Source: Burkholderiales bacterium
GTDB lineage: Bacteria > Pseudomonadota > Gammaproteobacteria > Burkholderiales > Eutrophovitaceae
DNA length: 64,000 bases
NCBI GenBank assembly: GCA_035560005.1
Contig: DATMAN010000101.1
Location: 101,818-165,817, forward strand
Direction: 5' to 3'
This document shows, piece after piece, positions 1 through 64,000 of the stretch. The first letter of the stretch is position 1; the number at the start of each line of letters is the position of its first letter. The position numbers were made by a program, and so were the translations under genes. The notes beneath the pieces are model-generated. The model saw only the letters and a list, made by a program, of their open reading frames with translations. It did no database searches and was not told where the DNA came from.

Positions 1-1
1 C

Positions 2-940
2 CGCGTGGCCAGCCTGCTCGCGGGGCGAGTGGTTTCCTCGCCGCGAAGCGTCATGGGGTTGCAGTTCCCCAACCCCGTGGGGCTCGCTGCCGGGCTGGAC
101 AAGAACGCGGAGCACGTCGACGCGCTGTCGGCACTGGGTTTCGGATTCATCGAGGTCGGTACCGTCACCCCGCGACCGCAGCCGGGCAATCCGCCGCCGC
201 GCTTGTTCCGCATTCCGGCGGCGCGCGCGCTCATCAACCGCATGGGTTTCAACAATCTCGGCGTGGAGCGTCTGGTGCTCAACCTGCGCCGCGCGCGCTA
301 TCGCGGGGTGCTCGGCGTGAACATCGGCAAGAACTTCGACACGCCGCTCGAACGCGCGGTCGACGATTATCTGTACTGCCTGCGCAGGGTGCATCCGGTG
401 GCAACCTATGTCGCGGTGAATATCTCTTCGCCCAACACCAGGGACCTTCGCGACTTGCAGCAGGCGGCGCAACTCGACCGGCTGTTGCCGGCCCTGACGG
501 CCGAACGCGACCGGCTTGCCGAGCACACGGGGCGGCGCGTGCCGCTGGTGGTCAAGGTCGCGCCCGACCTCGAGGACGCGCAGATCGATGCGATCGCGAA
601 GCTGCTGGTCGTGCACGGCATCGACGGCGCGATCGCGACCAACACGACCGTGGACCACTCGGGGGTGGCCGGACTGCGACACGGCGCCGAGGCCGGTGGT
701 CTGAGCGGCGCACCGCTCAAGCCGCGCGCCGACGCCGTGCTGCGCCGCCTAGTCGGCGCATTGGGCGGCCGCGTTCCGGTCATCGGCGTGGGCGGTATCC
801 TCACCGGCGCGGATGCACGGGCAAAGCTCGATGCCGGCGCTGCGCTGGTCCAGCTCTACACCGGCCTGGTGTACCGCGGGCCGAGGCTGATCGCCGAAGT
901 GGCGCGCAGCTGCGCACAAGCTCAGCACCACAAGGAATAA
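2..940 (+). CDS. pyrD: dihydroorotate dehydrogenase (quinone), class 2, 5' end missing
   Basis: Oxidises dihydroorotate to orotate in pyrimidine synthesis, using FMN and passing electrons to membrane quinone. The frame is open to the left window edge. Compared with the usual ~335-345 aa, about 30 N-terminal residues (the membrane-associating part) lie outside, so the GTG at 5 is probably not the start. Visible family motifs are [35 protein letters not shown] (with the serine base typical of class 2), ATNTT, and the C-terminal phosphate-binding GVGGI and LVQLYTG. A class 2 enzyme needs no PyrK partner, which makes the FNR-containing flavoprotein 65 bases downstream notable. Identity is secure; only the start is unknown. 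Confidence 0.96.
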
Positions 941-957
941 GGGCGGCACGGGGCGGT

Positions 958-966
958 TGCTATAAT
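958..966 (+). promoter_or_regulatory. extended -10 promoter for the flavoprotein fusion gene
   Basis: TGCTATAAT lies in the 65-base gap after pyrD: a perfect TATAAT hexamer with an upstream TG at the extended -10 position. No convincing -35 hexamer sits 17 bases upstream. Transcription would start near 973, about 33 bases before the ATG at 1006, so the fusion gene can be expressed independently of pyrD. Confidence 0.5.
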
Positions 967-1005
967 TTTCCGCCCGTCTTTCACGCTTCCACCCTTGCTT
1001 CCTCC

Positions 1006-4000
1006 ATGAACGCAGTGTCTCCCGCCGCCGCGCCGGCGCTCGAGCTGCACTTCGACGTGCGCTTCGAGGAGCTCTATGCGCGCGAGGGGCTGGTAAAGCT
1101 CGACAAGGCTTTTCTCGGCTTCCTCGCGGCCGCCGACGCCGCTCTCGAGTGCGCCCTTCAAGCAGCCCGACGCGATCCCTCGGCCCTCACGCGCAAAGCG
1201 GAGTCGGAACTGCTGATCGCCCTCGCGCCGTATGTGGAGGACTTCATCGCGCGGCTGTTCGGGATCGAATCCGCGGTGAGTTCCCTCGCCGCGCAACATC
1301 ACCGCCTCGCTCCGCTCTATGCCTGCCGCCGCGCGTTCGTGCAACGCAAGGCGATGAACGCGTTCAAGTCCGAGGAAGCCACCCGGTTCGACGCAGCGGG
1401 ACTGCGAGCGAGACTCGCGCAGTGGTTCGGCGAGCCGTTCTCGGAACTCGCGTTTGCCGTCCACGTCCAGCGCTGGCAGCAGGATGAAGCCGCCAACAGC
1501 GACAAGCTCGATGCGGCCGCGCGTTATGCAGCGTGGGCGGTGCACACTCCGGCCGGTCGCGCGCGCCACGCCCGCGGCGTGTTGTTCAAGGCGCCGCGCA
1601 AGCTCGACTTTCAGCGCCTCGTGCCGGTGGACACCGAGGAACTGGGCGGCGTCACCGTCCATCGCCTGTCGCATCTGCGCCGACGCAACGGCTTCGCGCT
1701 GACCGATCCCGGCACCGACCTCGCCGGAGCGTTGAGCGAAGCGCATTACTGCATCTGGTGCCACGAACAGGGCAAGGATTCGTGCTCGCAGGGACTGAAG
1801 GAAAAGAGCGGTGCGTTCAAGTCCACCGTGTTCGGCGTGCCGCTCGCCGGCTGCCCGCTGGAGGAGAGAATCTCGGAGTTCCACAGACTCAAGGCCGAGG
1901 GCGTGCCGATCGGCGCCTTGGCCATGATCTGCGTCGACAACCCCATGGTCGCCGGCACCGGGCATCGCATCTGCAACGACTGCATGAAGTCCTGCATCTA
2001 CCAGAAGCAGGATCCGGTCAACATCCCGCAAGCCGAAACGCGCACGCTCAAGGACGTACTCGAGCTGCCCTGGGGCTTCGAAGTCTACTCGCTGCTCACC
2101 CGCTGGAATCCGCTGAACCTGCGCCGTCCCTGGCCGGCCCCGCCTTCGGGGCGCCGCGTCCTGATCGCCGGCATGGGCCCCGCAGGCTTCACGCTCGCTC
2201 ATCACCTGCTCAATGACGGCCACACGGTGATCGGTATCGACGGCCTGAAAATCGAACCGCTGCCGGTAGAGCTGAGTGGAGTCGATGCCTTCGGGCGGCG
2301 CGGCCCCTTCCGCCCCGTTTACGACGTCGGCGAGTTGCGCGAGCCGCTCGAGCAGCGGCTGATGGCGGGTTTCGGCGGGGTCGCCGAGTACGGCATCACC
2401 GTGCGCTGGGACAAGAACTTCCTCAAGGTGATCCGCCTGCTGCTGGAACGACGCGCGCAGTTCGCGCTGTACGGCGGCGTGCGCTTTGGCGGCACGCTGG
2501 ACGCCGAAGAAGCGTTCGCGCTGGGCTTCGACCACATCGCGCTCGCCATCGGGGCGGGCAAGCCGACCGTGCTCGATATCCCCAACGGCCTGGCGCGCGG
2601 CGTGCGCACGGCCTCCGACTTCCTCATGGCGCTGCAGCTCACCGGCGCGGCCAAGAACGACTCCATCGCCAACATGCAGCTGCGGCTTCCGGTGGTCGTG
2701 ATCGGCGGGGGGCTCACCGCCATCGACACCGCCACGGAGTCGGCCGCCTACTATCCGCTGCAGGTCGAAAAGTTCCTCCGGCGCTACGAAGTGCTGTGCG
2801 GCGAGCGCGGCGAAGAAGCGGTGCGCGCGCGCTGGAGCGAGGAAGAGCGCATCATCGCCGACGAGTTCCTGGCGCACGCGCGCGCCATTCGCGCGGAGCG
2901 TGCAGCGGCACAGCGGGAGGACCGACCCGCGCGAGTCGCCGAGCTGCTGCAGTCTTGGGGCGGGGTCACGATCGCGTATCGCAAGCGTCTGATCGACAGC
3001 CCGTCGTATACGCTCAACCACGAGGAAGTCGAGAAGGCGCTCGAGGAAGGCATTCGCTTCGCCGAGAACGTCGCACCGCTCGCCGTCGAGGTCGATGCGT
3101 TCGGGCATGCTTGCGCGCTGACGTTGCGCTCGCACCGCACCGGCGCCGACGGCACCACCGAGGAAGCGGTCGTGCAGTGGCCCGCGCGCACCATTCTGGT
3201 TGCGGCCGGTACCCAGCCCAACACGGTCTTGGCGCGCGAGGACAGCGCGCATTTTCCCCTTGACGGACGATATTTCCAGGCCGTCGACGAAGACGGCCAG
3301 CCGGTCAAGCCGGTGCGCAGCGCCAAGCCCGGGCAGCCGCAGGTTCTGCTGCGCAGACAAGCCGACGGGCGCTTCATCAGCTTCTTCGGTGATCTGCATC
3401 CCTCTTTCTTCGGCAACGTCGTCAAGGCCATGGGCGGAGCCAAGCAGGGTTATCCGGTGGTAAGCCGCGTACTGCGCAAAGTCGCTCCGGCCTTCGCAGG
3501 CCCCGACCGGGAATTCCTCGCCCGGCTGGATCTGGAATTGCGCCCGAGCGTGCAGGAAGTGGTGCGACTCACGCCCGACATCGTCGAAGTCATCGTGCGT
3601 GCGCCGCTCGCCGCTCGCCGTTTCCGTCCGGGGCAGTTCTTCCGCCTGCAAAACTACGAAAGCGGGGCGCCGCACATCGACGGCACCCGCCTCGCCATGG
3701 AGGGACTGGCGCTGACCGGTGCCTGGGTGGATCCCACGCGCGGGCTCGTGTCCACCATCGTGCTGGAGATGGGCGGCTCGTCCGATCTGTGCGCACTTCT
3801 GCAGCCCGGCGAGCCGGTCGTTCTCATGGGACCGACCGGCAGCCCGACCGAGATCGCGAGCGGCGAAACCGTGGTGCTCGCCGGCGGCGGGTTGGGAAAC
3901 GCGGTATTGTTTTCGATCGGCGAGGCGTTGCGCCGCGCCGGATCCAGAGTGCTCTACTTTGCCGGCTACAAACGCCGCATCGATCGCTACAAGGTCGGCG

Positions 4001-4515
4001 AGATCCAGGCGGCCGCGGACGTGGTGGTGTGGTGCTGCGACGAGCCGCCGGGGTTCACACCCGACCGGCCCGGCGACCGAGCGTTCGTCGGCAATATCGT
4101 GCAGGCCATGACCGCATACGCCAGAGGCGAGCTCGGGCCGCAGCCGATCCGCTTCGAGGAAGCCGACCGCCTGATCGCGATCGGCTCCGACCGTATGATG
4201 GCGGCGGTGGCCGCCGCGCGCCACGGCGTCCTGGCGCCGCATCTGAAGCCACACCATTTCGCGATCGGCTCGATCAACTCGCCGATGCAGTGCATGATGA
4301 AGGAGATCTGCGCGCAATGCCTGCAGCCGCATGTCGATCCGGTGACCGGCGAGCGCCGTCATGTGTTCTCCTGCTTCAACCAAGATCAGTCGCTCGACAG
4401 CGTGGACTTCAAGGCGCTCGGCGAACGCCTGGCCCAGAACAGCGTGCAGGAAAAGCTCACCGCGCTGTGGATCGATCGCTGCCTGAAGCACGCCGGCCTG
4501 AGAGTTTCGGGCTGA
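1006..4515 (+). CDS. large iron-sulfur flavoprotein: GltD-like oxidoreductase fused to an FNR/PyrK-like module
   Basis: Predicted 1169-aa cytoplasmic NAD(P)H-linked electron-transfer protein of unknown substrate. Residues 1-240 have no domain I recognise. A cysteine-rich section resembling the Fe-S domain of GltD/dihydropyrimidine dehydrogenase follows (CIWC near 248, GCPLEE, then ICNDCMKSC near 322). Next come a GltD-like FAD/NAD(P)H region with GMGPAG near 390 and [10 protein letters not shown] near 565. The C-terminal ~300 residues look like a ferredoxin-reductase module (RFRPGQFF near 872, GGGLGNA near 965) ending in a cysteine cluster near 1095 ([10 protein letters not shown] and a later C), as in PyrK-type subunits. 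Its position beside pyrD suggests a redox role near pyrimidine metabolism, but that is inference. Similar fused oxidoreductases are usually annotated only generically. Confidence 0.8.
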
Positions 4516-4520
4516 AGTCG

Positions 4521-5210
4521 ATGACGAGCCTTGTCGACAGGATCGACGCGCTGCTGCCGCAAACGCAGTGCACGCGCTGCGGATATCCGTCCTGTGGCGA
4601 CTACGCGCGGGCCATCGCCGCGGGCGAGGCGGAGATCAACCAGTGCCCGCCCGGCGGCGAGGCCACGATCCGCCAGCTCGCCGCCCTGCTGGAGCGCCCC
4701 TACCACCCTCTGAATCCGGTGCACGGCGTGGAGCGGCCGCGCGCCGCCGCACTGATCGACGAGTCGCGCTGCATCGGCTGCACGTTGTGCATTCAGGCCT
4801 GCCCGGTCGACGCGATCGTCGGCGCGCGCAGCCGCATGCACACGGTGCTCACCGAATACTGCACCGGATGCGAGCTGTGCCTTCCACCGTGCCCGGTGGA
4901 CTGCATCGAAATGGTGCCGCTCTCCGAACTGGTGTCCCGCGGCCACCGCGCGGCTGCCGGCCTGATGCAACAGAGCGTGGAGGAGATGGCCCGGATCGCC
5001 CGCGCTCGCCACGCGTGGCGTCGCTCGCGGCTGGAACGAGAACGGCAGGAACGCGAACTCCGGTTTGCCGCAGCAGCGGCCGGCAAGCGGCCCTCGGTCC
5101 GGGCCGAACCCGCAAGCGCCGGGCGCGAACGCAAGCAGCGCATGATCCAGGCGGCGCTGGAGCGGGCCCGGGCGCGCCGCGCAGCGCACGCCAGGCGGCG
5201 GGGCGAATGA
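4521..5210 (+). CDS. rsxB: stand-alone RnfB/RsxB-like ferredoxin
   Basis: 229-aa iron-sulfur electron carrier. The N-terminal Fe-S domain has C17, C20, C25 and C42 (CxxCx4Cx16C, as in RnfB), followed by two 4Fe-4S ferredoxin motifs at C84-C94 and C114-C124. The last ~90 residues are a charged Arg/Glu/Ala-rich helix. The usual RnfB N-terminal membrane helix is absent and no other rnf gene is nearby, so it may not be part of a Rnf complex. The ATG at 4521 lies five bases after the preceding stop. The stop overlaps the start of nth (ATGA). Coupling of an RnfB-like protein with the Fe-S enzyme Nth and a DUF1841 gene is a common betaproteobacterial arrangement. Confidence 0.85.
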
Positions 5211-5920
5211 ACCCGCAGAAGCGCGCGGAAATCTTCCGCCGGTTGCAGGCCGCCAACCCGACGCCCACCACCGAGCTGGAATACCGGACGCCCTTCGAAC
5301 TGCTCGTCGCCGTGATGCTCTCGGCGCAGGCTACCGACAAGTCGGTCAACCTCGCCACGCGAAAGCTGTTTTCCGTCGCGAGTACGCCGGCAGCGATCCT
5401 GGCGCTGGGCGAGGAGGGTCTGGTGCCCTTCATCCGCAGCATCGGGCTGTACCGCACCAAGGCGAGGAACATTCTGGCGACCTGCCGCATCCTGCTCGAC
5501 CGGCACCGCGGCGAAGTGCCGCGCGCGCGCGAAGCGCTGGAAGCGCTGCCCGGCGTGGGCCGCAAGACCGCTAACGTGATTCTGAACACCGCCTTCGGCG
5601 AGCCCACCATCGCGGTCGACACGCACATCTTCCGGGTGGCCAACCGTACCGGGATTGCGCCGGGAAAGAACGTCGCGCAGGTCGAACGCAGGCTGCTGCG
5701 AGTCGTGCCGAAGCCCTACCGCAAGGACGCCCATCACTGGCTGATCCTGCACGGCCGCTACGTGTGCAAGGCGCGCAAGCCGGAATGTCCCCGCTGCATC
5801 ATCGTCGACTTGTGTGAATACAGAGACAAGGCTGCGGGCACCGGCATGAATGAAACAGCCGGCCGCAGAGCGGCACGGAACGCCCGCCTCGGAGGGACGC
5901 GCAAACGAACGATCGCCTAA
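5207..5920 (+). CDS. nth: endonuclease III (DNA glycosylase/AP lyase)
   Basis: 237-aa base-excision-repair enzyme removing oxidised pyrimidines and cleaving the abasic site. The helix-hairpin-helix [11 protein letters not shown] carries catalytic K120, and AVDTH carries D138; both numbers match E. coli Nth. The 4Fe-4S loop is [17 protein letters not shown] (Cx6Cx2Cx5C). The start overlaps the stop of the ferredoxin gene by four bases (ATGA), implying coupled translation. After the Fe-S loop there is a basic tail of about 30 residues not needed in E. coli Nth. Confidence 0.97.
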
Positions 5921-5953
5921 CAAGCCATTTCCTCGTCCTTCATACCTCCTCAC

Positions 5954-6385
5954 ATGTTTGCCCCCACGCGAGAACAGGCCCGGCAGTTCTTCTTCGAAAC
6001 CTGGCGCCGCTATCGCGCCGGCCGGCCGCTCGAAGGATTGCAGCAGACCGCTCTGCCGCTGCTGCTGCTGCACCCGGAGTACCATCCGTTGCTGGATCGG
6101 CCGGAGCACTACCTCCACAAGAACTGGCTACCCGACGAGGGCGCTCTCAACCCGTTCCTGCACCTGAGCCTTCATCTCGCCGTCCAGGAACAGCTTGCAA
6201 TCGATCAGCCGCGCGGCATTCGGGCTCTCTTCGACAAGCTCCGGGCAAGGCTGGGCGAAGAGCACGACGCGTTGCACGCGCTGGTCGAGTGCCTCGGGGA
6301 AACGATGTGGCAGGCGCAGCGCGCCACGGCACCACCCGACGAGCATCTCTACCTCGAGTGCGTCAGCCGCCGCCTCGCGGCCTGA
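5954..6385 (+). CDS. DUF1841 family protein
   Basis: 143-aa protein of unknown function, rich in His, Leu and aromatic residues, with no signal peptide or membrane segment. Recognisable features are the start FAPTREQARQFFFETWRRY and the central HPEYHPLLD and HLSLHLAVQEQL segments, typical of this small betaproteobacterial family that follows nth. The His-rich HPxYH and HLSLHL stretches could bind metal, but that is only a guess. It is likely the last gene of the rsxB-nth operon; a strong hairpin terminator follows about 30 bases downstream. Confidence 0.8.
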   Translation: MFAPTREQARQFFFETWRRYRAGRPLEGLQQTALPLLLLHPEYHPLLDRPEHYLHKNWLPDEGALNPFLHLSLHLAVQEQLAIDQPRGIRALFDKLRARLGEEHDALHALVECLGETMWQAQRATAPPDEHLYLECVSRRLAA

Positions 6386-6407
6386 CGAGCCTCGGGACTG
6401 CGCAGAC

Positions 6408-6436
6408 AAAAAAAGAGGAGCCGTCGGCTCCTCTTT
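6408..6436 (-). terminator. bidirectional intrinsic terminator between DUF1841 and the cytochrome operon
   Basis: Perfect 8-bp stem GAGGAGCC/GGCTCCTC (6415-6422 with 6426-6433) and a 3-base loop. It is flanked by seven A on the left and TTT on the right. Read on the minus strand it ends in seven U and is a strong terminator for the cytochrome genes; on the plus strand it is weaker. It separates two convergent operons. Confidence 0.85.
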
Positions 6437-6461
6437 CCCATCCCCGCCTGCGCCGGAAGCG

Positions 6462-6800
6462 CTAGTACCTCGTGTAGAGCTCGCTTTTCTGCTGGGCGAA
6501 GTACGCCGCCAGGTCCCGGATCTCCTGTTCGGACAGGCCGCCAACCATGGCACCCATGATCGGATTCTTGCGCGCGCCGGACTGGTAATCGCGCAGCGCC
6601 TTGGCCAGATAGTCCGCGTGTTGCCCGCCGAGCTTGGGCGTGTCCGGCGTGTTGGGCTTGTTGCCGTCCTCGCCGTGACAGGCCGCACAAACCTGTTGCA
6701 CCTTGTCCCGCGCCGCCGCCGGATTGCCGCCGGCAAGGGAGGCGCCGGAGGCAAGAACGAACGCGCAGGCCGCCGCGCTCGCAAGCATTCTGTTCATCAT
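6462..6800 (-). CDS. small periplasmic c-type cytochrome (class I)
   Basis: 112-aa exported monohaem cytochrome. A signal peptide (residues 1-23, cleaved near SLA-GG) is followed by the haem site CAACH at 38-42. A Met-containing segment, NPIMGAMVGGL, is the probable distal ligand. I chose the ATG at 6800 because GGGGAA lies eight bases upstream; an earlier in-frame ATG at 6827 would put non-signal residues in front. It resembles half of a cytochrome c4 and lies 30 bases downstream of a paralogue of the same size. Together the two genes could supply electron acceptors for the SoxYZ-like/MBL genes upstream on the same strand. Confidence 0.9.
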   Translation of the reverse strand: MMNRMLASAAACAFVLASGASLAGGNPAAARDKVQQVCAACHGEDGNKPNTPDTPKLGGQHADYLAKALRDYQSGARKNPIMGAMVGGLSEQEIRDLAAYFAQQKSELYTRY

Positions 6801-6830
6801 GTTCGTCGTTCCCCGATGAGCGTGCATGGA

Positions 6831-7160
6831 TTACTTGGCAGGCTGCGCATAGTAGGCCGCGAGGTCCGCCATGTCCTGCTCGGTCAGGCTTGCGGCGATG
6901 CCGACCATCGAGGGATGGCTGCGCTCGCCCGACTTGTAGGCCTTCAAGGCGCTGACGATGTAGGCGGCGCTCTGTCCGCCGATCTTGGGTACCGAGTACA
7001 CCTCCGGATAGGCGGTCCGGAAACCCTTGATGCCGTGACAGCCGGCGCACATTGCGTTCTTCTGCTTCCCGGCTGCCGGGTCCCCCTGGGCCAGCAGCGG
7101 CGCAGAGGCGAGCACCGCGACCGCGGCCAGACCGGCGAGCGTCAGGCTGGAAGGTTTCAT
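6831..7160 (-). CDS. small periplasmic c-type cytochrome (class I), paralogue
   Basis: 109-aa exported monohaem cytochrome. The signal peptide is residues 1-24 (cleavage near LLA-QG), the haem motif CAGCH is at 38-42, and a likely Met ligand lies in HPSMVGIA. It is about half identical by eye to the next gene, with matching spacing from signal to haem (both C38-H42), so the pair is a tandem duplication or a split c4-type dihaem cytochrome. The ATG at 7160 is chosen because the signal peptide begins there. It is on the same strand as the SoxYZ-like carrier 80 bases upstream. Confidence 0.9.
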   Translation of the reverse strand: MKPSSLTLAGLAAVAVLASAPLLAQGDPAAGKQKNAMCAGCHGIKGFRTAYPEVYSVPKIGGQSAAYIVSALKAYKSGERSHPSMVGIAASLTEQDMADLAAYYAQPAK

Positions 7161-7239
7161 TGCTTGTTCTTTCTGAGGCTGGTTGAAAAACCGCGCAACT
7201 TTAGCGGAAGCCGCGCGCCGCGGCAACGTCGCCGCTGCC

Positions 7240-8067
7240 TCAACCTCCCGGCAGTTCCGCGCCCTCGGTCACTCGCAGCTCCTGCTCGTATACCCGATCG
7301 TGGGTGTCCTCGACCTGCACGCGCAGCCGTCCCTCTTCCCTCGGGAGGAAGTAAAAACGGAAGACGGGATTGTCCGAGAGGGAAAAATCGACCTGCGCAC
7401 TCATCACCGGCATGCCGTTGTAGGTCACGTTCACCCCGCGAACGAACTGCGGCGTCTTGCCTGGATCGAAGTCGGCGGCGAGCGGCGATTCGTTGGGATG
7501 CCTGATCTGCACCTGGATCAGGTTGGGCCGGTTCAAGCGGAAGGTATCGTCCCCCCGGAACCGCATCTTCCCGAGCAGCGCGGCGGGGACGGCGTTCTTG
7601 CCCATGGGCGCCGAGCAACCACCCGCCGCCTTGACCCAGCGCTGCGCCATGTACAGGCGCCCGTCGTTCATCTCCGCCACGGCGCGCACGAAGCTGTAGT
7701 CTTCGAAGCGCAGCCGCGTCTCCACCTTCACGCGCCCGCTCTCCGGCGTGAAATGGAAAATCCCGGCCGTGGGCGACGGGTTGCGCTCCACGATCAGATA
7801 GACCGTCTTGATGTATTCCTGGGGCGCCTGATCGATCAGCGCGTTGACCATTACGGGCACGGTCGAGGCGTCGTCGGCACGGGTGTTCAGGTACACGGCG
7901 AGCACTGGTCGGTCGTCCGGATTGAGGGTGCGATCTCCGAACAGCAGCGTGCGGATCGTCGGCCAGTAAGGGCTCTTGTCCGGATCGGGCTCGGCCTTCT
8001 CGTTGGCAGACACCCCGGCCGAGGCCAGGGCGAGGACTGCGGCCAGGCAGCGTAGCGTGCTCCCCAT
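7240..8067 (-). CDS. quinoprotein-associated SoxYZ-like carrier protein
   Basis: 275-aa periplasmic protein with a signal peptide (about residues 1-21, cleavage near VSA-NE). The N-terminal part resembles SoxY and ends near a single cysteine in GGCSAP (about residue 151), in place of the SoxY swinging-arm GGCGG. The C-terminal ~100 residues resemble SoxZ (immunoglobulin-like, with NLIQVQIRHP and a late FRFYFLP strand). Fusions of this type occur with PQQ-dependent dehydrogenases rather than thiosulfate oxidation and are thought to act as a carrier; substrate unknown. The ATG at 8067 follows AGAGG and starts the signal peptide. Neighbours are two cytochromes and two MBL-fold proteins, but no sox or xox gene is in view. 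Confidence 0.85.
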   Translation of the reverse strand: MGSTLRCLAAVLALASAGVSANEKAEPDPDKSPYWPTIRTLLFGDRTLNPDDRPVLAVYLNTRADDASTVPVMVNALIDQAPQEYIKTVYLIVERNPSPTAGIFHFTPESGRVKVETRLRFEDYSFVRAVAEMNDGRLYMAQRWVKAAGGCSAPMGKNAVPAALLGKMRFRGDDTFRLNRPNLIQVQIRHPNESPLAADFDPGKTPQFVRGVNVTYNGMPVMSAQVDFSLSDNPVFRFYFLPREEGRLRVQVEDTHDRVYEQELRVTEGAELPGG

Positions 8068-8114
8068 ACTGCGACCTCTCGATTCCTTTCCACCCATTGC
8101 GCGGCGAGTATAGC

Positions 8115-9038
8115 TCACTCCCACTCGAGCTCCGTGTAGGCCGTGGTGACGTTGCGCCGGTGATAGGTCTCGAAATTGACCCACTTGCCCCTTTCGGAGA
8201 GTCCCACTTCATCGAGAGCCTGCATCAACGTGCGGCCGCGTCTGATCGCCGCGCGCGTCTCCCCGAGAATCACGCCGAAGTAGTACTCCTGCGGGTCGAG
8301 CGCCGCCGGCCAGGAGGTGCGCGTGCGGCCGTGTCCCGGCACGACATGCGCGGCAACGACGGCGCGAAGCTCGCGCATGACCGCAAGGAATCCCGTGACG
8401 TTCGAATCCAGCACCGGCGTGTGATCGACGAACAGCAGATCGCCGAGCCACAGCGTCTTCGTGCTTCGATCGAAGACCGTGAGGTCGTTGTCGGTGTGCG
8501 CCGGCGCCCAGGCCCTGATCTCCACCGTGCGCCCGCCGAGGTCGAGCACGAGCGTCTGAGCGGTTCCCACGGTGCGCGTCGGCGCAACCGCCTCCGAACC
8601 GGTCGCGGCATCCCCGAGATCGCGCCTGAGCGCGTTGAGATCCGTGCGCGCCCGGGCGGCAAGCCGGCGCGGCAGGTTTTCGTGTCCGATCACTTCCGGC
8701 CGGTCCGCGCGAAACGCCGCCGCCCCGAAGTAGTGGTCGGGATGCGCGTGGGTGATGACCAGATGGCACACCGGCGTGCGCGTGACGCCTGCGATCGCCG
8801 CGCGCAGCCGCTCGCCCAGGGCGTGCGAGCCGCCCGAGTCGATCACCAGCACGCAGCGCTCGCCGACGATGAAGCCGATGTTGGCGTTGTCGCCAAGGTT
8901 GGCGGCCGAACGTTCCTCGTGCGAGCCGTAGTGGACGAAGTTTCCCGGTGCGATCTCGCTCAGCGCCAGGGGTTCCTGGGCGCGGGTCGACGCCGCGAAT
9001 GCGGCGAGCCACAACGCGGCGGCCAGAGAATGTCTCAC
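8115..9038 (-). CDS. quinoprotein relay system zinc metallohydrolase, MBL fold, intact active site
   Basis: 307-aa exported metallo-beta-lactamase-fold hydrolase related to SoxH. Zinc-ligand motifs are complete: THAHPDH, GHE, GDLLF with the bridging Asp, and VPGHGR. The signal peptide (RHSLAAALWLAAFAAS, cleavage near TRA-QE) begins right at the GTG at 9038, which I take as the start; an ATG at 9107 would add 23 non-signal residues. The substrate is unknown; the family occurs with SoxYZ-like carriers and PQQ enzymes, perhaps releasing a product from the carrier cysteine. It is divergent from a paralogue whose zinc site is destroyed. Confidence 0.85.
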   Translation of the reverse strand: MRHSLAAALWLAAFAASTRAQEPLALSEIAPGNFVHYGSHEERSAANLGDNANIGFIVGERCVLVIDSGGSHALGERLRAAIAGVTRTPVCHLVITHAHPDHYFGAAAFRADRPEVIGHENLPRRLAARARTDLNALRRDLGDAATGSEAVAPTRTVGTAQTLVLDLGGRTVEIRAWAPAHTDNDLTVFDRSTKTLWLGDLLFVDHTPVLDSNVTGFLAVMRELRAVVAAHVVPGHGRTRTSWPAALDPQEYYFGVILGETRAAIRRGRTLMQALDEVGLSERGKWVNFETYHRRNVTTAYTELEWE

Positions 9039-9149
9039 GGTTTCGCGATCCAGGGGCGGGGGCGATCGATGGTAGCAGACCGGCCAGACGGTTGCGAAGG
9101 CGGACACGCTCGGGTAGCGTTCGCCGTTGCGCGGCCTTACCGATCGTCG

Positions 9150-10112
9150 ATGTCCGGCTCGATGCGCTTTCGCGCCTTGCTGTTCGTCTTGCCCTTTGCC
9201 TTAGCGTCACGCGCCGCCGGCGCGCTCGAAGCGCTGCAAGTCGCACCGGGGGTCTACGCGGTGGCCGGGGCGAGCGGCACTCCCGAGCCGCACAATCGCG
9301 GCGACGTGGCCAACGCCGGATTCATCGTCGGAGCCACCGGCGTGGTCGTGATCGACACCGGGACTTCGATGCGGTTCGGGCGCGATCTCCTGCGCGCCAT
9401 TCGCGCCGTGACCGATCGTCCGGTCGCGCTCGTGATCCTGACGCACGCCGATCAGGAGTTCGTGTTCGGCGCCGGCGCTTTCGCGGACGCGGGCGCCGAG
9501 ATCTCCGCACACCGCGAAACCATCGCGCTGATGAGCGCGCGCTGCGGGCACTGCCTGGACCGGCTCAGGCCGATTCTCGGGCACGACCTGGACGAGACGC
9601 GGCTGGTGTTGCCGACGCGGGCCTTCGAGACGTCGCTTCGGCTGCCAGCCGGCGGCACGCTCATCGATGTCCTGCACTTCGGATGGGCCTCCACGCCCGG
9701 AGACGTCGTGGTGTTTCATCCGCCCAGCGGCGTTGCGTTCGCCGGCGGGATGGTGGTGTCCGGCCACATCCCCCGGATTCGCGACTGCGACTTCCGCGGC
9801 TGGCAGAGCGCGTTGGCGCGACTGCGGGCCCTGCCGATCCGCCGCATCGTTCCGGGCTTCGGCCCGGTCGGCGGACCCGAGGCGATCGATGCCACAGCCG
9901 GCTATCTGCGAGCACTGGACGATCGCGTCCAGGCCCTGTATCGCGCCGGCGTCAGCCTGCTCGACGCGCCCGCGCAGTCCGATCTGGCTGAATATCGGGG
10001 CTGGGCCGCCTATGAGGCGCACCATCGCCAGAACGCCCTGCACCGCTACCTGCAACTGGAAATCGAGGATCTGGGCGGCGATCCGCGTTCCACGGCGCTG
10101 CCCGGGCGCTGA
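9150..10112 (+). CDS. quinoprotein relay-type MBL-fold paralogue with degenerate zinc site
   Basis: 320-aa exported MBL-fold protein (signal peptide about residues 1-25, cleavage near AGA-LE; start ATG 9150 or 9162, neither with a clear ribosome-binding site). The overall family pattern is retained (PHNRGDVANAGFIVG, VVVIDTG, a C-terminal YEAHHRQNALHRYLQLE). The metal ligands are not: the expected HxHxDH reads HADQEF, the bridging-Asp position reads GGMVV rather than GDxxF, and VPGHG reads VPGFG. It also carries an extra CGHC. The direct reading is that it cannot bind two zinc ions in the usual way. It may be a pseudoenzyme, a scaffold, or a different metalloprotein. It lies divergent to the intact paralogue, 111 bases apart. 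Confidence 0.8.
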   Translation: MSGSMRFRALLFVLPFALASRAAGALEALQVAPGVYAVAGASGTPEPHNRGDVANAGFIVGATGVVVIDTGTSMRFGRDLLRAIRAVTDRPVALVILTHADQEFVFGAGAFADAGAEISAHRETIALMSARCGHCLDRLRPILGHDLDETRLVLPTRAFETSLRLPAGGTLIDVLHFGWASTPGDVVVFHPPSGVAFAGGMVVSGHIPRIRDCDFRGWQSALARLRALPIRRIVPGFGPVGGPEAIDATAGYLRALDDRVQALYRAGVSLLDAPAQSDLAEYRGWAAYEAHHRQNALHRYLQLEIEDLGGDPRSTALPGR

Positions 10113-10146
10113 CATCCGCAACGGCGGCCCGTGCGTACAAGGGCCC

Positions 10147-10152
10147 TATAAT
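10147..10152 (+). promoter_or_regulatory. -10 element upstream of the adenosyltransferase operon
   Basis: A perfect TATAAT lies 28 bases before the ATG at 10181, in a 68-base gap. The -35 region is poor. I see no cobalamin riboswitch here, the gap being too short for one, so any B12 control of this operon must act otherwise. Confidence 0.45.
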
Positions 10153-10180
10153 CTCCAACCCCCAGAAGAAAGCGCCAACG

Positions 10181-10735
10181 ATGGGCCACCGCCTCACCCG
10201 CATCTACACACGCACCGGAGATGCCGGCACGACAGGACTGGGAGACGGTTCGCGCGTGGCCAAGGACAGCGCCCGCATCGAGGCCATCGGCGCGGTCGAC
10301 GAGCTGAACAGCCACATCGGCGTGCTGCGGGCCGAAGCCCTGCCCGACGCAGTCGACCAGTGCCTGCTGCGCATCCAGCACGAGCTGTTCGATCTGGGCG
10401 GGGAACTCAGCATCCCGGGCCACGCGGCGATCAGCGAGGCGCATATCGCACGCCTGGAGGCGTTGCTCGACGGCTTCAACGCCGAACTCCCGCCGCTCAA
10501 GGAATTCATTCTGCCGGGCGGCAGCCGCGCCACGGCGCTGTGCCATGTGGCGCGCAGCGTCTGCCGGCGCGCCGAGCGCCGCGTCGTGAGCCTGGCAGCG
10601 GCCGAACAGGTTTCGCCGCTCGCCCAGCGCTATCTGAACCGGCTCTCCGACCTGCTGTTCGTGCTGTGCCGGGTCATCAACCGCGCTCAAGGCGGCGTCG
10701 ACCTCTACTGGCGCAGACAGCCCGGCGGGAACTGA
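10181..10735 (+). CDS. pduO: cob(I)alamin adenosyltransferase, PduO type
   Basis: 184-aa ATP:corrinoid adenosyltransferase that makes coenzyme B12 from cob(I)alamin. The family pattern is clear: N-terminal ATP-binding IYTRTGDAGTTGLGDGSR, then VDELNSHIG, and C-terminal RRAERRVV followed by YLNRLSDLLFVLCR. Length is normal. The ATG is preceded by AGAAAG. The stop is eight bases before an ECF sigma-factor gene on the same strand, so the three genes to 11996 look like one operon. A BtuF-like corrinoid-binding protein lies just beyond on the other strand, which gives a small B12-related cluster. No B12-dependent enzyme is in the window. Confidence 0.95.
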   Translation: MGHRLTRIYTRTGDAGTTGLGDGSRVAKDSARIEAIGAVDELNSHIGVLRAEALPDAVDQCLLRIQHELFDLGGELSIPGHAAISEAHIARLEALLDGFNAELPPLKEFILPGGSRATALCHVARSVCRRAERRVVSLAAAEQVSPLAQRYLNRLSDLLFVLCRVINRAQGGVDLYWRRQPGGN

Positions 10736-10743
10736 TCTTGCCG

Positions 10744-11298
10744 ATGGACGCGGATGCGCTCTCCCGGCTGCTCGCGCGCTGCGCGCTCAGGGACCAGCGC
10801 GCCTTCGGGGAGCTGTACCGGCTGACCGCGCCAAAACTGTTCGCGGTGGCCCTGCGTATAACCAGACGGAAGGCCTGGGCCGAAGAGATCCTGCAGGAAA
10901 GTTTCGTGAACATCTGGCACCACGCGCAGGGCTACGACGCCGCCAAGAGCGCGCCGATGACCTGGATGACGGCGGTCGTGCGCAACCGCGCGCTGGACTG
11001 GCTGCGCCGGCCGCGCGAGTCCGAGCTGGGCGAGGTGCACGAGGACTTCCTGAACTCGGTCGCCGACGAGACGCCCGGGCCCGACGAATTGCTGCGCCAG
11101 TCGGCCGACGCTGCCCGGCTCGCGGATTGCATGCGTCAGCTCAGCGAAGAGCAGCAGCGCACGATCACGCTCGCCTTCTACTACGGACTGTCGCACGGCG
11201 AGCTGGCGCGCAAGCTCGAGCGCCCGCTGGGCACCGTCAAGACCTGGATTCGGCGCGGCCTGGAACGGCTTCGCGGCTGCCTGGACAACACCGGATGA
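10744..11298 (+). CDS. ECF RNA polymerase sigma factor
   Basis: 184-aa sigma-70 family factor. Region 2 spans about residues 10-85 (AFGELYRLTAPKLFAVALRI, then AEEILQESFVNIW and WMTAVVRNRALDWLRR). Region 4 is about residues 125-180 (LSEEQQRTITLAFYYGLSHG, then LGTVKTWIRRGLERLR). It resembles the SigK/RpoE-like group controlled by RskA-type anti-sigma factors. It starts eight bases after the adenosyltransferase stop, and its own stop overlaps the start of the anti-sigma gene by four bases (ATGA). Target promoters are unknown. That a cobalamin enzyme is co-transcribed with it is unusual. Confidence 0.92.
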   Translation: MDADALSRLLARCALRDQRAFGELYRLTAPKLFAVALRITRRKAWAEEILQESFVNIWHHAQGYDAAKSAPMTWMTAVVRNRALDWLRRPRESELGEVHEDFLNSVADETPGPDELLRQSADAARLADCMRQLSEEQQRTITLAFYYGLSHGELARKLERPLGTVKTWIRRGLERLRGCLDNTG

Positions 11299-11996
11299 GG
11301 CTCGACAACGACAGACTGCGCCAGGCTCTGGCGGCTGAATACGTGCTGGGCACGTTGCCGCCGCGCGCACGCCGTCGCTTCCAATGGCACCTGCGGCGCG
11401 ATCCGGGGTTGCGGCGCCTGGTCGGGCAGTGGGAACGGCGCCTGACGCCGCTGGCCGACGGGCTGCCGCCGCTCGCGCCGCCGCGCCGCGTGTGGAGTGC
11501 GATCGAGCAGCGTCTGTTCGGCGCGCCGCGCGCGCGTGTCTGGCGCAGCGTGGCCTTCTGGCGCCTGGCTGCGGCTGCGGCGGGCGTGGCCGCGATCGCC
11601 CTCGCCGTTTGGCTCGCCCCGCCCGAGGACATCGCGCCCCCGGAGCGCATGGTCACGGTCATGACCGACATTCAGACCCAGAGCCCGGCCATGACCGTGT
11701 CCTGGGATGCGGGTCGTCCCGGACAGCGGCTGCTGCGCATCCGGGTGATCGGGCATGCGGAGATGGCACCGGACACCGCCTGGGAGCTGTGGATGCTGCC
11801 GGGTGGAGACAAGCCACCGGTGTCGCTCGGGCTCGTCTCCACGCACGAGACCCAGACGCTGACCGTACCGCGGGAACTGGCCGCGCGCCTGGACCAGGCT
11901 TGGGGACTGGCGATGAGCGTGGAACCGCGCGGCGGTTCACCCACCGGGCTGCCCACCGGTCCGGTGCTCTACAAGGGCCAGTGCGTGCGCATCTGA
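11295..11996 (+). CDS. RskA-like membrane anti-sigma factor
   Basis: 233-aa single-pass membrane protein. The N-terminal cytoplasmic part (YVLGTLPPRARRRFQWHLRR, then VWSAIEQRLFG) is the usual sigma-binding region. One membrane segment (about residues 92-112) is followed by a periplasmic domain of ~120 residues with WELWMLPGG and QAWGLAMSVEPRGGSPTG, the RskA C-terminal pattern. There is no zinc-binding HxxxCxxC motif. The start overlaps the sigma gene (ATGA), so synthesis of the two is coupled. Release of sigma presumably follows regulated proteolysis; no protease gene is adjacent. Confidence 0.9.
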   Translation: MRLDNDRLRQALAAEYVLGTLPPRARRRFQWHLRRDPGLRRLVGQWERRLTPLADGLPPLAPPRRVWSAIEQRLFGAPRARVWRSVAFWRLAAAAAGVAAIALAVWLAPPEDIAPPERMVTVMTDIQTQSPAMTVSWDAGRPGQRLLRIRVIGHAEMAPDTAWELWMLPGGDKPPVSLGLVSTHETQTLTVPRELAARLDQAWGLAMSVEPRGGSPTGLPTGPVLYKGQCVRI

Positions 11997-12026
11997 ACAG
12001 TCGCGCGCCGTCCAGGGCGCGCGGAT

Positions 12027-12908
12027 TCACCGCTGCGCACCCTCCAGCATCCGGCAAAGTTCCTCGACCCCGTCGAGAATCCGCGGCGTGGCCCGAACGA
12101 TGCGCTCGGGGGCCAAGGTGAGAATGGCGCCGCGCTGCACCGCCTTGAGCTGTGGGAAAGTCGCCCAGAAGGCACGGGCCTCGACCACAGGCTCGCCCAG
12201 GGTGGAGACGATCGCGTCCGGATCGAGCCTGAACAGCCACTCCACCGGGATCGGTGCGGCATCCACCGGCAGTCCGGCGATCGCGTTGCGCGCACCGCAC
12301 ACGCGCAAGGCGTCCGAGATCAGGTGCCGCTCGTCGACCGTGAACAACGGCCGGCGCCAGATCTCGATGAACACCTGCCGGGGCCGGGCAGCGGCATAGC
12401 GTTGTTCCAGCAGCGCTCGCCGCTGCTCGAAGGCAGCGGCCGCGCGGCGCGCGGGCTCGAGCGTGGCGGCAAGCGCGCCAATGGCCAGCAGGTGGCGCGC
12501 GATGTCGCGCAGCCGGCGCGGTTCGGCCACGAAGACCGCATGCCCCGCGGCGGCCAGGTGCTCGAGATCGGCCGCGCGGTTGCCGCTTCCCCAGCCCAGA
12601 ATCAGGTCCGGACGCAGCGCCGTGATGCGCTCGAAGTCCAGCCCGGTCGCATCTCCCACCGACGGCAGGCGCGCAGCCGCCGGGGGGAAGTCGCTGCCGC
12701 GCACCGTGCCGACGAGCTTGTGGCCGGCGCCGGCCTCGAAGGCCAGCTCGGCCAGATGCGGAGAAATCGCCACGATGCGCTGGGCAGGCCGCGGCAGGAC
12801 GACGTGCGTGCCGCGGTCGTCGAGCTGCGCGACCCCCGCTGCGTGACTGGACCCGATCGCGCACGCCAGGACTGCGGCCAGTAGCGCGCCGTGGCGCGAC
12901 GGGCTCAT
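12027..12908 (-). CDS. btuF: BtuF-like periplasmic cobalamin/iron-complex-binding protein
   Basis: 293-aa ABC-transporter substrate-binding protein of the helical-backbone class III type. The signal peptide is residues 1-23 (cleavage near SHA-AG). The two lobes show PQRIVAISPHLAEL-like opening (RIVAISPHLAELAFEAGAG), LRPDLILGW, then VFIEIWRRPLFT and the C-terminal PRILDGVEELCRML. BtuF versus siderophore specificity cannot be settled by eye; the nearby adenosyltransferase favours corrinoids. No cognate BtuC/BtuD genes adjoin it, so the transporter must be encoded elsewhere. Confidence 0.82.
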   Translation of the reverse strand: MSPSRHGALLAAVLACAIGSSHAAGVAQLDDRGTHVVLPRPAQRIVAISPHLAELAFEAGAGHKLVGTVRGSDFPPAAARLPSVGDATGLDFERITALRPDLILGWGSGNRAADLEHLAAAGHAVFVAEPRRLRDIARHLLAIGALAATLEPARRAAAAFEQRRALLEQRYAAARPRQVFIEIWRRPLFTVDERHLISDALRVCGARNAIAGLPVDAAPIPVEWLFRLDPDAIVSTLGEPVVEARAFWATFPQLKAVQRGAILTLAPERIVRATPRILDGVEELCRMLEGAQR

Positions 12909-12948
12909 GGCCGCACCACCGGGACGAAAGGTCAGTTGGAAAAGTTCG

Positions 12949-12962
12949 GGCGGGCGCCCGCC
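12949..12962 (-). terminator. possible terminator after the cyclic-nucleotide-binding gene
   Basis: A 14-base perfect GC palindrome, GGCGGGC/GCCCGCC. On the minus strand it is followed by CGAACTTTTCC, a weak U-run. It lies between the 3' end of the cNMP-binding gene and the start of btuF on the same strand. Confidence 0.35.
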
Positions 12963-12982
12963 ACCGAGCCTCGTGCCCAGTC

Positions 12983-13525
12983 TCAGCGGGCCATGTAGGA
13001 CAGCAGGTTCGAGCTGGTCTTGCGCAGGCGCTGCGAGAGCACGGTGACCAGCTTGATCAGGATCTTGGCGCCCAGGCTGGGCTCTTCCAGGATGATCTGC
13101 ACCATGCTGTCTCGCGAGATCACGGCAAAGACGGTGGGCTCGGTCGCCACACAGGTCGCGAACCGCGGCTCGCCGTCGATCATCGACATCTCGCCGATGA
13201 GCGCCCCGGCCCCGACTGTGGTCATGGGCTGCGGCTTGCCGTGGGAATCCGCCTTCACGATGTCCACCCGGCCCTGAACGATGAGCAGCATGTAGTCGTC
13301 GACATCGCCTTCGCGGATGATGGTCTGCCCCGGTTCGGCCCGATAAACGTGCATGAATGCGCTCAGCCGCTCGACGTCCTCGCGCGTGAAGTCGGCAAAG
13401 AATTTGGAGTGTCCGATCATTTCGTAGATCTGCTGGGCGAGCGAGGTGCCCTCGCCCAGATGCTTGAAAGTCGGCAAGAGTGCGTTCTGGGGAGGCTGGA
13501 CCGGGTTTTCCACCATCGTGTTCAA
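12983..13525 (-). CDS. cyclic-nucleotide-binding (Crp-like) domain protein without a DNA-binding domain
   Basis: 180-aa cytoplasmic protein with one cNMP-binding beta-roll (about residues 35-150: FFADFTREDVERL, PGQTIIREGD, GALIGEMSMIDGEPR, then ATEPTVFAVIS). The PBC-like segment GEMSMIDGEPRFA is close to the cAMP-binding consensus. The chain ends in a helix (RLRKTSSNLLSYMAR) with no helix-turn-helix, so it is not a Crp transcription factor. Start: GGAGG lies eight bases before a TTG at 13525; an ATG at 13516 is too far from it (17 bases), so I prefer TTG. A class III cyclase at 23-24.5 kb could make the ligand, but a functional link is unproven. Confidence 0.8.
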   Translation of the reverse strand: MNTMVENPVQPPQNALLPTFKHLGEGTSLAQQIYEMIGHSKFFADFTREDVERLSAFMHVYRAEPGQTIIREGDVDDYMLLIVQGRVDIVKADSHGKPQPMTTVGAGALIGEMSMIDGEPRFATCVATEPTVFAVISRDSMVQIILEEPSLGAKILIKLVTVLSQRLRKTSSNLLSYMAR

Positions 13526-13571
13526 GACATTTTCCTCCACGCGGCGGGGTTGCAGCCGTATGCGCGTGGAA

Positions 13572-14741
13572 TTATGCGTGAGCGGACCCGAGCGGTAAAG
13601 CCGAGGGCTCGGCGCATTGCTCGGCTGCGCCCGCGTGGCGCCTGGCGGCCGCCGCGCGCTTGAGGTAGGCCTCGCGCGCGATCGCCACGTCCTCCAGGAA
13701 AAAGCCCAGCTCTTCGAGGCGCAGCGCCTGCGGGCCATCCACCAGCGCCTTGGCAGGATTCGGGTGAAAATCCACGAGCACCATGTTCGCGCCCGCAGCC
13801 ACGCCCTGGGCGGTGACATGGAAGATGTCCATGAGTCCGTCGGGCGAGGCGCCGCGCGAGCCGACCGAATGACTCGGATCGATGCACACCGGCATGCGCG
13901 TGAGCCGCTTGACTACCGGCACGTGCGCGAAATCGACGAAATTGCGGTGCGGATCGCCCAGATTGGTCTTCATTCCGCGCAGGCCGAACACCACCCGCCG
14001 GTTGCCTTCGCTCGCCAGGTATTCGGCGGCATTCAGCGACTCGTCCAGGGTGATGCCGAATCCGCGCTTGATCAGGACGGGGAAATCGCGCTGGCGGCCG
14101 ACTGCCTTGAGCAGCTCGAAGTTCTGCGTGTTGCGCGTGCCGATCTGCAGCATGACCCCGGTGGGGTCTCCGGTCGAGCGCAGCGCCTCGCGGATCTCGT
14201 CGACGTGCGCTTCGTGGGTGATTTCCATCGCGATCACGCGGATGCCGTACTTGCCGGCCAGCTCGAATACCCAGGGCAGGCAACGCTTGCCGTGCCCCTG
14301 GAAGGAATACGGGCTGGTGCGGGGCTTGTAGGCGCCCATGCGCGTGCACTGCTGACCATTGGCCTGGAGCGCGCGCATCATCATCTCGACGTGCTCGGGG
14401 CTGTCGACCGCGCACAGCCCGGCGAACACGTGCAGGGTGTCCTGTCCGAAGCGCAACCCCTGGTAATCGAAGTGCGCGGGCCGGGTGTCGCCTTTGTGCC
14501 GGCCCAGCACCCGGTATTCCTCCGAGACCCGGATCACCTGCTCCACGCAGGGCAGCGAGCGCATGTCCTCGATCGACAGCGCCTTGGTGTCACCGATCAG
14601 ATAGACCTCGGTGACCGAGCGCTCGGTACCCTGCACCCGGTGCACCCGTGTGGTGATGTCCGGCAGGGCGGCCAGTGCCTCCATCAGCTGCCGGTACTCG
14701 GCGCTGGCGGGATCGGTGTTCTCGTTCAGGATCAGGATCAT
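13572..14741 (-). CDS. aroF: 3-deoxy-7-phosphoheptulonate (DAHP) synthase, type I-beta
   Basis: 389-aa first enzyme of the shikimate pathway, joining phosphoenolpyruvate and erythrose 4-phosphate. The N-terminal ~70 residues form the ferredoxin-like regulatory domain of this subclass (MILILNENTDPASAEYRQL). The barrel follows with AGLCAVDSPEHV, GAYKPRTSPYSFQG, GTRNTQN, VLIKRGFG, CIDPSHSVGSR and metal-binding residues near DFHPNP. The lysine in GAYKPRTSPYSF and the Cys in AGLCAVDS fit the family. A C-terminal tail of about 30 residues is less conserved. The ATG at 14741 starts the regulatory domain directly. It is transcribed away from tldD with a 112-base gap. Confidence 0.93.
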   Translation of the reverse strand: MILILNENTDPASAEYRQLMEALAALPDITTRVHRVQGTERSVTEVYLIGDTKALSIEDMRSLPCVEQVIRVSEEYRVLGRHKGDTRPAHFDYQGLRFGQDTLHVFAGLCAVDSPEHVEMMMRALQANGQQCTRMGAYKPRTSPYSFQGHGKRCLPWVFELAGKYGIRVIAMEITHEAHVDEIREALRSTGDPTGVMLQIGTRNTQNFELLKAVGRQRDFPVLIKRGFGITLDESLNAAEYLASEGNRRVVFGLRGMKTNLGDPHRNFVDFAHVPVVKRLTRMPVCIDPSHSVGSRGASPDGLMDIFHVTAQGVAAGANMVLVDFHPNPAKALVDGPQALRLEELGFFLEDVAIAREAYLKRAAAARRHAGAAEQCAEPSALPLGSAHA

Positions 14742-14853
14742 GGGACGATCGGAAGTCGGCGGGCAAGCGGGGTGAGGCGTGCAGGCGCACTGGCGAAGCC
14801 GGGCGCGTGCCAAGCCTGCGCCGTTGCCGCCCGCCCGAGGCCTTGCGCGCGAT

Positions 14854-16320
14854 TCACACGGTACCACCCACCGTCAGGCCATCGATGCGCAGCGTGGGCT
14901 GGCCAACCCCGACCGGCACGCTCTGGCCATCCTTGCCGCAAGTGCCGATGCCCGGGTCGAGCGACAAATCGTTGCCGATCATCGACACGCGGGTCAGCAC
15001 GTCGGGACCGTTGCCGATCAGCGTGGCGCCTTTCACCGGCCAGGTCAGCTTGCCATCCTCGATCAGATACGCCTCGGCGGCCGAGAATACGAACTTTCCG
15101 CTCACGATATCCACCTGCCCGCCGCCGAAGTTCACTGCGTACAAGCCCTTGCGCACCGAGCGCACAATTTCTTCCGGATCCCTGTCGCCGTTCAGCATAT
15201 AGGTATTGGTCATGCGCGGCATGGGTACGTGGGCATACGATTCGCGGCGCCCGTTACCGGTGGGCGCGACATGCATCAGGCGGGCGTTGAGCGCGTCCTG
15301 CATGTAGCCGCGCAGCACCCCGTTTTCGATCAGCACCGTGCGCTGCGTGGGATGGCCCTCGTCGTCGACCGCCAGCGAGCCGCGCCTCCGCGGGATGGTT
15401 CCGTCATCCACCACGGTGACGCCGGGCGCGGCCACCCGCTCGCCCAGGCGGCCGCTGAAGGCGGAACTGCCCTTGCGATTGAAATCGCCCTCCAGCCCAT
15501 GACCCACCGCCTCGTGCAGCAGGACTCCGGGCCAGCCGGGTCCCAGCACCACGGTCATGGTGCCAGCGGGTGCCGGACGTGCATCGAGGTTGGTCAGCGC
15601 CTGGTCCACCGCCTTGCGCGCATACTCCTGCAGCCGCTCCTCGGTGAAATACGAATAGTCGAAGCGTCCGCCGCCGCCCGCGCTGCCCTGCTCGCGGCGG
15701 CCGTTGGCCTCGGCGATGACCTGCAACGACAGGCGCACCAAGGGGCGGATGTCCGCCGCCTGCAGGCCGTCGCTGCGCGCGATCAGGACCACTTCGAACT
15801 GGCCTGAAAGACTGGCGATGACCTGTTTCACGCGCGCATCGCGCTCACGGGCGAGCCGCTCGACGCGCTCGAGCAGCCGCACCTTTTCCGCCGCTTCGAG
15901 GCTCTCGAGCGGATCCTCGGTCGCGTAGAGCGCGCGCCCACGCGAACGCCGGGTCAGCGCCGCTTGCTGGGCCGCACCCCGGCGCGCGATGGCGCGCGCT
16001 GCGCGCGCCGCCGACTCGAGCGCTGCCAGGCTGATGTCGTCCGAGTAGGCGAACGCGGTCTTATCCCCGCTCACCGCGCGCACCCCCACCCCCTGGTCCA
16101 CGTTGAAGCTGCCGGATTTGACGATGCCCTCTTCCAGGCTCCAGCTTTCGGTACGGCTGTACTGGAAATACAGGTCGGCGAAGTCGACCTCGTGCGACAT
16201 GAGGAGGCCGAACACGCGCGAGAGCTTGGCGGCGTCGAGATCGAACGGCGCCAACAGCACGCCGCTCGCGGTGGCGAAGAGCTTCTCCTCGCTGGGAACG
16301 GTCAATTCGTCAGAGCGCAT
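14854..16320 (-). CDS. tldD: TldD metalloprotease
   Basis: 488-aa catalytic half of the TldD/TldE protease that trims modified peptides and, in some bacteria, antitoxins. The zinc motif [11 protein letters not shown] is present (HExxxH), with the later zinc-ligand cysteine in GTCGKDGQ. Also seen are the family signatures [14 protein letters not shown] and [18 protein letters not shown]. Length is typical (E. coli 481). The partner TldE/PmbA is not in the window. In many betaproteobacteria a Nit-type amidohydrolase separates the YhdP-like gene from tldD; here only 151 bases do and no such gene is present. Confidence 0.96.
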
Positions 16321-16471
16321 GATGAAAAAACAGTCTGTGGATCCGGCATGCCGACGCTGCGCCCGGACCGCAGGCCGCCGCTCATTGGCGCGCCCGATCG
16401 AATCCGGAGCGTGCGGCGGCTCTCATCGATCGGTCGCAGGAACCGCCCCCGGTTCGATTCTATCGCGGCCA

Positions 16472-19400
16472 TCAACGGCGCGGGGTGCCGTTGGCGCCTT
16501 TCGCGATCACGCGCTCGACGTCGGGCGCCGCCCAGGTGCCGGTGACGTGATACTCGGCTGCCGCGAGCTGCTCCACCGGGTCGCCCAGGGCCTTCTGCGC
16601 AAGCAGCGTGGCGATGCCCACGGCCGGGTTCACCATCGCCCCCGCGATCGCGACGCCGGTCGAAAGCTGCGGCAGTACGCGCAGCCGTAGATCCTGCGTC
16701 TCGGCGGCAAGGTCCACCGCACCGCGCATCGCCACGCGCGCCGCCGGTCCCTCCATGCGGAAGTTCTCGGTCCGAGCCACGCCGCGCGTGAGCACCACGT
16801 CGGCACTGATCCGGTCGAAGCTGAAGCCCGCGCTGAACACGTCCCGGAAATCCAGCGAGAGCCGGCGTGGCAGCGTCTGCAGACTCAAGAGGCCAAGCAG
16901 CTTCCCCATGCCGGGGTCCAGTCTGGCGAAGCGCCCCTTGGCCGCCTCCAGCCTGAGCTGCCCGTCCAGGCTGGGCAGGTCCAGCCGGTGGGGTGCGCCG
17001 GCCCATGAGACCCGTCCGCTCAGCGCGCCATTGCCGCCGCGGATGCTTTCCGCATATCCGAGGCGCGTGAGCAGCCCGCCGACGTCTTGGGCTTCGATGC
17101 GCACATCGAGCGTTGTTTCGGGCATTGCACCCAGGCTCCATCTGCCGCTCGCCGAGAGCCTGCCGTCCGGATTGGAGACCTCCAAACGCTGCAGCTGCCA
17201 GGCATCGCCTTGCGCGAGCGCCAGCAGTTCCAGCCGGCCGAGCGGCTTGCCTTCGAACGTGAAGCTGTCCGCCACGATATCCAGTCCCGGCAGACTGCGT
17301 GGCGGCGAGTCGTCGACAGCGGACGGCTGCAGTGCTGTGGTGCCCTCCGGGACTCGCAGCGCGGCAAAACGCCCCGTGATGCGGCTCTCGCTGCTGCTTT
17401 CCCAGGCCAGCGTCCCGGAGACATCCGGACCTTCCACCGCAAAGCGCCAGCCGCGCGCGTCGCGCTCGCCCTGCAGTCGCCGCGCGGCGAAACGGCGGCC
17501 AGCCACGCTCAGTGCACCAACCGACAGATCGACCGCGGAGAGCCCCGGCCCCTGTGAGGGCGCCGGGGCTCCGGCCCACTGGCGCCAAGCGTCGATGTTC
17601 ACTTCGTCGAGGCGGCCGGTCAGCGTCAGGCCGGACCGGCGCGGAATCCCCGCCTGACCTCCGAAGCGAACCTCACCGGCGCGCAAGGCGCCGCCGTCGA
17701 ACAGGAGCTGCGCCGTGGCGATCTGACCAAGGGAGGCAAACAGTTGTTGACCACCACCGGAACCTTCCTTGAGTTCGACCGCGAACGGCAGCGACGCCGC
17801 GGCGGGCTTGGCAAACGGCGCAGGCAGCCGCAGCGCCATTCCCGCCAGCGTCGAGCTCGCCCGCAACAGCGCGACCCGGTCGCGCAGGGTCAGCGTGGCC
17901 TTCCACTCGGCTGCGCCGTCCAGCGCGCCGGTCAGGGGGCCGGGATGCGCGCGCTGCAGTCCCCGGGCATCGATCAGTCCGGCGGCCACCACGGTTGCCA
18001 CACCGCCGCGCTGGGCGCTCAGATCGAAGTGCAGCGGCGCGCCGTAAATTCGCGCCCGGCCCTCGTGCACGCTGGCGCCTGCTTCCGTGAAGGTCACTGC
18101 CGCCGCCACGTCGGACAGCGCGGGGATGCGAGGGTCGACGATCACTTCCCGAGCATCGATTTCCAGCGTGCCGGAAACCTTCGCCTCGGCAATGCGGCGC
18201 AGCGGCAGTTCGAGCGACAGCCGGAGCTTTCCTTCGCCCTCGGCCGCGCGCATGTGCTCGGTGAAGCGGCCGGTGTATTCCGACACCGGGCTCTCGGCGA
18301 TCAAGCGCAGGAATTCCCCAAGGGAGCCGTGCGCTTCGCCCTCCAGCAGCAAGCGTTCGTCGCGATCGCCCAGCATCGGGATGCGCGCGCGCACCCCGCT
18401 CGTTTGCAGCCCGAGCATGTGTCCGGCGCTGGACTGGATATCCATCTGCGCGCCGCGGAAGGCGACAACGCCGCTCGCGCCTTCGACCGCGGGCCAGCGC
18501 TCGTCGAAAGCCAGCGTGATGTCGCGCACCTTCGATACCACTTCGAACAGGCCGCTCTTGCCATCCGCAAACGGGAAGCGGTCCAGCGGGCCTTTCAAGC
18601 GCAATCGCACCTCGTCGGCGGTGCCGGTCACCAGCGCGCGCTGCAGCCAGCGCTGGGTGCCCGGCGCCCTGCGAGGGATGTAGCGCCAGACCGCGTTCGC
18701 ATCGGCCCGCACCAAGCTGCCGGAAACATCGACGGTGCCCTTGGCGCCGGGTTCGCTCCAATAGGTTCCCGAGATGTTTCCGGCAGCGTGGTCGTTGACA
18801 AACGCGGCATTGCGCACGCTCACCACCACTTGCCCGTCGCGCAACGACCAGTCGACTTCGGCGTTGAGGTAATCGAGGGGAATCGGCTCTTCGAACACCC
18901 GCGGCAGCGCCAGGGTACCCGCATTTGCGCGCAGCGACGCCACTCCACCGCGCTCGTTGACGGCCAGGTGCGCCGCAAACCCCGACAGGCCGGGCAGCAC
19001 GCCGTCGGCCCGCCATCGCAAGGCTTCCAGGTCGGCCTGGACCGCGTACGGGCGCGAGGCATCCCAGGCACCCTCCCAGGCGAGCTTGGCGCTGTTGATG
19101 CGCCCGGAGGGCGCAGTCGCTTGCAGACGCTCGCGGATTCGGGCATCGAGCGGGAGCCGTTCGGCAAGCGCCACCACCGGCGCAAGCTCCAGGCCCTGAA
19201 GATGCAGCTCGCTTTGCGTCCCGCGCCGGCGCAGCTCGATGCGCGCTGCCGGCAGGGTAATGTCGTCCTCGGTGGTGAAGGTGATCTGCTCGGCAGCGAG
19301 CCGCGTTTGCGCCGCGTCCTCCTGCCAGCTCAGGCGTGCCGCGAACCGGCGCAGCGCGAGCGGCGCCAGTTCGGGCGCCAGACGGGTGCGCACGTCGGCG

Positions 19401-20257
19401 AGCACGCTCTCGGCGGTCGCGGCGACGACCCGGCCGCTGTGCACGTCGAGCCACAACTGGATCGAACCCTGTCCCGACTCCAGGCGAAGTGGCGCCGGGA
19501 ACCACTCCTGCAGCCGGGCCAGGTCCGCGCGTTCGACCGCCACGTACACTCGCCCGCGCCAGGCGCCGCGCTCGCCGGCCTCCCCGGCGAATTCGCCGCG
19601 CAAGGTCAGCGGGGCCGCCAGCTCGGGCGGCGGCACGCCGGTCATGCCGAAGCGATGCGCGGGGCCGTCGTTGTCCAGTCGCAGGGCGACGTCGCGAATC
19701 ACGAGCGGGCCGGCGCTACGCAAGGCGTCGGTCCAAGTGACCCTTGCATGGCGAATGACCACCTGGCGCTGCGCCAGCAGCCAGTCGAGAAAACCCTTTT
19801 CCTGGCCGGCCGCCGGCTTGATCGCAGTACCACTGACCCAGATCCTCGCCTGCGCATCGCGCCGGACTTCGAGTGCGGCGCCCTCCAGCTCGATGGAATG
19901 AAAGCTCAGCTTGCCGAAAAACAGCGCGGTCCAGGACAGTACCGCTTCGAACCGCTGCAGCTCGAGCGCAAGCTGCCCGCCCGGCTCGCTCACGCGCAGA
20001 CCGTGCAGTGTCAGCTCCGGGCGGTAGCCGCGCCAACTGCCCTCGAGCCGCGCGATCTCGACCGGCTGGCCGATTGCCTCGGAAACCGCACCGGCGATGG
20101 CGGGACGAAAGCCGTCCACGTTGGGCAGCAGCGCGTAGCGCAACGCGAGCACGCCCGCGACGAACAGCGCGCCGGCTACGAGCACCATGCCGGTCGCGAG
20201 CCGGTAGAACCACAGCGAGCCGTGCTTGACGAATACGAGACCGCGTTTGACGAACAC
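16472..20257 (-). CDS. yhdP: YhdP-family AsmA-like giant envelope protein
   Basis: 1261-aa protein with one N-terminal membrane anchor (about residues 16-40, TGMVLVAGALFVAGVLAL) and a very long beta-rich periplasmic region. Low-level repeats and the C-terminal RLDPGMGKLLGLLSLQTLPR, FDRISADVVLTRG and VNPAVGIATLLAQK signatures match the YhdP/TIGR02099 family. AsmA-like proteins of this family form bridges that carry phospholipids to the outer membrane. Start is a GTG at 20257. The length is normal (~1270). It is divergent from glnE, with 245 bases between. Confidence 0.92.
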   Translation of the reverse strand: MFVKRGLVFVKHGSLWFYRLATGMVLVAGALFVAGVLALRYALLPNVDGFRPAIAGAVSEAIGQPVEIARLEGSWRGYRPELTLHGLRVSEPGGQLALELQRFEAVLSWTALFFGKLSFHSIELEGAALEVRRDAQARIWVSGTAIKPAAGQEKGFLDWLLAQRQVVIRHARVTWTDALRSAGPLVIRDVALRLDNDGPAHRFGMTGVPPPELAAPLTLRGEFAGEAGERGAWRGRVYVAVERADLARLQEWFPAPLRLESGQGSIQLWLDVHSGRVVAATAESVLADVRTRLAPELAPLALRRFAARLSWQEDAAQTRLAAEQITFTTEDDITLPAARIELRRRGTQSELHLQGLELAPVVALAERLPLDARIRERLQATAPSGRINSAKLAWEGAWDASRPYAVQADLEALRWRADGVLPGLSGFAAHLAVNERGGVASLRANAGTLALPRVFEEPIPLDYLNAEVDWSLRDGQVVVSVRNAAFVNDHAAGNISGTYWSEPGAKGTVDVSGSLVRADANAVWRYIPRRAPGTQRWLQRALVTGTADEVRLRLKGPLDRFPFADGKSGLFEVVSKVRDITLAFDERWPAVEGASGVVAFRGAQMDIQSSAGHMLGLQTSGVRARIPMLGDRDERLLLEGEAHGSLGEFLRLIAESPVSEYTGRFTEHMRAAEGEGKLRLSLELPLRRIAEAKVSGTLEIDAREVIVDPRIPALSDVAAAVTFTEAGASVHEGRARIYGAPLHFDLSAQRGGVATVVAAGLIDARGLQRAHPGPLTGALDGAAEWKATLTLRDRVALLRASSTLAGMALRLPAPFAKPAAASLPFAVELKEGSGGGQQLFASLGQIATAQLLFDGGALRAGEVRFGGQAGIPRRSGLTLTGRLDEVNIDAWRQWAGAPAPSQGPGLSAVDLSVGALSVAGRRFAARRLQGERDARGWRFAVEGPDVSGTLAWESSSESRITGRFAALRVPEGTTALQPSAVDDSPPRSLPGLDIVADSFTFEGKPLGRLELLALAQGDAWQLQRLEVSNPDGRLSASGRWSLGAMPETTLDVRIEAQDVGGLLTRLGYAESIRGGNGALSGRVSWAGAPHRLDLPSLDGQLRLEAAKGRFARLDPGMGKLLGLLSLQTLPRRLSLDFRDVFSAGFSFDRISADVVLTRGVARTENFRMEGPAARVAMRGAVDLAAETQDLRLRVLPQLSTGVAIAGAMVNPAVGIATLLAQKALGDPVEQLAAAEYHVTGTWAAPDVERVIAKGANGTPRR

Positions 20258-20502
20258 TATTGCTGAATGGCTCCGCTGCGCGCGCCGGGAATGCCCTCGA
20301 CGGTTCGAGTAAGATTACGCGCAGCGCGAAAGATTCCCCCGTTTCGCGGACGCACCGTCACTGCGGCTGCGCGCCGTGACTGCGCTGACAGGAACTTCCG
20401 CGGCGTGACGCGCACAGATTCTATCAGGGAGCGGCGGCTGCCTCGCACGTCCCGGGCCTTCGCTCGAAACGCATCGCGCCCGCACCGGTCCCGTTTGTTG
20501 CG

Positions 20503-23205
20503 ATGGCTGCGCCACCATTCATGAACCCTTCCGCGGCGGAACTCGATCCACAGCTCGCCAGCGCCCTGCGCTGGTCGCGTTACGCCCGCCAACTGGTGGC
20601 CGCGGGAAGCTGCCCGCTCGAGCCCGCGGCATTCTCTCGCCCGTTCTTGCGCAGCCGGATGCGCGCCGCGCTCGCCGACCCGCCATCGAGTTCCGAGGAC
20701 CTTGCGCGCCGCCTGCGCAAGCTGCGCCAGGGGGTGATGCTGTGCCTGATCGCGCGCGATCTGTCCGGGCGTGCCGATCTGGCCGAAGTGGTGGGCACCA
20801 CCACCGCACTCGCCGAAGAGACGGTGCGCGCGGCGCTGGAGTTTCACCACGCGGCGCTCGCGCGGCAGTTCGGGCGCCCGATGGGTCAGGGCGGGGAGCA
20901 GCGGCTGCACGTCATCGGCATGGGCAAGCTCGGCGGCGAAGAACTCAACGTGTCCTCCGACATCGATCTGATCTTCGCCTACCCCGAAGAGGGGGAAACC
21001 GACGGCGCCCGCAAGATCGCGAACCACGAGTTCTTCACGCGGCTGGCGCGGCGCCTGATCTCGGCGCTCGCGGAGATCACCGACGAGGGATTCGTGTTCC
21101 GCGTCGACACCCGCCTGCGGCCCAACGGCGACAGCGGCCCGCTGGTCGTGAGCTTCGACATGCTGGAGGAATACTTCTACACCCAGGGGCGCGAATGGGA
21201 GCGCTACGCCTGGGTCAAGGCGCGGGTGATCGCCGGGGATCGCGAACCCGAGCTGATGGCGCTCGCCACACCCTTCGTCTACCGTCGCCACCTCGATTTC
21301 TCGGCGTTGGAAAGCCTGCGCGCCCTGCACAGCCAAGTGCGGCAGGAAGTTCTCCGGCGCGACATCGCCGACAACATCAAGCTCGGGCCCGGGGGGATCC
21401 GCGAGATCGAGTTCCTGGTCCAGGTGTTCCAGCTCATCCGCGGGGGGCGCGACACCGCGCTGCGGGTGCGGCCTACGCTGGCGGCGCTCGAGCAGCTCGC
21501 CGCGCGCGGCTTGCTGCCCGCGGACGCAGTGGCACAGTTGCGCGCCGCCTATGTCTTCCTGCGCAACCTGGAGCACCGGCTGCAATATCTCGACGATCGC
21601 CAGACGCAGACGCTGCCGGCGAGCGCGGAGGACCGGCTCATCATCGCGCAGGCGATGGGGTTCGCCGACCCTGCGAGCTTCGACCGCGCGCTTGCCGGGC
21701 ATCGCAGCGTGGTGACCGGGCATTTCGAGGCGATCTTCGCCGCCAACGGCAACGTCCGCTCGGATGCGGCCAACGCAAGCTGGCTGCAAACGCTCGATCC
21801 CGAGCAGGCGGCCGGGCGCCTGCAGGGGCTCGGGTACCCCGATCCGGCCTCGGTGCTCGAACGCCTCGCGGGGCTGCGCTCCGGGGCGCGCTACATGAGG
21901 ATGTCGGCTTCGGGTCAGGCGCGCCTGGACCGCCTGCTGCCGCTGGTCGTGGAAGCGGCGGCGCGCTTCGAAGGCGCGGACGCAACGCTCACCCGCCTGC
22001 TGCACGTGATCGAGAGCATCGGCCGCCGCGAGTCCTATCTGGCCTTGCTGCTCGAGTATCCGCAAGCGCTCGAAGCACTGACGCGGCTCGCCGCCGCCAG
22101 CCCCTGGGCCGCCGACTACCTCGCGCAGCAGCCGATGCTGCTCGACGAACTGATCGCCGCGCCCGGCAAGGCCGCGCCCGACTGGCCCAGGCTCAGGACG
22201 GAATTGCGCGAGGCGATGGACCAGAGCGCCGGCAACATCGAACGGCAGATGGATCTGCTGCGGCACTTCAAGCATGCGCAGACGCTGCGCCTGCTCATGC
22301 AGGACCTCGCCGGAGAACTGCCCCTGGAGACGCTGTCCGACCACCTCTCCGACCTGGCTTGCGCGGTGCTGGACGAGGTTCTGCGCCAGGCATGGGCGGG
22401 GCTGCGTACGCGACACCGCGAGCAGCCGCGCTTTGCCGTCATCGGCTATGGCAAGCTCGGCGGCAAGGAGCTGGGCTATGCCTCGGATCTCGACCTCATC
22501 TTTCTCTACGACGATGCGCACGAGGCGGCTCCCGAGGTCTACGCCAGGCTCGCGCAGCGCATCAATACCTGGCTCACGAGCGCGACACCGGCGGGCGTGC
22601 TCTACGACACCGATCTGCGCCTTCGCCCCAATGGAGCGGCCGGCCTGTTGGTGAGCAACGTCGATGCCTTCGACGACTACCAGCGCAAGCGGGCCTGGGT
22701 CTGGGAGCACCAGGCGCTCACCCGCGCGCGCTTCGTGGCCGGGGATCAAGGCGTGGGCAGCCGCTTCGAGGCGATCCGCAACGCAGTCCTGCGCATGCCG
22801 CGCGAGCGCCGCAAGCTCAAAGCCGAGGTCGTCCAGATGCGCCGGAAGATGCGCGAGGGCCATCCCAACGCCAGCGGGCTGTTCGATCTGAAGCACGACC
22901 CCGGAGGCATCGTCGACGTCGAATTCACCGTCCAGTACCTCGTGCTGGGCTATGCGCACGCGCATCCCGAACTCACCGGCAACATCGGCAACCTGGCGCT
23001 GCTCGACCTCGCCGCACGGCTGGCGTTGATCCCGACGCCGCTCGCGCGCGCGGTGCGCGCGGCCTACCGCGAGTTCCGTGCCCGCCAGCACGCCCTGCGG
23101 CTACAGGGCGAGCGTTACGCGCGCCTGCCGCACGCCGCGGTGGCCGGGCACGCCCGCAACGTCGTCGAGCTGTGGAACTGGGTGTTCGAGGGTGACAGCG
23201 TATAG
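20503..23205 (+). CDS. glnE: bifunctional glutamine synthetase adenylyltransferase/deadenylase
   Basis: 900-aa enzyme that adds and removes AMP on glutamine synthetase in response to PII and glutamine. Two nucleotidyltransferase domains are visible: the N-terminal removase, GMGKLGGEELNVSSDIDLIF near residue 146, and the C-terminal transferase, GYGKLGGKELGYASDLDLIF near residue 647. Each is followed by a DTRLRPNG or DLRLRPNG motif. The C-terminal PII-responsive helices end with RLPHAAVAGHARNVVELWNW. The start could be ATG 20503 or ATG 20521; neither has a good Shine-Dalgarno sequence. No glnA or glnB is near. Confidence 0.97.
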   Translation: MAAPPFMNPSAAELDPQLASALRWSRYARQLVAAGSCPLEPAAFSRPFLRSRMRAALADPPSSSEDLARRLRKLRQGVMLCLIARDLSGRADLAEVVGTTTALAEETVRAALEFHHAALARQFGRPMGQGGEQRLHVIGMGKLGGEELNVSSDIDLIFAYPEEGETDGARKIANHEFFTRLARRLISALAEITDEGFVFRVDTRLRPNGDSGPLVVSFDMLEEYFYTQGREWERYAWVKARVIAGDREPELMALATPFVYRRHLDFSALESLRALHSQVRQEVLRRDIADNIKLGPGGIREIEFLVQVFQLIRGGRDTALRVRPTLAALEQLAARGLLPADAVAQLRAAYVFLRNLEHRLQYLDDRQTQTLPASAEDRLIIAQAMGFADPASFDRALAGHRSVVTGHFEAIFAANGNVRSDAANASWLQTLDPEQAAGRLQGLGYPDPASVLERLAGLRSGARYMRMSASGQARLDRLLPLVVEAAARFEGADATLTRLLHVIESIGRRESYLALLLEYPQALEALTRLAAASPWAADYLAQQPMLLDELIAAPGKAAPDWPRLRTELREAMDQSAGNIERQMDLLRHFKHAQTLRLLMQDLAGELPLETLSDHLSDLACAVLDEVLRQAWAGLRTRHREQPRFAVIGYGKLGGKELGYASDLDLIFLYDDAHEAAPEVYARLAQRINTWLTSATPAGVLYDTDLRLRPNGAAGLLVSNVDAFDDYQRKRAWVWEHQALTRARFVAGDQGVGSRFEAIRNAVLRMPRERRKLKAEVVQMRRKMREGHPNASGLFDLKHDPGGIVDVEFTVQYLVLGYAHAHPELTGNIGNLALLDLAARLALIPTPLARAVRAAYREFRARQHALRLQGERYARLPHAAVAGHARNVVELWNWVFEGDSV

Positions 23206-23234
23206 CTGGCGGGGAAGCGTCGGCGCGCGACGCA

Positions 23235-24533
23235 TCAGCCGCCCGCGGTGCTTTTCCCGATCAGGCGGTATACCGTCATGGGCCCCTTGCCCTTGATCTG
23301 GATTTCCTTCAGTTCCTCGAACGCGTAGCGCTGGGAGAGGCGGCGGTAGGTGGTCTTGTCGACCAAGATGCTTCCACCTGCGGCTTCGGCCATGAGCCGA
23401 TTGGCGATGTTGACGGTATCGCCCCACAGATCGTAGATGAAGCGCTTGCTGCCGATCACGCCGGCAATCGCCGGACCGGTGGCGATACCCACGTGCAGTT
23501 GCACGCCGTAGCGGCGCATGACCGGGTCGTTGCGGGTCAGCTCGATCATTTCGAGCGCCATGTCCGCCGTGCGGTGGACATAGCTGTCGTCCTTCCCGGC
23601 GAGCCCGCCGGCGACCATGTAGGCGTCGCCGATGGTCTTGATCTTGTCCAGACGCGTTTTCTCGACCAGCAGGTCGAACTGGGTGAACACGTCGTCGAGG
23701 AAGTTCACGACCTGGCTGGGCGCCAGCTCCTCGGCCAGGCGCGTGAAGTCGACGATGTCGGCGAACATGACCGACACGTCGGCGAAGCCGTCGGCGATCG
23801 TTCCGGGATTGCGCTTGAGCCGTTCGGCCACGTGCAGCGGCAGGATGCTGGTAAGTAGGCGCTCCGACTTCTCCCGCTCGGCGCGCACCAGCTCGTGCTG
23901 CCGGGCGAGTTCCTCTTCGTAGCGATCGCGCTGCTGGACGAAGTAGCGCAGCAGCAGCCAGACCATCGTGGAGATGATGGTGAAGTTCAGCACGAAGAAA
24001 ACCGCCACCGTCTTCAGCGGGATGCCGTAGTCCTCGCCGGTTGCCAGGAAGAAATCGAACGCGCCCGAGACCACCGTCAGCACCACGTAGGCGAAGAACC
24101 ACGGGATGGATTCGCGCGGCCCGTAGACGACCATGGCTCCGATCGGAGCAATCAGTGCCATCAGCGCGATGCCCGATGAACTGACGAAGCTGCCGATCGA
24201 CCACTGCACGACGAAGGGAAAGAACAGGAACAGCGCGAGCTGCGCGAAGCGGAAGAAGCCGAAGTTGCGGGTGCGCAGGTAGATCAGCATGACCAGGGCG
24301 GAGAGCACCTGGAAGCCGAAGGGGATCGTGGTCGGCAGGCGCAGCCCCATCCACCAGTACACCGCCAGCCAGATGATGGCGGCGATGTTCATCAGACCGC
24401 TGGCGAACAGCAGCAGCGTCTTGCGCAGCCGGACGATCTCGCTGTCGTTCTCGTCGACCGCCGCGCTGGCGAGTCGCCGGATCAGACCCGAGCGCGCCGG
24501 CTTGAGCGAATCGCGCTGGACGGTTTCGGACAT
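23235..24533 (-). CDS. membrane-bound class III adenylate cyclase
   Basis: 432-aa protein with six predicted membrane helices (about residues 40-200), a short coiled coil (RYEEELARQHELVRAEREKS) and a C-terminal class III cyclase domain. Metal-binding aspartates sit in FADIVDFT and KTIGDAYMVAGG. The transition-state and purine-specifying residues are in YDLWGDTVNIANR. The Lys of DKIKTIGD and Asp of YDLWGD favour ATP over GTP as substrate. It would make cAMP at the inner membrane. A cAMP-binding candidate without a DNA-binding domain lies at 12983-13525. Confidence 0.92.
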   Translation of the reverse strand: MSETVQRDSLKPARSGLIRRLASAAVDENDSEIVRLRKTLLLFASGLMNIAAIIWLAVYWWMGLRLPTTIPFGFQVLSALVMLIYLRTRNFGFFRFAQLALFLFFPFVVQWSIGSFVSSSGIALMALIAPIGAMVVYGPRESIPWFFAYVVLTVVSGAFDFFLATGEDYGIPLKTVAVFFVLNFTIISTMVWLLLRYFVQQRDRYEEELARQHELVRAEREKSERLLTSILPLHVAERLKRNPGTIADGFADVSVMFADIVDFTRLAEELAPSQVVNFLDDVFTQFDLLVEKTRLDKIKTIGDAYMVAGGLAGKDDSYVHRTADMALEMIELTRNDPVMRRYGVQLHVGIATGPAIAGVIGSKRFIYDLWGDTVNIANRLMAEAAGGSILVDKTTYRRLSQRYAFEELKEIQIKGKGPMTVYRLIGKSTAGG

Positions 24534-24716
24534 CGAGTCGGGCTGCCGCGAAGAGCCTCGTATGGCGCGCTTAGGATTTCCACGTCGGTGCTGCAGTGGC
24601 TGCGAAGGTTAAAGCATCCCCGCCTGTTGAGCAAACGCGCCGGCGGGCTGCGGGTCCGTGGCATCGACGCCTGCGATCGCATGTCCTGCGTACCGGTCCT
24701 GGGCACACCAACTACG

Positions 24717-24722
24717 GTAAAC
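24717..24722 (+). promoter_or_regulatory. putative -10 for ilvE
   Basis: TAAACT in the context GGTAAACTTGGCGC lies 27 bases upstream of the ATG at 24749. The same TAAACTT motif sits at both divergent starts near 42.85-42.91 kb, which supports it as a promoter pattern of this genome. No good -35 is visible. Confidence 0.35.
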
Positions 24723-24748
24723 TTGGCGCTTTTTTCGGGGGCGACAAG

Positions 24749-25672
24749 ATGTCGATGGCGGACAGGGACGGCGTCATCTGGTATGACGGCAGGCTTGTGC
24801 CGTGGCGGGAGGCCACCACGCATGTGCTGACTCACTCGCTGCACTACGGCCTGGCCGTATTCGAGGGCCTGCGTGCCTACAAGACCGTGCGCGGCACCGC
24901 CATTTTCCGCTTGCGCGAGCACATCGACCGGCTGTTCAACTCCGCTCACATCTACCTGATGAAGATGCCGTTCGACCGCGATACGGTGGTCGAGGCGTGC
25001 CGCGAGGTGGTTCGCGCCAACAAACTGGAGGCTTGCTACGTCCGGCCCATCGCCTTCTACGGCTCGGAGAAGATGGGCGTCTCGCCCAAGGGCGCGCGGG
25101 TGCACGTGGCGATCGCCGCTTGGCCCTGGGGAGCCTACCTCGGCGCGGACGGCATCGAAAAGGGCATTCGCGTCAAGACCGCCAGCTACGCGAGGCATCA
25201 TGTCAACGTGACGATGTGCCGCGCCAAGTATTCCGGAACCTATGCCAACTCGATCCTCGCGAATCAGGAAGCGGTGGAGCACGGCTACGACGAGGCACTG
25301 CTGCTCGACGTCGACGGCTTCGTGGCCGAAGGCTCGGGCGAGAACCTGTTCCTGGTCAAGGACGGCAAGCTCTATGAACCGGAGCTGACCTCCGCGCTGA
25401 TCGGCATCACCCGCGACACGATCATCACGCTGGCACGCGAAGCGGGCTACGAAGTCATCGCCCGGCGCATCACGCGCGACGACGTCTACATCGCCGACGA
25501 AGCGTTCTTCACGGGCACGGCCGCGGAGGTGACCCCGATCCGGGAGCTGGACAGCCGGCTCATCGGAGGCGGCACGCGCGGTCCGGTGACTGCCAAGTTG
25601 CAGGCGATGTTCTTCGACGTGGTCAACGGCCGCTCCGAGGGTCACCGGCACTGGCTCACGCCGGTCTCGTGA
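24749..25672 (+). CDS. ilvE: branched-chain amino acid aminotransferase
   Basis: 307-aa PLP enzyme for the last step of Leu, Ile and Val synthesis. Catalytic lysine K160 is in CRAKYSGTYAN. The fold-type IV signatures are VAEGSGENLFLVKDG, GITRDTII and DEAFFTGTAAEVTPI. The ATG at 24749 gives the normal length (E. coli 309) and places IWYDGRLVPW at the N-terminus; an in-frame upstream extension encodes an unlikely Arg-rich leader. Its stop overlaps the ATG of the zinc-finger gene (TGATG). Confidence 0.96.
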   Translation: MSMADRDGVIWYDGRLVPWREATTHVLTHSLHYGLAVFEGLRAYKTVRGTAIFRLREHIDRLFNSAHIYLMKMPFDRDTVVEACREVVRANKLEACYVRPIAFYGSEKMGVSPKGARVHVAIAAWPWGAYLGADGIEKGIRVKTASYARHHVNVTMCRAKYSGTYANSILANQEAVEHGYDEALLLDVDGFVAEGSGENLFLVKDGKLYEPELTSALIGITRDTIITLAREAGYEVIARRITRDDVYIADEAFFTGTAAEVTPIRELDSRLIGGGTRGPVTAKLQAMFFDVVNGRSEGHRHWLTPVS

Positions 25673-25881
25673 TGGACAGCGGCAAGAACCGGGCGAGGGA
25701 GCGCGAAGTGGAGATCTCGCCGGCCGATCTTCCGTTGCATTGCCCGCTGTCTTCGCAACCGCTTTGGAATTCGCACCCCCGGGTCTTCCTGCCGATCGAG
25801 ACCACGGGCAACATCCTGTGCCCTTACTGCGGAACCCGCTACGTGCTCAAGGGTGGCCCCCGTTCGTCGCACCAGAAATGA
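25672..25881 (+). CDS. small zinc-finger (CHCC-type) protein
   Basis: 69-aa cytoplasmic protein with the pattern LHCPL ... WNSHPRVFLPI ... ILCPYCGTRYVLKGG. These supply one Cys, one His and a CPYC pair for a single zinc, as in the small CHCC finger proteins seen in proteobacteria and as a mitochondrial complex I accessory subunit (NDUFS6-like). The start overlaps the ilvE stop (TGATG), so the two are coupled. ilvE followed by this finger and waaF is a common betaproteobacterial order. Confidence 0.88.
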   Translation: MDSGKNRAREREVEISPADLPLHCPLSSQPLWNSHPRVFLPIETTGNILCPYCGTRYVLKGGPRSSHQK

Positions 25882-25916
25882 ACCGCAAAGGCACCGGGAC
25901 ACAGAGAGGCTCAACC
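25880..25916 (+). repeat. copy of a dispersed CGCAAAGGCACCGGGACACAG-type intergenic sequence
   Basis: Just after the zinc-finger stop the sequence reads CCGCAAAGGCACCGGGACAC followed by AGAGAGG. It resembles the elements at 36128-36160, 36255-36295 and 47985-48031. Similar 'cacagaggcacgaaggcac' strings are frequent between genes of many environmental bacteria. Function is unknown. Confidence 0.35.
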
Positions 25917-26039
25917 GCGCATTGACCATCGAGATCTTCAGGCGCAAGGCAACCCCTCGGGTCAAAATCGGGCTTCCGATTTCCGGGTGTCCTCGCGCCT
26001 TGGTTCCGGGCCTTGTTGGATTTTCCCGGTGACTGCGCG

Positions 26040-27068
26040 GTGAATGGCGTCGGCCCAAGAATCCTGATCGTCGCGCCGTCCTGGGTCGGCGACGCCGTGC
26101 TGTCGCAACCGCTGCTTGCGCTGCTCAAGGCAAGGCAGCCCGATGCGGCGATCGACGTGTTCGCCCCGTCCTGGGTATTGCCCGTCTATCGGCGCATGCC
26201 TGAAGTGGCCGGCACGCTGGAGAATCCATTCGGGCACGGAGCGCTCGCGCTCGGTGCGCGGCTGCGCTACGGGCGCCGGCTGCGCGAGCGGTGCTATGCG
26301 CGGGCCGTGATTCTGCCCAATTCGCTGAAGAGCGCCCTGGTACCCTATTTCGCCGCAATCGCGCAGCGCACCGGTTTCGTCGGCGAGCTGCGCTATGGGC
26401 TGCTCAACGACGCCCGCCGACTGGACGAAGCGCGCATGCCGTTGATGGTGGAACGCTTCGCGTACCTGGCCGGCGAAGCGGGCGAACCCTTGCTCCGGCC
26501 GGTGCCGCGCCCGCGCCTGCGTGTGACCGGCGAGGAGACGCAGCAGGTGCTCGCCGCCAAGGCACTGCAGCGCCCGGAAAGACTCGCGTGTTTCTGCCCC
26601 GGGGCCGAATACGGTCCGGCCAAGCGCTGGCCGGCCGCACATTTCGCGCAGCTCGCCCGGCACCTCGCCCGGCAGAGTTGGAAGGTCTGGCTGCTGGGTT
26701 CGAGCAAGGACGTCGAGGCTGGTACGCAAATCGTGCGGCAAGCCGGCGACGCCGTGCTGGACCTTACCGGGAAAACCTCGCTGGACGAGGCGGTGGCGCT
26801 GCTCGCGATCGCGGATCTGGTCGTCACCAACGATTCCGGATTGATGCACGTGGCAGCCGCGCTGGATCGCCCGCTCGTGGCGATCTACGGCTCGAGTTCG
26901 CCGCGCTTCACCCCACCGCTCTCGGAGCACGCGCGCATCGTGCAGCTGGGCGTGCCATGCAGTCCGTGTTTTCAGCGCGTGTGCCCACTCGGCCATTTCG
27001 ACTGCATGATGCGGCTGGCTCCCGAACGCATCCTCCGCGAGATCGAAGCGCTGGGCTGCGCCGCATGA
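26040..27068 (+). CDS. waaF: ADP-heptose:LPS heptosyltransferase II
   Basis: 342-aa GT9 glycosyltransferase that adds the second heptose to the LPS inner core. Signatures are ILIVAPSWVGDAVLSQPL, FGHGALALG, LPNSLKSALVP, FCPGAEYGPAKRWP, VTNDSGLMHVAAALDRP and PRFTPPLS. A C-terminal cysteine set (CSPCFQRVCPLGHFDC) is a frequent insertion in non-enterobacterial members. Start: GTG 26040 puts the family opening near residue 6; a TTG at 26013 would add nine residues. Neither has a good ribosome-binding site. The stop overlaps the next ATG (ATGA). Confidence 0.93.
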   Translation: MNGVGPRILIVAPSWVGDAVLSQPLLALLKARQPDAAIDVFAPSWVLPVYRRMPEVAGTLENPFGHGALALGARLRYGRRLRERCYARAVILPNSLKSALVPYFAAIAQRTGFVGELRYGLLNDARRLDEARMPLMVERFAYLAGEAGEPLLRPVPRPRLRVTGEETQQVLAAKALQRPERLACFCPGAEYGPAKRWPAAHFAQLARHLARQSWKVWLLGSSKDVEAGTQIVRQAGDAVLDLTGKTSLDEAVALLAIADLVVTNDSGLMHVAAALDRPLVAIYGSSSPRFTPPLSEHARIVQLGVPCSPCFQRVCPLGHFDCMMRLAPERILREIEALGCAA

Positions 27069-28117
27069 GCGGCAGGATGCCCGACACGCCGCGGTTGCAC
27101 CCGCTCACGGGTGCAACGCGTTACCGCGCGCCCTGGTGGTTGCCCGGCGGGCATCTCCAGACCCTCTATCCGGCACTGCTGCTCAGACCGGCGGCGCCGC
27201 CGTACCGGCGCGAGTGCTGGGACACGCCCGACGCAGACTTCGTCGAAGTCGACTGGCTCGACGGCTCCGAGGGGGCGCCACTCGTGGTGCTGTTCCACGG
27301 CCTGGAAGGAGGCTCGCGCAGCCCGTACGCGGCGAACCTGATGCGCCATCTGGCTGCGGCTGGCTGGCGCGGCGTGGTACCGCACTTCCGCGGCTGCGGC
27401 GGGCGCCTGAATCGCCTTCCGCGCGCCTACCATTCGGGTGACGCGACCGAAATTGGCTGGATGCTGAGGCAGGCGGCCAGCCGCTCCGGTGCCGATACCG
27501 TCTATGCGGTCGGCGTTTCCCTCGGCGGCAACGCCTTGCTCAAGTGGCTGGCGCAGGCTGGCGCTGGGGCGGATGTTCTGGTTCGTCGCGCGGCGGCGGT
27601 TTCGGCGCCGCTGGACTTGCGCCGGGCCGGTGACGGCCTTGCGGTCGGGCTCAACCGCATCTACACGCGTCATTTTCTGCGTTCGATGAAAAGAAAGAGC
27701 CTGGCCAAGCTCGCGCTGTTTCCCAACCTCTACGACCGCGACGCCCTGCGGCGCGCCCGCACGCTGAGGGCGTTCGATGATCTGGTGACGGCGCCTTTGC
27801 ACGGATTCCGCGACGCCGACGACTACTGGAGCCGCGCCAGCGCCCTGCCGGATCTGCACGCGATCCGCGTGCCGACATTGATCGTGCATGCGCGCAATGA
27901 CCCGTTCCTGCCCGGGGAGTACCTGTCGTGGGACGCGCACGCCGCGCCGTGCGTCACGCTCGAAATCACCGAAGGCGGCGGGCATGCCGGCTTTGTGAGC
28001 GGCCCGTTTCCAGGACGGCTGGATTGGCTACCGCAGCGCCTGCTCCGGTTCTTCGGCGCGGGGGCGTCGTGCGCGGAGGCTGTTGCGTCGGGACCGGCGT
28101 CCAGGGTGACCGGATAG
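27065..28117 (+). CDS. YheT-like alpha/beta hydrolase
   Basis: 350-aa predicted cytoplasmic hydrolase of the YheT family. Motifs are WWLPGGHLQTLYPAL near the N-terminus, the oxyanion LFHGLEGGSRSPY, HFRGCGG, the nucleophile elbow GVSLGGN (Ser near residue 149), LIVHARNDPFLP with the acid, and the catalytic His in EGGGHAGFV. The physiological substrate is unknown; esterase activity is typical of the fold. The start overlaps the waaF stop (ATGA), so the two are translationally coupled, though no functional link is established. About 25 extra C-terminal residues follow the conserved domain. Confidence 0.9.
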   Translation: MSGRMPDTPRLHPLTGATRYRAPWWLPGGHLQTLYPALLLRPAAPPYRRECWDTPDADFVEVDWLDGSEGAPLVVLFHGLEGGSRSPYAANLMRHLAAAGWRGVVPHFRGCGGRLNRLPRAYHSGDATEIGWMLRQAASRSGADTVYAVGVSLGGNALLKWLAQAGAGADVLVRRAAAVSAPLDLRRAGDGLAVGLNRIYTRHFLRSMKRKSLAKLALFPNLYDRDALRRARTLRAFDDLVTAPLHGFRDADDYWSRASALPDLHAIRVPTLIVHARNDPFLPGEYLSWDAHAAPCVTLEITEGGGHAGFVSGPFPGRLDWLPQRLLRFFGAGASCAEAVASGPASRVTG

Positions 28118-28180
28118 TGGTGCAACGGCGATTGTCGAACCGGCCGGGAGGGTGGGACAATCGGACCGGCACGCAGCCAC

Positions 28181-29569
28181 ATGCGCAACGCAATGATTGC
28201 CATCCCACCGGAGATCTTCAAGGCCTACGACATCCGCGGCATCGTCGGCAAGACGCTCACGCCCGAGATGGTGTTCGAGGTCGGGCGCGCGTTGGGCAGT
28301 GAAGCGCTTGCACTGGGCAGCCGGTCGGTGTGCGTCGGTCGCGATGGACGCCAGTCGGGTCCCGCCCTGGCCGGGGCGCTGGCCGAGGGCCTGCGCAGCA
28401 CCGGGGTCGACGTGATCGACGTCGGGCGCGTGACCACGCCCATGCTCTATTTCGCCACGCATCATTTGCGCACCGGCAGCGGCGTCATGGTCACCGGCAG
28501 CCACAATCCGCCCGAGTACAACGGCCTGAAGATGGTGGTGGCCGGCGAGACGCTCTCCGGCGAGCGCATCCAGCAGCTGCGCGCCCGCATTGAGCGGGCC
28601 GACTTCGCGGCCGGCTCCGGGAAGATCGAAACGCGCGATATCGGCCGGGACTACGTCGAGCGCATCGCCGGCGACATCAAGCTCAAGCGGCCAATGCGCA
28701 TCGCGGTCGATTGCGGCAACGGGGTGGCCGGCGCCTATGCGCCGCGGCTCTATCGCGCGCTCGGCTGCGAAGTCGCGGAGCTGTTCTGCGAAGTCGACGG
28801 CACCTTTCCCAATCACCATCCGGATCCGTCGCAGCCGGAGAACCTGCGCGACCTCGTGGAGGCGCTGGCGCGCGGCGGCGGTGAAATCGGGCTCGCCTTC
28901 GATGGCGACGGCGATCGCCTCGGTGTAGTGACCAAGCAGGGAAAGATCATCTATCCGGATCGCCAGCTGATGCTGTTCGCCGCCGACGTGCTCTCGCGCA
29001 ATCCGGGAGCAGAGATCATTTTCGACGTCAAGTGCACCCGCAATCTCGGTCCCTGGATCGAGCGCCACGGCGGCCGGCCCACCATGTGGAAGACGGGCCA
29101 CTCGCTGATCAAGGCCAAGATGAAGGAGTCCGGCGCGCTGCTCGCCGGCGAGATGAGCGGCCACATCTTCTTCAGGGAACGCTGGTACGGATTCGACGAC
29201 GGCTTGTACGCCGGCGCGCGGCTGCTCGAATACCTTTCCGCCCACTCCGACGTCTCGGCCGTGTTCGAGCGGCTGCCGGATTCGGTCAACACGCCTGAGC
29301 TGCAGGTCAAGCTCAAGGAGGGCGAGAACTACGCCCTGATCGAAGCGCTGCAGAAGAGCGCGCGTTTTCCCTCCGCGCGCAGGGTAATCACGATCGACGG
29401 GCTGCGGGCGGAGTATGAAGACGGTTTCGGGCTCGCCCGCTCATCCAACACCACCCCTGTGGTGGTGCTGCGCTTCGAGGCCGACAACGAACCTGCCCTG
29501 AAACGCATCCAGGAAGAGTTCCGCCGCGTGCTGCTTCAGGCGCGCCCGGACCTGCAACTGCCTTTCTAG
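28181..29569 (+). CDS. phosphomannomutase/phosphoglucomutase (AlgC/ManB type)
   Basis: 462-aa alpha-phosphohexomutase interconverting 1- and 6-phosphates of mannose or glucose, providing sugar nucleotides for LPS and exopolysaccharide. The four domain motifs are IFKAYDIRGIVG, the phosphoserine loop TGSHNPPEYNGLK, metal-binding DGDGDRLGV and sugar-binding GEMSGHIFF, with the C-terminal phosphate-binding RSSNTTP. The start is ATG 28181 or ATG 28193. A weak TTGTCG-18-GACAAT pair lies at 28132-28161. AlgC-type dual specificity is likely from the sequence but not provable. Confidence 0.94.
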   Translation: MRNAMIAIPPEIFKAYDIRGIVGKTLTPEMVFEVGRALGSEALALGSRSVCVGRDGRQSGPALAGALAEGLRSTGVDVIDVGRVTTPMLYFATHHLRTGSGVMVTGSHNPPEYNGLKMVVAGETLSGERIQQLRARIERADFAAGSGKIETRDIGRDYVERIAGDIKLKRPMRIAVDCGNGVAGAYAPRLYRALGCEVAELFCEVDGTFPNHHPDPSQPENLRDLVEALARGGGEIGLAFDGDGDRLGVVTKQGKIIYPDRQLMLFAADVLSRNPGAEIIFDVKCTRNLGPWIERHGGRPTMWKTGHSLIKAKMKESGALLAGEMSGHIFFRERWYGFDDGLYAGARLLEYLSAHSDVSAVFERLPDSVNTPELQVKLKEGENYALIEALQKSARFPSARRVITIDGLRAEYEDGFGLARSSNTTPVVVLRFEADNEPALKRIQEEFRRVLLQARPDLQLPF

Positions 29570-29580
29570 ACCCTGATCGC

Positions 29581-29598
29581 TTTCCCCCGGCCGGGAAA
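29581..29598. terminator. short hairpin between convergent genes
   Basis: TTTCCC (29581-29586) pairs with GGGAAA (29593-29598) around a CCGGCC centre, in the 30-base gap between the convergent phosphomutase and alaS genes. The A- and T-flanked stem could terminate in both directions, but it is short. Confidence 0.35.
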
Positions 29599-29599
29599 A

Positions 29600-32281
<2,682 letters not shown>

Positions 32282-32307
32282 CTAGAGCATCCGGCACGCG
32301 ACCGGCT

Positions 32308-32745
32308 TCAGTCCTCGCGCCCGTCCAGCACGCGCCGGATGACCTCGGTGGCGAATCCGCGCGAAGCGAGAAACCGCGCCTGCCGGGCGCGTTCGGCCGG
32401 GCTCGCCGGCCGGCGCCCGAACTTCCGGCGCCACACCTCGCGCGCGGCCTGCAGCTCGGTCGCCCGCAGGCCGCGCGCGGCGCGTTCGATGGCGTCCTCG
32501 GAGACCCCTTTGCTGCGCAGCTCGTGCGCGATGCGCGCGCTGCCGTAGCGCGCGCGGCGCGCGTGCAGCACGGACTCCACGAACCTCGTCTCCGAAAGCC
32601 AGCCGCGCGCCTCCAGCTCGTCGAGCAACGCGGCGAGCTGGCGCTCGTCCTCGGCGTGCGGCTTGAGCTTCGCCGCCAGCTCCGCGCGCGTGTGCTCGCG
32701 CCGCGCGAGCAGCCGCAGCGCCCGGGCGCGCAGCCGGTCCGGCAA
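32308..32745 (-). CDS. recX: RecX, regulator of RecA
   Basis: 145-aa inhibitor/modulator of RecA filaments. It consists of three-helix repeats seen as RALRLLARREHTRAELAAKL, WLSETRFVESVLHARRARYG, IAHELRSKGVSEDAIERA and ARFLASRGFATEVIRRVL. Start is TTG 32745, six bases after the recA stop; I see no better in-frame start. The rare start and tight spacing suggest low-level translation coupled to recA. Confidence 0.93.
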   Translation of the reverse strand: MPDRLRARALRLLARREHTRAELAAKLKPHAEDERQLAALLDELEARGWLSETRFVESVLHARRARYGSARIAHELRSKGVSEDAIERAARGLRATELQAAREVWRRKFGRRPASPAERARQARFLASRGFATEVIRRVLDGRED

Positions 32746-32751
32746 GCGGGA

Positions 32752-33777
32752 TCAGTCCTCCACGGCGGCGGCCATTACCGGGGCGGCCGCCACGCCCACG
32801 TGGGCGCGGATCTTGTTCTCGATCTCGCGGGCGATTTCGGGGTGGTCCTTCAGGAACTCTCGGGCGTTGTCCTTGCCCTGCCCGATGCGCTCCCCGTTGT
32901 AGGCGTACCAGGCTCCCGATTTCTCGATCAGCTTGTAGAGCACTCCCAGCTCGATGATTTCGCCTTCGCGCGAGATGCCCTCGCCGTAGAGGATGTCGAA
33001 ATCGGCCTGCCGGAACGGCGGCGCCACCTTGTTCTTGACCACCTTGGCCCGCGTTTCGTTGCCGATCACCTCGTCGCCCTTCTTGATCGAACCGATGCGG
33101 CGGATGTCGATGCGCACGGAGGCATAGAACTTCAGCGCGTTGCCGCCCGTGGTGGTCTCCGGGTTGCCGAACATCACGCCGATCTTCATCCGGATCTGAT
33201 TGATGAAGATCACCAGCGTATTCGAGCGCTTGATGTTGGCCGTGAGCTTGCGCAGCGCCTGCGACATCAGCCGCGCCTGCAGCCCCATCTGCGGCTCGCC
33301 CATCTCGCCTTCGATCTCGGCCTTGGGCGTCAACGCCGCCACCGAGTCGATCACCACCACGTCCACGGAGCCGGAACGCACCAGCATGTCGGCAATCTCC
33401 AGCGCCTGCTCGCCGTTGTCCGGCTGGGATATCAGCAGTTCTTCGATCTTCACTCCGAGCTTCGCGGCGTATTGCGGATCCAGCGCGTGCTCCGCATCGA
33501 TGAAGGCGGCGGTCCCGCCCGCCTTCTGCATCTGGGCGATCACCGACAGCGTGAGCGTGGTCTTGCCGGATGCTTCCGGGCCGTAGATCTCCACGATCCG
33601 GCCGCGCGGCAGCCCGCCCACGCCGAGCGCCAGATCCAGACCGAGCGAACCCGTGGACACAACCTGCAGATCCCGGGCCACCTGCTGCTCGCCGAGGCGC
33701 ATGATCGAGCCCTTGCCGAACTGCTTTTCGATCTGGGAGAGCGCCGCCTGAAGGGCCTTTTGCCGGTTCTCGTCCAT
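32752..33777 (-). CDS. recA: RecA recombinase
   Basis: 341-aa recombinase and LexA co-protease. Walker A is GPEASGKTT, Walker B is [10 protein letters not shown], loop regions include [20 protein letters not shown] and [20 protein letters not shown], and the C-terminus is acidic to hydrophobic. Length and sequence are typical. A LexA box (CTGT-N8-ACAG) is not visible in the 370 bases upstream, so SOS control here may be weak, direct through a different operator, or absent. Confidence 0.98.
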
Positions 33778-34151
33778 GGCTTTTCCTTGTGTGCCTCGTC
33801 TGATGCGAAGGGGTTTTGCCGCAAGGCGGCGATTATGGCATACGCCTCGACGTCATCGCGCCTCGCCAGAGGCTCTGTCAGGAAATGCTTGGGTTGCGCA
33901 CCCGCCGGATCGGCGAACCTCGCCTTGGGGTTGCGCGCGATCGTCGGCCGTGCGACTCGCCAACACCCACCCGACACCGCGCTTGCAGGCGGCTTGTCGA
34001 TCGGCAGCGTTGCCCACGCGATGAACGAAACGCTCGGCCGCCGCGCCGGCCACGCGTCTTGCATCCGGAGAATGCTCCGGGCAGAGGGGCGGAACCGAGG
34101 AGGCAACCCAGAGCGCTCCGGTAGCCGGCGCGCGAGGCGTCGCCAGGGCGC
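33778..34151. other. 374-base intergenic region upstream of recA
   Basis: The longest gene-free stretch in the window. Apart from the recA promoter (33832-33840) I recognise nothing. Open frames through it are Arg/Ala/Pro-rich, lack ribosome-binding sites and look like GC-rich noise. No tRNA cloverleaf, repeat array or LexA box is visible. It separates recA from the 3' end of pncC, both on the minus strand. Confidence 0.6.
33832..33840 (-). promoter_or_regulatory. extended -10 promoter of recA
   Basis: On the minus strand the sequence is TGCCATAAT: an extended -10 (TG, one base, CATAAT). It would start transcription about 45-50 bases before the recA ATG. No matching -35 or LexA operator is seen around it. 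Confidence 0.45.
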
Positions 34152-34652
34152 TTAGGCCGTCTGGCCGATGTCCGCGGCCTGCGCCACGCCCTGCAGGGCG
34201 CGAATCACCGACTGACGGCGCACCGCTTCGCGATCGCCGCCAAAACGATAGGTGCGGGCGGTGCAGGCGCCGCCGCGCACGGCCCATGCGATCCACACAG
34301 TGCCCACCGGCTTGTCAGCGGTTCCGCCCTCGGGCCCCGCCACGCCGCTCACCGCGACCGCGATCTGCGCTGCGGACCGCGCCAGCGCTCCGGTCGCCAT
34401 CTCCCGCACGGCCTGTTCCGAAACGGCGCCGAAACGCGCCAGGGTTTCTGCCGCCACGCCGAGCATCGCCTGTTTGGCATCGTTGCTATAGGTGACGAAA
34501 CCCCGATCGAACCAGCGCGAACTGCCGGGCACCATCGTGACCGCCTGCCCGACCCACCCGCCGGTGCACGACTCGGCGGTGGCGAGCATCCAGCCGCGCG
34601 CCGCGAGCGCACGGCCTGTCTCCTCCGCCAGCGCGAAGAGCTCCTTGTCCAT
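34152..34652 (-). CDS. pncC: nicotinamide-nucleotide amidase (CinA C-terminal type)
   Basis: 166-aa enzyme that deamidates NMN to nicotinate mononucleotide in NAD recycling. Signatures are LATAESCTGGWVGQAVT (catalytic Ser), GFVTYSNDAKQAMLGV, VSEQAVREMA, AVSGVAGPEGGTADKPVGTV and TYRFGGDREAVR. It is the stand-alone domain without the CinA N-terminal pyrophosphatase. The ATG at 34652 lies two bases after the pgpA stop; the frame extends upstream but into pgpA. Confidence 0.94.
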   Translation of the reverse strand: MDKELFALAEETGRALAARGWMLATAESCTGGWVGQAVTMVPGSSRWFDRGFVTYSNDAKQAMLGVAAETLARFGAVSEQAVREMATGALARSAAQIAVAVSGVAGPEGGTADKPVGTVWIAWAVRGGACTARTYRFGGDREAVRRQSVIRALQGVAQAADIGQTA

Positions 34653-34654
34653 GA

Positions 34655-35143
34655 TCAGCCGAACACCAATTTCCAAGCGGCCATGCACAACAGCGTATAG
34701 AACGCCGCGATCAGGTCGTCGAGCATCACGCCCAGCCCGTTGGGCAACGCCCGCTCAACCGAGCGGATCGGCGCCGGCTTCAGCACATCGAACACGCGGA
34801 ACAGCGCGAACGCGATTGCCTGCCAGAGCGGGTGTTGCGGCGTGAAGAACAGCACCAGCACAAAGGCGACGATCTCGTCCCACACCATCGCCCGGTGATC
34901 GTGCGCGCCCAGATGCCGTCCAGTCAGCTCGCAGGCCCAGATACCCACCAGGAACAGCGCACACCACAAAGCGAGAAAGAACTCGGTGGCCAGCAGGCGC
35001 GTCAAGCCCAGATAGAGCGGCACCGCCGCCAGCGTGCCGATCGTTCCGGGGGCGGCGGGCACCAGTCCGATGCCCAAGCCGAGCGCGACGAAACGCGCCG
35101 GATGCCCGTACGCGAAGCGCAAGCGGGGGCGCGTGACCGGCAC
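34655..35143 (-). CDS. pgpA: phosphatidylglycerophosphatase A
   Basis: 162-aa inner-membrane phosphatase that converts phosphatidylglycerophosphate to phosphatidylglycerol. About three to four hydrophobic segments are present. Family motifs are GLVPAAPGTIGTLAAVPL, HDHRAMVWDEIVAF and FRVFDVLKPAPIRSVERAL, the last with Asp and Lys of the active site, followed by VMLDDLIAAFYT. Start is a GTG at 35143, one base after the thiL stop. thiL-pgpA-pncC run almost without gaps, an arrangement common in proteobacteria. Confidence 0.94.
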   Translation of the reverse strand: MPVTRPRLRFAYGHPARFVALGLGIGLVPAAPGTIGTLAAVPLYLGLTRLLATEFFLALWCALFLVGIWACELTGRHLGAHDHRAMVWDEIVAFVLVLFFTPQHPLWQAIAFALFRVFDVLKPAPIRSVERALPNGLGVMLDDLIAAFYTLLCMAAWKLVFG

Positions 35144-35144
35144 G

Positions 35145-36101
35145 CTAGCGGAAATGATCGAAGCCTCTCTGCGCCAGCTCGATCGGGCGACCGCCCGCAT
35201 CGACGACCCTGACGTCCGAACCGTCGACGATGCGCCCGATGCACGATGCCGCCACCCCGGTGCGACCGGATATGGCCACGATCTCCCGCTGCGCCGAGGC
35301 GGGGGCCGTGAAAACCAGCTCGTAGTCGTCTCCGCCGGCGAGCAGCGCCGCTCGCACGGCCGGAACGTTCTTCAAGCCGTTGACCTGTGGCGCGCAAGGT
35401 ACCGCCGCGTAGTCGACTTCCGCCCCGACCCCGGAGCGTTCGCAGATATGACCGAGATCGGCGATGAGCCCGTCGGAGACATCGATCGCCGCGGTGGCGA
35501 TCCCGACCAGGGCTTCGCCCAGCGCGATCCGCGGCGTGGGTCTGTGCAATCGCCTCAAACAATGCTCCAGGTCCGGGCCCTTCAGCCGCAGGTCGCCCTT
35601 CAGATGCAGCACGGCGAGCGCCGCGTCGCCCAGCACTCCCGAGACCCAGACCTGATCTCCCGCACGCGCGCCGGCCCGCGTCAGCGCCTTGCCCGGTTGC
35701 GTTTCACCGAGCACAGTCACGGTGATCGACAGCGGACCGCGCGTGGTGTCTCCGCCGATCAGTTCCACGTCGAAGCTTTCGGCCAGCCTCAGGAACCCGT
35801 CCGAGAACTCCGCCAGCCACGACTCGTCGGCGGCGGGCAGGGTCAAGGCGAGCAAGGCGTAGCGCGGATGCGCGCCCATCGCCGCCAGGTCCGACAGATT
35901 CACCGCGAGGCATTTATGGCCCAGCGGGCCCGGCTCGGCCTCTAGAAAGAAATGCGTTCCCGCCACCAGCGTATCCGTGGACACCGCGAGCTGCCTGCCG
36001 GGTGCCACCTCGATCAGCGCCGCGTCGTCGCCCACGCCGAGCACCGCCCGGCGCGCCGGACGCGTGAAATAACGCGCGATCAATTCGAACTCGGACGCCA
36101 T
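35145..36101 (-). CDS. thiL: thiamine-monophosphate kinase
   Basis: 318-aa kinase making thiamine diphosphate from thiamine monophosphate. Motifs are FELIARYF, GVGDDAALI, VSTDTLVAGTHF, GHKCLAVNLSDLAAMGA, GGDTTRG and IDVSDGLIADLGHICERSGVG; these carry the ATP- and Mg-binding aspartates. Length is typical (E. coli 325). It is the first gene of the thiL-pgpA-pncC run. No other thi gene is present. Confidence 0.96.
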   Translation of the reverse strand: MASEFELIARYFTRPARRAVLGVGDDAALIEVAPGRQLAVSTDTLVAGTHFFLEAEPGPLGHKCLAVNLSDLAAMGAHPRYALLALTLPAADESWLAEFSDGFLRLAESFDVELIGGDTTRGPLSITVTVLGETQPGKALTRAGARAGDQVWVSGVLGDAALAVLHLKGDLRLKGPDLEHCLRRLHRPTPRIALGEALVGIATAAIDVSDGLIADLGHICERSGVGAEVDYAAVPCAPQVNGLKNVPAVRAALLAGGDDYELVFTAPASAQREIVAISGRTGVAASCIGRIVDGSDVRVVDAGGRPIELAQRGFDHFR

Positions 36102-36127
36102 CGCCGGATTCTAGTCCTCGCAAGTTC

Positions 36128-36295
36128 GCTCAACCACAGGGGCACGAAGGCCCGGAGCAAATCAATAACAAGTCAATCACCCGCAACACCGAAGAAAAGC
36201 GATCGGGAAGACAACTTCGTCCTGACGCCCTCGGCAGCTCCTCTTGAGTTGGCTTCCTTGTGCCTGCGTGTCCGTGCGGCGAGATTCACCGTTCA
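36128..36295. repeat. imperfect inverted pair of CACGAAGGC-type elements between thiL and panB
   Basis: The left end (36128-36160) reads CCACAGGGGCACGAAGGC and continues CCGGAGCAAATCAA. The right end (36255-36295), read on the minus strand, gives CACGGACACGCAGGCACAAG and then GAAGCCAACTCAA. The two match imperfectly and enclose about 95 bases that are visibly poorer in GC than the genes around. It lies in the gap between the 5' end of thiL and the 3' end of panB and contains no open frame of interest. Confidence 0.4.
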
Positions 36296-37159
36296 GTCCT
36301 TGGGCAACAGCTTCAGGAAAGCCTGGTATTCGTCGTCGTTCATCGTGAAACTGTGCTCGGCTCCGGGGAATCCGCCCTTGCGCACGTCTTCCTGGAAATC
36401 CTGCAACGCCCGGCTGATGATGCTCCAGCAGTCGGCGTACTTCTTCACGAACTTGGGGGTGAAACGGTCGAACAACCCCACCATGTCGTGCAGCACCAGG
36501 TTCTGGCCATCGCAGTGCGGGCCGGCGCCGATGCCGATCGTGGGAATGGTCAACCGCTCGGTGATGACCTGCGCCACGCGATCGGGAATCGCCTCGAGCA
36601 CGATGGCGAAACAGCCTGCCTGCTGCATCGCCAGCGCGTCCTTGAGCAGCTGGGCGCCGGTCTGGGCGCTCTTGCCCTGGACCTTGAAGCCGCCGAGCTT
36701 GGAAACCAGTTGCGGGGTGAGCCCGATATGGGCCATGACCGGAATTCCGGCGCGCACGACCGCCGCCGCGATCGGCGCGAACTCCTCGCCGCCCTCGATC
36801 TTCACGACGTCGGCGCCGCCTTCCTTGACCATGCGCATCGCGTTGTTGATCGCGTCGGCGACCGAGGCGTGATACGCGCCAAGCGGAAGATCGCCGACCA
36901 GGATCGCGCGCTTGGCCGCACGCGAGATCGCCTTCGCATGGTGAATCATCTCGTCCATCGTGACCGGCACCGTGCCCGAATATCCCAGTGCGGTCATGCC
37001 CAGGGAATCGCCGATCAGGATGCAGTCCACGCCGGAACGGTCGACCAGTTGCGCCGTCGGATAATCCACCGCGGTGACCTGGAAGATCTTCTCGCCACGT
37101 TCGACCTTCGCCTGCAGATCGAAGATCGTCAGCTTCTTCGGTGCCGCCGCTTCAGCCAT
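36293..37159 (-). CDS. panB: 3-methyl-2-oxobutanoate hydroxymethyltransferase
   Basis: 288-aa first enzyme of pantothenate synthesis, transferring a hydroxymethyl group from methylene-tetrahydrofolate to ketoisovalerate. Signatures are VTAVDYPTAQLVD, ILIGDSLGMTALGYSGTVPV, GDLPLGAY, VKIEGGEE, VMAHIGLTPQ and PTIGIGAGPHCDGQNLVLHD. The usual partner panC is not adjacent, and panD is absent too. It is on the same strand as the riboflavin block but 55 bases beyond nusB. Confidence 0.96.
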   Translation of the reverse strand: MAEAAAPKKLTIFDLQAKVERGEKIFQVTAVDYPTAQLVDRSGVDCILIGDSLGMTALGYSGTVPVTMDEMIHHAKAISRAAKRAILVGDLPLGAYHASVADAINNAMRMVKEGGADVVKIEGGEEFAPIAAAVVRAGIPVMAHIGLTPQLVSKLGGFKVQGKSAQTGAQLLKDALAMQQAGCFAIVLEAIPDRVAQVITERLTIPTIGIGAGPHCDGQNLVLHDMVGLFDRFTPKFVKKYADCWSIISRALQDFQEDVRKGGFPGAEHSFTMNDDEYQAFLKLLPKD

Positions 37160-37214
37160 CTCTCCCCCTCTGTCTTGTCCTGGTGCCTCGGTGATACGTT
37201 CCGGTGCGCGCAGC

Positions 37215-37652
37215 TCATCTCTGACCGGTGCGAGCCCTGACTTCTTCGGGGCGCAGCTCGGCGGCGAGCTTGTCGAGCACGCCGTTGACGTACTTGTGCC
37301 CGTCGGTGCCGCCGTAGCTCTTCGCCAGTTCGACCGCCTCGTTGATCACCACCTTGTAAGGCGTTTGCGGCTGGCTGGCGAGCTCGAACGCCGCCATCAG
37401 CAACAGCGCGTGCTCGACCGGAGAAAGCTCCTGCACCTTGCGGTCCAGATGAGGTTGCAGCCTGGCTCGAAGCGTCTCCGCGTCCCGTAGCGTTCCGCGC
37501 AGCAGCGTTTCCAGGAACTTGCGGTCGGCAGCCCCGTACTCCTCGCGTTCGGCGAGCTGCGCCAGCAGCTCCTCGGCGCTCGATGCGTTGAGCAGCCACT
37601 GGTAGACGGCCTGCAGGCCCAGCTCGCGCGAGCGTCGTCTAGCGCCTTTCAT
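37215..37652 (-). CDS. nusB: transcription antitermination protein NusB
   Basis: 145-aa RNA-binding protein acting with NusE in rRNA antitermination. All-helical pattern: [19 protein letters not shown], then [33 protein letters not shown] and [16 protein letters not shown]. It overlaps the end of ribH by 14 bases, the conserved ribH-nusB linkage. Confidence 0.96.
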
Positions 37653-38118
37653 CGATGTCCTTCAGCAGCCGGGCCATCTCCACTGCGACTCGTGCGCAGT
37701 CGGCGCCCTTCTGCGACGCACGCACCGCAGCCTGCTCCTCGGTATCGCAGGTCAGAATGCCGTTGGCGATGGGAATGCCCGCGTCGAGCTGCACCGAGGC
37801 GATGCCGGCGGCCGACTCGTTGGCGACCACCTCGAAATGATACGTCTCGCCGCGGATGACCGCGCCCAGCGCGATCAGCGCGTCGAACTGTTCGGTGTTG
37901 GCAAGCTTCTGCAACGCCAGCGGCACTTCGAGAGCACCCGGAACCGTGGCGATCGTCACGTCGGCCGCACGCACTCCGAGCCTGTCCAGCTCGGCGAGGC
38001 AAGCCTGGAGCAGCGTCTCGCCCGGCTGCGCGTTGAAACGCGCCACCACGATGCCGATGCGCAACCCGCGGCCATCCCGGCTCGGCTCGAATCTGAAGCT
38101 CCCGTTACCGCCTGCCAT
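37639..38118 (-). CDS. ribH: 6,7-dimethyl-8-ribityllumazine synthase
   Basis: 159-aa enzyme of the penultimate riboflavin step, condensing the pyrimidine and 3,4-dihydroxybutanone phosphate. Motifs are [43 protein letters not shown] and PIANGILT, with the catalytic His of YHFE. The ATG at 38118 follows GGAG; a GTG lies immediately before it. The 3' end overlaps nusB by 14 bases. Confidence 0.96.
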
Positions 38119-38133
38119 CACTGCTCCTCGCCG

Positions 38134-39243
38134 TCAAGGCTTTTCCCGCGGCTGGACGTAGCCGGTCACTTCGAGATCGAAGCCGGCCATGCTCGGCATC
38201 CGGCGCGGCGTGGCCAGCAGCTTCATGCGCTTGACCCCGAGATCGCGCAGAATCTGCGCGCCCACGCCGTAGGTCCTAAGGTCCACCGGAGGCGCCTGGT
38301 CGAAGTCCTCGCCGGTGGCGGCGAGCCGCTCGAGCAACTGCGCGCCGGTCTCGGTGCGATGCAGCAGCACGATCACGCCGGCGGGTGCGGCGGCGATGGC
38401 GCGCAGCGCGTCGTTCAGGTTCCAAGAATGCGCGGTGCTTTGTGCGTCGAGCAGATCGGCCACCGACAGCGGCTCGTGCACCCGCACCAGGACCTCCTCG
38501 TGCGCAGCCGGCGCTCCATGCACCAGCGCCAGGTGGGCATCATGCGCGATGACATCCCGGTAGGCGACCAGGGTGAACCGGCCGAAGACGGTCGTGATGT
38601 CACGCTGCGTCACCCGTTCGATCAGCGATTCGGTGCGACTGCGGTAATGGATGACGTCGGCGATGGTGCCGATCTTCAATCCGTGGCGGCGCGCGAACTC
38701 GACGAGGTCCGGCAGCCGCGCCATGGTCCCGTCGTCCTTCATGATCTCGCACAGTACCGCCGCGGGATACAGTCCCGCCAGGCGCGCCAGATCGCAGCAC
38801 GCCTCGGTATGACCGGCGCGCATCAGCACACCGCCTTCCTGCGCGATCAGCGGAAACACATGGCCCGGCTGAACGATATCCTCCGGCCGGGCGCCCGGGC
38901 TGGACGCCACCTTGATGGTGTGAGCGCGGTCCGCCGCCGAAATGCCCGTGGTCACGCCCTGCGCGGCCTCGATGGACACCGTGAAATTGGTGCCGTGCAC
39001 CGAGCGGTTGCGCGCGGTCATCGGCGAAAGGTTGAGGCGGCGCGCATGCTCCCCGGTGATGGGCATGCAGATCAGGCCGCGGCCGTGCTTGGCCATGAAG
39101 TTGATCTTCTCCGCCGTAGCGAACTGCGCCGCGAAGACCAGATCGCCTTCGTTCTCGCGGCTCTCGTCGTCGACCAAAATCACCATCCGGCCGGCGCGGA
39201 TCTCGTCGATGATTTCGGGAATGGAACTGATGGCGTCTTTCAC
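38134..39243 (-). CDS. ribBA: 3,4-dihydroxy-2-butanone 4-phosphate synthase with degenerate GTP cyclohydrolase II domain
   Basis: 369 aa. The N-terminal ~205 residues are a complete RibB (MVILVDDESRENEGDLVFAA, RPEDIVQPGHVFPL, GVLMRAGHTEACCDLAR), making dihydroxybutanone phosphate from ribulose 5-phosphate. The C-terminal ~160 residues are positioned like GTP cyclohydrolase II (RDITTVFGRFTLVAYRD, then DLRTYGVGAQILRDLGVKRM). They lack the zinc cysteines expected (CxGDxxxSxxCDC region) and the catalytic HRT/RVHSEC context is altered. So only RibB activity is likely and a separate RibA is needed. Start is GTG 39243, overlapping the ribE stop (GTGA). Confidence 0.93.
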   Translation of the reverse strand: MKDAISSIPEIIDEIRAGRMVILVDDESRENEGDLVFAAQFATAEKINFMAKHGRGLICMPITGEHARRLNLSPMTARNRSVHGTNFTVSIEAAQGVTTGISAADRAHTIKVASSPGARPEDIVQPGHVFPLIAQEGGVLMRAGHTEACCDLARLAGLYPAAVLCEIMKDDGTMARLPDLVEFARRHGLKIGTIADVIHYRSRTESLIERVTQRDITTVFGRFTLVAYRDVIAHDAHLALVHGAPAAHEEVLVRVHEPLSVADLLDAQSTAHSWNLNDALRAIAAAPAGVIVLLHRTETGAQLLERLAATGEDFDQAPPVDLRTYGVGAQILRDLGVKRMKLLATPRRMPSMAGFDLEVTGYVQPREKP

Positions 39244-39833
39244 GGCCGGTCGCTGGTCAGAAGCCGATCGACGTAGCGGGCGATCGGGTCGACTTCCAGA
39301 TTGACCCGGCTGCCCGGGGCAAGCTGCTTCAGGTTGGTCATTTCGAGCGTATGCGCAATGAGATTGACCGTGAAGACTTCGCGCGTGACGCGGTTGACCG
39401 TCAGGCTCACGCCGTTCATCGCGATCGATCCTTTCCCCGCAATGAAGCGTCCGAGCGCCGGCGGAAACCGCACGCTCACGCTCCGATTGGCCTCGCCGCC
39501 TTCGACATCGATCACCTCACCCACTGCATCGACATGCCCCGTGACGAGGTGGCCACCGAGCCGGTCCGAGAGTTTGAGCGCCTTTTCCAGATTGACCACC
39601 GCGCGCTCGCGGAACCCGGCGGTGACGCGCAGCGTCTCGGGCGAGACGTCGAAGCCAAGGGTTTTGCCCTCCAGCGCGGTCACGGTCAGGCACACGCCGT
39701 CCACGCATACGCTGTCCCCGATCGCGATATCGGACAAGTCCAGCGCGCCAACCTCCACCCGCAGAGCCGCTCCGGCGCTCGACATCCGCAGCCGGGCGAC
39801 CGTTCCAAGAGCCTGCACGATCCCGGTGAACAT
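39240..39833 (-). CDS. ribE: riboflavin synthase alpha chain
   Basis: 197-aa enzyme dismutating two lumazines to riboflavin. Two tandem lumazine-binding barrels are present: MFTGIVQALG with GDSVCVDGVCLTV, then LGGHLVTGHVDAVG with GSIAMNGVSLTVN. The N-terminal MFTG and GHVD are the usual active-site stretches. It is sandwiched between ribD (two-base gap) and ribBA (four-base overlap). Confidence 0.97.
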   Translation of the reverse strand: MFTGIVQALGTVARLRMSSAGAALRVEVGALDLSDIAIGDSVCVDGVCLTVTALEGKTLGFDVSPETLRVTAGFRERAVVNLEKALKLSDRLGGHLVTGHVDAVGEVIDVEGGEANRSVSVRFPPALGRFIAGKGSIAMNGVSLTVNRVTREVFTVNLIAHTLEMTNLKQLAPGSRVNLEVDPIARYVDRLLTSDRP

Positions 39834-39835
39834 CG

Positions 39836-40927
39836 CTATCGGCGAAAACGCGCGATCACCCTGAGGTCCGCACCCACGTGGCGCAGGTCACGTACCTCCA
39901 GCCTCGGCGCATCTTCCAGCCGGTGCACTTCTTCCAGATCCAGGATGCCGCGTCCCTGCGCGCCCAGGAGCATGGGCGCGTAGTAGATGACCAGCTCGTC
40001 GACCAGCCCGGCGCGGTGCAGCGCGCTGTTGAGGTTGACCCCGGCTTCCACCGTGACTTCGTTGATGCCGCGCCCGGCCAGCTCGGCGGCGAGCCGCTCC
40101 AGATCGACCTTTCCCTGGGCATTGGGCAGGATCACGATATCCGCGCCGCGCGCCCGGACCTCGCGGATGCGCTGCGCGTCCTGCGTCGCGGTCGCGACCA
40201 GCACCCCCCCATCTCCGAAAATCCTCGCTTCCGGGCGGATCCGCAGCCGGCTGTCGACCACGATGCGCAGCGGCTGGCGCGTGGTTTGCACCTCGCGCAC
40301 GTTGAGCCGCGGATCGTCGTCGCGCAGCGTGCCGATGCCAGTCATGACCGCGCAGGAGCGCGCCCGCCAGTGATGCGCGTCGCGCCGTGCGCCCGGTCCA
40401 GTGATCCATTGCGAGACTCCATTGTCCAGCGCGGTGCGGCCGTCCAGCGCGGCGGCGATCTTGAGCCGCAGCCAGGGGCGCCCGCGGTTCATGCGCGCGA
40501 CGAAGCCGATGTTGAGCTCGCGCGCCTGAGCCTCCATGACGCCGACCTCGACCTCGATCCCGGCCGCGCGCAACCGGTCGATGCCGCTGCCCGAAACCTG
40601 CGGGTTGGGATCCTGCATCGCCGCAACTACCCGTTTGACCTGCGCCGCGATCAGCGCATCGACGCACGGCGGCGTGCGTCCATGATGGGTGCACGGCTCC
40701 AGCGTTACATACACCGTGGCGTCGCGCGCGCGGGAACCCGCGGCGGCCAGTGCGTGCACCTCGGCGTGCGGCTCGCCCGCGCGACGGTGCCATCCTTCGC
40801 CCACGACCTCGCCGTCGCGCGCAATGAGGCAGCCCACCCGGGGATTCGGCGTAGCCGTGTACAGCCCCTGCTCCGCCAGACGCAGCGCGCGTGCCATGAA
40901 GGCAAAATCGTCCGCCGTCACGCCCAT
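39836..40927 (-). CDS. ribD: bifunctional riboflavin deaminase/reductase
   Basis: 363 aa. The N-terminal deaminase carries zinc ligands in HAEVHAL and PCTHHGRTPPC. The C-terminal reductase has LRLKIAAALDGRTAL, ITGPGARRDAHHWRA, GTLRDDDPRLNVR and EAGVNLNSALHRAGLVDEL. Together they carry out two successive steps on the pyrimidine intermediate. The ATG at 40927 overlaps the nrdR stop by one base (TGATG); the open frame further upstream is inside nrdR and is discounted. Confidence 0.96.
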   Translation of the reverse strand: MGVTADDFAFMARALRLAEQGLYTATPNPRVGCLIARDGEVVGEGWHRRAGEPHAEVHALAAAGSRARDATVYVTLEPCTHHGRTPPCVDALIAAQVKRVVAAMQDPNPQVSGSGIDRLRAAGIEVEVGVMEAQARELNIGFVARMNRGRPWLRLKIAAALDGRTALDNGVSQWITGPGARRDAHHWRARSCAVMTGIGTLRDDDPRLNVREVQTTRQPLRIVVDSRLRIRPEARIFGDGGVLVATATQDAQRIREVRARGADIVILPNAQGKVDLERLAAELAGRGINEVTVEAGVNLNSALHRAGLVDELVIYYAPMLLGAQGRGILDLEEVHRLEDAPRLEVRDLRHVGADLRVIARFRR

Positions 40928-41400
40928 CAGCGGCCCTTGCGGCGCGCGGCCGGCCTTTGTACTTCCCTGATCGCGTCGCGAAAGTCGTCGACGTCCTGGA
41001 AGCTGCGGTAGACCGAAGCGAAACGGATGTACGCCACCTTGTCCAGCTTGTACAGCTCCTTCATGACCATCTCGCCGACCCTGCGCGACTCCACTTCGCG
41101 TTCGCCGAGCGAGAGCAGGCGCTGCTTGATGCGCTCGACCGCCTCTTCCACCAGCTCGGCCGATACCGGCCGTTTGTGCACGGCACGCTGGAAACCGGTG
41201 CGCAGCTTCTCCTCGCTGAACTCCTCGCGCATGCCGTTCGATTTCACGATCTGAGGCATGCGCAGCTCCACCGTCTCGTAGGTCGTGAAGCGCTTGTCGC
41301 AAGCCGGGCAGCGACGGCGCCGGCGCACGCTGTCGCCGACCTCGGACACGCGCGAGTCCACCACCTGGGTATCTTCGTGTTTACAGAAGGGGCAGCGCAT
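40927..41400 (-). CDS. nrdR: transcriptional repressor NrdR
   Basis: 157-aa nucleotide-sensing repressor of ribonucleotide reductase genes. The N-terminal zinc ribbon is MRCPFC with [14 protein letters not shown]; an ATP-cone domain follows ([19 protein letters not shown], then [18 protein letters not shown]). The ATG at 41400 starts the zinc ribbon exactly. It lies between glyA and ribD on the same strand, a conserved linkage. No nrd gene is in this window, so its targets are elsewhere. Confidence 0.97.
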
Positions 41401-41410
41401 GGGCGCACAG

Positions 41411-41575
41411 GATGAAGGATGAAGAGTGAAGGATGAACGCAGCTTCACGGCCGCGGCGCGCGCTGGACGCACCAGAACAAAGGCCGATAGACGGCGTGCG
41501 GCCCGGGCTGTCCGCGCCACATGAGCTGCGCCGTACCGCGAGCCTCAGTTCATCCCCCATCCTTCCGCCTTCATC
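41411..41575. repeat. inverted pair of GATGAAGG/GGATGAAC repeats between nrdR and glyA
   Basis: The forward copy at 41411-41440 consists of GATGAAGGATGAAGAGTG then AAGGATGAACGC. The reverse copy at 41548-41575, read on the minus strand, has GATGAAGGCGGAAGGATGGG and then GGATGAAC. They flank 107 bases of GC-rich sequence in the leader of nrdR, and the reverse copy runs five bases into the glyA stop. Such GATGAAGG strings are common dispersed intergenic repeats; function is unknown. Confidence 0.45.
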
Positions 41576-42824
41576 GCGGGTTTGCGTACACCGGAAACTT
41601 GCGGCACAGCGCGATCACCTCCTCCCTGACCCGCGCGATGACCTTCTCGTCGTGCGGGGCATCGAGCACGTCCGCGATCAGATGTCCGAGCCGCTCCGCC
41701 TCCAGCTCGGTGAAGCCGCGCGTGGTCATGGCCGGAGAGCCGAGCCGGATGCCGCTGGTGACGAAAGGCTTCTCGGGATCGTTCGGGATCGCGTTCTTGT
41801 TCACGGTGATGTGCGCCTGGCCCAGCACGCGCTCGGCGTCCTTGCCCGTGATCTGCTTGGCGCGAAGATCGACCAGGAACAGATGGCAGTCGGTGCGGCC
41901 CGAAACGATCCGCAGGCCCCGCTTGTCCAGCACCTTGGCCATGACGCGGGCGTTCGCGATGACCTGCTCCTGGTAGCGCCTGAACTCGGGGCTTTGCGCC
42001 TCCTTGAAGGCGACCGCCTTCGCGGCGATCACATGCATCAGCGGACCGCCCTGGGTACCCGGAAAGATCGTGGAGTTGATCTGCTTCTCGTAGTCGGCCT
42101 TGCCGAGGATGAGGCCGCCGCGCGGCCCGCGCAGCGTCTTGTGCGTGGTGCTGGTGACGAAGTCCGCGTGTGCCACCGGGCTGGGATACAGACCGGCGGC
42201 CACCAGCCCCGCGTAGTGCGCCATATCCGCCATCAGATAGGCGCCCACCGCCTCCGAGATTTCCGCGAAGCGCTTCCAGTCGATCACCAGCGAGTAGGCC
42301 GAGGCGCCGGCCACGATCATCTTGGGCCGGTGCTCGCGCGCCAGCTTCTCGACCTGGTCGTAGTCGATTTCCTCCTTCTCGTTCAGCCCGTAGCTCACGA
42401 CGTGGAACAACCGGCCGCTGAAGTTGACCGGGGAGCCGTGCGTGAGATGTCCGCCGTGGGCCAGCGACATGCCCAGGATGGTGTCGCCCGGCTCCAGGAC
42501 GCAGAGGTAGACCGCCGCGTTGGCCTGGCTGCCGGAATGCGGCTGCACGTTGACGACCTCGGCCTTGAAGAGTGCTTTGGCGCGTTCGATGGCGAGCTTT
42601 TCCGCAACGTCCACGAACTCGCACCCGCCGTAGTAGCGCTTGCCCGGATAACCTTCCGCGTACTTGTTGGTCAGCACCGAACCCTGCGCTTGCAGCACCC
42701 GCGGGCTGGCGTAGTTTTCGGAGGCGATCAGCTCGATGTGATCCTCCTGTCGCCTGCGCTCCGACTCGAGCGCGAACCACAGTTCCGGGTCGAAGTCCTC
42801 GATGTTTTCCTTGGCGGTGAACAT
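41571..42824 (-). CDS. glyA: serine hydroxymethyltransferase
   Basis: 417-aa PLP enzyme interconverting serine and glycine with tetrahydrofolate. Motifs are [56 protein letters not shown], the PLP lysine segment [26 protein letters not shown] and [14 protein letters not shown]. Length equals E. coli GlyA (417). It is the first gene of the block running into nrdR and the rib genes, and divergent from cstA. Confidence 0.98.
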
Positions 42825-42851
42825 GGCAGCGGTCGACTGAAAAACCGGCGA

Positions 42852-42860
42852 AGTTTAGCA
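42852..42860 (-). promoter_or_regulatory. extended -10 of glyA
   Basis: The minus strand reads TGCTAAACT (TG, one base, TAAACT), about 28 bases upstream of the glyA ATG at 42824. It lies in the left arm of the inverted repeat. No strong -35. Confidence 0.45.
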
Positions 42861-42902
42861 CCTTGCAGCGCAACAGCCGCGCTTCCCGGCAAAGGCTTGG
42901 GT

Positions 42903-42908
42903 TAAACT
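42903..42908 (+). promoter_or_regulatory. -10 of cstA
   Basis: TAAACT in GGGTTAAACTTCGCCG lies in the right arm of the inverted repeat, 64 bases upstream of the cstA ATG. No strong -35. Confidence 0.4.
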
Positions 42909-42971
42909 TCGCCGCACCAAGGATCCATAACAACGCCCGGCGCGGTCCGGGCATCCTCCTGGGGAGACGTC

Positions 42972-45059
42972 ATGCCGAAAACCATTCTGAGCAAGTTGGT
43001 CTGGGCGGGTATTGCCGTTCTCGGCGCCTCGGCCATCGGCGGCATCGCGATCCATCGCGGCGAGTCGATCAACGCCATTTGGTTCATCGTCGCCGCGATC
43101 TGCACTTACCTGGTCGCGTTCCGTTTTTACAGCGCCTGGATCTGCGCCAAGGTGCTGGTGCTCGACAGCACGCGCGCCACACCGGCCGAGCGCTTCAACA
43201 ACGGCCGCGATTTCGTCCCAACCAACAAATGGGTGGTCTTCGGGCATCACTTCGCCGCGATCGCCGGCCCGGGCCCCTTGATCGGGCCGACGCTGGCCAT
43301 GCAGTTCGGCTATCTGCCCGGCACGCTGTGGATTCTGGTGGGCGCCGTCCTGGGCGGCTGCGTCCAGGACATGGTCATCATGTTCTGCTCCACGCGCCGC
43401 GACGGCCGCTCGCTCGGCCAGATGGCGCGCGACGAACTCGGCCCGATCGGGGGCTGGGCGGCGCTGATCGGCACCATGATGATCATGATCATCCTGATCG
43501 CCGTGCTCGGGCTGGTGATCGTCAACGCGATGTACAAGAGCCCGTGGGCCACCGCCACCGTGCTGGGCACCATTCCGGTCGCGATGCTGATCGGCATCTA
43601 CATGCGCGGCATCCGTCCCGGGCGGGTGCTGGAGGGCACGTTGATCGGCATCGTGCTGCTGGTGGTGTGCGTGCTGGGCGGAGGCTGGGTGGACCACAAC
43701 GAGGCACTGCGCGGCTATTTCGACTGGTCGAAGATGGGCTGCGCCTGGTTCGTGATGGTCTACGGCTTCGCCGCAGCGGTGCTGCCGGTCTGGCTGTTGC
43801 TCGCTCCACGCGACTATCTGTCCACGTTCCTCAAGCTCGGCGTGGTGTTCATGCTGGCGATCTCCATCATGATCATCGCCCCCGAGGTGAAGATGCCCTA
43901 TCTCACCGAGTTCGCCCGAACCGGCATGGGGCCGATCTTCAAGGGCGACCTGTTCCCGTTCGTGTTCATCACCATCGCCTGCGGCGCCATCTCCGGTTTC
44001 CACTCGCTGGTGTCCTCCGGCACCACGCCGAAGCTGCTCGCCAACGAAAAGGAAATCCGCATGATCGGCTACGGTTCGATGGCGCTGGAGTCCTTCGTGG
44101 CCATCATGGCGGTGATCGCCGCCACCGTGCTCGATCCGGGCGTGTACTTTGCGATCAACAGCCCGGCGGGGGTGGTCGGCAAGGAAGCCGCGGCGGCCGT
44201 GGCCACGATCTCGTCCTGGGGCTTCCCCGTCACCGTCGAGCAGATGGCGGCGCTCGCCAAAGAGATGGGCGAAGCCACGCTCTTCGCCCGCACCGGCGGC
44301 GCGCCTTCGCTCGCGGTGGGCATGGCGACCATCTTCTCGACCACCTTCGGCGGAACCATGCTCGCGGTCTGGTACCACTTCGCGATCATGTTCGAGGTGC
44401 TGTTCATCCTCACCACGCTGGACGCCGGCACGCGCGTGGGCCGCTTCATGCTGCAGGATCTGGGCAAGCACTTCTGGAAGCGCTTCGGCAACGTGTCCTC
44501 CTATCCGATGACCGTGCTGTCGAGCCTGATCTTCGTCTCGGCGTGGGGTTATTTCCTCGTGCAGGGCGTGCGCGACCCGCTGGGTGGCGTGAACATCCTG
44601 TGGCCGCTGTTCGGGATCTCCAACCAACTGCTCGCCGGCATCGCGCTGACGGTCGCCACCGGCATCATCATCAAGATGGGCCGCGCCAAGTACGCCTGGG
44701 TCACCGGGCTGCCGCTCACCTGGCTCGCGATCGTGTGCACCTGGGCGGCGTGGGAAAAGGTCTTCAGCCCGAACCCGGCGGTGGGCTTCCTGGCCGGCGC
44801 GGCCGACATGGCGGCCAAGCTGGCCGCCGGCACGCTCACGCCCGAGCAGGCGGCGGTGGCGCCGCAACTCATCATCGGGCAGCGCATCGACGCCGCGCTC
44901 GCGCTGCTGTTCGCGATCATTCTCTGGGTGGTGATCATCGACATGCTGCGCATGTCGCTGCGCATCCGCGCCGGCAGGCCGGTGCTGCCGCTGTCCGAGT
45001 CCCAATACATCAGGACTCAGCTCGACGCCAGCATGGTGACCAGCTCGCTGCACGCGTGA
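42972..45059 (+). CDS. cstA: CstA family carbon-starvation/pyruvate-type transporter
   Basis: 695-aa inner-membrane protein with about 16-18 predicted helices. CstA family signatures are FVPTNKWVVFGHHFAAIAGPGPLIGP near residue 75 (quoted in part: NKWVVFGHHFAAIAGPGPL), GGCVQDMVIMFCSTRRDGRS, FHSLVSSGTTPKLLANE and TTFGGTMLAVWYHFAIMFE. Relatives in E. coli take up peptides or pyruvate; the substrate cannot be assigned here. GGGGAG stands seven bases before the ATG. The stop overlaps the start of the YjiX-like gene (TGATG), the usual transporter-partner pair. Confidence 0.94.
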   Translation: MPKTILSKLVWAGIAVLGASAIGGIAIHRGESINAIWFIVAAICTYLVAFRFYSAWICAKVLVLDSTRATPAERFNNGRDFVPTNKWVVFGHHFAAIAGPGPLIGPTLAMQFGYLPGTLWILVGAVLGGCVQDMVIMFCSTRRDGRSLGQMARDELGPIGGWAALIGTMMIMIILIAVLGLVIVNAMYKSPWATATVLGTIPVAMLIGIYMRGIRPGRVLEGTLIGIVLLVVCVLGGGWVDHNEALRGYFDWSKMGCAWFVMVYGFAAAVLPVWLLLAPRDYLSTFLKLGVVFMLAISIMIIAPEVKMPYLTEFARTGMGPIFKGDLFPFVFITIACGAISGFHSLVSSGTTPKLLANEKEIRMIGYGSMALESFVAIMAVIAATVLDPGVYFAINSPAGVVGKEAAAAVATISSWGFPVTVEQMAALAKEMGEATLFARTGGAPSLAVGMATIFSTTFGGTMLAVWYHFAIMFEVLFILTTLDAGTRVGRFMLQDLGKHFWKRFGNVSSYPMTVLSSLIFVSAWGYFLVQGVRDPLGGVNILWPLFGISNQLLAGIALTVATGIIIKMGRAKYAWVTGLPLTWLAIVCTWAAWEKVFSPNPAVGFLAGAADMAAKLAAGTLTPEQAAVAPQLIIGQRIDAALALLFAIILWVVIIDMLRMSLRIRAGRPVLPLSESQYIRTQLDASMVTSSLHA

Positions 45060-45250
45060 TGGAGGCGATCGTGACCGGACCGTTGCGTTCCTTCTGGCGG
45101 TTTCTGCGCCAGGCCAGCGGCGACGACGCTTACGAGCGCTACCTCGCCCATCATCGCGCGCACCATCCCGGGCAGCCACCGCTGACCCGTGCAGACTATT
45201 TCAGGTTCTGCCAGGAGCAGAAGTGGAGCAAGCTCTCGCGATGCTGCTAG
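45059..45250 (+). CDS. YbdD/YjiX family small protein
   Basis: 63-aa protein with the family pattern FWRFLRQASGDDAYERYLAHH and a C-terminal FCQEQKWSKLSRCC. It is always found next to CstA-type transporters and has no known biochemical role. The ATG overlaps the cstA stop (TGATG), so it is translationally coupled. The twin C-terminal cysteines are notable. Confidence 0.9.
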   Translation: MEAIVTGPLRSFWRFLRQASGDDAYERYLAHHRAHHPGQPPLTRADYFRFCQEQKWSKLSRCC

Positions 45251-45348
45251 CGCAGCATCGGGTGGGAGGCTTGAGCAGTCACGTCGCCACGCGAGACGAA
45301 GGGCAGCGGCCGCCGCATGCCTCATGCCTCGGCGCGCTTTCGGGCGCT

Positions 45349-45960
45349 TTAGCGGAACCAGACGACGATGCCGACGGAGAACAGGTGGATGTCTTCCTCT
45401 CCGGTGTCGTCGTCTCCGAAGTCCGGGAAGAAGTCCCATTCGGCGCGGATGCCCAGGTTGCCGCCGATCGCGAACTGGGCACCCAGACCGATGGTGACGT
45501 CCACGCCGTCATCGCTTGCCGAGCCTGGAGCGCCGGCCACGATTCCGCGGGTGTCGAGATTCCAGAAGGACAACCCCGCCTTGCCGAACAGCGCCCCTTC
45601 GCGAAACGGCAGGATTCCGACCCCTTGAACCGTCATCGCGCTGGCTTGGAACTTCAGGTCGAAGGGGGTGCCGAGGAAGCTGCCCCTGCCCGAGATCTCG
45701 CCCAGATTTACGTACGCCGCCTCGGCCGCGAAGTTGGCGTTGAACTGGTACCCGGCGAAGAGCTTGAACCCCGCGTCCTGGTCCTCGCAGTCGATGAGGG
45801 TCACCCCGGGCTCGTCGTCGCAGAAATCCGATGCCATCGACGCTCCGACGCTGGCCCCGATGTAGCCGCTGCCGGCGCTTTGCGCGCCGGCCCATTGAGG
45901 AAAGGCCAAGCCGGTCGCGACCAGCAGCGGCAACGCGCGGCGTATCACACTGTTGAGCAT
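45349..45960 (-). CDS. outer-membrane beta-barrel protein
   Basis: 203-aa exported protein with a signal peptide (about residues 1-26, cleavage near AGA-QS). Alternating hydrophobic/polar strands begin with SGYIGASVGAS and continue with AGFKLFAGYQFNANFAAEAA and VDVTIGLGAQFAIGGNLGIR. It ends VGIVVWFR, giving about eight strands, as in OmpA/OmpX-like barrels. Two cysteines (FCDD, IDCED) in the first loop may form a disulfide. GGAGG six bases before the ATG supports the start. It is convergent with the YjiX-like gene. No ligand can be inferred. Confidence 0.82.
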   Translation of the reverse strand: MLNSVIRRALPLLVATGLAFPQWAGAQSAGSGYIGASVGASMASDFCDDEPGVTLIDCEDQDAGFKLFAGYQFNANFAAEAAYVNLGEISGRGSFLGTPFDLKFQASAMTVQGVGILPFREGALFGKAGLSFWNLDTRGIVAGAPGSASDDGVDVTIGLGAQFAIGGNLGIRAEWDFFPDFGDDDTGEEDIHLFSVGIVVWFR

Positions 45961-46048
45961 AGTGGCCTCCGTTCTGGTGAGCGTGGGCGCGCATCGGGCA
46001 TGACATGACCGCGCGCCGTCCGCCGTCGCTATCTTGCGTCCGAACATC

Positions 46049-47863
46049 GTGAAAGCCAACCCGGTCCGGTATTCGATCCGTCCTTCGAACCCCGAAGCAC
46101 ACCTCTTCTCGGTCACCTGCACTGTCGCACTGCCCGATCCGGCCGGGCAGCGCCTTTCGCTGCCCACCTGGATTCCCGGCAGCTATCTGATCCGGGAGTT
46201 CGCCCGCCACATCGTTCACATCTCGGCACGGGGCGGACGACGCCCGGCGGCTCTGGAGAAGATCGACAAGAACACCTGGGTCGCGGAACCGGTTGAAGGC
46301 CCGCTGACCATCCAGTACGAGGTGTATGCCTTCGATTCCTCGGTGCGCGGCGCCTACCTGGATACCCGGCGCGGCTTCTTCAACGGGCCGTGCCTCTTCC
46401 TCAAGGTCCACGGGCGGGAGGACCAGCCGCACGAGGTGCAACTCCTGCCGCCGCGCGGCGCGCGCTATGGCCGCTGGCGCGTGGCGACCGCGATGCGCGC
46501 GACCGACGCCGATCGGCGCCGTTACGGGGTTTATCGCGCCGCGGACTACCAGGAGCTGATCGATCATCCGGTGGAGATGGGGGAGTTTTCGCTCGTGACC
46601 TTTCGCGCTGCGGGGGTGGCGCACGATCTGGTGATCTCCGGCCGCCATGACGCCGATTTAGATCGTCTCGCCCGAGATCTGAAGCGCTTGTGCGAGACGC
46701 AAATCGCGTTCTGGGGCGAGGCGCCGGTGGATCGTTACATTTTCCTGGTCAATGCGGTCGACGAAGGCTACGGTGGCCTGGAGCACAGCGCCTGCGCTGC
46801 GCTGCTCTGCGGCCGCGACGATCTGCCGCGCCGCGGGTTGCGCGAGCCCGACGAGCGGTACCGGACTTTTCTCGGCCTGGCGAGCCATGAGTATTTCCAC
46901 ACCTGGAACGTCAAGCGCATCAGGCCCGCGGCCTTCACCCCGTACGATCTGGACCGCGAAAACTACACGCGTAGCCTGTGGGCCTTCGAAGGCATCACCT
47001 CCTACTACGACGACCTTCTGCTCCGGCGCGCCGGGCTCATCTCCGAACAGACCTACCTCGAAATCCTGGGCAGCACCATCACGCAGGTCCTGCGCGGGCC
47101 AGGCCGCCGCAGGCAGACGGTGGCCGATTCAAGCTTCGATGCCTGGATCAAGTACTACCGCCCGGACGAGAACACGCCCAACGCGGTGGTGAGCTACTAC
47201 CAGAAGGGGAGCCTGATCGCCTTGTGCCTCGATCTGCTGATCCGCGAGCGCAGCGGCGGGCGCCGCTCGCTCGACCATGTCATGCGCGCCTTGTGGCGCC
47301 GTCATGGCCGCAGCGGGGTTGCGGTTCCCGAGGACGGCGTGGAGCAGCTCGCGGAGGAAGTGACGGGACTGCGCCTGAAGGGTTTTTTCGATCTGGCGCT
47401 GCGCTCGACCGCGGAGCTGCCGCTGGCGCGGCTGTTGCGCACCGTGGGCATCGAAATGGTGTTGCGCCCGGCCGAATCGGCGTCCGACCGCGGTGGCAAG
47501 CGCGCAACCCGGCCGCAAGCGGAACTGGCGGTGCGCGCCGACCTGGGCGCTCGCATCCGCGCCGAAGGCGGCGAGCTGCGCGTGACCCACGTGCTGGATG
47601 GCGGCGCCGCACAGCGCGCCGGCCTTTGCGCCGGCGATGTCATCTTCGCGCTCGACGGCCTGCGCGTGACCGGCAAGAACTTGGAAGAGCGGCTTGCGCG
47701 CCTGCGCGCCGGCCAACGATGTCGCCTGCACGCCTTTCGCCGCGACGAGCTGATGAGCTTCGACGTGCGCTTCCCGCGGCCGCCGAGCGACACCTGCGTG
47801 CTGGTCCCGATCACCGACCGGCAGGCCGAACGCCGGCGCCGCGCGTGGCTCAAGAGGGCATGA
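46049..47863 (+). CDS. M61 family glycyl aminopeptidase with PDZ domain
   Basis: 604-aa cytoplasmic metallopeptidase. An N-terminal beta domain (YSIRPSNPEAHLF, LPTWIPGSYLIREFARHI) precedes the M61 catalytic domain with zinc motif HEYFHTWNVKRIRP near residue 280 and the third ligand in WAFEGITSYYDD. The C-terminal PDZ domain (about 505-595) has GGAAQRAGLCAGDVIFALDG. There is no signal peptide. The start is GTG 46049 (KANPVRYSIRP) or TTG 46034; neither has a good ribosome-binding site. Physiological substrates of this family are unknown. Confidence 0.92.
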   Translation: MKANPVRYSIRPSNPEAHLFSVTCTVALPDPAGQRLSLPTWIPGSYLIREFARHIVHISARGGRRPAALEKIDKNTWVAEPVEGPLTIQYEVYAFDSSVRGAYLDTRRGFFNGPCLFLKVHGREDQPHEVQLLPPRGARYGRWRVATAMRATDADRRRYGVYRAADYQELIDHPVEMGEFSLVTFRAAGVAHDLVISGRHDADLDRLARDLKRLCETQIAFWGEAPVDRYIFLVNAVDEGYGGLEHSACAALLCGRDDLPRRGLREPDERYRTFLGLASHEYFHTWNVKRIRPAAFTPYDLDRENYTRSLWAFEGITSYYDDLLLRRAGLISEQTYLEILGSTITQVLRGPGRRRQTVADSSFDAWIKYYRPDENTPNAVVSYYQKGSLIALCLDLLIRERSGGRRSLDHVMRALWRRHGRSGVAVPEDGVEQLAEEVTGLRLKGFFDLALRSTAELPLARLLRTVGIEMVLRPAESASDRGGKRATRPQAELAVRADLGARIRAEGGELRVTHVLDGGAAQRAGLCAGDVIFALDGLRVTGKNLEERLARLRAGQRCRLHAFRRDELMSFDVRFPRPPSDTCVLVPITDRQAERRRRAWLKRA

Positions 47864-47984
47864 GCCGCCACGACACCTGAAAAGGCAAGCGAAAGGCGTG
47901 CGGGCGTTTGCGATTCTGCGGGCCCTGGCGCATGGGATCTGCGGGTGCGTATTCCGCAAGCCACTCACTGCAACTGCCCGGGTC

Positions 47985-48031
47985 TTCTGGGTGCCTTCGT
48001 GCCCTGCTGGTCGATCTGCTTTCTTTGGGTC
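47985..48031 (-). repeat. copy of the CACGAAGGCAC-type intergenic element
   Basis: On the minus strand the gap between the peptidase and the antiporter reads ACCAGCAGGGCACGAAGGCA then CCCAGAAG. It shares GGCACGAAGGC with the element at 36128-36160. The gap (47864-48042) holds nothing else I recognise. Confidence 0.35.
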
Positions 48032-48042
48032 GTTTTGGCGAT

Positions 48043-49767
48043 TCAACGTTCTGCAGCGATGCGCACGCCGACCTTGGTGATCTTGCGCCCCTCCAGTTCG
48101 CGCACCACCAGCTCCAGCGGCCCGAGGCGCATGCGGTCGCCCACCACGGTGCGGCCGCGGAAACGCCAGTCGAGATACTGCGCGAGCGTCCTCGCGCGCA
48201 GCGACTCCGGCACCGCAACGCCATAGACCTCCGCCAACTCGCCCAACGTGGCTTCGCCGGTCAGGGTGAAGCTGCCGTAGTACTGCGCCTGTTCGGTTTC
48301 CTCGAAGTCGTCCGCCGGCACGAACAGGCGCTCCAGCACTGGAATCTCGTGGTCCCCGGTGATCACGTACAACAGGTCGCCGGCGGCGACCTGCGCGTGT
48401 CCGATGTCGTCGAGCGCCCGGCCGTCGCGGAACACGGCCGCCACCCGGGCGTCCGCCGGAAGCTCGAGATGCGCAACCTTGCGGCCGATCGCCTCGCTGG
48501 CCGGGCTCACGCGCCATGCGAGCAGACGCAGACCCGCCTTGCCCGGAACGATCAGCCGTTCCGAAAACAGCGGCTCGTGCTCGGTGGGCAGCTTCAGGCG
48601 CAACCACGCAGCCAACGGCGCGACGCTCCATCCCTGGATGATGAGCGAGGTCAGCACCACGAAGAACGCCACGTTGAAATAGATCTGCGCCTCCTCCAGC
48701 CCGCCCAGCACCGGGAAGATCGCGAGCACGATCGGCACCGCACCGCGCAAGCCGACCCAGGCGATGAACAGCTGCTCGCGCCAGGGAAACTTGAACGGCA
48801 GCAGGGAGAGCCACGCGGCCAGCGGGCGCGCGACGAAGATCAGCACGAGCGCGATGAACAGCGCGTCCATCGCGGAAGGAACCAGGGCGCTCGGCGTGAC
48901 CAGCAGCCCCAGCAGCACGAACATCGTGATCTGCGCCAGCCAGGCCAGACCGTCCTGCACCTTGAGGATATTGTCGATCGCATGCACCCGGCTGTTGCCG
49001 AGCACCAGTCCGGCGAGATAGATCGCGAGGAAGCCGCTGCCTTCGACCAGAACCGTGGCGGCGTAGATGCACAGGCCGCCGGCTGCGGCGAGCAGGGGGT
49101 ACAGGCCGAGCGTCAGGCTGACGCGCTCGATTAGCGCGGCGAGCAGCTTGCCCCCGAGCAGGCCGACGCCTGCCCCGATCCCGAACTGAACGATCAGTTC
49201 GCCGAGCACGCCGATCCCCAGGCTGCGTCCGCCGGTGTTGATCGCCTCGATGAACACCAGCGTGAGGAACACGGCCATCGGGTCGTTGCAGCCGGATTCG
49301 ATCTCCAGCGTCGCTCCGACCCGCTGCTTCAACCGCATGCCGCGCGCATGCAGCAGGGAAAACACGGCGGCCGCGTCGGTGGAGCCGACGATGGCACCGA
49401 TCAGCATGCCCTGCATCCAGTCCATGTCGAGCACCCAAGCCGCTGCCGCTCCAACCGTTCCCGCGGTGAGAATCACGCCCAGCGTGGCCAGCGAGAGCGC
49501 CGGGCGCAGCCCGACGCGGAAAGTATCGGTGTGCGTGCGCACGCCGCCGTCGAACAGGATGACGGCGAGCGCCACCGTGGCGACGATGTAGGCGGCATCG
49601 AAGTTGTGGAACCGGATGCCGCCCGGCCCGTCCTCGCCGGCCAGCATGCCGACCGCGAGAAACACCAGCAGCAGCGGCGCGCCGGTGCGATTGGCGATGA
49701 GGCTCGCCAGCACGGCGCTCACCACCAGCAGGGCACCGACGAAAATGGCCTGGTTAGCGAACTCCAC
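48043..49767 (-). CDS. potassium/proton antiporter, NhaP2/CvrA type (CPA1)
   Basis: 574-aa inner-membrane protein. About 13 membrane helices occupy residues 1-395, with ion-binding SGCNDPMAVFLTL, GSTDAAAVFSLLHARG and WVGLRGAVPIVLA. The C-terminal cytosolic part has a TrkA-C-like domain (SEAIGRKVAHLELPADARV) and a CorC/HlyC-associated domain (ATLGELAEVYGV to RIAAER). This combination is typical of cell-volume/K+ efflux antiporters (CvrA). Start is GTG 49767. Ion specificity is inferred from family membership. Confidence 0.92.
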   Translation of the reverse strand: MEFANQAIFVGALLVVSAVLASLIANRTGAPLLLVFLAVGMLAGEDGPGGIRFHNFDAAYIVATVALAVILFDGGVRTHTDTFRVGLRPALSLATLGVILTAGTVGAAAAWVLDMDWMQGMLIGAIVGSTDAAAVFSLLHARGMRLKQRVGATLEIESGCNDPMAVFLTLVFIEAINTGGRSLGIGVLGELIVQFGIGAGVGLLGGKLLAALIERVSLTLGLYPLLAAAGGLCIYAATVLVEGSGFLAIYLAGLVLGNSRVHAIDNILKVQDGLAWLAQITMFVLLGLLVTPSALVPSAMDALFIALVLIFVARPLAAWLSLLPFKFPWREQLFIAWVGLRGAVPIVLAIFPVLGGLEEAQIYFNVAFFVVLTSLIIQGWSVAPLAAWLRLKLPTEHEPLFSERLIVPGKAGLRLLAWRVSPASEAIGRKVAHLELPADARVAAVFRDGRALDDIGHAQVAAGDLLYVITGDHEIPVLERLFVPADDFEETEQAQYYGSFTLTGEATLGELAEVYGVAVPESLRARTLAQYLDWRFRGRTVVGDRMRLGPLELVVRELEGRKITKVGVRIAAER

Positions 49768-49811
49768 GTTTCCGGATCGGATGTCCTCGTGTTCCGCGCT
49801 TCGCGCCGGAT

Positions 49812-50588
49812 TCAGCTTCCAATGTCTGCGACCGGTGCCGGCCGCCAGCGCAGCAGGCGGCGTTCGACGAACGTCACGATCCTGTCCAGGATGAGCGCGC
49901 AGGCGGTCAGGACGATGACGCCGGCGAATACCGTGTTGATGTCGAACACGCCCTCGGCCTGCAGGATGAGATAACCCATTCCCCGGGCCGAGCCCAGATA
50001 CTCGCCGACCACCGCGCCCACGAAGGCCATTCCCACCGAGGCGTGCAGGCTGGAGAACACCCAGCCGGCAGCGCTGGGGACGTACACGTAACGCAGCAAC
50101 TGGCGCTTGTCCGCACCCAGCATGCGCGCGCTGGCGATCAATACCGGGTTCACTTCGCGCACCCCGTGATAGACGCTGAAGAACACGATGAAGAACACCA
50201 GCGTCACTCCGAGCAGCACCTTGGACCAGATGCCCAGCCCGAACCAGACCGCGAAGATCGGCGCGAGGATCACCCGCGGCATGGAATTGAGCGCCTTGAT
50301 GTAGGGATCCAGCAGCGCGGAAGCCGTCTCGGACAACGCCAGCCACAGACCGGCTGCCACGCCCAGGATGGTTCCCATCGCGAACGCCAGCACCGTCTCC
50401 AGCAAGGTGACGCCCAGATGGGGCCAGATCCTGCCGCTGGCGAACCATTCCCAGATCCGCTGCAGCACGACCAGCGGCTCGCCGAAGAAAAACGGAGGCA
50501 GCCATCCGACGCGGGTCAGCGCGTGCCACAGCGCGAACAGGCCAAAGAGCAGGAGCGCCTGGTACAGGGGCAGCCAGCGCGGTCTCAT
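49812..50588 (-). CDS. ABC transporter permease, nitrate/sulfonate/taurine type
   Basis: 258-aa membrane protein with about six helices and the inner-membrane coupling (EAA-like) loop, ARMLGADKRQLLRYVYVPSA. An upstream segment LVVLQRIWEWFASGRIWPHL is characteristic of the SsuC/TauC family. The ATG at 50588 places the first helix correctly; an open frame further upstream is basic and unlikely. It probably works with the ATPase encoded 82 bases upstream. No periplasmic binding protein is adjacent, so the substrate is unknown. Confidence 0.9.
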   Translation of the reverse strand: MRPRWLPLYQALLLFGLFALWHALTRVGWLPPFFFGEPLVVLQRIWEWFASGRIWPHLGVTLLETVLAFAMGTILGVAAGLWLALSETASALLDPYIKALNSMPRVILAPIFAVWFGLGIWSKVLLGVTLVFFIVFFSVYHGVREVNPVLIASARMLGADKRQLLRYVYVPSAAGWVFSSLHASVGMAFVGAVVGEYLGSARGMGYLILQAEGVFDINTVFAGVIVLTACALILDRIVTFVERRLLRWRPAPVADIGS

Positions 50589-50670
50589 GCGGGCGTGGCC
50601 TCGAACGAACGCCCGTGCCCGCGCGCGCGATCGTTGCCCGCGAGCACACCGCCCCGGCTTGCGCGCGCGC

Positions 50671-51492
50671 TCATGGCGCCGCTCCTGCACGGTGTGCCTT
50701 CAGCACTTGCTGCTTGAGCACCCGCCAGATCGCACCATGCAGCTCGAGGAATCGCGCGGTCAGCCTTACCTCGGACACATCGCGCGGCCGCGCCAGATCG
50801 ATGCGAAATTCCTCGAGCGGCCGGCCGGCCGGGCCGGCCGACAACACCACCACGCGGTCCGAGAGCGCGATCGCTTCTTCGATGTCGTGCGTGACGAACA
50901 CGACCGACTTGCGATCCTGCGACCACAAGGCGAGCAGCTCGTTCTCCATCAGGCTGCGGGTCTGTACGTCGAGCGCGGAGAACGGCTCGTCCATCAGGAG
51001 AATCTTGGGGTCGAGGATCAGCGTCTGCGCCAGGGCCACTCGCTTGCGCATGCCACCCGAAAGTTCGTGCGGGTATTTCGCGCCATGACCCGACAAGCCG
51101 ACTCTGGCGAGCCACGCGTCCGCCCGCTCGACCGCCTCGGCTCTGCCCGCCCCGCACAGCAGCGGCCCGAGCATCACGTTCTCGCGGGCCGTGCGCCACG
51201 GCAGCAGCGAATCGCTCTGAAACAGGTAGCCCGCGTGCCGGTTCAGTCCGGCGAGCGGCGTCCCCAGCACCGTGACCGATCCGGCGGTCGGCGCGAGCAA
51301 CCCGGCGGCCACGTTGAGCAGGGTGGACTTGCCGCAACCGGTCGGACCGACCAGCGAGACGAACTCGCCTTCTTCGACCGCGAGGCTGGCCTGTGCCACT
51401 GCGGTGTAGGCGGCGCCGTTTCTTCCTGGAAAAGTGCAGGTGATGCGGTCGAGGACCAGAGCGCTTTGCGCCATCTTCAGCCCGGCGCTCAT
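50671..51492 (-). CDS. ABC transporter ATPase, nitrate/sulfonate/taurine type
   Basis: 273-aa ATPase with Walker A GPTGCGKST, Q-loop LFQSDSLLPW, signature LSGGMRKR, Walker B ILLMDEPFSALD and H-loop VTHDIEEA. It belongs to the SsuB/TauB/NrtD group. The start is ATG 51492, with a second in-frame ATG at 51474. It is the first gene of a two-gene unit with the permease; a binding protein would be expected and is missing. Confidence 0.92.
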   Translation of the reverse strand: MSAGLKMAQSALVLDRITCTFPGRNGAAYTAVAQASLAVEEGEFVSLVGPTGCGKSTLLNVAAGLLAPTAGSVTVLGTPLAGLNRHAGYLFQSDSLLPWRTARENVMLGPLLCGAGRAEAVERADAWLARVGLSGHGAKYPHELSGGMRKRVALAQTLILDPKILLMDEPFSALDVQTRSLMENELLALWSQDRKSVVFVTHDIEEAIALSDRVVVLSAGPAGRPLEEFRIDLARPRDVSEVRLTARFLELHGAIWRVLKQQVLKAHRAGAAP

Positions 51493-51598
51493 CGCGCAGC
51501 GCGCACAAGGGCGCTGCGGCTCGGGAATTGACCGGCCGGCACGAGCGTCGAATCCATCGTCCCGAATTCTAGCCGACGGCCCATCCGGGCACGACCGG

Positions 51599-51604
51599 TA
51601 TACT
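51599..51604 (+). promoter_or_regulatory. possible -10 upstream of the GMC oxidoreductase gene
   Basis: TATACT at 51599-51604 would give a leader of about 170 bases before the ATG at 51780. The 287-base gap to the divergent ABC ATPase holds no gene I can support. Confidence 0.3.
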
Positions 51605-51779
51605 GCGCGTCATTCAACGGGCGCAGCCATGGCACGGGGCATGAGACCGCGGGCTTCGGACTCCTTCACCGATGTCGAAGTCGAGGCTTTGACCGAAAGG
51701 GGGCGCGCGCCTGCGCCGGCCAGAGGAACCCACTGAGTGTTCCGAGCCGGCGGACTAAGCACAAGACGGAGCAGACGCG

Positions 51780-53408
51780 ATGGCTGGTTCGATGGGTTCG
51801 TACGACTACATCATCGTGGGCGCCGGGTCAGCCGGCTGCGTGCTGGCGAACCGTCTGAGCGCCGATCCGGGCATGAGCGTGCTGCTCATCGAAGCGGGCG
51901 GGAAAGACGACTACTTCTGGATCCCGATCCCGGTGGGTTACCTGTTCACCATCGGCAATCCGCGCACCGACTGGATGTATCGCACGGAGCCCGAGGACGG
52001 GCTGAACGGACGTTCGATCGGCTACGCCCGAGGCAAGGTCATGGGCGGCTGCACGTCGATCAACGCCATGATCTACATGCGCGGACAGAAGAGCGACTAC
52101 GATGACTGGGCCGCACGGGGCAACCGCGGCTGGACCTGGGAGGAAGTGCTGCCCTATTTCAAGCGCATGGAGGACTATGTCCACGGCGCGGATCAGTTCC
52201 ATGGCGCCGGCGGCGAGCTGCCGGTCCAGGAGCGGCGCGTGAGCTGGGAGATCCTCGAAGCCTGGCGCGAGGCCGCGGAGGAATGCGGCATTCCCAAGAT
52301 CACGGAATTCAACCGGGGAGACAACTTCGGCAATGCCTATTTCCAGATGAACCAGCGCAACGGCGTACGCTGGAATGCGGTACGCGCGTTTCTGCGGCCG
52401 ATCAGGCGGCGCAGGAATCTGCACATCCTCGACCAGGCGCATGTTCAGCGTGTCCTCATCGACGCGCGCGGCGGAGTCAGGCGCGCAACCGGCGTGGAGC
52501 TGCGCTTGTCCAACGGGCAGCTGCGCAGCGCCGAGGCCAAGCGCGAGGTCCTGCTGGCGGCGGGTGCGATCGGATCTCCGCAGATCCTCCAGCTCTCCGG
52601 GATCGGTCCAGGCCCATTGCTGCAGCAATGCGGCATCCAGGTGGTGCACGACCTGCCCGGAGTCGGCGAAAACCTTCACGATCATCTGCAGATCCGCCTG
52701 CAGTACAAGGTCGCCAACACCGTCACGCTCAACGACCGCGCGCGCGGCGTCCTCGGCCGGATCGCCATGGGTCTGGAGTATTGCCTGTTGCGCACCGGCC
52801 CGCTGACCATGCCGCCCTCGCAGCTCGGCGCCTTCGGCAAGAGCGATCCTTCGCAGCCTTCGGCGAACATCGAATGGCACGTGCAGCCGCTGTCGCTGGA
52901 CAGGTTCGGCGAACCGCTGCACCGCTTCTCCGCCATCACCCCGTCGGTGTGCAATCTGCGGCCCACGAGTCGCGGTTATGTCAGGATCAAGAGCCCGGAC
53001 CCGCTGGCACATCCGGCGATCAAGCCGAACTATCTCTGCACCGAAGAAGACCGCCGCGTGGCGGTGGATTCGATCCGCATCACGCGCCGTATCATGTCGG
53101 CCAGAGCGCTCGCCCGCTTTCAACCCCGGGAGTTCCGCCCGGGGCCGGAAGCGCAGTCGGACGAAGAGCTGATCCGCGCCGCAGGCGATCTCGGCACGAC
53201 CATCTTCCATCCCGTCGGCACATGCAAGATGGGCAGCGATCCCCTGGCGGTCGTCGACGACCGGTTGCGCGTGCACGGCGTCCGGAATCTGCGCGTGATC
53301 GACGCGTCGGTCATGCCGCGGATCACCTCCGGCAATACCAACGCGCCGACGATGATGATCGCCGAAAAGGGCGCGGAGTTCGTCAAGCGCGACCGCGGCT
53401 TCGCCTGA
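51780..53408 (+). CDS. GMC-family FAD oxidoreductase (choline/alcohol dehydrogenase-like)
   Basis: 542-aa flavoprotein with the FAD-binding [35 protein letters not shown], the GMC signature [17 protein letters not shown] and the C-terminal catalytic pair His in HPVGTCKMG and Asn in [14 protein letters not shown]. It is closest in pattern to choline dehydrogenase (BetA) and short-chain alcohol dehydrogenases; the substrate is unknown. No betaine aldehyde dehydrogenase or regulator is nearby. No signal peptide. The ATG at 51780 begins seven residues before the dinucleotide-binding fold. Confidence 0.9.
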
Positions 53409-53440
53409 GCCCGCGCACCGCCTACCATCCTGGAGCTCCG

Positions 53441-53836
53441 ATGGAAACCGTCCAACCCAGGGAGTCGTTGATCAGCGTTGCCAATCTGGTCTATGGCCTG
53501 CACAGCCTGAGCATTGCGATCGGCGTGCTCGGCGCCTGGACCATCGTGGGAGCGTTCGTCTTCGGCATCCCGTCGATCGTCGCGGTCATCGTCAACTACG
53601 TGAAGCGGGACGAAGCCTCGGGTACCTGGCTGGAGTCGCACTTCCGATGGCAGATCAGGACGTTCTGGTTCGCGCTGCTGTGGTGCCTGATCGCGGCGCT
53701 GCTCGCCGTCACCATTGTCGGCATTCCCCTGGCGTGGGCCGTGCTCGTCGTTGCCGGCATCTGGGTGATCTACCGGGTGGTCCGCGGCTGGCTGGCCCTG
53801 GCGGACCGAAGAGCGCTGAACGTTCCCGCGGCGTGA
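53441..53836 (+). CDS. DUF4870-like small membrane protein
   Basis: 131-aa protein with three hydrophobic segments (about residues 22-50, 73-95, 96-118) and a conserved Arg-rich cytosolic loop ([20 protein letters not shown]). The pattern resembles DUF4870-type membrane proteins of unknown function. The stop overlaps the next ATG (TGATG). A 32-base gap separates it from the GMC gene. Confidence 0.75.
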
Positions 53837-54180
53837 TGTCCGCTCGCCTTCGCGCCGCGGCGCTCGCCGCACTGTGCCTGAGCGCCGCAGGCTCGCGCGC
53901 CGAGGATCTCTTTGTACTGCGCTCGGGCCTGAACGAAGTGGTGCTCATCGATCGCGCGAGCATCGTGCGCAAGGGCTCCCGCGCTCGCGCTTGGGTGGTC
54001 GAGCGCAAGGAAGGCGGGGGCGGGGCCAACACGGAAAGCCGCAGCCTTTACGTGTTCGACTGCGCCGCGCGCACGCTCGGCGTGGCCGGGCGCGAGGACG
54101 GCGCAGGGGCGGCCGCGTCGCTCAGCCCGCCGCGCTCCGGCCTGGAACAGACCCTGATCGCCTACGCCTGCGGCCGGTGA
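53836..54180 (+). CDS. exported hypothetical protein (surface-adhesin E-like)
   Basis: 114-aa protein with a signal peptide (about residues 1-22, cleavage near SRA-ED). It has the pattern [20 protein letters not shown], then [13 protein letters not shown], and a late C in LIAYACGR. One conserved Cys pair in this layout matches the surface-adhesin E-like domain (a short beta-rich exported domain). The gene at 55796 has the same layout. The start overlaps the membrane-protein gene (TGATG). Function is unknown. Confidence 0.7.
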
Positions 54181-54948
54181 TCAGGCGAGTTCCGCCTGCA
54201 GTTTCGCGAGGAAAGCGCGAATGCGCTTGGCGTTCTGGCCCAAGTCGCTGCGTCCCACCCGCGACTTGGAACGAACGTCCACCTGGGTCCCGTCGGAGTT
54301 GGTGGTGATGCGCACCACCACGTCGTCCTTGAACCCGTAGAGCAGCGAAGTGTCGGTGGCCTCGATCCGCATCTCCTGAGGACTGGCGTCCACCAGCTCC
54401 ATGCCCATCTTGACAATGACCGCCTTGGCCGCTTCGAAGACCTTTTCCGGAGGGTGGCTCACGACCAGCGGCGCCAGATCGGGGTAGGCCTTGCGCTGCT
54501 GCTCCGCCACCTCCGGCCCGTCGTATTCGACCGGGTGGTCGCCCTCTTTCCTCACGTTCTTCACCGCGACGAAGGCGGGGGGATTGCCAAGATCCGTGGT
54601 GATGTCGTGAATGTAGGGAACCGAGTCGAGCGTACGCTTCCAGCTCCAGGGCACGTAGAGCGCCAGCGCCGCAACGACCAGGCCGATCGCGCCGAGTACC
54701 ATCGCCGCGCGCGAGCGGGCCGCGGGGATGAGCAGTCCGGCCGCGATGAGCACCACGGCGGCGGCCGCCCCCCAGAAAGTCCACCGGATGATCGCAAATC
54801 CGGTACGGAAATGCCACAGCCCCAGCCGGTAGCCGATGCCGGAAAAGATCATCGCACCGGCACAGATTACCGCCACCGCGAACCCGCCGATCAGCAGCCA
54901 CTGCGACCGCCGGCTCGGCACTTTCGCCGTCCCCGCTTCCGCGTTCAT
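54181..54948 (-). CDS. DUF1499 membrane protein
   Basis: 255-aa protein with three predicted membrane helices in residues 15-105 and a C-terminal DUF1499 domain (residues ~115-250), seen as FEAAKAVIVKMGMELVDA, IEATDTSLLYGFKDDVVVRI and VDVRSKSRVGRSDLGQNAKR. The ATG at 54948 is preceded by a near-perfect GGAGGTGA. It is convergent with the adhesin-E-like gene. Function is unknown; DUF1499 domains also occur in eukaryotic organelles. Confidence 0.88.
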   Translation of the reverse strand: MNAEAGTAKVPSRRSQWLLIGGFAVAVICAGAMIFSGIGYRLGLWHFRTGFAIIRWTFWGAAAAVVLIAAGLLIPAARSRAAMVLGAIGLVVAALALYVPWSWKRTLDSVPYIHDITTDLGNPPAFVAVKNVRKEGDHPVEYDGPEVAEQQRKAYPDLAPLVVSHPPEKVFEAAKAVIVKMGMELVDASPQEMRIEATDTSLLYGFKDDVVVRITTNSDGTQVDVRSKSRVGRSDLGQNAKRIRAFLAKLQAELA

Positions 54949-55113
54949 GTTCACCTCCGTCGATCGGAGCCGCCCGGCTCTCATGATTTTCATGAATTCT
55001 AGTCCAGCGCGCGCTGCGCCAGTCAACGCAGGCTGGAGCGGGACGTTAAGCGCGCGTCGCCCTGCGGAGCGAGCTGCTGGCGGCAAGTCACAATCCAAAA
55101 GGAGCTAGGACAC

Positions 55114-55344
55114 ATGAAACGATTGATCGGTCTGCTGATGGTTACCCTGTTCTGCGCCACCTCCGTCTACACCTTCGCGGCCGACGAGGCGGCGCAGCCA
55201 GCCAAACCCGAGCAGCACATGAAGGTCAAGAAACACAGCAAGAAGAAGCAGGAGCACGCGAGAAAAGAAGAAAAGAAGGAAGGCGCACCGGCCGCGACGC
55301 CGGCCACACCGGCCACGCCTGCGACGCCCGAGAAGAAGGGCTGA
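55114..55344 (+). CDS. small exported Lys/Pro/Thr-rich protein
   Basis: 76-aa protein. The signal peptide is residues 1-22 (TFA-AD), followed by a short Ala/Pro-rich stretch, a Lys-rich stretch (KVKKHSKKKQEHARKEEKK) and a fourfold PAT/ATP repeat ending TPEKKG. The mature protein is only about 54 residues, very basic and probably unstructured. AAGGAG precedes the ATG, and a very strong terminator follows at 55395. No homologue recognised; it could bind an anionic surface polymer, but that is a guess. Confidence 0.75.
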   Translation: MKRLIGLLMVTLFCATSVYTFAADEAAQPAKPEQHMKVKKHSKKKQEHARKEEKKEGAPAATPATPATPATPEKKG

Positions 55345-55394
55345 TCGCAGCCGCACGGGTCGTTCGATCGGCGGACGACGCGCTCCGCCAACGC

Positions 55395-55428
55395 ACGGGC
55401 AGCGCATCTGCGCTGCCCGTTTTCTTTT
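55395..55428 (+). terminator. strong intrinsic terminator
   Basis: ACGGGCAGCGCA (55395-55406) and TGCGCTGCCCGT (55409-55420) are exact complements around TC. This allows a 10-bp stem with a 6-base loop, followed by TTTCTTTTCC. It lies 50 bases after the Lys/Pro-rich gene. Confidence 0.88.
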
Positions 55429-55574
55429 CCTCGCGCCGCCATTCCAGCGCAAGCCGCACGACAGTCGAGCTCGCGCCGGATCGTTGCGACGTGACGGGAA
55501 TATGACCGTTCCAATTCCCGCGCGGCATGAAAGCTATGCCGGTCGCCGGGATTCTTTTCCGCTGCCGGCGCACC

Positions 55575-55580
55575 TATATT
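55575..55580 (+). promoter_or_regulatory. -10 element for the small-gene operon
   Basis: TATATT about 50 bases upstream of the ATG at 55631; TTCTTT at 55552-55557 is a weak -35 at 17 bases. Farther up, CGGGAAT (55495-55501) and ATTCCCG (55514-55520) form an inverted repeat that might be an operator. Confidence 0.35.
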
Positions 55581-55630
55581 GCACTGCGTCAGATGCGCGA
55601 TGCGCGCACCTTCCGTGACAGGAGGCTTTC

Positions 55631-55786
55631 ATGGAATTGATTCTTGGCAGTCTGCGCGCCCTGATCGCTCGGGCGCTCAGCCGTTGGTACCACGCGAGCG
55701 ATGCGACCAGGTCCACCGCAAGGAAGCTGGACCAGCGTCTGGGCGAGATCTACAGCCGGACGATGAGCGAGCGGCTTCACTTGTAG
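55631..55786 (+). CDS. 51-aa small protein, unknown
   Basis: A short gene missed by size filters. AGGAGG stands six bases before the ATG, and the stop (TAG at 55784) is nine bases before the ATG of the next gene, which has its own GGAG. The product is an N-terminal hydrophobic/amphipathic stretch (ELILGSLRALIARALSRWY) and a charged helix (RSTARKLDQRLGEIYSRTM), with no signal-cleavage site and no cysteine. The strong ribosome-binding site and operon position support it being real; no family is recognised. It could be a membrane-associated amphipathic peptide. Confidence 0.7.
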   Translation: MELILGSLRALIARALSRWYHASDATRSTARKLDQRLGEIYSRTMSERLHL

Positions 55787-55795
55787 GAGTGGCCC

Positions 55796-56257
55796 ATGAA
55801 ACGAGTGAAATGGCTTGTAACGCTTGCTCTGGCGCTGGGGTTGTCCAACGGCGCCGTCGCGGCACGTGAGGGGGACGAGATCCAGTTCGCCGCTGTGGAC
55901 TGGAAGTCCTACGAGCGGGTCGCGGACCGCATCACGCTGTGGATGACGCACAGCTATGATCAGACCGTAACCCTGGCGCACGGCTTCTATCCGCACCGCT
56001 CGGAGCGAAGGCAGTATCTGATCGATTGCGACAGGCGCACCTACGCGATTGCCCAGTGGTTGCTGACCGACCGCGCCGACGGTGCCGGCCAGGTCGTGTG
56101 GCACGCGCGCGTCGAAGACCCGCCGTTTTTCCCGTTCATCGCCGGCAGCTTCGAAGGCGCGGTGTTCCACGCTGCCTGCTCGATCGAACCCACGACCGCG
56201 GTCGCCGCGCGCGCCGCTCGGGCATTTCCCGGCGCGCCATCGCCCACCGCCAACTAG
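55796..56257 (+). CDS. exported hypothetical protein (surface-adhesin E-like)
   Basis: 153-aa protein with a signal peptide (residues 1-22, cleavage near VAA-RE). A beta-rich domain shows WKSYERVADRITLWM, then RRQYLIDCDRRTYAIAQW and a C in FHAACSIEP. The two cysteines (about residues 78 and 127) match the layout of the adhesin-E-like protein at 53836, suggesting distant paralogues. About 25 C-terminal residues are Ala/Pro-rich. The ATG follows GGAG and lies nine bases after the 51-aa gene. Function is unknown. Confidence 0.72.
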   Translation: MKRVKWLVTLALALGLSNGAVAAREGDEIQFAAVDWKSYERVADRITLWMTHSYDQTVTLAHGFYPHRSERRQYLIDCDRRTYAIAQWLLTDRADGAGQVVWHARVEDPPFFPFIAGSFEGAVFHAACSIEPTTAVAARAARAFPGAPSPTAN

Positions 56258-56409
56258 CACGCAAACCGGGAGGGCCGCAAGGCCCTCCACCGATTTCGCC
56301 TTCCAGACGAACCGAAAAGCACCCGGCGGCCGCTCCGAGCGCAGTTCGTCACGGTCGGCTGCGATCGGCGCACGCGGCAGCGGCAGCGATCCTGCACAAT
56401 GCCGTCTTC

Positions 56410-57576
56410 ATGACGGCCGCCCATCCGACCCTCTACGCGCTTGCCGCCGCCGCGTTCGTCTCCGGAGCCAACCTGCGGCTCTTCGACGCCCTGCTGCCGA
56501 CGATCGCGGAGGACTTCGCGGTGCCTGCGACCACCGCTTCGGCCACGGTGACCGCGTTCACGCTGGCCTACGGGCTGTTCCAGCTGGTGCACGGACCGCT
56601 CGGCGATCGCATCGGCAAGCTCAAGGTCATCGCTGCCGCCTGCTTCATCGCCGCCGCGGCCTCGGTCGGTTCGGCCACCGCAGGATCACTCGGCACGCTG
56701 ACCGCGATGCGGTTCATCACCGGAATCGGCGCCGGCGGCATCATTCCGCTCGCGCTGGCCTGGATCGGCGATGCCACCCCTTACGAGCGGCGCCAGGCCA
56801 CGCTGGGCCGCTTCATCGGCATCGTGCTCCTAGGCCACATTCTCGGTCCGGCGCTGGGCGGACTGTTCGCCCACTTCGTGTCCTGGCGCGCCGTGTTCCA
56901 TGTGTTCGCGGCCCTGTTTCTCGCGGTGGGCGTGGTGCTCCTGATGCGCAACCGCAAGGCGCCGCTGCCGGTGAGCGCGCGCCGCAGCGGGCTCGTGCGC
57001 GGCCACCTCGAACTGCTCAAGGACCACTGGGTCCGCACGGTGCTCGTCACGGTCTGCCTGGAAGGCGCGCTGTTCTACGGCACCTTTGCCTACACCGGGG
57101 CCTACCTGAAAGACAAGTTCGACCTGTCCTACTTCACGATCGGGACGATCATTTCCGCCTTCGGCCTGGGCGGCGTGTGCTACAGCCTGCTGGTGCGCTG
57201 GCTGTTGCGCCAGCTCGGAGAAACCGGCCTGGTGCTGGGCGGCGGCATCCTGCTGCTGATCTGCTACCTCCTGCTGCCGCTGCTGCCGGCGTGGCAGGCG
57301 TTCTTTCCGCTGCTGATCGCCGCCGGCATCGGCTTCTACATGTTCCACAACACCATCCAGACCCGATCGACCGAGATGGCGCCGCACGCGCGCGGCACGG
57401 CACTCGCGCTGCACGCCTTCTGCCTGTTCTTCGGCCAGGCGATCGGGGTGGCCATCGTCGGCCGCGGCATCGTCGGGATCGGCTATGGCTGGTGTTTCGC
57501 GCTGGCGGGAGTGGCGCTGGCTGTGCTCGGGCGCTTCTTCTCGCGCCGCATTGCCGCTCATCGTTGGGCTGGTTGA
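56410..57576 (+). CDS. MFS transporter
   Basis: 388-aa protein with 12 predicted membrane helices. MFS motif A is GPLGDRIGKLKVI between helices 2 and 3 and is intact. LTAMRFITGIGAGGIIPL and LGGLFAHFVSWRAVF are the typical helix-4 and helix-5 motifs (drug:H+ antiporter-like). The ATG at 56410 sits right before helix 1; the upstream open frame is Arg-rich and unlikely. The substrate is unknown. It is convergent with the FAD oxidoreductase gene (49-base gap). Confidence 0.88.
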   Translation: MTAAHPTLYALAAAAFVSGANLRLFDALLPTIAEDFAVPATTASATVTAFTLAYGLFQLVHGPLGDRIGKLKVIAAACFIAAAASVGSATAGSLGTLTAMRFITGIGAGGIIPLALAWIGDATPYERRQATLGRFIGIVLLGHILGPALGGLFAHFVSWRAVFHVFAALFLAVGVVLLMRNRKAPLPVSARRSGLVRGHLELLKDHWVRTVLVTVCLEGALFYGTFAYTGAYLKDKFDLSYFTIGTIISAFGLGGVCYSLLVRWLLRQLGETGLVLGGGILLLICYLLLPLLPAWQAFFPLLIAAGIGFYMFHNTIQTRSTEMAPHARGTALALHAFCLFFGQAIGVAIVGRGIVGIGYGWCFALAGVALAVLGRFFSRRIAAHRWAG

Positions 57577-57624
57577 AGGGGCTCGTCCCCGGTCCCCGGG
57601 TGGTTCGATTGTTCCGTATCGGTT

Positions 57625-58953
57625 TCACTGCGGATGCGCAACGCACTTGGCGTACAGATCGCCCAGCCTGCCTTCCGGGTCGTAGTTGCGCTTCAGGCGC
57701 CGATAGGCCTCACCGTTGTAGATCCGGTCAAAATCCTCGCGTGAGAGAAAGGTGGACGAGTACAGCATCTTCACCCCGCCGCGGGCAAAACATTCGCGGT
57801 CCATGATGCGGGTGTACCAGTAGTCGCCCTTTTCCGGCCGCTTCTTCACCTGGCAGTAGCAACCGAGGTTGTAGTACAAGGTGTTCGCCGGCACGGGATA
57901 GAGGGTCGGAGAGCGGGGCGTGCGGATCGGCGTGACGATCCACGGTTTTCCTCCCAGATCCACTTCACGCAGCGCAAAGCGCGTCAATTCGGCCGCCTGC
58001 TCCCAGGGCACTTCCCAGTCCTGAATCAGCGGTTCCTCCTCGTCCTTGGCTGTCCAAGGCAGCCACTGCAGCAACGCGTGCTTGCGCTGCGTGTAGCGCT
58101 TGTAGAAGCCGGAATTGCGCAGCCGCGCCGGGGCGAAGCGGCGGAACACCCGGTAGGGCCAGCCCTCCGGGATGTTCCAGAACCATTCCGGGTCGTAGCG
58201 GAACAGGTAGTCCTTGGTAGTGAGGTAGACGTCGGGCTGCTCCTGGATGAGCTTGTAGAAGATGTTCCGGCGCAGGATGTCGTCCACCCGGGGGGCGCGG
58301 TCGACGAAGCGCGACAGCGTCAGATAGAGCCTGCGCGCGTCGAAGAAGATGCCTTCGATGAAGTCGATGTCTTCACGCAGCGTGGCGGCGCGCATCGCAT
58401 CCAGGAAGGCGTCGAGGTCCGTGTAGCGCGCGGTCCCCAGATGCACGTAGGGCTTCGCCGGCATCAGGCGCATCTTCGCGCGGAGGATGTAGCCGAGCGT
58501 GCCGTAGGAGTTCGGCAGCCCGTAGAACAGGTCGCTGTACTCGTTGTCCGGCCGACAGAGAACGACCCGCCCGCCCGGCAGCAGCACCTCCGCTTCCAGC
58601 AGGCCGTCGTGCACGAAACCGTAGCGGAAGCAGTTGGACTCGATGCCGATGCCGACCGTCGCACCGCCGATCGTGATGTGCTTGAGCTCGGGTGTGACGC
58701 ACGGAACGCATCCCTGCGGGAGCGTGTAGTCGACGATGGCTTCGAACGTCGCCGAGCCCTCGACGTCGAGAACCCGCGCCTCGCTGTCGAGCGCGAGGCA
58801 GTGGCTGAAGCGGCTCAGATCGAGGCCGCGGCCGCCTTGCACCCGCGGCGTGTAGCGGAACAGGTTCGAGCTGGTGCGCTTGCGCACGCCGGTCGCGACG
58901 CGCCCGCGCATCGAGTCCAGCAGAGCGGCTTTGCGCGCTTCGAAGGTTCGCAC
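57625..58953 (-). CDS. DHCR24-like FAD-binding oxidoreductase
   Basis: 442-aa flavoprotein of the FAD_binding_4 (PCMH) fold. The strings ITIGGATVGIGIESNCFRYG, DLFYGLPNSYGTLGY and MLYSSTFLSREDF are close to eukaryotic delta24-sterol reductase (DHCR24) as I recall it, but the N-terminal membrane anchor is missing. Start is GTG 58953, eight bases beyond the stop of the methyltransferase gene on the same strand. In other bacteria flavoproteins of this fold, paired with a cyclopropane-synthase-like methyltransferase, reduce a methylene-fatty-acid intermediate to a methyl-branched chain. That role here is inference, and a sterol role is unlikely without sterol genes. Confidence 0.82.
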   Translation of the reverse strand: MRTFEARKAALLDSMRGRVATGVRKRTSSNLFRYTPRVQGGRGLDLSRFSHCLALDSEARVLDVEGSATFEAIVDYTLPQGCVPCVTPELKHITIGGATVGIGIESNCFRYGFVHDGLLEAEVLLPGGRVVLCRPDNEYSDLFYGLPNSYGTLGYILRAKMRLMPAKPYVHLGTARYTDLDAFLDAMRAATLREDIDFIEGIFFDARRLYLTLSRFVDRAPRVDDILRRNIFYKLIQEQPDVYLTTKDYLFRYDPEWFWNIPEGWPYRVFRRFAPARLRNSGFYKRYTQRKHALLQWLPWTAKDEEEPLIQDWEVPWEQAAELTRFALREVDLGGKPWIVTPIRTPRSPTLYPVPANTLYYNLGCYCQVKKRPEKGDYWYTRIMDRECFARGGVKMLYSSTFLSREDFDRIYNGEAYRRLKRNYDPEGRLGDLYAKCVAHPQ

Positions 58954-58961
58954 GCCAGCAC

Positions 58962-60224
58962 CTAGACCGCGGAAGGCGCGCCCTCGGGCGCCTGCGAGCG
59001 CTGCGCCAGCCGCTGCAGATCGTCCTGGTAGAGGAACGCCCGGCTCATCGGGTAGCTGTCCTTCGAGATATTGCCCTTGCTGAAAAGCACCTGGAACAGA
59101 TGCGTGCGCGAGTGTACCGAGCGGAACATCTCCGCGCAGGACACCAGATAGGTGCGCCACACGCGCCGGAAGCGCTCGTCGAACTTCTTCGGGTCGAGCA
59201 GCTCGATCTCCTTCCAGTGCCGGTCGAAGCGCTCGGTCCACGCATCGAGCGTCAATGCGTAGTGCCGGCGCAGGTTCTCGATGTCGATGATCTCCAGCCC
59301 GCACGCTTCCATGGCCGCGATGGTCTGCGCCAGGCTGGGAATCCAGCCGCCGGGGAAGACGTGCTCACGGATGTAGAACTCCGTGTCGCGCACGCCCACG
59401 TGCCCGATGAAGTGCAGCATCCCGAGCCCGCCCGGCTTGAGAAAGTCGGCGTGCGCCCTGACGACTTCGCGAAGCTGGTCGCGCCCGGCGTGTTCCAGCA
59501 CGCCGATCGACACCACCTTGTCGAACTGGGCGTGGACTTCGCGGAAGTCGGCTTCCCGCACCTCCAGCCGTTCGGTCATGCCGCGCCTCCGGATCTCCTC
59601 GCGCAGCCATTCCACCTGCTCGGTCGTCGTGTTGACGCCACAGGCGCGCACGCCGTGATGCTGCGCCGCGTGGAACATGAAGCCGCCGAATCCGCAGCCG
59701 ATGTCCACGACGCTTTCGCCCGGCTTGAGCCGCACCTTGCGGCACACGTGTTCCACCTTGTTGCGCTGCGCCTCCTCGAGGGTCTTCGTGCCCTCCTTCC
59801 AGTAGGCGCAGGTATACATCATCAGCTCGCGATCGAGCCAGTAGCCGTAGAAGTCCGCGCCGTGTCCATAGTGGAAGCGCGCGTTGGCCTTTGCCTGTTC
59901 GACGGAGCGGTTCGAGCGCCGCAGCTCGTGCCACTGGTTGCGCAGCCACACCAGCGGTCCCGGGCGCCGATCGAACCCGCTCTCGAAGCCGACGCGGAAC
60001 GCCTGACCGAAATCGCCTTCGATGTCGATCGCCCCGTCGAAGTAGGATTCCAGCATTCCGACGTGGCCGAACGCCAGCGTCCGCAGTTGCGCGCCAACGG
60101 TCTTGAAGTGGAAACTGACCAGGGGATCGCCGGGGCGGTTCTGCCAGGTCGAACCGTCGGCGAACCTCACGCGGAAGCAGACCTCGGTGGCGTTGCCCAG
60201 ACGCTGAATCAAGCCCTTGAACAT
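58962..60224 (-). CDS. cyclopropane-fatty-acyl-phospholipid synthase family methyltransferase
   Basis: 420-aa SAM-dependent enzyme acting on unsaturated phospholipid acyl chains. The C-terminal methyltransferase has SAM motif VVDIGCGFGGF, the cysteine in MMYTCAYWKEG (E. coli C139 position), the Glu in SIGVLEHAG and His in LHFIG (bicarbonate/active-site positions), and YALTLDAWTERFDRHW. The N-terminal ~110 residues form the lipid-binding domain. Start ATG 60224 is supported by AAGGAG seven bases upstream. It is followed by the DHCR24-like gene with no gap. Plain cyclopropane synthesis or methyl-branched/methylene lipid formation are both possible. Confidence 0.92.
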   Translation of the reverse strand: MFKGLIQRLGNATEVCFRVRFADGSTWQNRPGDPLVSFHFKTVGAQLRTLAFGHVGMLESYFDGAIDIEGDFGQAFRVGFESGFDRRPGPLVWLRNQWHELRRSNRSVEQAKANARFHYGHGADFYGYWLDRELMMYTCAYWKEGTKTLEEAQRNKVEHVCRKVRLKPGESVVDIGCGFGGFMFHAAQHHGVRACGVNTTTEQVEWLREEIRRRGMTERLEVREADFREVHAQFDKVVSIGVLEHAGRDQLREVVRAHADFLKPGGLGMLHFIGHVGVRDTEFYIREHVFPGGWIPSLAQTIAAMEACGLEIIDIENLRRHYALTLDAWTERFDRHWKEIELLDPKKFDERFRRVWRTYLVSCAEMFRSVHSRTHLFQVLFSKGNISKDSYPMSRAFLYQDDLQRLAQRSQAPEGAPSAV

Positions 60225-60252
60225 GCGGCGACTCCTTGGCAATTTTGGCGAA

Positions 60253-61482
60253 ATGATAGCGGTGGGGCGCAAGAATGGCAGGTCCCGGAGCTTGGCGCGT
60301 CCGGCCGTCGCCGGGCCCTTTGCCCTCGCCTGTCTGTTGTGGCTGGGCGGCTGCGCCACGGGACGCAATTACGAAGCGCTGCTCGCGCTGGGCGACATCG
60401 CGGCCGGCACAGGACCCAGCCGGCTCAAGAAAATTACCCCAGAACCCACTCGCGCCACGGTGAGCTACGAGGCGGCAGGCCACACCTACCGTGCCGATCT
60501 TTATCTGCCGGGCGGTGGCCGGGTCGAGGCCGGGATCGTACTGGTGCCGGGCGCCGTTCCGGAAGGAAAGGACGACGAGCGTCTGGTCGCGCTCGCGAAG
60601 ACGTTCGCCCGGCTGCGCTACGCCGTGCTGGCGCCCGAGTTGAGCGGCTACCGCGAACTGAAGATCGGCCCGCGCCACGTGCGCGAAGTCGCGGAAGCGG
60701 TGCGCCATCTTGCCAGCCGGCAGGAGTGGGCGCCGGAGGGGCGCGTGGGCATCGGCGCGTTCAGTTACGGCGCCGGACCGGCCATAGCGGCCGCCCTGGA
60801 GGACGACGTGCGAGGCCGAGTACGGTTCGTGCTCGCGGTCGGGGGCTACTACAATCTCAGAAGCGCGCTGCGCTTCCTCACCACCGGAGCGTTCGAGGAG
60901 AACGGCAAGCTGCGCCGGCTCGAGGCGAGCGAATACGGAAAGCTCGTCTTCATCCGCAGCACCATGGATCTGCTTGCGCAAGCCGGCGATCGCGCTGCGT
61001 TCGAGGCGATGATCCAGGCCAAGCTCAAGGATCCGACCGCCGACGTGTCCGCGCTGGCGCGAGCGCTCGACCCGGAGGGTCTTGCGGTATACCGGCTGCT
61101 GTCCAATAGCGATCCTGCGCAGACGCAGCGCCTGATCGCAGCCCTGCCCGCCAGGATCGTGGAAACCATCGATGCGCTCACGCTGGACAACAAGCCGCTG
61201 TCGAAACTGCAGGCGCGTCTGATCCTCGTCCATGGCAGGGACGATCGGCTCATCCCATACAGCGAAAGCCTTGCGCTCGCCAAGTCCGTCGCGCCGGGCC
61301 AGGCCAGAGTCTTCCTGATCCATCACATCCTGAGCCATGTCGACCTGGGCATGTCGCACCTGTTCTCGCGGCGTTTCTGGAGCGAAGAATTGCCCGACGC
61401 CTGGCGGCTGTGGCGCGCCCAGGTCTTGGTGCTGAAAGAGCGCGACCTCTCCGCGGCGGCAGCCCGCGCAGATGCCGACTAG
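60253..61482 (+). CDS. lipoprotein with alpha/beta-hydrolase domain
   Basis: 409-aa predicted lipoprotein: a long N-terminal basic region, then a hydrophobic core ending in the lipobox LWLGGC (about residue 35). The hydrolase domain has ADLYLPGG, GIVLVPGAVPEGKDD, the nucleophile elbow GAFSYGAGP (Ser near 178), LILVHGRDDRLIPY with the acid and a His in HHILSHVDLG. ATG 60253 is preferred because the ATG at 60217 overlaps the divergent methyltransferase start; the signal peptide is unusually far in. Divergent starts are only 28 bases apart. The substrate is unknown; dienelactone hydrolase-like by fold. Confidence 0.82.
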   Translation: MIAVGRKNGRSRSLARPAVAGPFALACLLWLGGCATGRNYEALLALGDIAAGTGPSRLKKITPEPTRATVSYEAAGHTYRADLYLPGGGRVEAGIVLVPGAVPEGKDDERLVALAKTFARLRYAVLAPELSGYRELKIGPRHVREVAEAVRHLASRQEWAPEGRVGIGAFSYGAGPAIAAALEDDVRGRVRFVLAVGGYYNLRSALRFLTTGAFEENGKLRRLEASEYGKLVFIRSTMDLLAQAGDRAAFEAMIQAKLKDPTADVSALARALDPEGLAVYRLLSNSDPAQTQRLIAALPARIVETIDALTLDNKPLSKLQARLILVHGRDDRLIPYSESLALAKSVAPGQARVFLIHHILSHVDLGMSHLFSRRFWSEELPDAWRLWRAQVLVLKERDLSAAAARADAD

Positions 61483-61537
61483 AATGCGTATCCGATTGCA
61501 GCCCCTCGCCTGACGCGCTCGGAACTCGCGGCCGCGG

Positions 61538-63091
61538 ATGACTGTCGCATGGGGGCGACGCTTGACCGCTACGCGCGTCGCGGGTGAAAGTCCGCGGCGC
61601 ATGGAACGAATGACACAGAAGAATCCCCTGGGGCTCGCCGCGGTCCATGCCGCGCGCATCGCCGATCTCTTCGCCCATGCGCGCAGCATGATGGCGACGC
61701 CATTGCCCTGGCCGGCGTCGTGGGAACTGAAATCGGAGCAGACCGCCGCCGCGAGCGAAGAGTGCCCGCGCATCCTGCTGCTCACCTCCAGTCTCGGCTA
61801 CGGTCATGTGCGGGCCGCGCTCGCCATCGAGGCCGCGCTGCGCGAACGGCTCCCGGGCGCCGTCGTCCGCACGCTGGATTTCTGGTCGTTGATGGACGAC
61901 CGGGTCGCCTGGGCGGTGCGCAGTACTTACCTGCAACTGATCGAGCAGCATCCGCTGCTCTTCGACCGGATCTATCGTCTCGACCAGCGAACCTGGCGCG
62001 ATATTCTGGAGAGCCGCGAACCTTTACCCGCTTCGATCGCGGAAGTGGCTGCACTGGTTCCTCCCACAAGCGGTGCCATGAGCGATTCGCCCCGGGACGC
62101 GTGGCATCCTTCCGACCGCCTGCTTCTGCGCCTGCTCGGTGCCACGCTCTCCAGCCGCGCGCGCGGCATGCCGGGCAACGGGCGTCTGTTGCGCCTGGCG
62201 CTGGTGAGCTGGACATGGCGCCGGCTCGCGCGGCGCCTTGCCCAGCGGGTGCAGGCCTTCGATCCGCACGCGATCATCGCCACACAGATGAATCCAGCGG
62301 CGCTGCTGTCCTCGGCGAAGCGGCGCCGATCCATGGATGTTCCCACGATCTGCGTTGCGACGGATTTCGGCCTGCACGATTTCTGGATTCAGCCGGGGGT
62401 CGATCGTTACTGCGTCGCGCACGAATCGATCGCGAGAGCGCAACGCCAGCGTCTCGACGCGAACAAGGTTCTTGCCACCGGTATTCCCCTGATGCCCGGC
62501 TTCCTTCAGCCGCCGGCCGCGCGCGAGGCACGGCAGGCACTGGGGCTCGACACCGATTCTCCGGTGGTGCTCGTGGCCGGAGGCGGGCTCGGACTGGGGG
62601 TGGACGCGGCGGCGGAAAAGCTGCTGACCAGTCCGCTGCGCTTGCAGATCCTGGCGGTCGCGGCACACAACAGCACGACCCATCGCTGCCTCTCGGCGCT
62701 GGCAGAGCATCATCGGGGACGGATCCGGTTGTGGGAGTGGACCGAGCGCATGGAACTGCTCATTCGCGCGGCGGACATCGTGGTGGGCAAACCAGGTGGA
62801 CTCACCGTCGCGGAAGCCCTGGCCTGCGGGCGACCCCTGATCGCCACCCGTGCGCTGCGCGGACAGGAAGGGTTCAACGTGCGTTTCCTGGAGGAACATG
62901 AGGTGGGACGCCTGGTCTCCGAAAACGATCTGGTCGCCGCCATCGACGCATTGCTGGCCGATCGACTCTTGTTGACGCGGATGCAGGAGCGGGCGTGGCT
63001 GCTGGGCCGGCGCGATGGCGCCGATCGCATCGCAGAGCTGGCGCTCTCGCTGGCCGGACCTCGGGTACGCAGGGAGGTTCGCAGGCGCTGA
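61538..63091 (+). CDS. MGDG-synthase-like glycosyltransferase (GT28 type)
   Basis: 517-aa glycosyltransferase. The N-terminal acceptor domain has LLLTSSLGYGHVRAALAIE and LDFWSLMDD, and the UDP-sugar domain has VLVAGGGLGLG, WTERMELLIRAADIVVGKPG and GGLTVAEALACGRPLIA. The pattern is that of monogalactosyl/diglucosyl diacylglycerol synthases, so a membrane glycolipid is the likely product. The 120-residue insert between the two halves is less familiar. Start is uncertain (ATG 61538, or 61601, or 61610; no good ribosome-binding site). The stop overlaps the next gene (TGATG). Confidence 0.85.
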   Translation: MTVAWGRRLTATRVAGESPRRMERMTQKNPLGLAAVHAARIADLFAHARSMMATPLPWPASWELKSEQTAAASEECPRILLLTSSLGYGHVRAALAIEAALRERLPGAVVRTLDFWSLMDDRVAWAVRSTYLQLIEQHPLLFDRIYRLDQRTWRDILESREPLPASIAEVAALVPPTSGAMSDSPRDAWHPSDRLLLRLLGATLSSRARGMPGNGRLLRLALVSWTWRRLARRLAQRVQAFDPHAIIATQMNPAALLSSAKRRRSMDVPTICVATDFGLHDFWIQPGVDRYCVAHESIARAQRQRLDANKVLATGIPLMPGFLQPPAAREARQALGLDTDSPVVLVAGGGLGLGVDAAAEKLLTSPLRLQILAVAAHNSTTHRCLSALAEHHRGRIRLWEWTERMELLIRAADIVVGKPGGLTVAEALACGRPLIATRALRGQEGFNVRFLEEHEVGRLVSENDLVAAIDALLADRLLLTRMQERAWLLGRRDGADRIAELALSLAGPRVRREVRRR

Positions 63092-63693
63092 TGGATTGGC
63101 TGCGCCAGGTGCTGCGGGAAGTGCTGCGGCAGATCGACCGCCGCTACCAGCGCGCGCACCGCCTGCAGGCGGCAGGACCCGTGCTCTTCGTGGGGCGCGC
63201 CAGATACCGCGGACCGGTGATGCAGTTCGCCGACGATACGCTGCTCGAGCCGGGCGATGATGTGGGCATGTTGCACTTCAACAATGAGCGCTTCACCCGG
63301 ATCGAAGGCGGCTCTTCACGCAGCACGGCGCTCGAGTTCGCACGCCTGATGATCCAGTCCCTGCACCACCTCGCCCACAAAGCGCGCACCGACCCGGCGC
63401 TTTCCGACCTCGCGGTCTTTCACGCCGTGAGCTGGCTTCCCGCCCACGGCGAACGCATCGGGTTTATCTGTGCACCCTATCCCGAAGGCTTGAAGAAGCG
63501 CTGGATGACACTGCACTTCAAGCTGCTGGTCTGGGCCTTCGCGCCGGCACGCGACAGTCGCTCGGCCTGGCCCGACCCGCACTACTTTTGGCTGACGCGC
63601 AAGGAACTGCTGAGGAGATTCCCGGAAAGTGACCAGGAGCCCGATGACATCGACCGCAGAAGCTACCGGCGTGCTGGCGCGCGGTCCGGCTGA
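63091..63693 (+). CDS. conserved hypothetical protein (YkoP-like)
   Basis: 200-aa cytoplasmic-looking protein with no signal peptide. Seen are an amphipathic start (RQVLREVLRQIDRRYQRAHR), LEPGDDVGMLHFNNERFTRI, FHAVSWLPAHGERIGF and WPDPHYFWLTRKELLRRF. I know of similar proteins next to glycosyltransferases and polysaccharide deacetylases (B. subtilis YkoP by memory, low certainty), with no activity assigned. Its ATG overlaps the glycosyltransferase stop by one base and its end overlaps the deacetylase by 50 bases, so all three should be co-expressed. Confidence 0.72.
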   Translation: MDWLRQVLREVLRQIDRRYQRAHRLQAAGPVLFVGRARYRGPVMQFADDTLLEPGDDVGMLHFNNERFTRIEGGSSRSTALEFARLMIQSLHHLAHKARTDPALSDLAVFHAVSWLPAHGERIGFICAPYPEGLKKRWMTLHFKLLVWAFAPARDSRSAWPDPHYFWLTRKELLRRFPESDQEPDDIDRRSYRRAGARSG

Positions 63694-64000
63694 GCGCCGG
63701 CACGTCTACCTGACCTTCGACGACGGGCCCGATCCGGCCTGGACGCCGCGCATCCTCGACGCGCTCGGGGAGGCGGGCCTCGTGGCGGCCTTCTTCACGA
63801 TCGGAAAGCTGGCTCGCGTGGCGGGCGCCGTGGTGCGCCGCGCGGCGTCCGAAGGACATCTGATCGGCAACCACAGCTGGAGCCACCGCCACCCGTGGAC
63901 GATGTCGCCGGAAGCGGCCCGGCGCGAAGTCCGCGACGGGGCCACGGCGCTGGCCGACGTCGCGGGCCAGGCTCCGGCCTTTTACCGGCCACCCCACGGA
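63644..64000 (+). CDS. polysaccharide deacetylase (NodB domain), 3' end beyond window
   Basis: First 119 codons of a carbohydrate esterase family 4 enzyme that removes acetyl or other acyl groups from glycans. Visible motifs are 1 (TFDDGPD with two metal-site aspartates), 2 (HSWSHRHP, zinc histidines) and the start of 3 (YRPPHG). AGGAG three bases before the ATG at 63644 supports the start; the N-terminus lacks a signal peptide, so the enzyme may be cytoplasmic or exported otherwise. The first 50 bases overlap the upstream gene in another frame. It runs off the right edge. Confidence 0.88.
   Translation, partial: MTSTAEATGVLARGPAERRHVYLTFDDGPDPAWTPRILDALGEAGLVAAFFTIGKLARVAGAVVRRAASEGHLIGNHSWSHRHPWTMSPEAARREVRDGATALADVAGQAPAFYRPPHG

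Follow-up and report, generated by a model that had tools for sequence, protein, structure and literature searches.

The SoxYZ-like, SoxH-like and rhodanese proteins that accompany PQQ dehydrogenases with adjacent cysteines have been proposed to take part in disulfide formation, to stabilise the cofactor or to shield PQQ from sulfur nucleophiles; these proposals are unproven, as is the function of the SoxYZ-like/SoxH-like module that goes with PQQ and lanthanide dehydrogenases (PMC12997753). Cooperation between a zinc-bearing and a zinc-less paralogue of the metallo-beta-lactamase (MBL) fold is known from INTS9/INTS11 and CPSF100/CPSF73 (PMC7980224). These are eukaryotic RNA nucleases with beta-CASP domains. 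In a stretch of 64,000 nucleotides from a Burkholderiales bacterium, here called the window, the genes likewise specify an intact and a ligand-less MBL-fold protein, the latter being distinguished, unlike the eukaryotic proteins, by an invariant CxxC motif.

The two genes form a divergent pair and both reading frames are clean. Protein A, the ligand-less and putatively exported member, is encoded on the plus strand at 9150-10112 (with an ATG at 9150 or 9162), and protein B on the minus strand at 8115-9038, where 9038 is its probable start. On the minus strand B is followed by a fused SoxYZ-like carrier (7240-8067) and then by two small c-type cytochromes (6831-7226 and 6462-6827; PF00034, 30.3 and 39 bits, cut-off 21.3). 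The carrier reading frame spans 7240-8184, and its signal peptide suggests a start near 8067. Both its score against TIGR04557 (205.9 bits, cut-off 140) and its arm cysteine, in the motif GGCSAP, identify it as a quinoprotein dehydrogenase-associated SoxYZ-like carrier. Downstream of A, at 10181-11996, lie genes for a cob(I)alamin adenosyltransferase, an ECF sigma factor and an RskA-type anti-sigma factor; genes of similar size are found 3' of A at two further loci (L154 and L160), and this order may be conserved and regulatory.

Protein B belongs to the type 2 quinoprotein relay system zinc metallohydrolases (TIGR04559, 358.4 bits, cut-off 280). It has the motifs THAHPDH, GHE, AHT, GDLLF and VPGHG, and the complete set of seven zinc ligands (HHDHHDH) bears out the original prediction that the minus-strand protein keeps its zinc motifs. 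All 30 type 2 proteins sampled likewise have seven of seven ligands. Since they hold the canonical ligands, the possibility that the true ligands of type 2 proteins lie at other positions can be dismissed. The AlphaFold2 (AF2) model of B has a pLDDT of 92.8. In the type 2 proteins near the window two further residues, C62 and C91 on neighbouring strands, are invariant and perhaps form a disulfide; they are absent from A.

Protein A resembles type 2 proteins in its fold, its export signal, its C-terminal N/E motif region and its genetic module, and type 1 proteins (TIGR04558) in being a related MBL-fold protein of PQQ systems. It is a member of the metallo-beta-lactamase superfamily (PF00753, 62.8 bits, cut-off 22.7), but it scores 205.1 bits against TIGR04559 (cut-off 280) and 180.6 bits against TIGR04558 (cut-off 300), and other members of its clade reach at most 234.7 bits against the latter. 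Because it falls below both curated cut-offs, A is neither a type 1 nor a type 2 metallohydrolase, and a reading of the pair as type 1 plus type 2 does not hold: B alone is of type 2, and A comes from a third clade. At the positions of B's motifs A has THADQEF (residues 94-100, positions 9441-9461, the former HxHxDH), AHRE, AST, GGMVV and VPGFG (residues 230-234, positions 9849-9863, the former VPGHG), as placed by alignment, and it also has the sequence CGHC. Of the seven canonical ligands (HxHxDH, His196, Asp221 and His263) only the first His of HxHxDH is left, so that A does not qualify as a zinc metallohydrolase, and the original prediction that every ligand motif had been lost is right for six of the seven. 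The same discrepancy affects a public record, as the A protein of Azoarcus sp. KH32C (WP_015451909.1) is annotated as a metallo-hydrolase although the zinc site is absent; our analysis corrects this annotation.

The loss extends to the whole clade and goes well beyond what chance would produce. In a set of 44 non-redundant A proteins with a mean pairwise identity of 38% none has a complete zinc site and each retains between zero and four of the seven ligands. Within HxHxDH the first His is kept in 36 proteins, the second in 7, the Asp in 3 and the last His in none, its place being taken by Phe in 34 of 44; His196 is kept in 7, Asp221 in 9 and His263 in 10. Both cysteines of the motif, C128 and C131 in C128-G-H-C131 (9543-9554 on the plus strand, numbered from the ATG at 9162), are present in 44 of 44, as two of only ten invariant positions. 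The set was collected by profile score, with CxxC used for the weaker matches, and the phylogeny serves as a check on that choice. The new cysteines pointed out by the original prediction are therefore conserved, and A lacks the two that are invariant in type 2 proteins.

A haem site is one conceivable explanation for such a motif. CxxC is followed by L, I, Y, R or F and never by H, and the lack of CXXCH from every A protein excludes haem c, so that the haem chemistry considered in the original prediction can be set aside. A different metal site, made of the CxxC and a further residue such as His117, either within one molecule or shared in a dimer, would account for the two invariant cysteines, and His117 is indeed found in 40 of the 44 A proteins. 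It is also found, however, in 28 of 30 zinc-loaded B proteins, so that its origin is separate from that of the cysteines in A. A search for a full alternative ligand set found no other H, C or D that became invariant alongside the cysteines, and apart from E300 and positions shared with B there is no further invariant H, C, D or E. The absence of an additional ligand invariant together with the cysteines makes an alternative metal site less likely, and we regard it as improbable.

In a phylogenetic analysis a branch with SH-aLRT support of 98 separates all A proteins from types 1 and 2, and support is 96 after removal of the ligand-motif and CxxC columns; the trees are quick maximum-likelihood trees without bootstrap, and some A sequences have long branches. 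On these data the A proteins make up a third, unnamed clade of SoxH-like proteins with the MBL fold and a predicted export signal, in which the zinc site has been lost and CxxC is invariant. The A members of three families (f2, f26 and f36) retain HPHPEN and the equivalent of His196, which suggests stepwise erosion of the zinc site, and this seems to have taken place in a lineage where the CxxC was already present. The clade was seen only in the order of the window. In the window's own family A-like proteins are found in 14 of 17 genomes, with B beside them on the opposite strand in 13 of the 14, and within the order roughly twelve families give strong matches to the A profile. Outside the order no A members were seen in 369 genomes of the class and 398 of the phylum, where the best matches were read residue by residue. 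All named records are from Burkholderiales: Azoarcus sp. KH32C, Caballeronia sp. M1242 and 14 metagenome-assembled genomes, most of which are labelled Betaproteobacteria or Burkholderiales.

The loss of many ligand positions, which ones varying among members, might also be expected of a decaying copy. Pairwise dN/dS between close A proteins is 0.13-0.23, and 0.07-0.16 for B; A is thus under purifying selection, with a somewhat weaker constraint than B. These values exclude a decaying gene, as the original prediction had held, and the frames are open in dozens of genomes. We therefore consider it extremely improbable that A is a degenerating copy or that its CxxC contributes to a haem c site. 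A protein whose catalytic residues are gone under purifying selection is a predicted pseudoenzyme, and A fits this description.

What such a protein does is suggested in part by its predicted structure. The AF2 model of A, built from 15 sequences, has a pLDDT of 87.2, a pTM of 0.86 and an MBL fold. The closest solved folds are 8d2z, an MBL-fold protein of Burkholderia cenocepacia (Z 33.9, 24% identity), and 6uxu, the hydrolytic chlorothalonil dehalogenase (Z 31.3, 21% identity). In the model C128 opens a helix (residues 128-145) one residue past the helix 118-126, whereas in B a single helix (122-145) runs unbroken through this region. In thiol-disulfide proteins the CxxC is likewise placed at the start of a helix, and the CxxC of A may be redox-active. 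Two observations count against this reading, namely that the two residues enclosed by the cysteines vary and that A is modelled with the MBL fold and not the thioredoxin fold. A correspondence of the CxxC with a second-shell position of NDM-1 found no support in the literature retrieved and is not used here.

Alternatively, A may be a scaffold or regulatory pseudoenzyme that pairs with B or holds the carrier, its CxxC being a structural disulfide. The periplasm favours disulfides, and the conserved divergent arrangement of A and B is consistent with this reading. It also has a precedent in INTS9, which lacks zinc ligands and dimerises with its active paralogue INTS11 (PMC7980224). Against it, some A genes are not beside B, and the cysteines of A have outlasted all the ligands and nearly all surface residues and lie at a helix start in the model, although neither of these last two points is decisive. 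We consider this scaffold role rather unlikely, but the most serious of the alternatives.

The genomic context agrees with a function in the quinoprotein module. At 13 of 14 named loci the genes for SoxYZ and B are divergent from A, and the fourteenth is a short contig that shows B and A alone. In Azoarcus sp. KH32C the row consists of a PQQ methanol/ethanol dehydrogenase, a cytochrome c, an XoxJ-type binding protein, two hypothetical proteins, B, SoxYZ and A, that is, a xoxF-xoxG-xoxJ-B-SoxYZ-A operon, and it adjoins methanopterin-dependent C1 genes. Comparable clusters are present in Caballeronia sp. M1242 (L144) and in families f10, f17, f48 and f49 (L174, L172, L173 and L202). Two exported-looking proteins of about 240 and 116 amino acids, with no match in Pfam or NCBIfam, recur beside xoxF/xoxJ (L145, 11064-12145, with matches in L144, L172, L173, L174, L199 and L202). 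Basal A genes adjoin a TonB-like gene, a two-component system (L168) and pqqB, pqqC and pqqE, the last three being checked by profile in L169 and recognised by matching gene sizes and motifs in L170 and L171. In the window's genome dehydrogenases with the CC motif are present away from A.

In a sample of 150 genomes of the order a full-length SoxYZ-like carrier accompanies A in 25 of 25 genomes, and A is found in none of the 116 genomes that lack a full carrier (Fisher p 3e-21, uncorrected for shared ancestry). Nine genomes have the carrier and not A, which we count against a thiol/disulfide partnership. The active/pseudoenzyme pair acting with the SoxYZ-like carrier that the original prediction envisaged is supported in so far as an intact and a ligand-less protein form a pair that is genetically linked to the carrier. 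The carriers near A have a single arm cysteine in the motif GGC(S/T)AP. Among genomes without A, carriers of family f25 (L183, L184 and L190) share the arm GGCGG with true SoxY, and some others (L185 and L189) have GGCSAP, as near A. To see whether A replaces thioredoxin or rhodanese genes, these were sought near SoxYZ with single E. coli queries, and none was found in genomes with or without A.

The loss of the ligands, the invariant CxxC, the single clade, the purifying selection and the genetic linkage of A are shown by the sequences, and the MBL fold is predicted. Taken as a set, the carrier with its arm cysteine, the zinc hydrolase, the c-type cytochromes and the zinc-less CxxC protein are more readily understood as a thiol relay than as a module with a second hydrolase, and an invariant CxxC in a clade-wide partner without zinc points to thiol chemistry in the SoxYZ-like/SoxH-like module, of which A is a genuine and hitherto unnamed component. 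We therefore favour, at about even odds, a reading of A as a periplasmic protein that needs no zinc and serves the carrier and B as a thiol/disulfide partner in the maturation or protection of PQQ dehydrogenases. The signal peptide suggests that A would be exported to the periplasm, where it would act through its CxxC and not by zinc hydrolysis. The CxxC may exchange thiol and disulfide with the arm cysteine (GGCSAP) of the SoxYZ-like carrier and with the zinc enzyme B, its presumed partners, and this would help to mature or protect the PQQ-dependent methanol/alcohol dehydrogenases, the putative substrate being, for example, their adjacent-cysteine disulfide or sulfur adducts. The wider proposal, that a zinc-hydrolase MBL fold became a CxxC thiol-disulfide protein for the SoxYZ-like carrier and the PQQ/lanthanide dehydrogenases, once within the Burkholderiales, is more tentative still and may well prove wrong. 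We know of no other redox use of the MBL fold.

Changes in the zinc site are also seen elsewhere in the superfamily. The type 1 proteins sampled have, for the most part, complete ligand sets, and the CxxC of A occurs in none of them. Four proteins above the TIGR04558 cut-off (L134, L135, L136 and L137, in families f31 and f49) have the ligands NHDYHGH where HHDHHDH is usual, which is another, partial alteration of the site and comes without CxxC. In a further SoxH-like clade (L089, L090, L091, L098, L100, L104 and L114) HxHxDH is replaced by TGGQDHRW, VNSQNHYW or ENGQGHAA, and Asp221 and His263 are retained.
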